Below, piece after piece: positions 1 to 64,000 of a stretch of 64,000 nt of DNA (position 1 is the stretch's first letter; the number at the start of each line of letters is the position of its first letter). The notes beneath the pieces were generated by a model that searched no databases, was not told where the DNA came from, and saw only the letters and a list, made by a program, of their open reading frames with translations. The translations under genes and the position numbers were made by a program. Origin of the DNA: Gonapodya prolifera JEL478 (taxonomy: Eukaryota; Monoblepharomycota; Monoblepharidomycetes; Monoblepharidales; Gonapodyaceae). The stretch is from the NCBI GenBank assembly GCA_001574975.1, contig KQ965734.1:201971-265970 (forward strand). Direction: 5' to 3'.

Positions 1-1100
1 GCGTAATTTTAGTCATGGGGTTGACGACGCAGAACGAAGCGCAATATCGCGGTTTAAGCAATGTTACTCTTTGCACATCATAATTGATGTTGCATCCTCG
101 AAATTTCGCTTGATTTGAACTGCTTCTCGTGGAGTAATTTGCACAATTTCAGCAAAATTGGTACTCTCAGTATTCAGCTTATTGGAAGACGCAGACGCTA
201 TTCTGGTATCCAAATTATTGCGCACGAATACTTCATTACTATATCTATCAGAGACGCACATTGTTGCTACATTTGAATCNCTCAGTGAGCCGCTATCTTG
301 ATTGACAAGGTTTCAACCTCGGGAGCGGGGACACAGACCAAAACGTAACAACAAAGCGTTCTCAGCAAGATTCTACGCTCAATATATGTGATATTGCACC
401 CTTAAAGTTTCATTTGAATTGGACTACTCCTCGTGGAGTTATTCACAGCTTTGTGGGCAATTTCCATCAGTACATGACTGCAGCAGCATCCTCTTGTTTT
501 AGCTTACTGCAAGGCTCAGAAGCTATTCAGAAATGTGAATTTTTGCCGACCCATACTCCATTATTATATCTTTTAGGGCCGCTTACTTTCGTTAAATTTC
601 AACCACTGAGTGAGCAGATATTTTTGCCGGCGTAACGTAATTCATGGGGCCAACGAGGCAAAACAAATTGTAGTATCGCGGCTTCAGCAACGTCAGTCTT
701 TGCACATTATTATTGAAGTTGCATCCTCAAAGTTTCGCTTGAGTTGGACTGCTTCTCATGGAGTTATTTACGCAACTTCAGCAAAATTGGTACTCTCAGT
801 ATTCAACTGATTGCAAAACGCAGAGGCTATACTGGGATTCGAATTTTGCGCACACATACTTTAATACTATATCTATTAGGGACACACACTGTTGTTGCAT
901 TTCAAACGTTTGGTGAACCGCAATCTTGATTGACAAGGTTTCAATCTCGGGAGTGATGACACAGATCAAAGTGCAATAACACATCGTTCTCAACCCTACT
1001 CAACGTTAAATTAATTCAATATTGCAACTTAAAAGTTTCGTTTGAATTGAACTACTCCTTGTTGAGTTATTCACGACTTTGTGTGCAACTCATATCAGCT
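1..1100. repeat. Tandem array of about 630-bp units
   Basis: Two consecutive units are visible. Blocks near 1-300 recur near 632-930, and blocks near 388-460 recur near 1018-1090, always about 630 bp apart. Within each unit the two halves are themselves diverged copies of one another: the block starting near 89 resembles that near 394, and the one near 229 resembles that near 561. This suggests an older 300-330-bp monomer that became a higher-order dimer. The array runs off the left edge, so its size is unknown. Reading frames inside are short and none is convincing. One ambiguous base (n) lies near 280. Confidence 0.8.
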
Positions 1101-1540
1101 CATATATTAGCAGCCTCTGCTGTCACAAGATCTTTCCAAATGGAATCAACCAGCAATTCACATACTCAAGCTATATCTATCACTCAGAAACGCTTGACAA
1201 ATGCAGCTGTAGATGACATTTCAGCCCTCTTTGTCTGCACATTCATAAATCTGCACCCCAACGTATCCTTNCTTCTTACTTTTCCAACAGCAACTTTAAA
1301 CTTTTCATGATGCTATTGCTATGTTCAAGTGGATCTTCAGACTGTATTAGTAACCTTGAGGAGATGGTACCACTTTGCACTCTCAGGTCTAGGAACTTGA
1401 GAGCTAGGACCAAGAACTCTGCCAGGCACTTGCAGCTGTTTCTAGATTGGGACACTGTAATACTTTCTGTCTGGCTAAAGCTGACTGATGGGAGGAAGAA
1501 GGAAGGGAGGGTAAAGGAGGGGAGCACAATGTCACACTGA
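1101..1540. other. No gene recognised
   Basis: AT-rich sequence after the tandem array with an ambiguous base near 1271. Open frames run on both strands over 1276-1540, but none has a recognisable domain and they overlap each other, so I do not call a gene. Confidence 0.5.
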
Positions 1541-3240
1541 CATCCACTAATGTGGAGTATATAGTGTAGTATGAGTGTTGGGTATTAGCTGCTGTGCCAC
1601 TACTGTGGCCGCGGGTTTAGATGTGCACACCTGCAGGATGTGCCCTAAGTTTGGCATCACATTCCTGGGTGAGTCCCATGCACATGATGACTTGATATGT
1701 ATATTTGATCACACATACACGTTCCTGCAGATTACAGGCCTGTGCAGCTCACCTAGGTTGTGTAGCACTTACTTTATGATTTACCTGTCCCATAGGCAAA
1801 GTATGTTGGACAAGGCTATGCTACCCAACTGCAGTATGATGATGTTTCAAAAATGCTGAACATGGTGAATGTTCCAATCAAATTTGCAGGACAAACACCA
1901 CAAAGGGCAGACAGCACAACATGTTCTGGGCATGCAAGAAGTGATCAAATGGGAAATGCTGCCCACTCTATTGATGCTGCTGCCAGCAACTCACTGCAGA
2001 CAACTGACAGAGAAACTGTTCACTGTTGGAAAGGACTTTCCTTGCTCATACAAGGAAAACTTGCCAAGTAAATGTGGAAGAAAACTCTCCCACATCTTGC
2101 TGGAATAAGAACCAGGAGAATCAGCACTGGCAAGACCTTGTTGGGAACCAATGCTTGGAGATTCATGATAACTACCATCTGAGTCATCCAAATGCATGGA
2201 AACACGTCCTTGAGCTGATTAATGGGAGCTGGAATTGTGTTGGTATCAAAAGGAGTTGCCACCATTTATCAGAGCAACCAGTGGGGATTCACAAACTGGG
2301 CTTGGATGGTGAACTTTTAAGCTATTCTGATGATAGAATTTTACAAGGAGGTATACCAAAGGAAGGTCTTGTAGCAGATAGCAAATATCTTCAAGATGAT
2401 AATTAGGATAAGCTACTGGATGCTGATTGGGAGGCCTATGCTGATGTCATCAAAAAGTACATTGGCAAGGATTCTAAACTTGAAAAGTTAAAGATCCCAG
2501 GCTTCTTGATTGCAATTGGAAACTTTGTGGACAGGAGACAGACTAAGGGAAGGAAAGGGCATGGCAGATCAAGATCCTTACAAGATGCTCTCTTCTTGAA
2601 ACTTTACTGTCTTGGTTCTAGATGAGTTTCTCACTTCTCAGGGAAGTGTATTGCTCCCAATCAATTCCTGCTTTGGCAATAACAGTAGACTGTATTGTTC
2701 ATTCACTGTCAATCAATCATTCAGACATGCCCAACTTGCTTGGCATCAACTGAAGAGGAAGCCACTGCAGAATGGGGACACCAGACATTGGATGTGTACT
2801 GGAGGTTGCACACACACCAATACTTGTAGACCAGATTTGGGTGATGTAGCCAAGGATGACATGGAAGTTGATGAGGACTTACCTTCAACCAGTGTTGAAT
2901 TTTGTCCCCTGCCTCTATTAGTTCACAAGGATCCATCTGCTGCCTTGTGCTTCCTCAAAATATTTCTATCTCTGATTTGGTTTGGGCAGTGACCTGCAGT
3001 CTTCACCAGACCAAACTACTTTGCCAATTCAACCAGCGCGCCTGGTGGCAAAAGCTCCTCTAAAGACAGCAAGGGAGTTAGGACCGCACAAACAACGCGG
3101 GGTACCTCGGTACTATGAGTGAGTCATGTCATTTCCATTCTTGCTTCTGGATGAACGTCATGTGATGGGGTGTCACCTTTATTTTTTGTTAGTAATAATG
3201 TATCCCAGCCTTCAGGTGTGCTTCCGACTGATTCCGATCG
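1541..3240 (+). other. AT-rich, broken reading frames, possible decayed mobile element
   Basis: Plus-strand frames (2026-2406, then continuing past a stop at 2404-2406 towards 2620, and 2612-2992) read like coding sequence but are interrupted and shift frame. Base composition is clearly richer in A and T than the neighbouring genes, and codon choice differs from them. I do not recognise the protein and see no terminal repeats or transposase signature. A decayed mobile element or transferred sequence is one explanation; a badly assembled or intron-rich gene is another. Confidence 0.3.
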
Positions 3241-3261
3241 AGCAGCAGAATCAACACCGCA

Positions 3262-4149
3262 ATGGAGGCGAAGCGAGCCAATTTCAAGTCGATGGATCGG
3301 TCCACGCAGGAGGATGTGAGAAATGGTCATGATGTCGAAACTCGGGATCGATGTCTGAAACACCCCCTATGGTGGACAGTGGAACATCATTATGCCACAA
3401 GCGATGGACTTTGGACGGAATCTGTCAAACCGCGTCATTAAACGTTAGTTTTGCGAAGGCGTTTGCCTTTGCCTCGTGGTCTTTCAACTCAACTTCAACC
3501 TCAATGCGGTCCCGTTTCTCCAGATTTGAAGTTACTTGATGGCGACTTTGGCGGTTTTCCGGTGGATCGTCTTACCCAGTTAGTTGTTCCCAGAAGTTCT
3601 CCCTCGTTCGCTGAATATTTCTCACCAACTGCTCCAGCTGCGTCCAAACTGCCTCGCGAGCTCATCGAGATGGAAAAGACGACGAGTACGTCGTCGCGGC
3701 TCTCCTGCACGATATTGGAGATACTCTGGGTTCTTCCAACCACGCCGACATTGCCGCGGCCATTCTCAAGCCGTTTGTGAGCGAGAAGTTGCACTGGGTG
3801 GGTGAGCGGGCGAAGGCTTGGACTGACGGCTTGCAATAATCTGATTGGCATTCCTTGTGACCATTATTTTTAGATCATTGAGCACCATGCCGAGTTCCAG
3901 GGCCGGTACTTTTTCAATTACATTGGGTTGGACCAAAACATGCACGAGAAGTACCGAGACCATCCGTGGTACAAAGAGGCGTGGGAGTTCGTGAACAAGT
4001 ATGACTGTCCCGCGTTTGACCCTGAGTATGAGAGCGAGCCCCTTGAATTCTTTATCCCGATGGTGGAACGAGTGTTTGCGCACCCGAAGCGCAGCATTTA
4101 CAAGCGAGAGCAACCTGATGCAGCGTCTGTGGAAGCAAGCAAAATTTGA
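3262..4149 (+). CDS. HD-domain metal-dependent phosphohydrolase / PhnZ-like protein
   Basis: Encodes an HD-superfamily metalloprotein. In order one sees a start-proximal FKSMDRSTQEDV, the block LLDGDFGGFPVDRLTH with the first metal His, AHRDGKDDEYVVAALLHDIGD with the HD pair, NHADIAAAIL, then IIEHHAEFQG and a C-terminal LEFFIPMVERVFAHP. This layout matches small HD proteins related to the diiron oxygenase PhnZ and to predicted HD phosphohydrolases. Substrate is unknown. Splices that rebuild the conserved blocks are a donor in the codon for the His of DRLTH (near 3577) and a donor after Trp at 3797 with acceptor ending 3873. Upstream splices are less certain; a start at 3262 with a short exon near 3450-3480 gives an open frame. 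The last exon ends at the stop, 4149. Family call is good; start is uncertain. Confidence 0.75.
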
Positions 4150-4239
4150 ATGTTATTTCAATATACAATCGTCCTGTATTTCTACACGTACAGCTAAACC
4201 TATGAACCCGCTACTTCCTTCTGCTACGAGAACACGTAA

Positions 4240-4838
4240 GCACAAAATTCCAAGACACTGCCAATGGAAAGCTGAATGGTGGGGAATGTTTTTAGGAGGT
4301 TTCAATGGAATGCCACTGATCCCGGACTATGGAGGTGCCCACAAAGTTGTTCCGCCATCCGGACTCATTTGGAGCTTTTTTTCTCATGCCCGCTACCACA
4401 AACATTAATTACTGTTACGTATTCACTTTGAATTGTTTAAATTTGACGGGATGGGCGTGAGAAGACGAAGGAAGAAGGATTCTCCACTGATTCTCTCTAA
4501 CCAGGTGCTCCGATTACGAGGGGATGACTCACAAATATTTTCACAAAAGATCCCTAGACAGTAAACGGTGGTGGCTGCGTATCTTTGTGCATCAATGCAT
4601 CGTGATGGAGGCCGGACCCGATGGAGAATGGGTGAATTTTTCCGTTGGGAGCACTTGGACCATTTGGCAAACATTGCAGGAGGTCATCCGAGCTCATCGC
4701 TTCCCTTTTTGCAATTGAGAAATCACGTGAGACTAAAGAAACCTCGTTTTCTGGCTCTTTTAATGAATAAGTTTCCTTATGCTTGGGAAAGGATTATGTA
4801 CACGTGCATAACCCCGCACCTTTTCTGGTTCAAGAACG
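4240..4838 (+). repeat. Direct repeat, copy A (about 590 bp)
   Basis: First copy of a sequence repeated immediately downstream. Shared landmarks include a block with GATTCCA..GACATTGCCAATGG-like sequence (near 4240 and 4850), GTTCCGCC..TCCG (4350 and 4945), a GAAGACGAAGGAAGA block (4460 and 5045) and a GGATGGAGAATGGGTGA-like block (4617 and 5212). No intact frame; the copies differ by many substitutions and small indels. Confidence 0.8.
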
Positions 4839-5395
4839 GGCAAGCAAAGGATTCCAGGACATTGCCAATGGCAACACCGAATTGCGGGAAATGTCATACC
4901 ACCTGAGGTTTGTTGAAGCTCCACGTGCTCCCGCCAAAGATGTTCCGCCAATCCGACTCATTCCCGCCGTTCCCACCTCTATTGCCCAAAAAATATATTA
5001 ATATATATTTTACTTTGACTGTTGGATTTGATGGGATGTGTGTCAGAAGACGAAGGAAGAAAGACGCTCCAAGCTAGGTGCTCCCCTTATGAGTACATGA
5101 CTCACGAACTTTCATGATGTATGCAAAAAAAAAAATAAAAAATTCTTACACAGTAGGCGGTGATGGTGACATATCTCTGCGTATCTATGTATCTCGGTGG
5201 AGGCTGGGCCGGATGGAGAATGGGTGATTTTCTCCGTTTGGGAGCACTTGGTGCATTTGGAAAACATTGGCGGAGGACATCAGAGCGCGTCAATTCTCTT
5301 CATGTAATGGCGAAATCATGTGACACGAGAGACTCCGCGGGGTTGATGAATAATTTTTCTAATGATTGGGAGATGATTAGGTCTTGCTTGCCTTT
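4839..5395 (+). repeat. Direct repeat, copy B (about 560-590 bp)
   Basis: Second copy, same orientation, directly abutting copy A. It carries an A-rich run near 5124-5142 that copy A lacks. It ends roughly 100 bp before the cyclin start codon, so it may overlap that gene's promoter. Confidence 0.8.
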
Positions 5396-5495
5396 CAAGG
5401 ATGCAGGTCAAGTCCGAGCACCTGACAGTTTCTCCGCAAGAGAAAGGGTTAAAGGCAGAGAATCTGACACGGAGCGGAACCATACCCAGAGCAAA

Positions 5496-6714
5496 ATGAA
5501 CCCATCCGCACTTCCGCCGACGATTCTCGGAGCTACAGTCGCCTCTCCTATGCGCGAAACTCCCGCGACGCCGCTGGTCACGGGTGACAGCTTCGCCGAG
5601 TATAACCTCTCCTTCTTCTCCACGCTCGTGCGCGACGAGGTGAGCGTCCATTGATTGCTTCGGGAGGATGCTCCCTGTGCCTCCCAGTCGTGTTCCCGGA
5701 GCGCTCACCACCGCGTGCTCTGTTGCAGGATCAGCGTCTGCCCATACCCAACTTTATGCACTACCAAACCGAAGTCACGGAGCAAAGTAAGCCTCTTTTT
5801 GTGATGAAACCGTTTCACTCCTGACTAACACGAGAAAAACAGTGCGACGAACACTTGTACATTGGATGTCAGAAGTTTCCAATGCCACACGTTTTTGCCA
5901 CCGGACGTTGCATCTCTCCATCAATTGCGTCGACCGATACCTCTCTGCGAGACGAGTACCGCGCACTGATTTGTAAGTGGTTTGCAGACCCCGATTGGAT
6001 CCGCTTGCATCGCGATGTTGACAAATTTATGCCTTCAAATATCCAGACAATTGTTGGGATGCGTGTCCTTATTCGTTGCATCAAAATACGAAGAGCTCCC
6101 ATCCAACGTTCTCACGATCTCGCACGTGGTTCGGCTGTGTGCAGGATACTACACGCGATCAGACGTGCACGAAATGGAGAACCGCCTCCTGCGGGTCCTC
6201 AACTATGACCTCGGATACCAGGGATGCGGAGCGTTCTTGGACTCGTTCGAAGAGGCCAACTGCCTTGAGAACCCCAGGCTGCTGCGACGAGACAGTGGCG
6301 TTGATGTCGACGACGCACCCCCTTCGGCGTTCCTCGGGAACTCGGCTGACCCATTGGACATGTGCGCCGACGTCTGCACATCCCTCGTGTCGTCCATTCC
6401 CCGCGACATTGTCGGCATCGCCCGCTCGCTCATTGAATCCTCTCTGGTCTACTCCGCCTTCTCCTCCGCCAAGCCCCTCTCGCTTGTATGCGCGTCGCTC
6501 TTGGCGGCGGAAGCGTTCCTCGAGTCTCGTGGTGTGCCCAATGCAAACGTGAGTAGTTGTTGCATCAATTACTACACAATGCCCGATGCTGACTCCCTTT
6601 CCCTTGTTTCTTACACAGCTCGTGCAAAGGCTCGATCGCCTCACCGCTCTGGAAGCCCACATGGACTCCCTCACGTCTGCGTTCGTCAGACTCGCCTTCT
6701 CACTTGGCCAATGA
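5496..6714 (+). CDS. Cyclin (cyclin box, mitotic A/B-like)
   Basis: Five exons, 5496-5639, 5729-5786, 5843-5972, 6047-6548 and 6619-6714, join in phase to a 309-residue protein. The cyclin box opens with MRRTLVHWMSEV, the counterpart of the MRAIL helix that binds cyclin-dependent kinases, and continues with CVDRYLSARRVPRTDLQLLG, VASKYEELPSN and ENRLLRVLNYDLGY, followed by a plausible second cyclin fold. It should bind and activate a cyclin-dependent kinase. The N-terminal tail is only about 65 residues and I see no clear RxxL destruction box there, so which cyclin class it is remains open. The start is the first ATG of an exon whose splice phase fits. Confidence 0.88.
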
Positions 6715-6900
6715 CATTCTCAGAAATTTGCTCAATGACGTTACCCCATTGAAGAACGACTGTCGTACGCACATTGTTTCACACTTGCACTTATTGTGGC
6801 GATTGTTCCATCTGATCTGTATATATCATTGCTTTCCCCCGTCGGATGATAATAATGTAACACTCAATTTTAATGAACACTTGCATATTCCACTGTTAAC
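6715..6900. other. AT-rich spacer
   Basis: Short AT-rich gap between the cyclin stop and the next frame; no feature seen. Confidence 0.5.
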
Positions 6901-8244
6901 TTGATTGACCCCGATTGCTCTTTCTTCGTCTCACCTGTCCGATCTGCTGACCGCTCTCGTCACGCGACAAATCTAGGAAAGACTCAAAAGGAAAAAGGGG
7001 TAACAACAAGTCAGTTTGCAACCTTGTAATTATTGTATTATATTTAGCACCTCACCTTGCGTGGACCAAAGCTGCAGTTCAACTCAATCAACAAAAAGCA
7101 TGCAAGACGATTCTGGTTCGCATTTCCCACGCGCATTCATGGTAACGCTATGATTCACGCGCCATCCTCCCAGAGCATCCCCAAACACCAGAAACCCAAC
7201 GTGCCCTTGCCGCACTCCACGCTGCCGTTGCATCAAAGGTTGCGGCAGGTCGCACAGCGTACGACGCCGCCCAATCAAAGATTCGCGTCCTCGCCACGCT
7301 CAAGGAGAATCTGACACAGCTCGCGGAGGAACTTGCGCTGGCCGGCGAGGACCATTCTGGCAGCGCCAAGCCCATCCCGTTCTCCAATTTGGGCAGAGGG
7401 TTGCCCGTGACGCCGCTTTGGGGCGAGAAACCTGCAAGCGCGAGCGTGAAAGCCAACTGCCACGACGATGAAACACTCGAGCTTTACAACGTCAGCCTCC
7501 GGGCTATGGAATGCCTTCCCGGAGACTTGATTTTGTTATTCGACCTAATCAACACTGATTCGGACTGCCATGTCAAGAACCTCTCGTGGGTTGTGCAGAA
7601 CCCCCGCGGTTGCACTGTGAGACTGCACGCCGATTCGAACCAAGTGCCACCAGCGGACGTCACTGTGATGGGCGGCGTGATCACCCTTCCTTCGCAGTGG
7701 TGGGACACTACTGTCACCCTGTTGCTGCGGTGGACCGCCGTCAGGAGTGCCTCCGAAACCTCCGTCCACTGGAGGAAAGTCAACGTCGCCATCTCAAATG
7801 TGCACGCTCGTTGGATCCCGGGTAAGCTAGCTCTCCAACGACCTGGCATTTTTTTCGTTTTCAAGAACGTCCAGTTTCATTGGCTCTTTACTGGACTCGC
7901 ACTGCACGTTGACAGATTGGGCGTACCGGTACAAACGAGACTTCACTGCCCGACAAGCAGCCCATTTGACCCTGCTGTTCCCTCCAAACATCAACGCACT
8001 ATTGCACGCAGCTCTTGTGGAAGCTGGTTTCGTGGAGATGCACAACTCGACCGCATCTGAACGTACTGTGAAATCGTTCGCCTGTTCTCCAATCCCCCGC
8101 ACGACTGTGCACATTCAACCGCCACAACAACTATCGGGTGTACACCGCCTGACTGTTCTTGCGCTATTCGAACACGATGTGTTTCGAGTGTTTCACACGG
8201 TTCAATCAACGCTTAGATCCGTGGCGCTAGTAACATGGGATTAG
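6901..8244 (+). CDS. Unrecognised protein
   Basis: A coding region is supported by long open frames joined by good splice sites, but I do not recognise the family. The best-supported path reads an exon to about 6998, an intron with acceptor ending near 7046, an exon to about 7141, a 50-nt intron, a long exon to 7821, an intron to 7915, and a last exon to the stop at 8244. The middle starts with an Ala-rich probable helix or coiled coil (about LAALHAAVASKVAAGR) and continues into a beta-rich-looking segment with many Trp, Val and Thr residues. No signal peptide or membrane helix is seen. No ATG is visible in the first open frame, so the true start lies upstream or in another exon. The gene converges on the helicase gene with only 87 bp between stops. 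Confidence 0.5.
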
Positions 8245-8331
8245 CAGAGTTCTATCGTGAATTTAAGTACAATTTACAAATGTTGCTGTCACAGTTATGT
8301 ACAAAGAGAGTACAATGCACACATCACGCAA

Positions 8332-11300
8332 TCAGGTGAACAAACTTTGAAGGTCCGCAAGCCTCTTCTGTTGTTGCTGCAAACATGGACCATCACTTAG
8401 ATTCATTCCTTCGATAAACACGGGAAACCAAACTCACCTGCTGTCTTGAACTCGCGTCCACTTTCCTGCCTTTCTTCCTGCTTGGACCATCGGCTTCCTC
8501 TCCATCGGCTTCCTCGTCTTCGCGAGAGGTTAGCGCCATCTTGACAAGTTCTTGCTTCTTGTCTTGCAACTTTATGATGTTTTCCTCGATAGTGTCCTGC
8601 AGGTCAAATAACATTAAAGTTTGGAAATCCTCATATGATGAAACAGTGGACTCACCTTAATCACGTAGCGCACAATCTTCACGGGTTTCTTCTGGCCAAG
8701 ACGATGAATTCTAGACGTTTCCGGCCGACAAACATATGGGTCTCACTGAAGTCATTATCATGGTTACAAAACGCACCTGTCAATTGCTTGATTCTCCACT
8801 GCACGGTTCCAGTAGGGCTCCATCAAGAAAGCCTGCGAACGATCCAATGAATCAGAGCTCCAAAACCACTTTCAATGTCAACATACCCTGGAGGCCGCGG
8901 TCAAGTTCAATCCCACACCACCGGCTTTCAACGACACCAGCATGACCAAGACGTCCGGATCGGTCTTAAACCTTTCCATGGCCAGGTTCCTTTCTGGGCG
9001 GCTCATCTTCCCGTCGAGACGAACAAACTGGAAGCCTCCAGTGCGCAGGTGGACGGCGATGATGTCCAAAAACGTCGTCCATTGTGAGAAGACGACCGAC
9101 TTCTCAGGAACGTTTCCCAAGGCGTGGCCCTCGGCAACGATGGATGTCAAGTCCTCCATTAACGCGGCGACTTTTGTGCTGCGCCGCCCAATGTCCCAGA
9201 CAACGTCGTCTGCAACGCTTCCAGAGGAAGACCCTGGTTGTGCACATGTCGGAGTTGACACAAGTCCAGGATGCCCAGGGATGCCTGCAATCAAACTGGA
9301 CCTCAACTGTTGTTGCAATCTCTGCTGTGGAGCAAATAAATCCCCCGCATGTCAAGATGCTTGCCTCTCTTCGTTTCTGCCACAAATCAACACAAACCTG
9401 CATACAGTCGTCTTCCGTGAGCTCCAGAACGTCATCCTTCCCCGCAAATTTATTGCACAGAACGCATTGAAATGTGGACCACTTCGCCAGTCGGCTATCG
9501 AGGCACGCCTTGCAATAACTATCAAAGCCACAGGTTGAGAGTTCGTCGTTTCAGAAAAACGCAACCTGCAACAATCAGTTACTTACAGATGCCCACATCG
9601 TGTTACCACAGGAGACTTTGGACTCGATTCCTTGTCTACCGCATCGCGCTCATTGCCTCCTCCGTCAACCGTTACACCGCAAAATCCGCACTGGTCTGCG
9701 TCGGCATCACGAAGAACTTGAAGCGCTTCCACAGCTTGGTCCTTGGACATGGCGGAATCGTCCGAAAGGTCGATGACGTCGGAGTATTGTTCGACTGCGG
9801 AGTATCACATTTAGAACAAAAACAATGGATGTCTTCTTTTTTAACCCACTGATGCTGTGGAATTGAAGTTGAGCGTTCTTGCAAAGACCTGGATGTGTTG
9901 CAAGCTGCCGGAGACGCAGCGTCATTTCAAGGACGTGCACGTAATGGTTCAGCTGCAAAACATAACGCTGAGTCAAAATACGGTTCATGAGAACTCCCAA
10001 TAATTACCCACCACTGTGCCTGCTTCCACCAAGCCACTGAATATCTTGGCCGCCATCTTAGCCGCTTTTCCATACGTCTCCTTCTCCTCACCAACCAGAT
10101 CCATTGTCTTGACCACCACCTCACGAGGCACCAAGTCTAGAATAGGCTTTCCTGCCACCGTTTGTGTCTTGGTACGGCGCAACGTGACAAGTTTCATCAA
10201 TGTCTGCAAACGAGTTACCCCAAGAACCTCGCCAGATTTGAGGGGTCGCGATATAGAGGCGGTCCATGACGATCGAGAAGAAAATGGTTGAAGTCGAAGA
10301 AATCTGACAAGAGAGTAGAGATCATCAAGCCGGTTGAGGATCGGTGTTCCGCTTTTTGACACATCAATCCAATAAAATTAAGCTGAGCGTGAAGTCATGA
10401 CTTAAACTTGACACTTACGTTATGCACCAACGTCTCTCTGCGGCAAGCTCCGAACAAGCTTTGGCTCTGCTCCGCGTGAAATCTTTGATCACATGAGCCT
10501 CATCCTTTGAAGCAAAAACTTATATGAATCTTGGGAGCTCCTAGTGCTCAATTGCCTCTGGGACACTCACAAGCACCACTCTCCTCCATCGAATTGCATG
10601 CAAGGGAGCCAGGGTCGGCACATCCACTATACTGGCACTGGCGCCATTGGCAAGTTTAACTCCCGCGATCGCCTTTGCGAGCCGGTTGTACTCGATTGCG
10701 AGTACATCGTACGTTGTGAGAACAACGTCCTACCACGGTGAACAGAATTCGTTCAAAGTGCACCTCGAGGCAGCCCAGAGACTCCCCCAACTTACGTTGT
10801 CCCCCAACGTGTCGGCGACCTTCGCCCTCCCAGCGCCATGGTGGACTGCAATCTTGAAACCCCTCTTCAAATGTTGCGCCGCCTGTTCCTCCCAATTCGC
10901 CACGGTCGAGAGGGGGCATACTATGAGAGTTGCGCGGCTCTGCGACGATGGTGGAGGTGCCACTGGAGAGGGTGAGGAGGAGCGCGGCAATGACATTGTC
11001 GGGAGTGGAGAAGTAGGTGAAGTGTACGAGGTGGTTTGTGACAGGTGAAGGCTGTTGTAGTGATCCCGTCGAAGTGGAACTTTGAAAGCCGCCAAAGGGT
11101 CATCGGTTGATATTGAAAAGGGCATGGTAGATTCGACAACTTCGGAGAGGTCTGGAGGTTCCCCGGGTGAGTTCAGGTCGGAACATATCAAAGCCAACAC
11201 CTGGATTGTTTTGCCTATCCAAAAGTCACCGATGCGTTACGTTCCCGGAAAGTCCATTCATCACAGAACATTTGCTCACCAAGTCCCATATCATCCGCAA

Positions 11301-13456
11301 CGATACCACCTCTACACTCCTCCGGCTTTTCTTGCCGCCATTCACCCCCGATGACGTTGCGCCACGCACGGGGACCTTCGCGGCGCCACAGATTGGATGA
11401 CGATTCGCGGAGGTGCGGCGGCTTTTCCCGCTCCATCATGAACCAAAGAGCCTGGCGCTGGTGCGCGTAGAGGGGGGTGAGGAGGGACTCGGCTGTAACC
11501 CTCTGGGTGAGCGGCAAGTGGTGAGGAGCAGGTAGTGCTTCTCCACTCACGAGGGGTGGCCTCAGGCAAATCTGCAGCGCATCGCATCGCTTTCAACACC
11601 TCTTCAATTTGCCCGACGGCTTCTTCCCGCTGATCCCCCAGATCACTTCTGTTCTGCACTCGGATGCCTTGTCCCTCAGCGCCTGCTCCTCCGACTCCAA
11701 GCGCGCTGGTTCCTAGCCCCAACCCCGGAGGCATCAAACTGTACATGCGATTTCGGACATGTGCTTCCAAGACGGGTCCAAAGCGAGGTTCACCGCGGAC
11801 GCGGAGCGACAGGTGTGCGGCGGCGGAGTGGGACGAGTGCGGGTGTGTAAGGCGGGCAGAGATGTGGAACGACGCGTTTCTTAGGAAAGGCATGATAAGG
11901 TCAGTGAGGGCGGTGGGAAGGGAGGCGAGCTGGTGCCGTGCGAGTGAAAGAGTAGCGATTGAAAAAAATGTGGTGGGGTGATGGAGGGCACACAAAGAGA
12001 GACAGGAACGTACCGTGGGACCGGACCGTGCCTGGATCCAAATCACTGCGTTCAAAGAAAACATACGCACGCGGTGGTTGACGACTCGCACGATGGAGAA
12101 TGTCGCTCCTCGTCACCCACCTCCTTCTCGTGTTCTACTCTTGCGCACAAGTACGTCCTCGATCGTCCCGGGCCGTCGCTCCCACCCATTAGGCCACGCT
12201 TTGAACGGCAACATGCACGGAATGGAGCCGAGGTCAGCAAAGGTGGCAACGTCGAAACTGCTCCGAGATGATTGGGCGGTGTGCGCTGTTGCCGCTGTGG
12301 GCAAATCGGTGTGCCAAGAGGGCGTTCCGGGTCGAGACGATTCCTCCATAGATCTCCAGGCGTATGGCGTGAAGGAAGGCAATCGATACTCTGCGGTATC
12401 GTCATCTGCCGTGAGATCGATGACAGCTTCGGAGGAGTTTTGGGCGGAGGAGGCGGTTCCGGGGACGGTGCTTGAGTGTGAGAAGTACGAGGGAGGGTAG
12501 TTTTGGAAGGCGAGTGTGTCTGCGTTGGTTGGGAACGAAGGATTCGCGTCGTCGTCGTCGTCATCATCAACGATCAGTATTGCATCTGCGTCCGTCGCCG
12601 GAGGAGCGTCAAGTCGTGGCCGTTTCGGTTGGTGCGACGTTTCATTCTTAATCCTCATCGCGGAAAGGAGCTCGCTCTGCGGGAGCGATGGCTGGCGCTT
12701 TGCACCGCGGGGCTGGGGGGAGTGGTGCGAGTGGTAGGAGTGGTGCGCGTGGTGGGAGTGGTGCGCGTGGTGGGAGTGGTGCGAGTGGTGGGAGTGGGGC
12801 GAGTGGGGCGAGTGGTGCGAGTGGTGGGAGTGATGGGCGGGCCGAGCGTTTTCAGGTTGGTTGGCATCAGCACCGGTACCGGTGGAATGCGAAAAGTTGT
12901 GCGCGTGGGAGAGGGAGCTCGGGAGCGGGATGACGGGGGTTCCCATTCGCCGTGGAGACACTAGCCCGTCAACGTCGATGGGATCGGTCGCCGTGCTGCC
13001 GCCGATGTATGCCGGCACGCTGAGAGGCCTGTGCGGTGCGTGCCTCACGAAAGGTCCCACGGGATGGTCAGGGAGGATGGTGCGGTGTGCCATTACGGAC
13101 ACTGGTGCGGGCGCGGCAGGTTCAATCTGAGTAGGCCGGCCGGCACGGTCCTGCGTTCGAGGTCCTTTTACGTCGGATCCTGCTTCCACGTTACCGCCTA
13201 GAATATTCAGAATGTTGGGAGTCCGATCCGTCGTTTCGCCTGAACCTGTTTCATTCCCTTCCGCGTCCAGCCCAAGCTGCGCAAGAACGTCAGGGTGCTC
13301 CGCGAGGATCTGCGCTAAAACGTGAAGGTAGTCGGCTGGGTCCCCTCCTCCTGCCCCGCCTCCATCAGCGTTGGCAGGATTGCCTTGTACACCACCAATT
13401 TCTCCCTTGAGTCCCCCCCCATCCCACACTGGCTGCGACCCATCAATCGTCTGCAT
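8332..13456 (-). CDS. SNF2 helicase with RING finger, Rad5/HLTF/Uls1 type
   Basis: Sixteen exons (13456-12139, 12084-12014, 11929-11551, 11492-11280, 11214-10796, 10729-10571, 10504-10419, 10351-10012, 9952-9850, 9794-9587, 9518-9398, 9324-8887, 8832-8777, 8710-8656, 8596-8438, 8376-8332) join in phase to 1389 residues. A long disordered, His-rich and acidic N-terminus is followed by a possible HIRAN-like DNA-binding region, then TPLYAHQRQALW, DDMGLGKTIQ (Walker A), DEAHVIKD (Walker B) and TGTPILNRLDDLYSL. A C3HC4 RING (CGFC ... CGHLYCKAC ... CVLC) sits between the helicase lobes, then VVFSQW, GGVGLNL and RIHRLGQ. It probably moves along DNA and ubiquitinates partners such as PCNA or SUMO-modified proteins. 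The start is the first in-frame ATG; an upstream exon is possible because the frame stays open beyond it. Confidence 0.9.
12716..12840. repeat. Coding minisatellite giving a His-rich tract
   Basis: A GTGGTGCGAGTGGTGGGA-like unit repeats with variation. On the minus strand it encodes a run of HHS, HHA and PHS triplets in the N-terminal part of the helicase/RING gene. Such an in-frame repeat should vary in length between strains. Its GC bias and regularity differ from the rest of the gene. Confidence 0.8.
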
Positions 13457-13939
13457 CCGAACCGAAATGTTTACAGCTCCTCGGCGAGCCTCAAAGTCCA
13501 GAAACTGTGTCCGGGCGCGCGCGATTTGGTCTGTGCTGACCAAGACCCGCAATGGACGGGATTCCAATGGAGGATCAGTGCCAACCCTGTGAGGCCCGAA
13601 GATGCAGGCAAACCAGAGCAGCAGAAAACGGAAGATATTTGGAGAATGGTGAGTGGATTGGGTTTTAACTATGTTACACGGCAGAACTCGTAAACCACAC
13701 TATGCTTGAAACCGCAAGGCGGTGGCGACCGAGTGATAGTTTTTATCATAGATTTAGAGGCGGAAGCTCGGATTGGGTCCCCTTCGCCGCGGTCACCACT
13801 GACTGCACATTGTCTCACATTGTCCATGCCGTCACTCTCTCCTCTTGTCTGCCGTTCGCTGTGCGTGCCTGATTGGAAAGGATTCCCAAGACTATTGTAC
13901 TTTATATATGTACAGTCTGGTGATGATGGCGAGAATATT

Positions 13940-14045
13940 TCAGTGGACGTCAGAGGCATGCTCGATAGTCGCCAGGTGTCCCACGATGAAACGGCCCACA
14001 CAACTGGACAAGCTCCAAAAATTCCTTCAACCCGTACTTCTACAA
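13940..14045 (-). repeat. Inverted repeat arm 1
   Basis: The minus strand here shares a block beginning GGAATTTTTGGAGCTTGTCC with the plus strand near 15086, continuing at lower similarity for roughly 80-100 bp. On the minus strand it would encode GIFGACPVVW. Confidence 0.6.
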
Positions 14046-15079
14046 TTGTATTGCGAAAATAAACACACTCTCGAGCATCATAGCGATTCATCAATCGTGA
14101 AAGGGTCCGTTGACGCTCGAAATCGTTTCCCCTGCCCGTCATTCTCGTTTGATGGACATTTCTTCGGAAAATCGATTCCGATCCCTTCCGATGGAACTGG
14201 AATCGCATGGTCTGAGGACTCAAATCTTATGAATAAACTACAATGGAACAGGTGAGAGCATTGATAACGTTCCGCCGTCATCGGTGATGCTGTTAGACAT
14301 CCACAATGAATTGATTCCGGAAACTCTACGGGATGCACCCTGACATTAGGAGTTCCTTGAAAAGCGGAGCCCTTCATTCTCTCTTCAAGTGAACGCTCAG
14401 TCGCTCATTGAAGGGGCATTTCAAAGGCGTCGGGGAAAGGCTTTCCGTCAATTGCAACTCTATCACGAGATGAGTATATTTCCGGACAAAGAGGTTGGTA
14501 CTTATTAGAGTATCGGTGTTTCAGAGTCTCATCAGTTCCAGGGTGCTTTCAACCTTCACGGTTCCCCCCATCACATCACGTCACACTGCCAAAAGGTTTC
14601 TGAAGAAGGCTTGACCAAACTCCTCCGACCACTCTATTGACGTCCGGGCGGGTCGCTGGTGCGTGAGGGCCTTGTCCGTGAAAGGAGCAAGTCAACCCTC
14701 GGCAGCCCAGATGCAACTCCTCCGGAACGTGTCTCTTCCCGTTTCTACATTCCAAGCCAGCTCTTCGAGCATCCGCAATTGCTGTAAGCGCAACCGTTTC
14801 TCGCTCCGTGCAATAAATGTTTCATTCTTCGATTGACTTCATTTCATCGCCGAATCGCAGTGATAGGATGCATTGTAGAGCATTTAGAAAGTGATAATAC
14901 ACGAGACAACATTGGTGGTAACTCACCGATTGCCTCCGGATACATTCCGATAGTTCCGACAATGCGACGACGAGAGGAGGAAGGGCAGACCAAGTCTCAG
15001 CCGACAAGGTTCTGTCTCAGAGAGCGCGGATGGCTCGAAATTTCGAGCGATAGACTGCGATTCCGAAAAGATTCCATGG

Positions 15080-15185
15080 GGAAAGGAATTTTTGAGGCTT
15101 GTCCAGTTGTTTGGCCGATTCGTCGCGGGACAGTCAGGCACGTTAGAATCATCAGACTATCACCGTTCACTTGGGTGAAAGTCTC
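15080..15185 (+). repeat. Inverted repeat arm 2
   Basis: Plus-strand counterpart of the arm at 13940-14045, encoding GIFEACPVVW in the equivalent frame. The two frames resemble each other as peptides, which hints at two decayed copies of one element. Confidence 0.6.
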
Positions 15186-15329
15186 CCCAATTTATTTGCA
15201 TGATACGAATGCCGCGGACTGTGGCACAAATCGGAGGCATCAGGCAGTCAATCCGAAAATCAGCGGCAGCATTTGACGATCAGCACCCCACACAGTCATT
15301 GCTTTCGCTCCTAGCCCGAGCTCATTTCG

Positions 15330-17347
15330 ATGGCCGCATTGAATGTGAATGCATCGCAGCTGTTCTCGGTGCCCTCGGTGCCCCTCGCGCTCCCCACGTC
15401 TCCCGCGTACATAATCGCATCAATCCTTGTCGCGGTACTGGTCGCCAACTACATTTCGAAAATCGTCTACGAGCTCTATCTGTCACCGCTGCGTGATGTA
15501 CCCATGGACTGGAAACTCATTTTCATTCCGTTTTATGGGCTCGCGTGGACCGTGTCAGGGAAATCGCACCTCTTTTATCTCAAGATGCATCGCAACCTCG
15601 GCAGTGTCGTGCGGTGGGTACTCTGCGGATATCGCTCCTCTTGAAATTTTTCGTTTAACAACCAACGTGCAGCTTGAATACCGACACGGTTTCGGTCTCT
15701 GATCCCGACGTCATCCGTTGGGTGAGTTTTGCATTACTGGCGACACAGACCATATCAAGCATTTATAAATCAATTTCGATTTGGTATCCATTTCAGCTTG
15801 TCCGTGACCTCGACATTCGAAAGAATAAATTTTACGACGTCTTGGGTGACCCTCTGAAGAGCGTGAGTGTCACCTCCCCATCGCCATGCCCCAAACACAC
15901 AACTCATTTTGTGCTAAGGGTGACGTGACGCCGAATCTGCTCACTCTGCGCGACCGATCTGTACACAAAGAGCTCCGAAGCAAAATATCGCCAGCCTTCT
16001 CGATCAAGTACCTTGCTGGATTGGAGCCCCAGCTGCAGGAAATTTTGAAAGAGGTGGACGCCAAGGTCGAAAGCTCGAGAGTAGGAGGAAGCAAGTGGGC
16101 TTCTCTGAACATTGAGCATTTGTACCATGTACGTGAATGCGCATTCAGTATTGGGCAATACCAGCTTTCTCAACTCGAATACAGGCCGTCACAGTGGACT
16201 TTATCGCCGCAACTGCTTTCGGGCAATCCCTTCACGTAGTCAAGAACGGAACCCACCTGTACCTTCAGCAACTCGCCAAGGTCTTTTTCTGGACATTCAT
16301 GGTGATGTCTCTTCCCTTCGCGGGGATTCACAAGCTGCCTCAAGTGCAGCAGCTCCGTGGGGCGCAAGAGACGCTCGTGAAATCCTTCATTGACGAGCGC
16401 AAGCGCGACAATGCGGGGGGAAAGCGCCGCGCGGACATTTTGCAGATCCTGCTCGACAAAGACCTCTCACCGGAAATCACGCGCAGTAACGCGGGTATTT
16501 TGATGGCGGCTGGGTCGGACACCACCGCCAACTCGCTCACCTGGGCGACGTACTTCCTTCTTCAACACCCGGTGGCACTTCAAAAGCTTCGCCTGGAGCT
16601 GGACGACGCATTTCCTGAAGGTCCCGACACGCCTCTCACTTTGACCAAGCTCAAGACATTGCCGTTCCTCACTGCCGTGATAAAGGAAACACTTCGGCTC
16701 AGACCAGTTGCGTCAAAAATTACTCGCGTCGTCGACGAAGACCTTATTTTTGAGTGCACCAACCCAGACGGATCCAAGAGATCGTGCCGGATTCCCTCTG
16801 GGACCGACGTCAATTTGTTTTCGTCAGGACTCCACCGGAACCCAAGACGTGCGTAATGTCTTTTTGTTATTCTCATTCCATTTCGTCAGGACGATTCATT
16901 TTTCCTTACACATCACAGTTTGGGTTCGACCTGACGACTTCTGGCCAGATCGTTGGCTCTCGGAAAAGGTTGCAGATGAAGAAGCATGGGGCATTGTTAG
17001 CGCTCCTGCCACGGGACAGGACAACCGCCTGGAGGAGATTTCCTCTCCTCAAAACACATACTTGGAGGGGTACATGCCATTTTCATTCGGCGCTAGGGAT
17101 TGCATCGGACGAAATTTTGCATGGAACGGTTTGTACACCCTTGATATGACGTCCTCTGCACTTTCACTCCCCTGATCCTCACGTCTGACGCCATTCAGAG
17201 CTTCGAATGGTTCTCGGACACATTGTACACAAGTACGACATCGAACCAGAATGGGACGCGTCGGGGCCGGTCACAGAGGGCAAGGAGGTCATTATGCTCA
17301 AGCCCGATTTCAACATCATGGTGAAGCTGCGCAAGAGGACAGTTTGA
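15330..17347 (+). CDS. Cytochrome P450 monooxygenase
   Basis: Seven exons (15330-15613, 15673-15721, 15797-15862, 15919-16128, 16185-16848, 16919-17128, 17199-17347) join in phase to 543 residues, a usual length for a microsomal fungal P450. An N-terminal hydrophobic helix around residues 25-50 should anchor it in the ER. The I-helix oxygen-binding motif AGSDTT, the K-helix KETLRLRP (ExxR) and the heme-binding loop FSFGARDCIGRNFA with the Cys ligand are all intact, so an active heme enzyme is expected with electrons from NADPH-P450 reductase. Substrate and CYP family cannot be told from sequence alone. It may be unrelated in function to the adjacent kynurenine gene, since the two have separate 5' regions. 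Confidence 0.95.
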
Positions 17348-17594
17348 AGTGGAATTTGTTCATTCTGAGGTACTTGGTTTGTGGCCGGTGCCATTCGTGG
17401 TGTACGGGAACTGCACTCCTCTGCTAGAACTTCGTCATTCGTGAATTATTGGAGAGAAGTATGTCATTCATAGAGACCTATGTCAGTTTTAATGAAGTAT
17501 ATGTTTTGGAGCAAAATGATCGGTCTGGTTCGGCCTGATTGTCAGAACGGTAGAACAACATTCCATCTTAAAATTTGAACTCTCCGCCGAAAAT

Positions 17595-19366
17595 ATGCCA
17601 TTCTCCGTGTGTATTGTTGGCGGTGGTCTTGTAGGAGCTTTGGAAGCGATCTACATGGCAAAGCGGGGCTGGGATGTGCATGTGTATGAGTCAAGAGGAG
17701 GTAACGTGGTTCGCCGATTGTGGTTCTCACCTCTCTTTCTAAAACTGGCACTTATACATCGACATGTCCATCTCGTACAGATCCTCGATCGGAGGTTGTG
17801 ACAGAGGGTCGCTCAATCAATCTTGCAATGTCGCATCGCGCTATCACCGCAATGGAGAAGGTTGGCGTATCAGAGGAAGTCATGCGATGGGTCGTGCCCA
17901 TGAAAGGCAGGATGATTCATTCTCTGGACGGGAGTACAGCAAGTCAGCCGTACAGCATTCGTGGCGAGGTGACAACTACCCGATTCTTGCTCATAAGAAC
18001 ATGAATTGGTAACCTGACACACTTGACAGTGCATTAACTCAGTGGAGAGGAAGCGTCTTAATGAATTTCTACTGGCGGAAGCGGAGAAGCACCCGAACGT
18101 CAAAGTGTACTTCCAACATCGACTGTCGGAAGCTAATCTGGATTCGGGACACTTGGTATTTGAAGGGTGCGTTTAAGCGGAACTGAAATAGTCGATAGTT
18201 GGCTAACGCAAACTCTAAAGCCCCGATAAGCGAACTGTCGACGTCAATGCTGACCTCATCGTTGGAGCTGACGGCGTGTACTCTTTGGTGAGATCTAACG
18301 TCATGAAACGTGTGCGGTAAGTCGTTGCGGTGTGAAGTTTACTACATACTTAAGCTGAGCTCACGCTCCGTCAAATAGCATGGATTTTCAACAAACATAT
18401 ATCGATCACGGATATGTGGAACTCCACATGGAGCCCAGCTCGGATGGGAACTGGCAGATGGATCCAAACCATCTCCACATCTGGCCCAAGCACAGCTATA
18501 TGATGATCGCCCTTCCGAACCCGGTTGGTGAATGCGTGGTGAATGCATGGACCTCAATAATTGTGGATCTCTTCTCTAGGACAAAACATTTACTCTCACG
18601 CTGTTTATGCCTTGGGATAACTTTGAAAACTTGAAAACAGAGGAACAGGTTCTTGACTTCTTCAAGCGCGAATTCCCTGACGTGGTGCCAAAAGTTGGTG
18701 CTGAACAACTCGTCAAAACCTTTTTCCGTAACCCCAAGGGATCCTTAGTACATATCAAGGTGCGCACATTTCCGCTAAGAATAATTGGGAGTATGTGTCA
18801 ACTTCAATTATTCCTCTCGAAAGTGCAAACCCTACAATTACAAACATCGCGCGGTGTTCATTGGAGACGCAGCACATGCCATGGTACCGTTTTACGGCCA
18901 AGGCATGAACTGCGGTTTTGAGGACTGCAGAGTCTTGCATGAGATCTTGGACAAACACTTCGGAATCGATTCCTCGGGCAAACCTCCCTCTCCTGACGAA
19001 CTCGCCAACGCTTTGAGCGAATACAGCAAGATCCGATATCCTGACGTCACCACCATTGTGGACTTGGCCATGTACAATTATGGCGAAATGCGACATTTGG
19101 TTACAGACTGGAGGTATTTTATCCGCAAAAAGGTCGAGGGTTGGTTGCACCTTCTCGTCCCCAGAACAGTCATCCCACTCTATTCGATGGTGAGCTTTTC
19201 GTCAATACCGTACTCCGAGGTGATGCAGAGGTGGCAGAATCAAACAGCTTGGCTGGAAAGGACTGCAGAGGTTGCAATATTGGGGACTGCTGTTACGGCT
19301 CTTACAGTCACTTTGCGAATTCTAAATACGAAAGTTGCTGTTAGCAAACTATTGAGCTTACAATAA
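17595..19366 (+). CDS. BNA4: Kynurenine 3-monooxygenase
   Basis: Flavoprotein that hydroxylates L-kynurenine to 3-hydroxykynurenine with NADPH and oxygen, on the tryptophan-to-NAD route, normally at the outer mitochondrial membrane. Seven exons (17595-17700, 17781-17968, 18030-18166, 18221-18316, 18379-18523, 18580-18759, 18824-19366) give 464 residues. The FAD motif [14 protein letters not shown] is at the N-terminus, followed by [10 protein letters not shown], the second flavin motif [11 protein letters not shown] and [16 protein letters not shown], which is characteristic of this enzyme. Two hydrophobic segments near the C-terminus (around residues 385-410 and 435-455) fit the membrane anchor of the family. 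All splice phases agree and no key motif is missing. Confidence 0.95.
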
Positions 19367-19471
19367 TCCAGCTTATAATAAATCCCCAGTCCACTTTACT
19401 ATTTCCGGGTGAACTTTTTCGGCACGGATAAAAAGTCCCCCGAAGTTGCATTCCAATTTTTGATCATCAAC

Positions 19472-20902
19472 ATGGCATCCGAGCGTGTTCGCCAAATAAC
19501 CAACCAGCTTGTCGCTACAAATGAGACTCTTTCCGCCGTTCCTCCTGCTCTGCAGAAGTTCGACATGTCAGGGAAAGTTGCTGTCGTGACGGGAGGCTCT
19601 CGCGGACTCGGTTAGTCTTGTCGAAGCGATTCGCTTTGTATTCCAAAAATTGATATCCGTGCACCCGACTAGGCCGAGAGATGGTCTTAGCGTTCGCTCA
19701 ATGTGGTGCCGATGTGGTTATTGCATCTCGGAAGCTCGAACAGTGCATTGCCGCTGCGAAAGAGGTCTTAATTTCCAAATTTTGCAATATTAAGAAAAAC
19801 GCTAATGCCCATTCATCCGCAGGTTGAGAAGCTTGGACGAAGAGCTCTCCCCATCGCTTTTAATGCGAACAGTTGGGCCGACTGCAATCGGCTCTACGAA
19901 GAGACATACAAGGCATTTGGCAAGTGTGACGTACTCGTGAACAAGTGAGCTATTCCTATGACAGAATTCCGTCTTGTATAATGGATGAGGCTGAGAGGTA
20001 TTGGAGAAAAGATTGCTGGAACAAGAGCGCTGAGACTTCTCTTGTGCCACAACCATAGTGCCGGAGGGTCCCCCCTCTACTCTTCACTGGTAGAGCACAG
20101 TGAGGCCCTTTATGATAAAGTTCTGGCACTCAACTTGAAGGGACCTTTCAGGCAAGTGGTGGCAACTGTTATCAGTTCTTTCAAGTGTTGACTTCCTATC
20201 CTGCAGATTGAGTGCTCTTTTTGGAACTCGGATGTCGAAGGAGGGAGGCGGTTCTATCATCAATGTGAGCTCTACAGCTTCCCAACGTGTTTCCCAGATT
20301 GGTAAGTGCATAATCGTTGGTTTTGCTGATTATTCAATATTCAACGTTTTTACAGAGGTGAGTTCCGTTTGAAGGACCTGTCCCACGATAAATTGGATCC
20401 AAAGCTCGAAATTTGATAGTTACCTTATGGGATGGCTAAAGCCGGTGAGTCTCATCAACATTGTCTTGCAGTTTCAAGGATAACATCGCATTTTCGACAG
20501 GTTTGAACATGATGACAACCGGCATGGCGAAGGCGTTTGGTCCAAAAGTCCGAGGTAAGAACCCGCTTCTCTCTCGCATTGAATGACAAATTTACCAACC
20601 CACTTATCTTCGCCCTATGCTAGTCAATGTGTGAGTAAAGGTATGGTCCGTCATTTTTGTTGCCGAAATATGACATTTGGTGCCTTTTTTGCCACAGAAT
20701 CGTTCCCGGACCGTTCTTGACGGATATTTCGAAAGCGTGGGACATGGATGCCTTCAACAAACGAGCGCAGGTGTCCATCCCCTTAGGTCGGGGAGGGCAG
20801 GCTAACGAGATTGTCGGTGCTGCACTTCTCCTTGCAACTGAAGCAGGAAGCTACATTACTGGTGCAATACTCAATGTGGACGGAGGTGTGTACTCCAACT
20901 GA
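19472..20902 (+). CDS. Short-chain dehydrogenase/reductase with microexons
   Basis: NAD(P)-dependent oxidoreductase of the classical SDR family; substrate unknown. Ten exons are needed: 19472-19610, 19673-19764, 19823-19944, 20059-20151, 20207-20301, 20356-20357, 20419-20443, 20501-20554, 20624-20630 and 20698-20902, giving 277 residues. The cofactor motif TGGSRGLG, the NNAG motif, NVSS with the catalytic Ser, YGMAK with catalytic Tyr and Lys, and VNVIVPGPF all appear in order. Ser-to-Tyr spacing is 13 residues, as in FabG, but only if the 2-nt exon is used. The fourth intron starts with GC rather than GT. A C-terminal NVDGG motif is present. Alternatives without the microexons give a frameshift or wrong spacing. 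Confidence 0.9.
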
Positions 20903-21216
20903 GCTCCTTCGAATGATCGTCTAACTTACGTTTCAGGACCCCCCAAGAGCGATGCAAATGCAGATATGTAGTTCTAGAAGTACCAACTGTAATTACAAAA
21001 AGAAGTTGGAGCTCCCTGAAAGGAGCAAAAGGCCTCAGGTATTTGGAAGCCAAGAAGCACACCGCATCACTGGATCGCATTTTTGGTCACCGCCCACCCG
21101 CTTTCCCTTACGAGGCGCTTTCTGCCTTTGAGACGGAAGAGCAGACCGATCTTTCGACCGTCTTGCCTCTACAACGAGTTTCAGGGACATTTTCGGTCGA
21201 TGCCGAGGACGAGAGG

Positions 21217-23619
21217 ATGCCCAGAGCTGATTACGAGCCCCTTTACGGTTCCGACGCTGAACTCTACGACGGAGGTGTACCCGAATGGCAATTGCCGTTG
21301 CTAAATGTGGCATCATTGGGGATGCAGTTCGCGTACGTTGAAGTGACGCATCCATCACAATTGTTTCAGAAGCCTCTAACTTAGCTCAATATTTGTGCGC
21401 TGATTGCCGTATGCTTTTGACTTCCTTCTCCTTTGAAATAACGCGGATTCGAACACCGAAGCTGGACCATCGAGCTTGGTTATGGAACACCATTCCTACT
21501 CACCCTTGGGATTCCAAAACCTCTCATGGCGCTAGTATGGATCGCTGGACCTCTTTCAGGTCTTCTAATTCAGCCCATTGTCGGATTCTGGTCAGACAAC
21601 AGTCGTTCTCGTTTTGGCCGTCGACGACCATTCATGGTTGGAGGAGGCGTGCTGACAGTGGGTGCAATGCTGGTCATTGCATACGCGAAAGAAATCGGGA
21701 CTGGAATTTCACAACTTGTGCATGGTGACGTGGCTTTGGTGAGGAGGTTCAGTTTACTAGAGGTGTTCAAGGGACATTCGACATGTGTACTTCACGCAGG
21801 CAAGCCGAATGACTGCATGGTCTGCAGTAATCGGATTCTATGTTCTAGGTGATTTTTTTTCTCACGCGGGAACGCAGACGGAGAGAGCTGGAAAGGGTAA
21901 CCACTGCGAATTTAGACTTCAGCATAAATGCCGTGATGGCTGCTGCCCGTGCTTTGAGTCTTGATATTCCTTCAGTAAGCCAGCAAAGCACTAGCTCTGC
22001 ATGGGCCGGAAGGTTTATTGGGTTCGGCAACATAGCAGGTGTGTCAGTCAACATCTGCGTCCTACCTACTTCGATCTAAACAGAGTCGAAAGGCTACCTC
22101 TGTGGCTATATCGACCTTCCCAAAATTTTGTCTTTCCTTGGGGATACTCAGATGAAGATTCTATGCTGGCTTGCAATAGCTGTCTTTGTGATATCTCTCA
22201 CAATAACATGCTTGAGTGTGAGCGAGAGGCAGCACCAAGGTGGAATAGTTGTGAAGAGGGCACTCGATCCATTTTTGGAGATTTGGCGTGCTCTGAGGAG
22301 GCTTCCACCTCCTATTCAAGGGGTCTGCAACGTTCAGTTTTTTGCTTGGATTGGTTGGTTCCCGGTATTCTTTTACGGCAGTGAGTTCGTTTGACTTGGG
22401 GCAACTGGAGCCTTGACCTTTCATTTCTCCAAATAGCGTCATGGGTTGCGGAGAAGTGCTCCGGACATCCCTTGGAAGATGCCGGTGATGCAGCAGAAGA
22501 GTGCACGCGCGAGGGCTCCCGTGCCATGCTCATCTTTGCTCTTGTGTCCACCGCCACCTCGGTTGTTGTTCCGTGGGTCAAGAGGCAACGTTACGTGTCT
22601 GGTCGGGTCCTTCCAACGTTGAACGAGTTTCTCCCCACAACGCCACATTTATGGTTCTCTGGATGTTTGCTTATGGCGTCTGCCATGTTTTCTACATTTG
22701 GGATCGATGATGCAAGCGGTGCGACAGTGGTGATTGCAGTTTGTGTAGGTAACGCCCATCTCTTTTGGTGTTTCAATGCTTTGGATGCCACATTAACGAC
22801 CGCTGATATCAGGGCGTAAGCTGGGGAATACACATGTATGTTCCATACGTTCTCATCGGTGAACACATGCGGCAGCTTCAGGTTCGCAAGAAGGGAAAAC
22901 GGGATATCCGCAACGAAGCAAGCTCGCCAACACTCGGATCTGAGGCGAATAGGTTGCAAAGCAGTGGGTTAGGAACACCCAGTGACTCAGTATCGGGAAG
23001 GCACCTGGGGGGACGAAAACTTCGTGAGAGCGATGACGAGTCCCTCGATGGAACCGGCAGGGGCGGATCCTTTGAGTCAATGGCAAATCGGAAGTCGCCA
23101 CCGAAGAGGCGTTCGCGGAGCCATGTGATCGGACCAGAGAGGTCTGAATCGGAATCTGACGACGACTCAAACAAGCAACCGCTAATTTCAGATGGACGCA
23201 AAGAGTCACTTACGGTTCAGGAACGATCCAATACCTCCGTGGAATCGCAAATCTTCGCTGAAGATCGTGCCGATCTCGCTGCAGGAACTATTATTGGTAT
23301 TCAGGTGAGCCCGGAAGCTTTATAGCATCATACTTCGATACGAATGCAAGGTCGTTTCGCCGTGCAGAACCTTTACGTAGTCGTGCCACAGTTTATTACC
23401 ACATTTCTCTCCTCCATGATCTTTGCCATCGTCAGCCAAACCAGAACGGTGCTCCCTGATGGAACGGTGGAGACGCACGACGCATTTTCGTGGGTTCTCA
23501 GAATGGGAGGAGTGGGAGCTGTTGCGGCTGCTGTCCTGTGTCTGCGACTGAAAGACGTTGAGCTTGATACCGAAGACAGATCCGATGAAATTTCGCCGAT
23601 TCCTGTTATGTCGCATTAG
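21217..23619 (+). CDS. Sucrose/GPH-type sugar transporter (MFS)
   Basis: Multi-pass plasma-membrane or vacuolar sugar:proton symporter like fungal Sut1 and plant SUC proteins. TM1-TM2 carry ELGYGTPFLLTLG and MALVWIAGPLSGLLIQP, followed by the MFS loop DNSRSRFGRRRPF. Later segments include NAVMAAARAL, SAWAGRFIGFGN and GWFPVFFYG. A long hydrophilic, Ser- and Asp-rich loop of about 150 residues (22860-23290) lies before the last two helices, as in other fungal family members, and may carry phosphorylation sites. Several short introns interrupt the gene (for example 21333-21461). The chosen start is the first in-frame ATG in the first open exon; the frame is open for about 170 bp upstream without an ATG, so an earlier exon is possible. 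Confidence 0.88.
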
Positions 23620-23708
23620 CTTTGTCATTGTAGTACTGATGGAGGGTGGAGGGGCTTGCATTTGCTATGGTCGGTCACACCTGCTTCAAACACGATCATT
23701 TTCATTGA

Positions 23709-26700
23709 ATGGCGGATCTGGACATCGATCCGCCTCTTGGCACGCCGTCCCCGGGCCCCGTTGTCTCTGTTGACCCTTCTGTCCTCCTCTCCCATATCGA
23801 ATCGCTCGCCGCAATACTTCTGGATGCCGATCCAGTTCACGTACGCTCAGCCTTGTCAGCAGACCCAGCAACAAATGAAAGATGCAAGCGCTTTTCGACG
23901 GAGGGAGCCGCGGTGGTTGCCCAGGTCGTAAGGGAAAGGGGTGAAGGTGAAAAAGGTGTGTTTCACCAACGCGAAGATGGATTGGAGACGAAAAGCAGTA
24001 CCAGGTAACGAACACGAATGGAGATTACCTAAAGTGGTGATCAAATGAGGAGTTATTTTTCTGGATTACGATCAGATTCTGAAGCGACTAGACTATTATC
24101 GTGTCACGGAACGCAGAACACGGATGTAATTCTTTGAGGGGGCAGTCCTCGGAACTGCATCGAAAGTGAGAATGAACCACGGATGAGGAAACTCTATCCG
24201 AACTCTTGTCGAGCACAATATATTTATCCCTCCTCAAAACTAAACCCCCACCCCACATTGCCCTGAAAGATTCGGAACCATCCTCAGCTCCAACCTTCCG
24301 GTTTCTTCTGGAAGTTTCTCTGACTCCTTCGCACACTGGCTCGTTCGTTCTCATCAAGCGTGGACCACAATTGGTCCCAACAACGTCGTTGTCGCAACAA
24401 CTCCAGGTCCTTAACGTTCCCGAAGGTGGCTCCGCCTATGAGACACTGTGGCAGTATGTGCACAATGCAGTAGCACCAATATTTGAGGCTTATGTGGGAC
24501 AAAGGAGCGGAGTTGATAAAGACGGAAAATCGGGTAAGTCTCGCTGGACCAGAAACTTCTTTCTTTCTTTCATTATTTCAGATGTACTAACGTTGAAATG
24601 TCAGGAATCCCTGCTGCCAAGAAGAAAATTGCTGAGCTCGAACTCTCCTTATTGAACTTGCAGCAGAATGTCGACATACCTGATGTCACATTAACAATCC
24701 ACCCGGCGATTGCCCGTGCCGCATTGGCATGCCGTGAAGCTGGTCGGCGCCCATCTCCAGACGCCATTGGGGGTTATCTACTGAATGATTCCGGATTCCT
24801 AAATCGCGTACAGGCGGATGTCAATATGTGGATTAAAGAAATCCAGAAGGTAACAAAACTGGATCGTGATCCCGGTTCCGGAACGGCATCACAAGAAATC
24901 AACTTCTGGCTTGGTATGGAGAGAGCAATCACAACAATAGAGGATCGCCTGAAGTCTGATGAAGCTGCACTCACACTCGATATGCTCCGCCATGCGAAGC
25001 GCTTTCATGCGACTGTATCATTCCTCGCAGACACCGGTCTTAAGGATGCAGGAGAGCGGGTTCAACGGTATAACCAACTGATGAAGGATTTCCCGTTGGG
25101 GGAACTGCTGTCCGCGCCGGATGTGGATAAAATTCGTGATGCGGTCCAACTCATTTTTCAGCATATGGGGCGCAAGCTTCGCGCGTCTCCGTACCCAATA
25201 CGACGGGCACTTGCGCTTGTCGAGGCCATTTCTCGGGATCTGTCTGACCAACTGCTCCGGGTACTCGCCCCGCGCAGGCTCATGTTCATTCCATATGCGG
25301 AGTTTGACCGCGCAACGTCAGGATGCGAGGCTGTGTTTAATGCGTGGGACGAGGAGCTGAAAGAGTTTTTACCCACGGCGAGAGACCTGATCCGCAAACG
25401 ATCGGAGAAGCCAATGCAGATGAAGGTCGTTCCTGCTCACGGGAGACTGCAGGAACGCATTAAGTACGTAAGACAGTTTCGGAGGGGTCACGAACAGCTT
25501 CTGGAGACAATCCAACGAGTGTTGGGTGGAGAGGATGAAAAGAAGTCCAACGTCGGTGGCACCATTGGGGGAAAAGGTGATCCAACATTGAACGGCATGT
25601 CTGGGTCAACTGCATTAGAGGATGTTACCCAAGCGTACGAGATAGTGAAGAGGGTGGATGTGTTGGATGTAACCACAGGTACGTTAGGGGTTGGATTGGG
25701 TTCCTTTGAATGCAAGCCACATCGGCACTGACCCCGTATTGTTAGACGGCACGGAAATCTGGGTCGCAGCAGAAAATGCATATAATGAGCACATTGCACA
25801 AGTGGAGAACCAAATAATTTCACTGCTTCGGGATCGTCTCGGCGCCTGTCGCAATGCGTCCGAAATGTTCCGTGTTCTCGGCAAATTCAATGCTTTGTTT
25901 GTTCGCCCAAAAATACGCGGGGCCATCCAAGAATATCAGTCGCAGCTTATTGATAATGTCAAGGAAGATATCCACAACCTTCACGATAAGTTTAAGCGCC
26001 GGTATGAAAATTCGGAGGCAGCATTAGTCAGCAGGCTAAGAGATGTGCCTGACGTCAGCGGGACGATAATTTGGATCAAACAGATTGAACTGCAACTTGC
26101 GGCGTACATGAGCCGAGTGGAGAACGTTCTTGGAAACAGGTGGCAGGAGTACGCCGAGGGCCAGAAGCTTGCCGCAGAATGGAGAGCGTTCAAGTCACGC
26201 CTCGAAACTAAGCCTCTCTTTGATGCATGGCTCAAAACTGTTCAGGATCGGGGAAATGCACAAGCCCAACGTGTATTTGCGATTGTGAAGACCCGAGGTA
26301 CTTCTTTCGCCGGGCCAAGTGGTAGACCTGGCTCTCCAACAAAGGAGTCGTTTACAACAGCCACAGCGGGTGTTGGTGCACCAGTTCTACAACTCACTGT
26401 TAACTTCGACAACCAACTTGTGCAATTGTTCAAAGAAATTCGTAACCTTTTGTGGCTTGGGTACAGCATTCCATATTCTGTCACTAACCTTGGCAAAGAA
26501 GTTCGTCGCGTTTATCCATTTTCTGTCGCGATACGGGAGACTGTCAGAACGTATGGAAAGGTCTGCGAAGATGTTATCCGCCACAATAATGCCTCGGTGG
26601 AACCTCTCATTGCCACGTACAAACGGGACGTCCAGCAGGCATTGGCACGAATGATGCCCTACAAGTGGGACATGTTTGTGAATTCAAGTTTGGAACGAGA

Positions 26701-29700
26701 TCATGGTGGCCGACATGTGCAAGCTGTTCGAGAACTTGCAGCGCTGGTCACTATGCTCCAGGATAAAGCAAACCTTGCCATTGAAATTGATGGCTTGATT
26801 TCCCAAGCAGTAGAAGAACTTATGAGGTGTGACTTCTCTCGGGAAGTCATTGGGGAGATTGTGGGCCGGATACAGAAGATGGTATGTACAAATGCGAGAA
26901 CGGAAATCCTGGAATCGAGCTAAGACCCAAACGTTTCATCTTCGTTTAGATTGACAAGCTCAACTTCGAGGCTTATTCTAATTTGGACATATGGGTCAAG
27001 GACTTAGATGCCAAAGTGGAGGATATTCTGGTAGCACGCCTCCAAGGCGCGGTCAAGGTAACGCGAAATTATTTATCGCATATGCAATTGATACCATTCA
27101 CGTTTTTATAGAGTTGGACGAACGAGTTCGCAAGTCAGAATGATGAAACTACTGGGAAGAGTAGTCGCAGAACCCGAGGAATGACAACTGAAAGCCAACG
27201 GACACATGCAGCTGACAGGCCACGAATAAATGTTCAGATACATGAAGTGCGAATGAAGAACCAGACGATGTTTTTGGATCCACCCCTAGAAAGTGCGCGT
27301 GAACAGATATACATTCAGTTGCACGCATGGATTGGTATGTAGTTCACATAAATATTCGCGTTGCTTTTGTGACTCGATGCGGGTTTTTAGCCACCATATG
27401 TACCCTCCCGCGAATACAGAGTTCGCGCTATGATATGATGGCGAAAACTGCTGCAGACACGTCATATTCTAGTCTTGTGAGTTTTCACGGAAAGTTATTC
27501 ATCTAGTTACTGGTTTGTCTCACAATTTACAACTCCCACCTCAGCTTGTGAAGTTGCAAGATGGGGTTCTCGAGAAGGCCTACGACGTTATAGAGGACAA
27601 ATTGAGGAGAGTATTCGATTACGTTTCTATTTGGCTGCAATATCAGTCACTTTGGGACCTTGAAGCTGAAAAAGTTTACAGCTACATCGGAGATGATCTT
27701 GCGAAGTGGGAGCAAATCGTCCATGAGATTCGCAAAGCAAGAGCTATTTTCGACAACTCAGAAACGGAACAATCGTTTGGAGCGATTGTCATCGACTATG
27801 CCCAGGTCCAGTCAAAAGTCAATGCCCGTTATGATCAATGGCAGCGTGATGTCCTTAATCGCTTCGGAGGGAAGCTGAGTCAGTCAATGAGAGACTTCTA
27901 CGCAGCCATCTCAAAATCTCGGAACGAACTTGAGCAACACTCTGCCTTGGAGACGCAAACTACATCCGAGGCTGTATCATTTATCACTCTCCTCCAAGAT
28001 CTCCGGCGAAAACTCCCACGATGGACTCGAGAGATGGAGACATTCAAAAATGGTCAAAAGACACTGGAACGCCAACGATTTCAGTTTCCAAACGATTGGC
28101 TGCATTCGGACCAAGTCGATGGCGAATGGAGTGCGTTTAACGAGATTCTAGCGCGGAAAAATTATTCTATTCAAGACCAAATAGGTAATTGACAGTTTCT
28201 TGGTCGCGCTGTGGTACATCTTCCAATATTAACCTTCCCGCTCTCAGCTGGTCTTCAGATTAAAATTATCTCAGAGGACAAGGCAGTTGACCAAAAGATC
28301 ACAGTGATTCTGGGAGAATGGGAGAAGGGGAAACCTGTCCAGGGAAGTCTACGACCCGAGACTGCATTGAACAATCTGAGCGTCTTCGAAGGTCGTCTCG
28401 CCCGACTTAAAGAGGAGTACGAACACGTGTGCAGAGCCAAGGAAGCGCTAGACTTGGATCTTGTCGTTAATGATCGCGTAGCACCTGTTCTGGAAGAGGT
28501 CCGCGATTTGAAGTCTGTCTGGACTGAGCTTGCGAGAGTATGGGCTTCTATTAACGAATTGCGCGACACTTCTTGGAGTGCTTTGGTCCCTCGAAAGCTG
28601 CGAACACAGCTAGAAGCCCTTGTGAACCAGACCAAAGAAATGCCCAGTAAGATGCGGCAGTACGCTGCGTTTGACTACGTCCAGGAGCATCTTCGAAGCC
28701 TCTCAAAAGTTAACCAACTGCTTGGGGAGCTTAAATCCGAAGCCCTTCGTGATCGCCATTGGAAGGTGCTCTTCCGTAATCTGAAGATTGAGGGGCGATT
28801 CCACCTTGGCGATATGACTCTCGGACATTTGTGGGATTTGGATCTTAAAAGAAATGAAGCTAGTATAAGGGACGTCATTATCGTGGCACAGGGCGAAATG
28901 GCACTAGAAGAATTCCTGAAACAAGTCCGCGAAACTTGGTCGCAGTATTCCCTAGAGCTCGTGAATTACCAGAATAAGGTGCGTTCTGCCACTGCTCAGT
29001 GTGGATAAATGTTGTTGACGACACCGCAAATGTCAGTGTCGGCTTATTCGAGGTTGGGATGAGCTGTTCGCAAAGTGCTCAGAGAATCTCAGCTCTCTCG
29101 CTGCCATGAAGCACTCACCGTATTTTAAGGTGTTTGAAGACGATGCTTCTGGCTGGGAAGAAAAGTTAAACCGCGTTCACGTCCTCTTCGATGTCTGGAT
29201 TGATGTTCAACGGCAATGGGTTTATCTCGAAGGAATCTTCACAAGCAGCGGTGATATTAAAGCACTTCTTCCCGTTGAGACCGCGAGATTCCAAAACATT
29301 AACACCGAGTTCATGGCGGTGATGAAAAAGGTTTATAAATCCCCATTCGTTTTGGACGTGGTGAACATTACCAACATTCAAAAATCGATGGAACGACTGG
29401 CAGACCTTTTGAGCAAAATACAAAAAGCTCTTGGAGAATATTTAGAGCGCGAACGGACGGCATTCCCGCGGTTTTACTTTGTTGGTGATGAGGACCTATT
29501 GGAGATCATCGGAAACGCTAAAGACATTTTGCGAATACAGAAACACTTCAAAAAGATGTTTGCTGGAGTCGCACAACTTTTATTGAACGAAGATGCTACA
29601 ATTGTTCGAGGCCTCGTATCAAGGGAAGGAGAAACTATCGCTTTTAAAACTGACATCTCGGTGAAGGACAACCCTAAAATAAACGATTGGCTCACTCTTG

Positions 29701-32700
29701 TGGAAAAGGAGATGCGCGTCACTCTCGCGATGTTGTTGACAGATGCCGTGATAGAGCTTGGAGGTCTGTATGCCTCTCTCGACCCACAAAAGCTCCTCTC
29801 GTGGATCGACAGATTCCCCGCGCAGCTCGTGATTCTGTCAACACAAATTCTTTGGACACAAAGCGTTGATCGAGCTCTCCACGCAATTGAAGCAAGAGGG
29901 ACTAAAACATTTGATGTTCTGAAGCCAGCCGCGGATAAAGTGGAAAATGTCTTGAATGCACTTGCCGATGCTGTGTTAACAGATCTCGCCCCGCTTACAC
30001 GGAAGAAATGTGAACACCTCATTACAGAGCTGGTTCACCAAAGGGACGTCATTCGCCAGCTTCGTCATAAAAGTGCCAACTCCCCCAAAGCATTTAGTTG
30101 GCTAGCCCACATGAGATTCTACTTTAATCAGAACATCGAGGATCCTATCTCACGTCTAACAATCCAAATGGCGAACGCGACGTTTCAGTATGGGTTCGAA
30201 TATCTTGGAGTGGCGGATCGACTAGTCCAGACTCCTTTAACAGATCGGTGTTATTTGACGTTGACACAAGCCCTCGATTCGCGCATGGGAGGATCTCCGT
30301 TTGGCCCTGCTGGAACAGGGAAAACAGAATCTGTCAAGGCGCTTGGGGTTGCTTTGGGACGTTTTGTGCTGGTCTTTTGTTGTGACGAAACTTTTGATTT
30401 CCAAGCAATGGGTCGCATTTTTGTTGGGCTCTGTCGAGTTGGCGCTTGGGGCTGCTTTGATGAATTCAATCGTCTAGAAGAGAGAATTCTTTCCGCGGTA
30501 TCGCAGCAAATTCAAACGATACAGTTGGGACTACGAGAAGGAGCTGGTGAAATCGAGTTAGTAGGGAAAAATTTGAGGGTTAATCCGAGCACAGGTATGT
30601 CTGTTCTCAGCCGCTCCCTAACACTGTGGGCATACCAACATTTGGTTGCATCTCAGGTGTATTCATTACAATGAACCCGGGCTACGCTGGTCGGCAGAAC
30701 CTTCCAGACAACCTCAAAAAACTCTTCCGAAGTATCGCCATGACCAATCCTGATCGGGAACTGATTGCGCAGGTGATGCTTTTCTCTCAAGGGTTCCGAT
30801 CAGGAGAGCTTCTCGCGTCCAAAGTTGTGCCTTTCTTTATTCTCTGCCAAGAGCAATTATCACCTCAATCCCATTACGATTTTGGACTCCGTGCTCTCAA
30901 AAGTGTTCTTGTCAGTGCTGGGAATCTAAAACGCGATAGACTGCAAAGGATTCGAAAAGATGAAGCAGGAGGTAAATTGCTCAATGACGTGACGGACGAG
31001 CTTGAGGAGTTGTCGGAACCTCGAGCAGAGCAGCAAATTCTAATACAGAGCATTCGGGAAACTGTTGCGCCTAAGCTTGTCGCAGATGACGTGCCACTGC
31101 TCCAGAGGTAAGTAAAGCAAAAGTGTGCAATTGTACGAATCATTTACAGTCTTCCAACAGTTTGGTTGCCGATGTCTTTCCCGGAGTGGATTATGTCCCT
31201 TTTGAGCTCGATAAGCTCAAGAATGAAATCAAGAAAGTTTGCCTTGAAAGAAACTTGGTGGACGGGGACTTGTGGATGGAGAAAACCATTCAGCTTTATC
31301 AAATTCAGATCATCCACCATGGGGTTATGCTGGTAGGACCATCTGGAAGCGGCAAAACTACAGCGAGGGAAGTCTTGTTGTCTTCTCTAGAGCGGGTGGA
31401 AGGCGTTGAAGGAGTGGCGCATGTAATAAATCCGAAAGCAATGTCCAAGGAGCATCTTTATGGCTCAATGGACTCCACTACTCGGGAATGGACTGATGGT
31501 TTGTTCACCAATATCTTGCGAAAGATTGTTGATAACATTCGAGGAGAGAGCAATAAGCGACATTGGATCATATTCGACGGTGATGTTGACCCCGAATGGG
31601 TTGAGAACCTGAACAGTTTACTTGATGACAACAAATTGTTGACCTTGCCTAATGGGGAGCGTCTAAACTTACCTTCGAATGTTCGCATCCTTTTTGAAGT
31701 TGATACTCTTCGATATGCCACACTCGCAACTGTCAGCCGTTGCGGAATGGTTTGGTTTAGCGATGAAGTGGTGAGCCTGAACATGCACTTTACGAACTAC
31801 CTTCTACAGTTGCGCAATCAACCTTTGGATGAGCCGGAGGAGGAGTTTTTGACCCCCCGTCAGTCCATGCAATCCCTCGCAAGCCGAACAACACTTGATG
31901 TCGACGCCACAAGTAGTGTCCTTCGTACTCAAAGGCAATGCGAGGAAGTTATTGCACCATTTTTAGCGCCCGATGCGCTTGTGGCTAGAGCTCTTGATTG
32001 TGCTGAAGAACTCGATCATATAATGGACTTTACACGAACGAGGGCTCTCAATACATTGTTCTCTCTTCTCAACAAAGCAGTACGGAGTGTCATTGACTAC
32101 AATGTTCATCACATTGATTTTCCAATGGCACCTGATCACTTGGAAGCTTACATGACGAAGAGACTAGTTTTTGCGTTGGTGTGGAGTTTTGCGGGAGATT
32201 CCTCACACGACTCCCGGGCCCAAGTAGGAGACTTTATTCGGGACTATACTGCTTTGGATCTGCCATCCAGTCTGACTGGAGGTTCCATTATTGACTATGA
32301 TGTTTCCATTCACAGTGGAGATTGGGTTCCATGGCAGTCGAGAGTTCCTCAAATCGATATCGAAACTCACAACGTGACGTCAAATGATGTCGTTATTCCA
32401 ACAATCGATACCATTCGACATGAGGAAATATTGTACTCATGGCTGTCAGAGCACAAACCATTGATTTTATGCGGCCCTCCCGGGTCTGGTAAAACAATGA
32501 CACTCTTGAGTGCACTTAGAAAGCTCCCAGACATGGAAGTTGTACCTCTCAATTTTTCGAGCGCAACTACTCCAGAGCTGATTTTGAAGACGTTCGACCA
32601 ACACTGTGAATACCGTAAGACACCTACCGGTCTTGTGTTGGCTCCTGTTGCTCAAGGTCGATGGATGGTTGTCTTTTGTGATGAAATTAACCTTCCTGCC

Positions 32701-35700
32701 ACGGACAAGTACGGCACCCAACGTGTTATCTCCTTTTTGCGACAATTAGTTGCTGATAACGGCTTCTGGAGGACTTCAGATAAGTCGTTCGTGCGGCTTG
32801 AACGCATTCAATTTGTCGGAGCATGCAATCCCCCGACGGACCCCGGACGTGTGCCTCTTTCTCATCGATTTTTGCGGCATGCACCAGTTGTGCTGGTTGA
32901 CTACCCCGGTGAAATTTCATTGCAACAAATATACGGAACATTCAGTCGAGCGGCTCTGAAGGTTGTACCCTCACTTCGTGGATATTCAGCGCCTTTAACT
33001 TCTGCGATGGTTGAGTTTTACGTGAGGTCTCAGAAACACTTCACACCAGACATTCAAGCCCACTACATCTACAGCCCAAGAGAACTTACGAGATGGATCC
33101 GTGGAATTTACGAAGCACTCAAGCCTCTTGAATCCGCCTCGGTGGAGGGCTTAGTCAGAATATGGGCTCACGAGGGACTTCGTCTTTTCCAAGATAGGCT
33201 TGTGTCAATCGAGGAGAGAAATTGGACGGACGAGGTTATCAACGAGATGGCGTCGAAGTATTTCCCAACAATAAGTAGAGACGAAGCTCTCGAACGCCCA
33301 ATGCTTTATTCGAACTGGCTTTCAAAGTTCTACGTACCGGTCCAACGGGAGCAACTTCGTGATTTTGTCAAAGCAAGATTGAGAGTCTTCTATGAGGAAG
33401 AGCTGGATGTTCCGCTCGTTTTATTTAATGATGTTTTGGAGCATGTTCTCCGGATCGACCGTGTCTTTCGCCAAGTACAAGGTCACTTGCTGCTGATCGG
33501 AGTGAGTGGAAGTGGAAAAGTGAGTATTTTGCGCGTACTGGAGCTTTTCAGGCATAAGTTTCACCTGTCCTCACATTTGCTATCGGTTACATAGACGACA
33601 TTGTCTCGGTTTGTAGCATGGATGAATGGTCTCAGCACCTTTCAGATCAAAGTGCACAACAAATACACCGCGGAGGATTTCGATGAAGATTTGCGTCAAG
33701 TACTTCGTCGGGCAGGTTGCAAGGGAGAGAAAATGGTTTTCATCATGGACGAATCCAACGTACTGGAGTCCAGTTTTCTGGAACGAATGAATACCCTTCT
33801 TGCAAATTCTGAGATACCGGGTCTTTTTGAAGGTGATGATTACAGTTCATTAATGACACAGTGCAAGGAAGGTGCCCAAAGAGAAGGACTAATACTTGAC
33901 TCGGGGGAGGAATTGTACAAATGGTTCACTGCCCAGATAACCAAGGTAAGTTTCACTGTTGGCGAAGTTCGCTCGGTCGTGTAGCTATTCCTTAACTTCT
34001 GTTTCCAGAATCTTCACGTTGTGTTCACAATGAATCCACCTGAAGGTGGTCTCGCAACTCGAGCAGCCACATCGCCAGCCCTATTTAATCGTTGTGTACT
34101 TGATTGGTTTGGAGATTGGTCCGATCAGGCTCTTTTCCAGGTCGGCGCTGAGTTTACGCAGAATTTAGACGTGGATGATCCAAAGTACACCACTCCGGAT
34201 GGATTCCCCGTCATCTACAAGGACTTAAGTCTTCCTACGACTCAAAGATTGGCGGTGGTTAACGCGTTTGTTGGCGTTCACCAATCGCTGTATGACATCA
34301 ATTCGAAGATGAGTAAACGGACGGGAAGGACCAATCACGTAACACCACGCCACTATTTGGACTTTATCAAACATTATGAGAGACTCTTCAGAGAAAAGAA
34401 AGATGAGCTGGAGGAGCAGCAGCGCCATCTCAACGTTGGATTGGATAAACTCCGGGACACTGTCATTAAAGTGGAGGAACTGCGAATAAGTTTGGCTGAA
34501 AAAGGACGAGAGCTTGAAAACAAAAATGACTTGGCCAATGAAAAATTAAAACGAATGCTGGCAGAGCAGAATGAGGCAGAACAGAAACGTGTTGTATCAC
34601 TTCAAATCCAGCGTGACCTGGGAAAACAGAACGACGAGATTGCATCCAGAAGGCAGCTTGTGATTGACGATCTTGCGAAAGCTGAACCTGCAGTCCTCGA
34701 GGCTCAGAGGAGTGTATCAAATATAAAAAAGCAACACCTGGTGGAGCTGAGGTCTATGGGTAGTCCTCCTACTGCAGTCAAACTCGCACTGGAATCTGTT
34801 TGTGTCCTTCTCGGAGAGAGAGTAGCAGATTGGAAAAGCGTTCAAAGCATAATCAAACGTGACGACTTCATAGCGAACATTATTAACTTCAACACAGACA
34901 AGCTAACGTCGTCCATGAAAAAGGTCATTAAAGATCAGTACATGTCGGACCCTATTTACAACTACGAGACTGTTAACAGAGCGAGTAAAGCTTGTGGACC
35001 GTTGGTACAGTGGGTCCTTGCCCAAGTGAATTACTCTGAGATCTTGGAGCGTGTTGGGCCACTGCGAGACGAAGTCACTAGACTAGAGGATAGCCAAAAA
35101 GAGACACAGCACCGTGCAACGCAGATTGAAGAAATGGTTGGAGAACTTGAAGATAGCATTACCCGTTACAAAGACGAGTATGCTGCTTTAATCGCTGAAG
35201 TTCAGGGTATCAAGATGGAAATGGAGAAAGTGAGGAGCAAGGTTGACAGAAGCATCAAGTTGCTGAGCAACCTATCTTCTGAGAAGGAACGTTGGGAGGA
35301 CACATCATCCAGCTTTGAGAGTCAGATGGCGACAATTGTTGGAGATGTTCTTCTTGCATCCGCGTTCCTTGCATATGCGGGATTCTTTGATCAACAGTAT
35401 CGTGACCAGCTGATAATGAAGTGGTCGGATCTCCTTCGGAAATCGGGTCTGCGGTTCAAGCAGGACATTTCGCTCCCCGAATTTCTGTCCACGGCGGAAG
35501 AGCGTTTGGCATGGAGGCAACACGGGCTTCCGGCCGATGATCTTTGTACTGAGAACGCCGTGATGCTAAAGCGCTTTAATCGTTATCCGCTCATCATTGA
35601 CCCTTCAGGCCAAGCGACAACGTTTTTGTTAAATGAGTACAAGGGTCGCAAAATTGCTGTTACCAGCTTCCTCGATGATGCGTTTACAAAGGCCCTAGAA

Positions 35701-38700
35701 AGTGCTCTGCGGTTCGGAAACCCTCTTTTGATACAAGATGTAGAACATCTTGACCCGATTCTAAATCCTGTGTTGAATCGAGAGCTCAGAAAGACAGGAG
35801 GAAGGACGTTGATACGATTGGGCAATCAAGACATTGACTTTTCTCCAGCATTTATGCTCTTCCTGTCGACACGTGACCCTTCAGCAAACTTCCGGCCCGA
35901 TTTGAGCAGTCGCGTAACGTTTGTCAATTTTACAGTCACCAGAGCAAGTCTTCAAAGTCAATGCCTGCACGAAGTATTGAAGTCCGAACGCCCAGACGTC
36001 GACCGCAAGAGAAATGACTTGATAAAGCTTCAAGGAGAATTTCAACTCCGATTGAGACAGCTCGAAAAATCGCTGCTTCAAGCCCTTAATGATTCAAAGG
36101 GCAATATTTTGGACGATGACCATGTTATGACCACTTTGGAAACTCTGAAGCAAGAGGCCGCGGATGTATCCGCAAAGGTCGAAGAAACGGACTCGATTAT
36201 GAAAGAAGTTGAAGTGGTCACGGACGTTTACACGCCATTGGCAACCGCATGCAGTTCAATTTTCTTCGTGTTGGAACAACTCAGCAGTATTCATCACTTC
36301 TACCGTTTCTCGCTGGACTTCTTTTATGAAATATTCGACAGTGTCATTCATCGAAACACAAACATCGCCAAGTTGACTGAACCCCTGGAACGACTGCGGA
36401 TTCTTAACAGGGACCTCTTCCGTGTTACCTTTGCCCGCACGGCGATATCTCTACTCAATGAGGATCAATATGTGTTTGCATTACTTTTATCTCAGATCAA
36501 AATTAGGGGCACATCTGACCAACCTGAAGACATGGAGTATGAACTGTTGTTGGGAATGGCGGAGAGTGTCCTTGGAACACCCATCACCGGTCTCGATTTG
36601 AATCGTATAATCAAAATCACGGGAGAGGTGATAGGGAAGCGCGTTGCAGAGTACAGTGCAGCGCCAATGTTCAAAGGACTGCCAAACCACGTATTGCAAA
36701 ACGAAGAATTGTGGAAAGCGTTCATGAATGATCCGTCTCCCGAAGAATCAGTACCTGATTGTTGGGAGCTCTCTAAAGGTGCAACAAACGGTGAGCGATG
36801 ATATGATGGCTATTCACCTGAGGCAAACCATGACTTTCTCTCCGTGTCAGGCCCAGTCGCAAGTGCGTTCCGTAATCTTCTTGTGGTCAAAGCATTCCGA
36901 CCGGATCGACTCAGGGCAGCGACGACTAAGTTTCTGGAGACGACTTTTGACTTGAACCTCCTCGAATCTCGAGATTTGAGCCTAAGAACAGTCGTAGATG
37001 AAGTCAAGGCAACAACACCCTTGGTATTCTCTTCTGTGCCCGGCTTCGATGCAAGCGATAGGGTGGAAAACCTCGCCGCGGAGTATGGAGCAAAGCTTTC
37101 AGCAGTTGCTATGGGTTCCGCTGAAGGTTTTAGCTTGGCTGATAGTGCAATCGCGCATGCTGTGAAGAACGGAACTTGGGTACTACTCAAGAACGTTCAC
37201 TTAGCGTCCCATTGGTTGGGCCACCTCGAAAAGAGGCTGACAACCCTGAAGCCGAACAAGAACTTCCGCTTGTTTCTCACAACGGAAACGTCGCCCAAGG
37301 TTCCTGCGAACCTCCTTCGATTATCTAGGGTCCTAATGTTTGAGCCACCACCAGGGATAAAAGCTTCAATGCAATCAGCGCTTGCAAGTATAGCCCCGCA
37401 GCGTTACTCGAAGGGACCGGTCGAAAAAAGTCGACTGTATTTCCTGTTGGCTTGGCTTCATTCTGTCGTCCAAGAACGTCTTCGATACGTACCTGTTGGT
37501 TGGACGAAACGCTACGAGTTCACAGAAGCAGACTTTGAGTCATCACTCACGACAGTGGACGTTTGGATAGAACTCGTTGCTCAAGGAAGGTCAAATATCA
37601 GTCCAACTAAAATTCCTTGGGATGCATTACGTCAGTTGGTCAAGGAGACAATCTATGGGGGCAAGATCGACAATGATTTTGATCAGGAGATCCTGAACAC
37701 TTTCATCGATGAGCTTTTCACTCCACATTCTTACGATATCGGATTCAAACTTGTTAATGATCCTGCCGCGGATCGCTCCCTCGTGGTTGCTGAAGGCACG
37801 AGAGTGGAGCACTTTATGGAGTGGGTAGACAACCTTCCGGACCAAGAACCACCAACATGGTTGGGATTGCCTGACAATGCGGACAAAGTGCTATCTGCCA
37901 ATAAAGGTATAAATCGGATTTAATCATTCGAGTTTGAGTATTGAGCCAATCGGTTTCTTTTACAGGGTTTGAGCTGTTATCGAAAGTACGTCAGCTTCGT
38001 AGCCTATTGGACGATGATGAAGTTGCATATGCACCGGAAGCCAAAGGCATCAAAGAGGGGCCTTCTTCCGGTTTCGTTCAGCCGGCCTGGATGCGAAACT
38101 TGCATATTGTTTGTGATAATTGGCTCAGCTTATTACCGGACGTAAGTTCTCCAACGAAAGCAAAAGACGACATGATTCCGACGTTTCACTATTGTTTATT
38201 ATCTAAGGTACTACCGCACCTTCCCCGATATAATGACAGCGTTCGCGACCCACTGTTCCGTTTCTTTGACCGAGAGTTTAAAATTGGGACAAGTTTGCTC
38301 GCAACTGTAAGAAAAGATTTGATAGACCTGAAAACGGTCTGTGAAGGTCGGGGAAAGCAAACGAACCGCTTGAGGGGGCTCGTGGTCTCTTTGACTGGTG
38401 GTGAGTTCCGTCTTGAGCATGACTGTTTGATTCTTTGCCGACACCTTGGTTTTAGGTGTAATTCCCACCAACTGGAAAATATATAAAACACCGAAAGACC
38501 TCTCGCTGAATTCCTTCGTTCCGGACCTCGCGTATCGCCTCACTCAGCTCAAGATGGTATCTGCTCGGTCAATGCCTTCATCCTCTGGAGTGAAGCAAAT
38601 TCAGCCAATTGTTATGTCTGAAGTAATTCTGAACACACCCATATCTATCGGAGCACTGTTCATGCCAGATGCATTTATTACAGCAACTCGACAAGCCGTT

Positions 38701-39191
38701 GCCCAAGTCAAGGGCTGGTCTCTGGAAGAATTGAAAATGGAAGTGGAATGTGGATTGAAGGAAGGAGACACTGGAAAGAGTCGAGGAGGCTTCACTTTGA
38801 TTGGTAGATATCGAAACCTGTCATCCGTTTTGTTAAAGTCTCACCATCAAATCATTAGATCTCAAGTGTGAAGGTGCAGCGTGGCACGAAGGGGCTCTCC
38901 GAGCAACAACAACCTCCACAGACAGCAAGCTTCCAGGATTGGTACTGAAGTGTGAGTTTCATGTGACATTTGCATTGGACCCGAATGATCCAACTGATGA
39001 TCTGCATGTCAGGGGTCAAGCACGATGCCGAAGGCACTTCTGCAACCCTGAGTGCCACGTTACCTGTGTATCTCAACAAGGACCGCAAAGATATTCTCTT
39101 CCGTGCGGCACTTCCTGTGGTCCAAGGTACCGGAAACGAGCGTCGCATGGTACAAAGAGGAGTAGCGATAGTTGCGTTTTCCGCTGTTTAG
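23709..39191 (+). CDS. DYN1: Cytoplasmic dynein 1 heavy chain
   Basis: Motor subunit of cytoplasmic dynein that walks to microtubule minus ends. About 20 exons give roughly 4,700 residues, the family's usual size. The N-terminal tail (dimerisation, intermediate-chain binding) runs to about 28200. The linker follows, then six AAA modules. P-loops: AAA1 [10 protein letters not shown] near 30304 with CFDEFNR; AAA2 [10 protein letters not shown] near 31336; AAA3 [10 protein letters not shown] near 32472 with CDEIN; AAA4 GVSGSGKTTL, split by the intron 33520-33594. Coiled coils near 34380-34740 and 35080-35330 flank the microtubule-binding stalk head. The C-terminal domain ends at 39191. Similarity to dynein 1, not to axonemal or IFT dyneins, is clear throughout. 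One unresolved stretch is between exon 1 (ending near 23955) and 24205, where the intron boundaries are uncertain. Confidence 0.97.
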
Positions 39192-39293
39192 TTTGAGAAG
39201 AAGAATGGCGAGAGTTAGACTTGTAATTTAGGCTCATTATTGTTGAGCTCCCTGAACTTCGGTCACGACTTTTTCAACAGTCGTTCGTGGATT

Positions 39294-40897
39294 ATGTCGA
39301 AGCAAATCAACGTTCTCCTCCTGGATCCGGTGCCTGAATCTGCTCTAGAGGTTTTCCGGTACGCGAAATGGAAAGTCGACACTTGCTTTGAGCAGCTCTC
39401 GGAGGCACAGTTGGTTCGAAGGATTGGAGATTACCAGGTACGCATCCCGACGAAGCTTGAAATCGGATGGATGGGTCGATTGTGCGGCAAAAGTGGGAGC
39501 ACAGCCGTTGGAACTTTGGTGTGGAAGGTTTCAGATAAGGTTATGGAGATTGACATACCTTCTTGTGCAAGATTGTCTGTCTGAAAGAGAAACGTCCTCA
39601 AGAGTATCTCACTGACGAAGGTGTGTTTGACTGTGTCTTGATTATCGCACGCGTACTGGCTCTAACGGCGAATGGCAACTTCAGTGATTCGATCAGCACA
39701 TCGTCTTCTCGCTATCGGATGTTTCAGCCAATACACGGATCAAATAGACTTGAAAGCGGCTCAGGAAATGGGGGTGAGTGATATTTTTTTGGCCCTGAGT
39801 TGTTTGTCCACCGATATACCTTGGTGTGGTTGCAAGATACCGGTGTTTTCGAGTCCCTATGGTCATTCATATTCCGTCGCGGAGCTGTCAATCTGTTTTA
39901 TCATCTGCTTGGCCCGACAATTGACTGACCGCACGCTCGAAATGCACACAAGCGAATGGAACAAGGTCTCAAGCAATTGCTACGAAGTGCGTGGGAAAAC
40001 ACTTGGAATTGTCGGCTACGGACATATTGGCTCTCAGGTAGATATCGCTTGCGGGCGTTTGTCGGAAGTCAGCGATCTTAAGCATCATGGCGGCAGCTTG
40101 GTGTTTTGGCAGAGTCCATTGGGATGCGCGTTATTTTCTACGACATAGCCACCGTGCTCCCCATGGGTCGCAATCAGCCGCAAGCTTCTCTCGCTGCACT
40201 TCTTCCCGTGTCTGACTTCGTTGCTGTCTGTGTGTCGCCCACCGACGAAAATCGAAAGTTCATTGGCCCGAACGAGATTCGCCAGATGAAGAAGGGATCT
40301 TACATTGTCAACACCAGCTACGGTGACGCTATAGACCTTGATGCTGTTGCGGAAGCTTTGAAGTCGAAGCATCTCGCGGGAGCAGCGTTCGATGTGTTCC
40401 CTAAGACACCACTTTCAAATAGCACGACTTTCCAACATCCGTTTTCTGGGCTCAAGAATGTGATCATGGTTCCAAACTTGGGAGATGCGACTCAACAGGC
40501 TCACGAACGAGTTGGGCACGATGTCGCAAATTCCATTGCCCGATTTCTCAACGAGGGTGCTAGCGTCGGAGCAGTAAACTTCCCCAGCATTCAAACATGG
40601 GCACTGAAGCCTGGCACCAGACGCATCTTGAACATGCACCGAAATGTGAGGGGTGTGCTGAAGGAAATCGACTATATACTGTCGGCATACAACGTCGGAA
40701 AGCAGGTTTTGGAAACCAATGGGAAGCTGGGGTATGTTTTTGTATTTTTGGGTGGTTCAATCGGTGATAGCTTTACGATTTTGTTTCGCCACCACAGCTA
40801 TCTCATTGCTGACGTAAACACGGAGGAAGTCACCACTGAAATTGTTGCGCAACTTGGTGAGCATGGTTGTCACTTGGAAACGCTGCCCTTGGTTTAA
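39294..40897 (+). CDS. SER3-like phosphoglycerate dehydrogenase homologue lacking catalytic residues
   Basis: Six exons (39294-39437, 39572-39620, 39685-39773, 39837-40037, 40097-40731, 40798-40897) join in phase to 405 residues. The protein aligns along its whole length with fungal D-3-phosphoglycerate dehydrogenase: GKTLGIVGYGHIGSQL (NAD fold), VRGVLK and the start of an ACT-like C-terminal domain with YLIADVN. But residues that act in catalysis differ: the Arg of the usual SRG motif is Tyr (NTSYGDAID), the Glu of the usual P-x-E-P is Thr (FPKTPLSN), and the His of PHIGGST is Asn (PNLGDAT). Substrate-binding positions also differ (LKEKR for the usual RSKT, GHSYSVAE for SNxRSVAE). It likely binds NAD but is not a working serine-pathway enzyme; a regulatory or changed-substrate role is inference. 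Confidence 0.9.
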
Positions 40898-41069
40898 CGA
40901 GTGCCTTTGCATACAGCACTTCTTTCAAATACCATCCGATCGCGCATTCTGTGATTGAGCTTCATCCGAAATAAAGTAGTATATTTTTCAGCATAGAATT
41001 GTACGTTTCACTCGGAAAAAGAACAGGCTATGTACACGAATCTATTTACAGACGGTGGAAAGAATCCTC

Positions 41070-43105
41070 TTAGCGCGCTCCCATGTGACCTTCTCTCAAA
41101 CTTCCGGTCATACTGGACTCGCTTTCATCCGAAGTAACACTGAATCGGCGATCTCTCGACCCAGGTCTCACGAGGCAAAAGGCTTTTAGGCCAGCAACAA
41201 AGGTGGGAGCGAGGGGAGAAGTCGGAAATGTAAGTGCTGCAGACGAAAGCACCATCATTATCGTGTGGGCGGAGCAGCAGCTAATTCGGTGAAGTGACAT
41301 CGACGTACCACTGATAAGACCAACGTGGTCCACACCTTCCCAGTGTACCTCCTCCACTACGCGTACCCCTGCTCTGCGCAAAGCTTGAGCGAAGTTGCGG
41401 GTTTGACTCGGAAGGACAAAGGTGTCTGCAGTTCCATGGTGGAACCACCATCTATGTGGGAGGACCTGGCGCACAAAGTGAGGTGGGAGGGTGCGAAGAA
41501 TATGGAGCGGGGAAGTGCTGGATAATAGACGGCCTTCTCGACAGAAAAATTAGCGGGGCTGACGGAAACTGAAACTGAAAACTATCTTCCTACCACTTAT
41601 CCGGCTCAGACATGAAACCTCCTCAAACCCTCGATTTCGTTCATGTTCAAAATGGGCAGGAAGGTCAAATATACCAGCCACCCTGCCGCAGGGAAAGTGT
41701 CAAACGTACAAAATCAAGCAAATGAGTTCCCTTTGTCAAAAGACACTCACAACACAACCCCTTCGATCTGCGGGAGCTCGACACCGGACTCTTTGAGCCC
41801 TTTCACCCGTCCCAAACCGGCTGGGAACATTCCCACGCCTCCGACCCCATTCGTTGTGTGGTTAGCTCCGTAACCACCCGAATTGTGCAAGTACTGGGCC
41901 TCCCGCTCGGCATCTCTGCGCCTTCTCACCACCGCATCATGCATGAGAGTGAGTGTGACGACGTGGGCGCCAGATTCGTGAGCGTAGATGAACATTCTTG
42001 CGGGGTCACCACCGAACTGGCTGCAAGAATCGACTCCGTCCATTTCATGCTTTTAATGGTAGAGCTATGGCAAAGCGCTCACCGAATATGGTCGTGAGTC
42101 CAAAGTATGGCTGCGTGGATGTCAGATACCATTGAATCAATCTTCCCCTGAGGTAAAACGAGGTGGAAACGAAGGTTCGTGGCTTTATGGACCGCAGCAT
42201 CGTTGCGACAAGAGTCACCTTTGGGTAGAGATCATAGTTGACGACTACTGCCACACATCCCATCGCCTGAGCCATCTGTGCAACCGGTGTGTAAATTCTC
42301 TTTTCCCCTTGTCTCCACATTCCCCCGAAAACAAAAATGATGACAGGTCGGAGACGGTAGGGACCGACTGTTTGTTCGGTGGTCATCGCGGTGCGATCAA
42401 TCCGGAGAGGATACGAGGGATGGGCGCAATACACGTCCAGGGTGGAACTGCTGGAGGACGAGCCGTAGTGAATATTCGTGCTGGAATGTAATCGTTAGTG
42501 GTCAAGCTAGTTTCACATCTCCAGACAGCATGGTCTTCTCACCATATTGCGAGTTTCCGGCCCTTTGGTGTTTCCTCCGCGAGTTTCGACAGGAGCCAAA
42601 TGGCGCCATGGCGTATTGGCCCCAAAAGGATGGCGTACGAGTGCTCAAGAATGAGATAGTCAAGTGCAAACACCCGGAAAGGATTCAAGGGGAGGTACGG
42701 GAATGGTGATGTTGGGTTCACGTTGGGGTTATCGGATTGAGCTTGCTTTCGACATTCCGTGAGGAAAATTCCAGAATCGCGGTCCATAGGTGGAAATGTT
42801 TCTTACCGTAAACGTAATAGCTTATCCAGGCGAGGAGATAAGCGTTCACTAGTTGCAGACATGTTCGGACAATAGCCATCACGTCAAAGTGGAACTCTTG
42901 ACCCACCCAAAAAGAAGACCACGAGCGGCCACGCAAAGAAGCAGCCGAAAGCAGCTAGCGGCAAGGCGATGAGCATCCAGCCTCGAGCAAGAACGATGTC
43001 CTCTGATCGAGTGCTACTGACAGAGGACATGCGGTTCTGGTGCTCGGGAAGCCTTCTTTTGTTTTCAGAGAGCTGGAGTATCGACGAGGCGCCCTTCGTG
43101 GGCAT
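41070..43105 (-). CDS. Alpha/beta hydrolase, isoprenylcysteine methylesterase-like
   Basis: The gene is convergent with the upstream dehydrogenase homologue. The start at 43105 gives a short N-terminus, then a membrane helix (MLIALPLAAFGCFFAWPL). Later exons show the order of a plant-ICME or esterase/lipase-type hydrolase: LDVYCAHPS, VIIFVFGGMWRQGEKRIY at the oxyanion loop, VVVNYDLYPKG, DIHAAILWTHDHI, QFGGDPARMFIYAHESGAH, HHGTADTFV (acid Asp) and EGVDHVGL (His). The family elbow GQSAGAH reads AHESGAH here, so the Ser position holds Glu and a Ser sits one residue later. Function on prenylated-protein methyl esters is therefore doubtful. Several introns are short and some junctions (41310-41520, 42490-42900) are not fully resolved. 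The last exon ends at the stop, 41070. Confidence 0.75.
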
Positions 43106-43454
43106 CCTGGATGACTTCCTCGCGTTTCCAAGTCCAAATCTCTCAACGGAAAATATCTGCCACGGTTAAACTCTTGATCTTGACTCGGTCTTAGGGAATT
43201 TTTTGGTTGTTCTGTACACAAATTACTCTGCATGCACTTGGAACTGTAATGCTCTTGCATGATTCTATCTGCTCATAGCACCAATCCTAGCTATCACTAC
43301 AGCGTGCTGAAGCTGAAGTGGGTGGATTAAACGTAAATAGTGGTTAAGAATCATCAAACTGAGCGAGAGCTAACCTCGAGCAGACATATTCGTACCCGAA
43401 AATATTTTTAAATAATATAATAGTAAAACAACATCAACATCCCATGACGAGTTG

Positions 43455-43527
43455 GCCCCGTTAACTCAGTCGGTAGAGTGCGAGACTCTTAATCTCGATG
43501 CCGCGGGTTCGAGCCCCGCACGGGGCT
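43455..43527 (+). tRNA. tRNA-Lys (CUU), copy 1
   Basis: A 73-nt cloverleaf with a perfect 7-bp acceptor stem (GCCCCGT with ACGGGGC), a D arm, anticodon loop CTCTTAA giving anticodon CUU, and a T arm with GGTTCGAGCC. The A and B boxes of the internal polymerase III promoter are intact. No intron. Confidence 0.97.
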
Positions 43528-43535
43528 TAGTTTCA

Positions 43536-43541
43536 TTTTTT
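43536..43541 (+). terminator. Polymerase III T-run
   Basis: Six T residues, nine bases after the end of the tRNA, the usual polymerase III stop signal. Confidence 0.7.
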
Positions 43542-44040
43542 ACTTGTTGTCTCCACACACAGCACATATAAATGCGCTGCCGGTGGACAGCCAGTTGCAA
43601 CTATTAGTCGAGCGCCGGTACGTGGTGTTGACGTGCGGCGAAAACGTAAATCACGTGACAGCCGTTGGTAGTACACGCCAAAGTGTTGTATGCCGCAGTT
43701 TGCTTCCAATGAAAGCCATGGAGTGGATCCCTCCACTCTCTGCTGCGGGCAAGCAATCCCCTCGGTTCATCGCTCCGTTTAGCTGGTTATCTTGAATTTG
43801 ATCCCCATTGAAACTCGATCATTGTTAGTGAAGGGTGGAAGCGGAGATGAAAGGACGTGGCAGAGCAATTAAACGTAACCACATAACGCGCCACGATCCG
43901 CCAGAACGCTGGCGGTGTCACCATACCTTCTCATGACGTTTTCAGGGGATGCTGAAGGCGATCAGGCAATTCGTTTCTCGCTCGCAAAGGATCCCTCGAA
44001 TTAGCGCTCTGACTCAATAGCTTTACGGGCTGGTTGATTG
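43542..44040. other. No gene recognised
   Basis: Half a kilobase between the tRNA and the decayed RGS copy. A TATA-like CATATAAATG occurs near 43563. Overlapping short frames show no domain. Confidence 0.5.
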
Positions 44041-44049
44041 AATCGGGCT

Positions 44050-44990
44050 CAGGTCTCAGGCCCATGGGGTGGTTCTCAACTCGCAACTGATTGTCCGAAT
44101 TACCCTAATGGCCCAGACATTCAAGTGTACCTCTGTGGACCGTTCTGCCTTATCATCTCTTTTGGTGCAACTCTATTTTACTGTCTGGGAATATGTTGCT
44201 CCTGCCACTACAGCGGGCACGACGGACGCTCACACGTCACTTACACCCAGCTTCTTTAACTGTCTCCGTTACGCTCCGAAACACATGTAAGCTGATCAGG
44301 TGAATTCGAGTTTTGCTTCGGAGGGAAGGGAGGCCGTGGGTCGTGCTTTTGATGTGTCTCCTACAACGGATATCACAGGTGAGATGACGTCGGGGTCTCG
44401 TTGTGTTCTCCACCAATTGATGTTTTTGAAAACTCAAGGAATAGTCGAAAACACACTGTAAGATGCAATAATTTTGTCACGAAACAAGGGCAAGCTATAG
44501 TAGATCTCGACGAGGACATCGTGAAAAGACTCCCAGTCGAGCGCAAGTATTTAGATGATAAAAGTGATGAGTAGTGTCTTTGCAAGTCTTTAAATCATGT
44601 TGTGACCCTATCATTATCATTCTATCACACGGCTGAACAGATCCGCAGGCCTCTACTTTCGGCAGCGCCAAAGCCATGATCGGCTTTCAAACAACAACAA
44701 CGCCGGGGTGCGGTATTTCCCGTAAATGGCGTTCACCGTGGCAAAAGTGCTTGATCTTCCGCAACCATTCCCAGCGAGCTCGTCGAGCGGTGGAGGAACA
44801 TGAACAACGCCTAAAGTCAAGTCGGGTGCGCACAATGAGCTCAATCTTCCATTCGACGTCACCGAGAGCGTGAGGTCCAAGATTGAACATAACGACATCA
44901 TATAAATCGATCTTTTTAAACAGCGCCGGGCAGAAGCGATAAATTGAGAGCCGATCCCCATAACCAAACCAGATTCTGACGGTTGCAATT
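44050..44990 (+). pseudogene. Broken partial copy of the membrane RGS gene
   Basis: The segment near 44080-44200 encodes PNGPDIQVYLCGPFCLIISFG, the counterpart of the first membrane segment of the RGS gene at 45453 (PFQAYLCGPLCLISFMG). The segment near 44690-44890 matches the RGS exon near 47480-47650: shared blocks include CACCGTGGCA and GAGCTCGTCGAGCGGTGGA versus GATCTCGTCGAGCGGTGGA. The central transmembrane exons are absent and the frame is broken by stops and shifts. It is best read as a duplicate that lost its middle and then decayed. Confidence 0.7.
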
Positions 44991-45452
44991 TTTCAGGCTT
45001 CTTCACGATAAGTCATTCCTGAGTGAGTGGCAATACGAATTTTACGACGTTAAAATGTGTCATATTCTTTCTTATGCTCATACGTGAGCTAATGCGATCC
45101 CGAGGCTCTGATCTATGGTCTGGAAACAGATTTTCCACACATAAGGTGTGGTAGAACCTGTTGCTTCCACTGTTCTTCCATTTGATTTGTGGGAGAGAAG
45201 CGTAGCACCAGGAGCTCCATGAATTAAATAAACGATACAACGAAGCAAAAGTCACGCAATAAATCTCGTTATCCCAAAGTACCTGCAAGCCAAGTAATTG
45301 TTGGCAGGCACGGTTCGATGCTTGCTCCTCGATCAGACATCCTTTGACTTCGCACGAATTGGTGAACGTTCAACCTCAACATCCAAGTCTTCCAATAAAG
45401 AACCTGTGGGCAAATCAGTTGACAGTATCGCATTTCATTCTTTGGCAGCGGG
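44991..45452. other. Spacer, probable promoter region of the RGS gene
   Basis: No reading frame with a recognisable domain. By position it should contain the 5' region of the intact RGS gene. No specific element identified. Confidence 0.4.
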
Positions 45453-47984
45453 ATGTCGATCGGAATGCTCAGTAGCGGTGAATTGTTGGGATCATCATCT
45501 CTCACTCAGCCAGATAGACTCTACCGTCGGGATGCGGAGAGTCCTCCTTTCCAGGCGTATCTGTGTGGACCGCTTTGCCTTATCTCCTTTATGGGTGTTC
45601 TGCTATACCTTCTGTGTGAGTGTATGGTACGCAACTTTGATGTTTAGGTGCGGATCACTGATGAACAATCTGGTGCGCTACAAGTCTCTCTGGCCTTTTT
45701 TATTCACCTGCGGGATACATGTGAGCCAACGCCCCAAAACGCGTGGTTGTGAATTGTCCGTCTCAACAACTTACTGTGTCAACACAGATGCCATACGAAG
45801 TCGATCATTTTGGGTAGTATTGTTGCAAGCCATCGGAATGATAATCGCCCTAGTTATGGCACATCTATTCTACTTGGTATGTTGTTCTCTTGTCCCCTCT
45901 GCCCCGAGACCGGCTTTTAGAAATTCCTCTTCGGACAGGCACCAATGTTTTGCTTTACAATTCTACATACAATTTTCTTTCATTTGGGTGAGTGTGTTAT
46001 GGAAGCGATCAAAACCATTCACAGTTGATCGGTCACTTGTACCAGGGAACATATTGGAATTCGGAGGACTTATCGTTCGAGCCCAATTTTTAGCCATTCG
46101 ATTGAAAGTGAACCGCACTCTCCTTGAAAATTGGTTAGATACCGGTTCGTCCGATGGTAGTGAGTCTAACTCCACAAATCGGAAACGTGGGAGTTTCTTG
46201 CTGAGACACAAAGTAAGGCGCCAAGAATGATCTTGCTGTATAATCGTCTGACTGACCATCCACCTGGAACAAAGGACAAGCTCAACGATAAAACAATGCG
46301 AACTTTGCTCCTAACCTTGTCTCTCGCTGTCGTTGTGCTCAGTATTATTTTCTTCTACACAAAAAGTGCAGACGGGCAGTGCCTCACACCGGGAGGGTAC
46401 TTTGATATGTTTCCCACTTTAACAGTTGTGACTTTGTTGTTCTTTGTTCTCGGGTTTTTTGAACTGTGGCAGTTGCGAAACTTGGACGGTAAGTGCTGGA
46501 GACTTGTTTTCCTTATCACCTACATTTCTTACTAACGTATTGTCCCGCCATCGCTGAAGATACCCATAACATACGGAAGGATCTTACTATTGCAGTATGT
46601 ACATAATTACAATTGCCAAGAATGCTCTCTTTGACTCAATTTCATGCGGCTCTCCAGATTGGACTGGGCCTCTGTCTAATCATCACCGACTCAGTCCTCA
46701 GCTATATTGGAGTAGCTTCTACTTATCCTGAGCTGAACAGATATTTCTCGTCCCCCACCCTCACATCTATTTGGATCGGAATTACCAATACAACTGGAGT
46801 CTTTCTTCCTTCGATTAGAGCTTTCAGAGGTGAGTTTTTTTTTGGGCAGTTTTGCTTTTGGATGAACGCTTGCTTCAACGATAAAGCTGGTGTAATTGCG
46901 GAATCCCACTTCTCACAGTATTGCGACGGAAACATCAAGCGATGCAAGGAGATAATCCGGAGGAAGGAAATGACATCTTGTTCACAAAGGTGATCAACAA
47001 GAGCGATGCTGTAGCAGTGGAAATGTGGCAGGAATTGAAAGTATTTGCAGTTAAAGACTTCGCGGGTATGTTTGGTAAAACATAAGTTTGGCTTTCACAT
47101 GCAAATTTTGATTTGAATCTACCGATCCATTACGCATCGTACAAGTTGAAAGCACCGTAAGTGTCGCCACGTGGTTAAATCTCCACTCCCGGCGAGACAT
47201 CCAAACAATGAAATGGGCTTTTCAGATATTCATTGAAGAGCTGGACCGCCTTCAAGAAGAGACGGCAAAGAAAATATTGTCAAGTCGCAGAGTATCTGAA
47301 GACAAAAATCGTACGTTGTGGTTTGATTTTGCACCATTTCGTTTTTGATTACTCGACTCCGTTGGATGTTTGTTTCTCCAGTATCTGCACTCCGCCGAGA
47401 GTCGGTACGACGACCCTCAACGCTAAGCGGCAAAGGCCTCATGCCTGGTTCTATCTCAAGCTCTGGATCAGGAATTGTGGGCAACAAATGTCCCCCACCG
47501 TGGCAGAAATATCGTTTGGAGGTTGAATCATCCGTGGTTCCGGAGGATCTCGTCGAGCGGTGGAAACAAGTTTACGAGAGCTACGTCAAATCGGGAGCAT
47601 CGAATGAACTTAATCTCTCGTTTTCTGTCGCTGAAGGTGTGAGGAGCAAAGTTTCACAGAATTCGTTCACAATGGACATGTTTGATCAGTGCCGAGAGGA
47701 AACCATCAAGTGAGAAGCCATTCCGCGTAGTGCAAAGTAACGAACCAAACTAGTCAGAATTAATGTCATCCGCCTTTGCGCAAAGGTTACTCTACGAAAA
47801 CACTTTCCAGAGTGAGCTATCTGTTTCATAATTGGTCATGCCACTCTTGATAAGTCACTGATCCAATATCCACTTTTCAGAATTCATGCGTGCTCGAGGC
47901 TCAGACCTCAAAGTGAAGAAACACGTCATTATGTCGCAAGCTGTTGCGGAGCCAACAGTATCCGCCGCTCTCCCTTTTGCTTAG
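45453..47984 (+). CDS. Multi-pass membrane protein with C-terminal RGS domain
   Basis: Likely a GTPase-activating protein for heterotrimeric G alpha at the plasma membrane. The N-terminus carries several hydrophobic segments: YLCGPLCLISFMGVLLYLL, SLWPFLFTCGI, VVLLQAIGMIIALVMAHLFY, LFGQAPMFCFTILHTIFF, TLLLTLSLAVVVLSIIFFY, TVVTLLFFVLGFFELW and GLGLCLIITDSVLSYIG, consistent with seven helices. The C-terminal RGS domain includes DLVERWKQVYESYV, GASNELNLSF, FDQCREETIK and LLYENTFQKFMRARGS. A 7TM-plus-RGS layout recalls plant RGS1, though homology of the membrane part is not shown here. First exon 45453 to about 45613; the last starts at 47881 (acceptor before AATTC) and ends at the stop, 47984. 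Middle junctions are partly unresolved. A decayed partial copy lies just upstream. Confidence 0.78.
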
Positions 47985-48229
47985 CGAGCACCTTCGACTC
48001 TAGTTCATGAGAATACATACATAAATTTGACTATATTCTGCCAGGAAAATGTGTTCAAACTTGAGAGACTCATCGCTATGACCTGCAAACAGAGAAAGCT
48101 GCGGGTTGCATGTTTATCGATCCGATGCACCCTTCCCGTCCTTGGCGACTCACCGGCGTTGTGTCAAAAGAAGATCCCACCGACCAGCGAAGGTTTGTGT
48201 GCCAAAAGAAACCAGAAAAAGTAAAATAA

Positions 48230-48302
48230 AGCCCCGTGCGGGGCTCGAACCCGCGGCATCGAGATTAAGAGTCTCGCACTCTACCGACTGAGTTAACGGG
48301 GC
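48230..48302 (-). tRNA. tRNA-Lys (CUU), copy 2
   Basis: Identical in all 73 nt to the copy at 43455 but on the other strand. Downstream on the minus strand lies a run of five T residues (48216-48220) as terminator. Confidence 0.97.
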
Positions 48303-49659
48303 GAACTCGTCGTTGTAAGAAAATCCAAACTTGCGTGTATATCAGCTAAAATTTGAAGTTGAGACAAAAGAGTCCCCTTGTAGCTAGCTCTAAAAGGTTT
48401 CGTTCCGTAAAACTGACACGAATCGTTTCCCCTCGTATGCTACCGTGATGGAAAGGTGACGTGCACCCCAAAAAAGAGCCTTGTGGGCTGTAGAAGAGAC
48501 TGCCATATTTGAGCAGGCATAGTGTTTGGCAAGTGATGTACAACAAGCTCAAACTGAGCAGAGAAGTTCCAAAGATGATTTAAGACACTGGTGGTGCCAT
48601 CCTTGAGTTCCCATGTTAAGAGGCTCCCGCAGGACATGCGGAGATCGGCAACCATTGTCGAGCTGGGTGAAAGGCGACAAATGGGAACCTGTCAGACTTA
48701 GGCGCCGTGCATGAAACGAAATCACTGTGGAAAGCGCGCAGCAAAAGGAAAAGCAATAGTGGTTTGCGGAGGGTCCGCAAAGGCCCCAGTGCCACTGTGT
48801 CACGTGTGTTCCGCATCACGCGACGACAATGAGTTTCACCCCGTCCAGAGGTTGTTGCTGGCAACGTGGCCCGTGGGCGTAAGGCACGATAGGCGCGAGC
48901 AGGGAAACTGGGCAGAATTTTGTCCGCCAATGTTTCTTCATGGGGTACATCCGCAGGGTGTACGCCTGCATTCGGGTGCTAGTCTGCTAGATGCCGTACC
49001 CGTCACAAATCTTTTTGGATGCTGCGCGCTAGGAGCATGGTGCAGTAGCTATACATGGAATAAAATATGTTTAAAGCTATGCTCGAAACGAAGGGAAATT
49101 GTCGCTCGCATGTGCAGGACAGGCAAGCACACCGGGACATGTGCCCCTGAAAGGAGCCGTCGCACACAGAAGGCGGGCGACGCCCATACCCAGACTGACT
49201 CGAGTCGGCTTATGGCGCATGGCCAGTGTTGCTTGCGTTTCCTTGTTAGAGCGGGAGTGCACGGCGAGGCCCTTTGGAGTCTTGAAAAGTTCAGTTGAGA
49301 TCAGGGTGCATTGTGTCTCTAGTAGCAAAAATGACAACATGTTGCTTTTCTCTGAAACGGCGTTCAGCACTCATGATGTAACCAGCTTTGGTGCCTCCTT
49401 TGTGGGAGCCTGTCACCTGTGAGGTCAACACCTGAGCCGTTCAAATGTTAGCCAGCAACTTACAAGTCACATCATCATTCTTGTAATAACGCAAAACATA
49501 GACCATACATAGCCTTGATGCATACATGCATATTTGTACGCCACCACGAGTGGTGAATGGCAGGTCCTCTGACGTACCTGCTTTCACCAAGGCTTGCAAC
49601 TTATATGGCTTGTTGGTGAAGCCCAGTGCAAGGCACAGTGATGTTCCAAAATAAAACAG
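48303..49659. other. No gene supported
   Basis: A 195-codon frame (48711-49298, plus) is open and begins with an ATG, but its protein is rich in Cys, Arg and His with no domain, and overlapping frames on the other strand are nearly as long. I see no repeat boundary or RNA gene. It remains unexplained between two tRNA genes, a common landing area for retroelements. Confidence 0.4.
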
Positions 49660-49732
49660 AGCCCCGTGCGGGGCTCGAACCCGCGGCATCGAGATTAAGA
49701 GTCTCGCACTCTACCGACTGAGTTAACGGGGC
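49660..49732 (-). tRNA. tRNA-Lys (CUU), copy 3
   Basis: Third identical 73-nt copy, minus strand, with short T-runs of four just downstream on the minus strand (near 49653-49656 and 49648-49651). Confidence 0.97.
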
Positions 49733-49930
49733 CAGTCGATATTACTTCTACTAAATTTACAAATATATTTATTACATAATGTTTATCAATGGCACCTCCA
49801 CAAATAGTTCACTAGGTGTCTGCTTTCATCGGCTCAATCTCCCAAATTTGATGTACCAAACTTCGCTCCACAAGGGAAGTTACTTTAGTGCCACCTTATT
49901 TCGGCGGCACCACAGCAGGTTGGCAATTCA

Positions 49931-51414
49931 ATGACACTACACCGCAGACGGTTGCCTCTGGCCGCTATCCTCCTATGCGCCGTCTTACTAGTCTTTTCAT
50001 CGACCGTTTCCGGGGCACCTGCGGGCGACAAGCTGGACCAATTGAACAAACGACTCTCCAGCAACCCGTCCAGCCCCATCACTCTTTCCCAGAAGGATTA
50101 TGAGCTCTTCACATCAAAACCCAGAAACTACAGTCTTATAGTTGTGCTCACAGCGATGCAATCACAACTCAACTGCCACATTTGCAGGTACGGCTGATTG
50201 GATGAGACGCATTCACATTCACGCCTGCGACGAGCCTTTTTCGATATCGTACGCCTGTACATTCCCTCCTCTGTATGCAGGGATTTCGAGCCAGAGCTCA
50301 AAGATGTCACGGCGGCCTGGGCGCGACAGAAAGCTCCGAACACTCTGTTCTTCGGCGTACTGGACTTTAAGGACGCACAGGCGACCTTCCAGTCTGTGAG
50401 TACCAAATGATTCCGGTGATTTTTTTCTGGTGCTCTGGTATTGAGGTATTGATTGGTTCTTCGTTGGAAAGCTGCAAGTCCGGACAGTGCCAATCGTTTA
50501 TTATTTCCCTCCAACTGCCAGTGCTACTGGTAAGGTCGAGCCAGAAACGTATGATGTGCCCCGAAAGTAAGAGCCGTGCTTATAACATCTCTATGCTCCT
50601 GATGCTGATGAGTACATCAGGGGTAAGGACGCCGAAGACTTCGCAAACTGGGTGGAAGCAACTGCCCACGTCAAAGTCCGTTTCACATTTTTTAAGTCAT
50701 TACGATCCCGCTGAATGATGCGCAACATCCATGCATTCCACAGATTGGTTACAAGAAGCCCTTAAATTATGCCGCCATATTCTCTGCCCTTCTTGTCGTC
50801 ATGCTCGTTATTGTGCTAGGCAAACTCTTTTCCGACAATATCTTGTGGGTTCTGCAAAATAAGCTCGTCTGGATGGCCCTGGGGTTGGTGGGTATTTTGC
50901 TCATGCACTCAACTGTTCATCGGTCTCACGGATTATGACACTCTTCTTCGCAATTTCATCCACAGGTGTTTGTCATCATGATGACTTCCGCCACCATGTG
51001 GAACTCAATTCGTGGAGCAGAATATGTTGGTGTGAGGAACGGACAACCGGAGGTCATCGCACCAGGCTTCGGAAACCAATACGTAGTCGAGACGCAGGTT
51101 GTCGGATTGATGTGTAAGTGTGCCGCTCAAATTTTGTCAATGACAAGTTCCGTGATTTGTTCTCTTGGCTCAGATGGTCTCGTGTCCCTTTCATTCGTGG
51201 GCATGGTCCATGCCCGTGAAGCGAAGGGTGTTTTGGGACAATGGGGCCCGCTTGTGCTTCTGGGAATCTTTATGTTCCTCCTCTCTTGGCTCTTCGCGGT
51301 GTTCAAACGGAAAAACGGAGGTGTGTCCCAGCAATTTAGGAGTTGACGTAAAGTCTCTCATCAGTTCAATCACTGGACGGCTTTTCAGGTTATCCTTTTG
51401 GATTGCTCTTTTGA
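49931..51414 (+). CDS. OST3: Oligosaccharyltransferase subunit OST3/OST6
   Basis: Subunit of the ER oligosaccharyltransferase that helps N-glycosylate substrates by holding Cys-containing regions. Eight exons (49931-50187, 50281-50395, 50472-50566, 50621-50675, 50744-50887, 50966-51113, 51174-51320, 51389-51414) join in phase to 328 residues. A signal peptide (LPLAAILLCAVLLVFSSTVS) leads a thioredoxin-like lumenal domain with an intact CxxC (LNCHICRDFEPEL), followed by four C-terminal membrane helices starting at YKKPLNYAAIFSALLVVML. The last exon adds only eight residues. Retention of CxxC suggests oxidoreductase activity is kept. OST3 and OST6 cannot be told apart here. Confidence 0.93.
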
Positions 51415-51501
51415 AATGTAAATACTAACGTTAGATTTGGGGGTTGCAGTAAAAAAATAAGGGCTTTGTCGCCCTTTTCTGCAGAAGTTCTCTTCGCCAC
51501 C

Positions 51502-52422
51502 ATGGCTCTGCAGTGGATACGCTCTCACATTTTCATTCCGACAAGTGTCAAGGACCTCCGATGGCTACGCGTCGTGGTAAGTCGTCAAGTCTGTCACTGC
51601 ATGCCTGTGTCTCTCCACAACGGTCCCCCCGACTCTCCCCCTCAAACTGTCTCCTGCGAAAAGAATCCGGATTATTGGGAAATCTATTCGTTCCCTTCTC
51701 CGAATGAGTTCAGAGTAACATCTCCCGGGTGAGGATGTCGCAGAACGGTTGGACTCGTTGCGAAACGTCCTCATCATTTTCCCCCAATGTTGCTGTGGAT
51801 TTCAGGAACCAGCCCCCGTACGAAAAGCCACTCGCCAAAGATGCCCGTAAAAGCGGTCAAGAGAAGGGATCGGCCTACTACTACTTTCCACGAGATGACC
51901 GCCGTGCATATCCCCAACCAGTATTTTACAAGCATGAAGATATTGCCGGCGTGCTAGGACCGCAAGTTGGGAACCTGTGAGTACACGCAATACAGATTTG
52001 ACCGTGATTATTGAAGGGCTGGTGCCTTCACCCCAATTTGACTATACGGTGCGGCATCTGCGCTTTGCTCAGAAATCACATTGCCGACTTCCGCAATACT
52101 AGTTGGGAAAAGCAATACTCGGTTTTATCTTCTCCTCGTATCCTCCATTTATGTGGATTGTGGACGCGGAGATAAACGTCCGAGATACAATTCTTTCTGT
52201 TTTGTTCTTCCTCCTTTGCACGAACACTTTGCTAACCAGATCTCTGATGCATTGTATTTCAGGCTCTCTGCTCCCGGAGCAGTCACAGATTTCACCCCAA
52301 AGGTGGCATATTCGACTGAAAACCTTCCTCCAACCCCTCCCAGATACGAGCCCCGCAAATTTACTCAATCTGCGCTCACAGACAATCGTACCGACGACTA
52401 TCCTTTGAGACACATTCGTTGA
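51502..52422 (+). CDS. Probable complex I accessory subunit NDUFA7 (B14.5a)-like
   Basis: A small basic protein starting MALQWIRSHIF. Exons 51502-51576, 51664-51728 and 51806-51976 join in phase; the next short exon near 52075 and the last exon (about 52262-52422) are less certain. The centre QPPYEKPLAKDARK followed by SAYYYFPRDDRRAYPQP resembles the NDUFA7 segment NNYYCTRDGRR, and the C-terminus PPTPPRYEPRKF matches the Pro-rich end of that family. If so, it sits on the mitochondrial matrix side of NADH:ubiquinone oxidoreductase. The match is short, so the name is tentative. It converges on the amino-acid transporter with 57 bp between stops. Confidence 0.5.
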
Positions 52423-52479
52423 CCATTGTCAGATCGCAGATAACATGATGAAACATTTGTAAAAAAAACTTAATGCATT

Positions 52480-54276
52480 CTATAATATCACTTTTACCGA
52501 CCAAACTATCAACGCGACGCCTAGGGCCGCTAAAACCCAAAAGACCGTTCGTTTCCATTTTGGCATGTGAGGAACATCGTACCCTGCATCACTCAGCAAC
52601 CTTCCTGCGGAAGCAACAAAGACAAATGGCAGCACAGAGGCCATTAGCGTCACACCAGTGGCACCTGTCAGCGCAAGAACAAGGGAAAGATCTTTGACTG
52701 TTGCAGCAATGAGATAGGCTAGAACCAACAACCCGATTGAGACTGCCCCACGGAGGAGTTGTTGTTCGTCCACGCTCCCCCCTTTCACGTGCTGTGGAAT
52801 GAGGGATGCGTCCTCACTGGGTTCGTCGTCACCATCCAATTGTTGAGAGTCTGTGGAGTTATTCGGGCGTTTCATCCGCTCCAGTAACCTCGAGACAATG
52901 CTGATAGCACTTGTTTTGCAGGGGTGAAACTGGACCAAGAATGATGCCATCAGGATGACAACAAGAACAATCCGTGCGATCAAAGCAGGCATTGACTTTG
53001 GAGGATCTACGTTCACAGGAAAGTGCAGGCTTTGATAAAATTTACAGGCAAATGTCAAACTCACAGTTGTTCAAAAAATTCGACTGCACGTCATCACCAA
53101 ATGTCACGTAGCCCACCGTGGCAAAGAGGCAATAAATAACAGTTGCAATCCCGAGAGAGAGCGATATTACAAGCTCCGACGAAGATTTCGGTACTGAGAT
53201 GACGGTGGTGGTGCTCTGATTGTCGGGAAGCTCGGCGTAGATCGAAAATATCTGCCAAGTGGACTTAACATGTGATGAAATTAAACGCGTCCGTATTGCA
53301 AAGACTTACATTTTGGTGACAGCTAAAGCCCATCGTTGCCAGGGAGAAGGTGTACAGCAAATCAGGACTCCATTTCCACTCCTGTAAGTCCCCCGTGTCT
53401 GGTAATGTCCCATCTAGCCATCGAGACCACAATGACCAGCACGCCATTGCAACAAGATACCCGACCGCGATATTGCCGAGAAGAGAGAAAACACGAAGAG
53501 AGTCAAGTGTGCGGAGAAGACTTAGAGGTGTGAGGACCATTGCGGCAGCTTCATTGCGAAAGCAAAGAGAGTGTTTTAGGACTAATAGCAATGGTGTGGA
53601 AAGTAAGCTTCACTAACCAGTCACGCAAACCATTCTTTGCGCAATGAAACTGTCAGAATCTACTCCGACACCAACAAGAAAAGCAGGAAGAAAGTCCCTA
53701 GTCAGAAAATTCAGCATTTCTAGTTCTCAACTCGAAGGGCGTGTCTCCATGAACTCACCCAATCGCGACAAAGTACGCGATACACATCCCCAGACAACTC
53801 ACCACAACATTCAGGGACACCACTTCGCCGATTGCAGGATGCAAGCCTGTGAGCTGGCAAACATTGTCCCAGCTAACTTTTTTGGAAACAGCTCCTTCAC
53901 TTGACAACAGAGGGAGGTATCGTGCACAGTACACATAAAGTCTAAGGGTCCAGATTGTAAGAAGCGACGAAGAAATAAGGACAAGGAGGCCCAGCACGAT
54001 TCCCGTTTTTGTAAGTGCGTAAGGAAGTGAAAGCATGCCTGCAGGAAGGGTCGATTGCAGAGTTAAGTCGTGGCGATGCTGTACATCGTACACGCACCAG
54101 CGCCAAGGATAGTTTTTGTAAGGTTCAGAGTGCTTGAGAACACTTAGACGTCCATTGTTTTCGAGAAAGTTTATGGAGGCTGATGCACGTTCTAACACAC
54201 CAGTCGCTCCTCCCATCGACTCCTCCCGAACCGATCGATGAGTGTCATCGCTGGTGGTTCTGGCCTCCTGCACCAT
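52480..54276 (-). CDS. Amino-acid transporter, Aa_trans/SLC38-AVT type
   Basis: Multi-pass amino-acid transporter. After a hydrophilic N-terminus, the first helix block STLPAGMLSLPYALTKTGI carries the GxxxLPYA signature of the AAAP superfamily. Further helices include LGLLVLISSSLLTIWTL, VVVSCLGMCIAYFVAIG, GNIAVGYLVAMACW, the block FSLATMGFSCHQN that is typical of the family, and ISLSLGIATVIYCLFATVGY. A hydrophilic loop (52780-52880) precedes the last helices. The start is the first ATG of the N-terminal open frame. Substrate and membrane (plasma or vacuole) cannot be told. Junctions near 54060-54140, 53640-53750 and 53070-53260 are approximate. Confidence 0.85.
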
Positions 54277-54434
54277 CAAGGAATATGGGGCAGTCCGAGC
54301 TACTCGGGCGGCTAATCTTATGTGCTATTCAACCGTACAAGGAGCCAAACTGACCCGGCCGTTTCTCTGAACTGCAGCAAACACGTGATATTTCAGATGA
54401 TCTGATATGATTTGCTCTATTTGGATGTTCAAAC

Positions 54435-56556
54435 TTATGCGTTGTAGGTCGAGCTGGAAACCCTTCCTCCGCGCCCGGTCCAGTTTGTGTGATGCCACTT
54501 TCCGCTCGCACCCTCTTTTTCAAGTTGGTATGTGTGCGCGCCAAAGTAGTCGCGCTGAGCCTGAATAAGGTTTGCGGGCACCTTCGCACTGCGGTATCCG
54601 TCGTAGAAGGAAAGGGCAGTGGAATATGCGGGAACGGGGATTCCCCACAAAGAGGCCTGAGCAACGACACGGCGGAAGGATTTTTGGCAGCTAAGGTTGG
54701 CACGTGGTGAGAAACTTTCGGACACTTTTCGGCTCGTCAAGAATCAAACTCACCGAAGAATGGCCTTCGTGAAGAAAGGGTCCAGAAGCAAGTTCTCCAG
54801 CTGAGGGTTCGAAGTGAAGGCGTGGTGGATGTCTTTCAAGAAGGCGCTGTTCGCGAATGGGGACTCTTGTTAAAGCCTCGACCAAGCACCGAAAACATGA
54901 ATAACACCGACCTCCGAATAATGCAACCCCCGCGCCACATCATGGCGATTCCACCATAGTTAAGGTTCCAGTTGTTAACCTTCGCCGCTTCTCGCAAGAG
55001 CATGAATCCTTGAGCGTAGGAAATGATCTTCGCGGCGTACATTGCCTGAAGCATGACGAAAGTCACCTAAGTCACATGCACCATCGAGAAGGGAGGGCAT
55101 TGTTCCCTCACCTGCCTCACGTCCTCGATGAAGTCTTTCTTGCTCTTGGACACGAGCAAGTCCTGGGGTTCCTTGGCGCCCAGGATGCCACTCGCCCGGA
55201 CACGCTCGTCCTTGAGAGCCGACAGACACCGGGCGAACACTGCTTCACCGATGAGGGTGACCGGGATACCGTAGTCAAGAGCGTCGATGGCGGTCCACTT
55301 GCCCGTGCCTTTCTGGCCCGCGGCATCGCGGATGTACTCGACAAGGGGAACAGATGATCCTTCTTCCTTGTACCTGTAAAATACACGAACATTTTTGTCC
55401 TTGGTTTCTCCCTTTCGCTGCTGGGTTTCACACTTACTTGAGGACATCGGCTGTAAGCTCTACCAAGAAGGAGTCAAGCTCCCCTTTGTTCCACTCCTCG
55501 AAAGTGGCCGCAAGCTCATCATATGACAGACCGAGCCCGTTCTTCAGGATATCATAGGCCTCAGCGATAATCTTACGAGAAAGAGGAGTTGATGGATGGT
55601 TTGTTAAGAAGGCATCAAAAACACAGTAACACACCTGCATGTCTCCGTACTCAATCCCGTTGTGCACCATTTTCACGTAGTGACCAGCACCAGTCTCGCC
55701 TACCCAGTCACAGCAAGGCTCGCCCTCCTTGGTTTTCGCGGCGATGTCCTGGAAAATGTTCTTGATGTGGGGCCACGCAGCAGGGGACCCGCCAGGCATG
55801 AGCGAAGGACCAAAGCGGGCACCTTCTTCACCACCGGAAACGCCGGATCCCACAAAGAGGAGACCCTTCGCTTCGAGCTCCTTCGTGCGGCGGATTGAGT
55901 CGGGGTAGTGGGAGTTGCCACCGTCGATGACAATATCACCCTGGAGACAATTTGGTTGAGCACAAAGAGAGATAACGGTCGGGGGAGGTCGCAATTTATG
56001 ACGGTAGCAATGGCAATGTTGGGTGGTGTTACGTACCTCCTCCAAGTAGGGCTCCAGCTGGGCAATAAACTCATCCACGGGTGCTCCGGCTTTCACGAGC
56101 AAGATAATTTTCCGAGGGCGCTTGAGTTTCTGGCACAGCTCTTGAATTGAGTGGGCGCCGACAATTTTGGTGTCTGGTGTTGATGGTGTTGATTGTAGCT
56201 TCACTTCAGATGGGCTGGTATAATGGTCCCACAAAGACTCACCCTTCGCCTCGTGTGCAAGGAATTCGTCCACTTTAGAGGTGGTACGGTTGTAAGCGAC
56301 GACGACATAGCCATGGTCGTTCATGTTGAGGACCAGGTTCTGGCCCTGATGGGGGTAGATTCACGGCCGATGTCGTATTTCCGGCAAGGTTACCGCAAGT
56401 AAAAGTCACGGAGTAAATCATTTGAGAGCTTTTAGTGAGAGACGCGATGGAAAGGACGAGAACAACTACACACCATGACGGCAAGGCCGATCAGACCCAC
56501 ATCTCCGCTAAAAAGAACAAGAAGAGTGAGCGCTCGTGTAATCAGACTGCCACGCA
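54435..56556 (-). CDS. GND1: 6-phosphogluconate dehydrogenase, decarboxylating
   Basis: Cytosolic enzyme of the oxidative pentose phosphate pathway, turning 6-phosphogluconate into ribulose 5-phosphate with NADPH and CO2. The Rossmann start [24 protein letters not shown], the signature [39 protein letters not shown] with the catalytic Lys, and [17 protein letters not shown] are intact, as is the C-terminal end [21 protein letters not shown]. Several introns interrupt it; one (near 56186-56247) has no stop and keeps the frame, so an automated caller could retain it wrongly. The N-terminus is uncertain: an ATG at 56556 is in frame and gives a hydrophobic leader, but a tiny first exon ending before an acceptor near 56510 is equally possible. 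Confidence 0.93.
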
Positions 56557-57208
56557 TCAAGGAAGATCAAACTGAACGAAACATCACGGCGATTTGATGA
56601 TGTGTCCAATGTGTGAAACCTGCGAGCCCTCCTCAACAGGACTCCGTCCAGTTCCGATTAAGAGGTGGAAGAAGTCATTTACGACAGCATCCCGTTTTAT
56701 CCGAGGGAGTAATGTCCGGTTTCCTCAATGAAGAAGCCTGCGTCCACTATCGGCGACTTTCCAGGCAGGTGATCCTTTGATGGCAAACGATCCATGCTCC
56801 GAAGGCACGGATCGATCAGATGCATCAAGATCAAACGCAAATTTTTCTGGTGTGATTGGTCCCATACAACACTCGTGCGGTCGACGACTGGTCGAGAGAT
56901 CGAAACAAGGGAAAGAGACCTGAGACCATTTCCACTCACACTGCTTCGACAGACATGAATAACTCTGGATGGATGCGCGTCTCAAACGTGCAGAGGTGGG
57001 AAGGAAATGTAGTGTTTGCAAACAACTGCAAACGAATTTCAAAATCGCGGAACAACTTTTTAGCCCCGTTTTCTGACCCTGATCCCCCCTGACGAAAATG
57101 CGGGTACTTTTTTCACTCTCAAAAAGCAATAGTGGTGGATGTGGTTTATTAACTGAATAAACAATTTTTCATTCATCCTCATCAGACTTTTATTTATTAT
57201 CATCATCA
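56557..57208. other. Intergenic
   Basis: Holds the upstream region of the 6-phosphogluconate dehydrogenase gene and the 3' flank of the UTP13 gene, which includes AATAAA-like sequence on the minus strand near 57150. Open frames here overlap and show no domain. Confidence 0.5.
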
Positions 57209-60200
57209 TCATCCATCATCATCGCTGGTGTCCACATCGCCTCCGTCTTCGACGCCTCTCAACTTCACAGCATCTGCAGGTTCATCGATGTCGTCCTGGC
57301 TTTTTTTGTCGCCGTGGTCCCCGTCTGCAATCTCGTCCTCACTGTCACTTCCTGACGCTTGGACCACTTTGCCATTGCTAGATCTGTCTACGACAGGAAG
57401 TGTTGCCAGCACGTCGTCATCATCCACGTCACTTCCACCCTTTTCATTCTCTTCCCCCGAGTCCATCGCTTCGTCATTAGCAAGTGCGTCTTCCTCTTCT
57501 TTGTCACCATCTTCGTCAACGTCCATGTCTTCAAATGCAAACGCCTTCCCACCATGTTCCAAGAGTCCTCCGACTTCCTCAAAGCCGGTTCCGACGGGCG
57601 CCATACTCTCACACACAAAGTCAAGAAGGTAGGACCTCGTGACCTGCGCTGTGGCGTGTCGCATGTGGCGCTCCGTGTACGCGGAAAAGGCAGTGAGGTA
57701 CTGTCATGGAGAGGACAGAATTGGAGATGAAGATGGGACACAAAGCTGAAGTATTCAAAAACCCACCTCCCTGCCCTTGGGTAGTCCCGCAATCTTCTCT
57801 ATCGTTTTCCCCATACTCCACACATACATGACCATCTGGGCCACCCCCGAATATCTTGCCTGAGCATTCCAGTCCCTCACCCAGCCCACAACTTTGTCCA
57901 GTTTGTCCCCTTCCAGAGAATCGAGAAGCACGTCTACCTTGGGTGAAAACACAGGGCGGGGCGGACCAGAAGCAGGGACAGCAGATTGTTGGAGAATGGG
58001 GTACAGGGTAGCTGGACTTGGGGGATGCCGTGCAAGCATTTCCGCTAGAATCGTCATAAGCTGGAAAGGACGGGCGAGGTCAAGAGCGAGGTGAACGGCG
58101 GGGGCGTATGCGCGACGGCGGAGGTGTGTGGTGAGGGACTGCTCTCTGAACGCGTTTCCAGAATATTGAATATTGGCATCAGCATCATCCACCATTATCA
58201 CCGCAAACAGCGAAAATTGGAGACACCCACTTCACAACTCTCTCCTCCTCTTCTTTTCGTTTTATCTCTTCTTCCTCCCGCGTTGCGTCCCTCCACACCC
58301 TTACTGCTCCTTCTGCTCCAGCAGTCGCGACCACCTCCCCATCACCCGCCACCTCAATCGCCCACACTTTCTCTTCTCCAGCATCTACGGTGGCAACACA
58401 TCGTTGCTCTCTCACGGACCACACCTTTAGTAGCCCGTCCGATCCTACACTCCCGACTTGAGTTCCAGCTGAGAGGAAGACGGCACGCAGGACCGAATTC
58501 AAATGTCCCTCCAGCACACGGAGACATGCGAAGCTCCCGAGTGACCAAATACGTACCGTTCGGTCGGCCGAGGCAGTAGCAAGAACTTGGTCGACTGGGC
58601 TGAACGAGGACGACCAAACGCCGCGTGTGTGTCCGCGGAGAGTGGCGACAGGATCGAGATTCGGAAGACGGAAAAGACGGCAGGTTTTGTCCAGAGAGGA
58701 GGTGGAGAGGAGTTGGGAGTTTGGGGAGAGTGTGAGGTGGTTGATAGTGCGAGTGTGCGCAGGCAAGGTAACAAGAGAGGTGGGATGCGATATGGCTTAA
58801 ACAAACGAATGCAGAATTGCAAGCAAATACGGTGATTAGAAGTGAAGTTATAATTATAGATCGTCGAAAACACCAACCTTGGGAATCTCCGGTCATCTCC
58901 GGACCCAACTCCCACACCTTCACAACCCCCTCCCCACCTCCAGTCACTGCCATTCTCCCTTTCACGCCTGCTATCCCTGTCCTGCTCGCCACTGCCACCC
59001 CACCGACTCCCTCCGTATGTCCACCCAACACGGCCAAGCATCTCACATTCACTTCTCCTTCACCAGCATTCACGTCAGGCGTGTCTACCCGCCACACCCT
59101 CGCTGTCCGATCGCGGCTCCCGGTAACGAGCCACCACCATCCCTGGGAACTGTCCCAAGTCGCTGAGAGGGCCACAACGGCGGCAGAGTGGCCAGATACG
59201 AGATGGACCGAAGCGGTGGGGAGGTGGTAGATGCGAGGGGTTGGAGAAGACGTTGCGACTGCGAGAAAGGCGGGGAGATAAGGTGGTACGGTGTCTGTGG
59301 ATTGGGGATTCGATGACGAAGGTTGGGATGCTGGGGAGTGCAGAAAGGTAAGGTCGACAACTTCGTCGAATTGACCCGCGAGGACGTGGCGAGACTGGAG
59401 GGTGGGAAGGTTGTGAATGCGGACTGTGGCATCAGTTGAGGCGGAGAGAAGGGTGGCTTGGGTGGGGATGTAGAGGAGGGAATGGAGCGGTATAGGTTCA
59501 GGTGCTTGTGTATTGTCGCGGGATTCCATTGGGTCGGCACCATCTGATTGAGGGTCTGCAAAGTCCGCCTTTCCCACCGAAGCAACCTCTCTGTCCGCGG
59601 TGAGATTCCACATCCTCACATATCCCCGGTCACCGGCCAGAGCCACGACGACCTCTGATTTGTCGGTGGGGTTCCGTCGCCACTCCGGGCTGATGTGGTC
59701 CGGCAACAGACATTCAACACTTTCGACCGATTCGCCGACGGGAGTGGTCTTCACCAAGGAGAGGGAGTCGAGATCCCAGACGCAGATGACACGATCGCGC
59801 CCGGCGGAGATGCAATGCCCGCCCGAAGGGGTGAAGGAGAGACCACGGACGACTGAGACGTGTGAGGAGAGTACTTTCAGGCAAGATTTTGTGGAGAGGT
59901 CCCAGACGCGAACAGTGCCATCCTCTCCTCCGGAAATCAGCCAGTATGCACGCAATTTATTCGGTTTGGCGCGTCGGGCCGCGTCGGTGTGCAGTTTGAA
60001 GAACGAAACAGCGGAAACGAGACCCCGGTGGCCGCGGAACGCGTGTGTGGCGTGGCCCGCGTCGACATCCCACACGCGAATTGTAGAGTCTGCGGATCCC
60101 GTCGCTACGAGCGAACAAGACCAGTCAAAGTCCGAAACTAGGACAGGTGCTTCGTGGCCCTTCCAGGCGCGGAGCTGCTTCCCAGTTTGAAGGTCCCACG

Positions 60201-60492
60201 AGGATAGAAGGCATGACCTCGTGCAAGCAACAAGGCGGGAGTTATTGCGGTCCACCGCAAAAGATGTGATGACATCTGCGTTAGGTTTAAGTGTGTGGAG
60301 AAGGCGTGGTGGGCGCGACAGTGCCGTTACTCGAATCTCATCACCGAATGGAGTTACAAGAAGGGGAAAATGGTCGTCCCCGACCTGTGTTCGGTCCGAA
60401 TCAGCTTGTCCAGTTTCCAAGGACACCGGCGCTAATGATCCAAGAGCAACCTTCCCTCCAGAATAGAACGATTCCAGTCGGAGAAGCGGCAC
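57209..60492 (-). CDS. UTP13: U3 small-subunit processome WD40 protein UTP13 (TBL3)
   Basis: Nucleolar scaffold of the UTP-B complex in pre-18S rRNA processing. Two tandem seven-bladed WD40 propellers are seen, from RLESFYSGGKVAL onward: for example LVATGSADSTIRVWD, GGEDGTVRVWDL, VTGSRDRTARVWRV, LSTSSLDKTCRLFRL and LATASADRTVRIWSL. The UTP13 C-terminal domain follows (AYAPAVHLALDLARP, KVVGWVRDWN, FSAYTERHMRHATAQ, SYLLDFVCESM), then an acidic tail rich in Asp, Glu and Ser with an Asp run at the end. Good splices: 58880 into an acceptor near 58796, and 57767 to 57700. The first residues are unresolved. No ATG opens the first long exon; a short exon starting at an ATG at 60664 with a donor near 60620 is a candidate, but the phase does not yet fit. 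Confidence 0.9.
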
Positions 60493-60804
60493 AAAGCTTC
60501 ATTAGGCCACGCATCAGTCGATTTTCAGGTCCAATGTGTCGGGCGATGGCGGAGATTCGGTCGTTCGGTTACAAAAGGTGAAACATGTATAGCACTCGTC
60601 AAAGCTCCCCCTTCAACTCACCTGGTTCGCAACTGTATCCCTTTCTGCCCGCCGGCTGCGCCATTCCCCCTTCGATCCACTGACATTGTTCGGGGTGCTC
60701 ACGAAGCAAAGCTGTGATCAAAGGAGAAAAGTCTGGTGGCCACAGAGCCAAACCAAAGCAATCCCCGCTGCTCACTTCAATGACTCATTACAAAGCAAAG
60801 AGTA

Positions 60805-61551
60805 CTAATACGGCTGGCAAAGGACTATCCCTTCCCTACCAGAGACCCCCACTCTCTGAGACCATCGGTGAATGACCCGATCCATTCTTTGTGATACGCA
60901 AACCCTTCTACCCACCTTTTCTTCCTCCACCTTCTCATCTGTGAGCCACTCCAAGAGGCCAACTGCCCTCGCTCCTTCGAGCGCTTGCGGTGCATCCGGA
61001 AGCCCAACGGCAAGGTCAACAATACCCGGGCGGCGCACGTTGAAATTAAACACCGTCGCTCCGCGAGTGCTGCAGAAGGTGCGAGTCACGTTGGTGGATG
61101 AACGGTATGCCTTGGACGATCCCACAAGGAGGTTCTCAGGCAGAGCGGTGGGGGTCTGACGTGCTCTTCAACGTGTCGCTGCAGTGGGGACAAACGCCCA
61201 TTGGGTTGCCACCACCCCGACGGCAAGACGACACTGGTCGCAAAAGCAGTTGCCGGCGTGCCACTTTGTGGTGTTCTCAGGCACCATCGCGTACATGCTG
61301 AGAAAAGAGGAAGGCGCAAAGTCGACGTCGGGAATGGGAGGGCGAAGAAAGAACGAGACGCCTCCGCAATGACAGTGTGAGTGCACGGGTATCACATCGT
61401 GTGGTGAAGTTGACGTTGAATAGTGGGTGTCGGACGACGGGTTGTCATCTTCCTCGTTGGGATTCCAACTTGAAACAATGATGCTCGTGTGATTGAAAGG
61501 CCCGGGCTTCACCACCTTCTCACGCCGCGCGGAGCTGCATAGTGACGCCAT
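60805..61551 (-). CDS. GFA/CENP-V domain protein
   Basis: Small zinc protein of the glutathione-dependent formaldehyde-activating (GFA) fold. The first Cys pair appears in SHCHCGGVSFFL, the catalytic-type triad in NCFCDQCRLAVG, and the last part in YRSSTNVTRTFCSTRGATVF. In the usual fold the last motif is FCxxCG; here the second Cys is Arg. The start ATG at 61551 gives a short N-terminus; the frame continues open upstream to an ATG at 61818 but that stretch does not look like the family. One intron between about 61130 and 61205 has several possible junctions. The biochemical role is unknown; few members have been shown to act on formaldehyde. Confidence 0.7.
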
Positions 61552-61969
61552 TTGAGGTGAACAAGTCGAAACAAGAACCAGGCAGCAGTGTCGCGGGGGT
61601 TGCCATGTTGGGGACCAGTAGTTGGACGGAGCACGTTCACATAATATAATGAAGTCTGAAGATGGCCGCGCTTTACTGTCCTTCCATTCGCACCACCTTG
61701 TTATGCACAGGGCAGCGACACAGACTATACTCAACAACGTCTTATCAATGAATGCGTCTTTGCTATCGTCCACTTGTGTGTCATAGAAAGCTCTCATTGC
61801 CAAGGCTGAAATTAACATACTCTATTCAAGATTATCCCGTTGTTAAGTGTGATTGTGTCACATTAAGTTCTACTTTTGTGCTATGTTAATCATCAATTCT
61901 ACGTAGTCGGTAGTGATAAACCGTGGGAACAAACTGCGCTTGTAAGTCACAAAATATTAGTCCGATTGA
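61552..61969. other. Intergenic, no feature beyond gene flanks
   Basis: Upstream flank of the GFA-domain gene and downstream flank of the GH18-like gene. A leftward open frame continues to 61818 but lacks support. Confidence 0.4.
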
Positions 61970-64000
61970 TTAGGCTCCCCGCGGCAAGGTGCCGGACCCA
62001 GTCGCCTGAGCTTTCCGGCGCTCCTCCATGGCTCGCAAAAGTGTATCCTGAATGCTCCCAGACCGCGACAGCGGAAGCGGGACTGGGGTGTCTCCGCCGT
62101 CAACCGAGCGCACACCAACTGGCGCCAGGCTCGATCTTTTTGCAAAATCGGGCGGGCTAGTCGCCGAATGGGTCGAAGGAATGCTGAGAGTCGCTGGAGC
62201 GGAACCAGCCGTTACTTTTGCTGCCAGCGCCGATCCCAGCTCGACGTCGACAACAGTGATACGAATCTCATCTTGGGCAGGTTCGGCCTCCAGTACTCCT
62301 TCCACACTTGCTCTCTTCCCCTTTCTTCCCTTTTTGGCCTTCCCGCCTTTCGCTCCATCCGTCTTTCCTTGGGCAGCTTGCACCTCCACCACCGTCTCGG
62401 CTGTCACCGGAGTCGTATCGTCACCCCATGACGACGTCCCCCTTCCCGCCCACGACGATGGCCTCTCCGCATTTGACGACAGACTGTCCGCCCACGACGG
62501 CAGTCTGTCGCCCCACGATGAGGGTCGCGACGATGACCCTTTCTGTGCGAATTCGGGAGAAAGAGTCCCATCAGCCGGAGACGCATACGGCACCCCTGAT
62601 GGAAACCGCGTGGTGGAGATCTTGCCAAGCGGGGAATGAGCAGAACGTGACGGCTTCTGCGAATTCTTCCCTCTCGAAGAATGAGCAGCGGGTGAAGGCT
62701 TTAATTGCCGCGGCAAAGGCGGAGATGTGATCACGGCGGGGATAAGTCCATTATTCTTGGATATACGCGCGGTTGGCGGACTGTCGAGGATTCCGGTTGC
62801 GTCATCACCCCCACTCGAGGGTGCAAGCACATCTGCTGCCATTGTTTCCGAGCTCACAGGTGAATCTACATCGACCACAGACATTCGAAAGACTGTCTTT
62901 TCCGTCCCCATGGACTCAGCGGCACTCTCTCGTTTGGACCTTTTCGTTATCACGGTGAGTGAGCCGGCACGGGCACTCCGATCACTGGTGATGGAGGAAA
63001 CATCCGATTTGTCGTCCGAATGTCGTAGCTGGAGTGTTGCAGGTTGTAGCGATACTGGAAAAAACTCTTTACAGAGGATGACGAACTCACATAAACGGTT
63101 CGGTAAGCAACCAACCCAGCTCCCGCAACCATTCCCAGAACTAGAACACCACCTACAATTATGCCCGCTATGGCGGAAACTGGCAAAACCTGTTCGAATC
63201 GATGGCTTAGTTCACCTGACAATGGGCAAGCATGAAACTTAAAAGTGACATACCCCACCACCTTGTCCCGTCTGCGTGCTCCCCGCCGCCGCCGCTACAC
63301 CCGTCGCTATTGGTCCTGCCGGCTTCCCCTTTGCCAGCATGGTTTCCTTCCAAGCACACATCTGATCTTGTGGCGTCCCGCTACCGACTGAACTTGGATT
63401 CTCCGCAGTGAGTTCGCCATACAGAAGATCCGCGTAGCTTGACGAGACGAGGCTGGATGGCGCAAAGCACGGCTGAGTGACTTGGTCGAACGAAGCGTCC
63501 TGCAGTGCGATGGCGGCGAAGCGGGGGAGCAGACGAAGCCGGGGGACAAAATTGGAGGTGTAAAACGAGGTGACGTTGATGAACGTGTTGGACTGCGACA
63601 GGGTCCGGGGAACAGATATGGTCGGCTGACGGCTCGGCAGTTTGACATCTGCTGCTGCCAGCACTCACGTTCGCTCCGGTGTATTTCTCGTACCCCCACC
63701 CAACATTTGGGAGCTGCACCACAAATGCCATTCCGACAGAGCTGTCCGCGACCCACTTTGCCCACCCATCGACGCTTTTCCAAAACGCGTCCTCTCCCGA
63801 TGCCCACGTGCACGAACTGCCGCGGAGATATGAGATCACGAGGTAGTCGAACTTGGACGGCATCAATGTGAGTAAAGTGCCTGGAGAAGGTCCCAGGAAC
63901 GAGGAGGGGAAGTCGCAGGTTGGGAGGGTAGCTGTGCGGTGGAGATGAGTTGCACGATAGATGTACCGCGGGGGAACGTGAGAAACCGCACCAGAGAGTG
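61970..64000 (-). CDS. GH18-like ectodomain with membrane helix and cytoplasmic tail (partial)
   Basis: The 5' part is cut off by the right edge. The visible part starts in a segment resembling the late strands of class III GH18 chitinases (PTCDFPSSFLG, then FDYLVISYLRGSSC, then a Trp-rich stretch and a GWGYEKYTG-like end). A Cys-containing linker follows, then one strong membrane helix (VSAIAGIIVGGVLVLGMVAG, near 63130-63190), then a cytoplasmic tail of over 300 residues rich in Ser, Pro and Lys with repeated SSWGD/SWADS motifs. Introns lie near 62956-63090, 63191-63255 and 63660. The catalytic DxxDxDxE segment would be upstream, outside the window. It could be a wall-remodelling enzyme or a chitin sensor; the family call rests on a short region. 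Confidence 0.55.

Follow-up and report, generated by a model that had tools for sequence, protein, structure and literature searches.

How can a gene keep its reading frame across a junction whose two flanking exons do not fit together? This question is raised by a short-chain dehydrogenase/reductase (SDR) gene in the window, i.e. the whole 64,000-nt stretch of DNA that was analysed, in which the exon bearing the catalytic Ser ends in phase 1 and the exon bearing the catalytic Tyr begins in phase 0. Judging from the sequence, positions 20356-20357 (AG) are most probably a constitutive exon of two nucleotides lying between two short canonical GT-AG introns. The splice sites, the frame and the restored protein are read directly, and the splicing itself is what we infer from them.

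The dehydrogenase gene and its probable two-base exon

Classical SDR proteins carry the motifs TGxxxGxG and NNAG, a catalytic Ser and YxxxK. In the spliced product of the gene these are found as TGGSRGLG, NNAG, INVSS and YGMAK, and on Pfam the protein matches adh_short_C2 (PF13561; E=3.5e-50, 171.2 bits, curated cut-off 27) and adh_short (PF00106; E=1.6e-46, 158.7 bits, curated cut-off 26.6). It is a predicted classical short-chain dehydrogenase. The features are given below with their positions in the window.

19472-20971, + strand: short-chain dehydrogenase/reductase gene, 11-exon model, 852-nt CDS, 283 amino acids
20152-20206, + strand: intron 4 of the same gene, GC-AG (GCAAGT...CAG)
20207-20301, + strand: exon 5, encoding INVSS with the catalytic Ser; phase 1 at its 3' end, last base G
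20302-20355, + strand: intron 5, 54 nt, GTAAGT...CTGAT...TTTTTACAG, G+C 31%
20356-20357, + strand: predicted 2-nt exon AG, completing the codon GAG (Glu)
20358-20419, + strand: intron 6, 62 nt, GTGAGT...GATAG, canonical GT-AG
20420-20444, + strand: exon 7, 25 nt, LPYGMAKA with the catalytic Tyr and Lys; phase 0
20624-20630, + strand: second microexon, 7 nt (TCAATGT), giving the Asn of RVNxIxPG

An earlier note on this DNA had placed the end of exon 5 in phase 1 at a donor at 20302, and direct reading bears this out: the exon closes with ...CAG ATT G and is followed by GTAAGT. The acceptor, the two bases and the GTGAGT donor that it described are there as well, since TTTTTACAG ends at 20355, AG occupies 20356-20357 and GTGAGT begins at 20358. 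The next acceptor downstream, ATAG, has its last base at 20419. The note was right that the Tyr exon is in phase 0 but put its start at 20419, one base too early; because the exon begins at 20420, the second intron measures 62 nt instead of the 61 nt claimed, while the 54 nt of the first stands. Both lengths are ordinary locally, as had been said, the 77 introns predicted in the window having a median of 66 nt. Introns so short and so densely spaced suggest that the gene is fungal. Exon 7 reads TTA CCT TAT GGG ATG GCT AAA GCC G, and joining 20301 directly to 20420 gives ...SQIVTLWDG*, i.e. the anticipated frameshift, with a stop after six residues. With AG included, the predicted junction reads CAG ATT GAG TTA CCT TAT, the codon G+AG is Glu, the frame is kept and the Ser and Tyr stand 13 residues apart.

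Compared with the 77 predicted window introns, intron 5 has its donor at the 84th percentile and its acceptor at the 86th, and the intron 6 donor is at the 96th. The intron 6 acceptor is weak (9th percentile); weaker ones are found in the same gene in intron 1 (1st percentile) and intron 3 (6th). A YTRAY branch match, CTGAT, lies at 20326 in intron 5, and none was found in intron 6, such a match being absent in five of the ten introns of the gene, intron 6 included.

Some further observations concern the gene model and its surroundings. The 7-nt exon is flanked by introns of 69 and 67 nt. Intron 2 as modelled (19765-19822) has a very poor donor, GTCTTA, scoring under all 77 training introns; an intron near 19765 is needed because reading on hits a stop, and its exact donor is uncertain. 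At the 3' end (20886-20971) the gene has two possible terminations, one by reading on to a stop at 20900-20902 (GGVYSN) and one through a 51-nt intron with a stop at 20969-20971 (GGPPKSDANADM). According to Pfam, the neighbours are an FAD-binding-domain gene (its end, 18785-19366), an MFS-type sugar-transporter gene (21442-21852) and, further away, a dynein heavy chain (34009-36000).

Relatives, chance controls and a homology-free model

Since the residue count between the active-site positions is fixed, the location of the junction within the active site supplies an independent ruler for the 2-nt exon. Among the sequences searched, the nearest relatives are bacterial, at up to 68% identity. 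Genome contigs gave 15 loci, 57-68% identical, and in two phylum samples searched at E<=1e-60 a match was present in 15 of 296 genomes and in 5 of 299, including those of L012 and L019. Leaving out L026 (partial, residues 30-152) and the duplicates L028 and L045, 34 distinct proteins of 49-68% identity were retained, which are not independent as several are near-copies of one lineage. The earlier note had expected 13 residues between Ser and Tyr, and the Ser/Thr position is indeed 13 residues from the Tyr in all 34. The stretch is aligned gap-free in 31 of them; in L038, L046 and L048 the aligner places gaps, and a direct residue count still gives 13. Among the 33 proteins with YxxxKA, the position 13 residues upstream is Ser in 27, Thr in five and an undetermined X in one, and the remaining protein, L030, in which the motif as written is absent, has Ser at 13 in the alignment. 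In the column of the split codon G|AG, the relatives most often have Glu (10/34), followed by Ile (8), Ser (5), Val (3), Pro (3) and Asp, Ala, Phe, Met and Thr (1 each), the three Pro belonging to the three gapped rows. Furthermore, the five best solved structures have no gap at the split codon, four of the five being near-identical 7-alpha-hydroxysteroid dehydrogenases.

Within the same genome, the paralogues L007 and L008 have a spacing of 13 and no intron at this place, as counted by eye. The other SDR matches of this genome are far weaker than the bacterial ones (best 30% over 226 residues, E=1.1e-22), and L007 itself (positions 619-1281 of its locus, G000 contig C70) is an uninterrupted FabG-like SDR frame of about 53% G+C and 30% identity. 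A scan of viral contigs found no relative of the protein. A bacterial origin of the SDR gene is possible from these sequences.

All splicings of the region 20207-20444 with none, one or two introns, running from GT or GCAAG to AG and at least 40 nt long, were then enumerated, and with one GT-AT reading added these came to 682. Counting as open those with a stop at residue 280 or later, 26 were open; a few with stops at 277-279 are outside this count and were scored. Scored against a profile of 14 proteins, all of them bacterial, the 2-nt exon comes out top at 392.1 bits, tied with the GT-AT intron because the two proteins are identical. This best-scoring protein supports the earlier claim that the two bases restore the frame. 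Next come a 17-nt exon (390.1 bits), a 4-nt exon (387.1 bits) and an 11-nt exon (386.3 bits), and retention of intron 5 with removal of intron 6 scores 375.5 bits. The margin over the second-best protein is small, 2 bits, and it is the strength of the sites that separates the candidates.

Site strength was measured with matrices from 77 introns predicted by our own model, this gene's intron being excluded. The acceptor and donor of the 2-nt exon together score 18.9 bits, a figure to be compared indicatively, since the matrices are partly circular, our model having begun from a generic fungal consensus. From the same donor at 20302, the other frame-restoring exons score 7.2 bits (11 nt), -0.4 bits (5 nt) and -7.8 bits (17 nt); of the four between 20301 and 20420, the 2-nt exon is the only one with strong sites on both sides. 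Some frame rescue is present in 7,715 of 18,120 window segments, which overlap one another, and in 7,855 of 20,000 dinucleotide shuffles, and because it is present in about 40% of controls, rescue as such means little. A frame-restoring exon scoring at least 18.9 bits was found in none of the 18,120 segments and none of the 20,000 shuffles. Taken alone, the pattern YAGNNGTRAGT is not rare, with 3 occurrences in the window against 1.35 expected, and is uninformative; the tighter TTNYAGNNGTRAGT occurs twice against 0.09 expected. Sites 31103 and 46825, which bear the word CAGAGGTRAGT, were considered as further 2-nt exons and rejected, as on inspection they look like ordinary exon ends.

A Viterbi exon/intron model was also run. 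It took its codon usage from long ORFs, used generic site matrices, allowed introns of 40-160 nt and had no exon-length prior; it is this model that predicted the 77 window introns. On the whole window, at a penalty of -16, it predicts the exons 20356-20357 and 20624-20630 unaided, and these are its only internal exons shorter than 25 nt. The model is crude, as this same run fused the SDR gene with the downstream gene and set the start at 19985. When 24 settings were applied to 17001-24000, 19 of them gave the 2-nt exon and 18 the 7-nt exon; the five settings that lack the 2-nt exon place no exon edge within 20200-20460. Being ignorant of steric limits, the model tests the sequence only.

Other readings of the junction

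If intron 5 were retained, exon 5 would run to 20357, only intron 6 would be removed and 18 residues would be added between Ser and Tyr. The 54 nt are free of stops in frame, intron 6 is canonical and a full-length protein results. However, the spacing would then be 31 where the 34 relatives, near-copies among them, all have 13, and intron 5 has a lower G+C content than any segment of its length in the spliced CDS, where the lowest value is 41%, the median of predicted introns being 45%. Moreover, the coding score of the segment falls in the lowest 1.5% of 18-codon stretches of the CDS, it has a good donor, a good branch-like sequence (CTGAT) and a good acceptor, and the Viterbi model chose retention in none of its 24 settings. 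We therefore give retention as the constitutive form a slim chance, although it could occur as a regulated or faulty isoform. As intron 5 is open in frame, annotation software in which very small exons are disallowed would likely give a single exon 20207-20357.

A single non-canonical GT-AT intron of 116 nt (20302-20417), with AG at 20418-20419 exonic, would yield the identical mRNA and protein, hence its equal profile score, and its length is not unheard of, intron 3 having 114 nt and six of the 77 window introns at least 125 nt. Yet it requires a 3' splice site ending in TTTGAT, and it leaves unexplained the acceptor and donor at 20344-20363, which together score above any rescue of the frame among the 38,120 controls and whose place also divides the stretch into two introns of ordinary length. 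We consider the GT-AT intron very unlikely. The ambiguity is nevertheless instructive: because the exon is AG and intron 6 also ends in AG, the mature mRNA ...ATTG-AG-TTACC is the same in both cases, and so is the predicted mature product ...CAGATTGAGTTACC. Reads containing AG cannot for this reason settle the exon on their own, and in read mapping the AG of the exon may be assigned to 20418-20419. A 1-nt exon G, as in the Fusarium CYP621A genes discussed below, would by our own inference be likewise ambiguous in mRNA alone. There is thus a general trap, in that an exon consisting of AG, or of G alone, before an intron ending in AG mimics a non-canonical 3' end in mature mRNA; some apparent non-canonical introns may conceal such exons, and conversely.

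An assembly or sequencing error, or decay of the gene, would mean that a single ordinary intron was intended, and just one copy of the gene was found in the assembly. Such an error must delete exactly two bases at an exon edge while an excellent acceptor/donor pair stands in the intron by chance, and the bacterial relatives align without gaps as far as the junction from either side. The gene is otherwise intact, its frame closing over the remaining exons, and we hold an error or decay to be correspondingly improbable. Another canonical choice of exon, either 17 nt (20363-20379) with a donor at 20287 or 11 nt (20356-20366), keeps the frame open at profile scores close to the best, but exons of 11, 5 and 17 nt scored from donor 20302 only stay below the 18.9 bits of the 2-nt exon, and this choice is extremely unlikely.

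Splicing order, origin and known ultra-short exons

For the 2-nt exon, the question becomes how it could be recognised. Where introns are about 50-80 nt long, the two ends of each intron are probably recognised as a pair (intron definition), and exon length need not limit recognition when sites are paired in this way. The acceptor of intron 5 and the donor of intron 6 could hardly be occupied together, as the final base of intron 5 is one of those in the intron 6 donor that pair with U1 (20355-20363). The overlap of the sites suggests that introns 5 and 6 are probably removed in succession. Were intron 5 to leave first, the donor would stand in the context ATTGAG|GTGAGT (half-spliced ...ATTGAG|GTGAGTTCC); if intron 6 left first, TTTTTACAG|AGTTACC would remain, an ordinary acceptor. 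Both orders would leave ordinary substrates and lead to the same final codons.

The exon probably arose from two intron gains 2 nt apart in one ancestral exon. Two gains within one codon are favoured because the bacterial relatives and the paralogues L007 and L008 read straight through this place, and the introns here may be private to the SDR gene. A search for a duplication origin detected no repeats of at least 10 nt in 20150-20720, and introns 5 and 6 have no common match beyond 5-8 nt. As a speculative scenario, which is possible though doubtful in its entirety, an intronless gene of bacterial type would have entered the genome and gained ten introns, two of them in one codon, the overlapping donor would force strictly sequential splicing, and the spliceosome would be without a practical lower limit of exon length.

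The earlier note had set exons this short at or below the limit of the spliceosome. This is out of date, since experiments or sequencing reads support 1-nt exons in Arabidopsis APC11, in plant VPS55 and in Fusarium CYP621A. The Fusarium CYP621A P450 genes have a single-nucleotide exon (G), reported in 20 orthologues and backed by 18 SRA reads (Nelson and Syed 2026, PMC12940212), and the same authors cite exons of 2-5 bp in Arabidopsis, Drosophila and humans. That case and the present one share short introns in a fungal gene, a junction that is out of phase within a conserved motif, canonical AG and GT on the two sides and an intronless relative that serves as a length marker; here, in contrast, the exon is AG and is predicted in one genome from the sequence. 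In Arabidopsis APC11 a single-nucleotide exon A lies in a 422-nt plant intron stretch, and reporters in which the exon base was replaced supplied the proof (Guo and Liu 2015, PMC4674806). This is likewise a constitutive ultra-short exon required for the frame, but its A cannot be confused with the final base of the intron that follows, whereas our AG can be confused with the final two. The 1-nt microexons of plant APC11 and VPS55 belong to conserved clusters supported by RNA-seq and RT-PCR, are flanked by introns and are missing from reference annotations (PMC8831610); the present exon resembles them in being unannotated and intron-flanked, and differs from them in that they have conserved clusters with transcript support. 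Trichoderma Xlr2 also has a fungal microexon, of 20 nt, which acts as an alternatively spliced switch (PMC11121469), while no sign of regulation was seen here.

A literature search for a named 2-nt exon found none among the matches listed. Exons this small are rare, and as single-nucleotide exons are documented, the 2-nt exon would add a new example to a kind of exon already known. Gene finders and read mappers readily overlook exons of 1-2 nt, so that genes containing them may be annotated with false insertions, with frameshifts or as pseudogenes.
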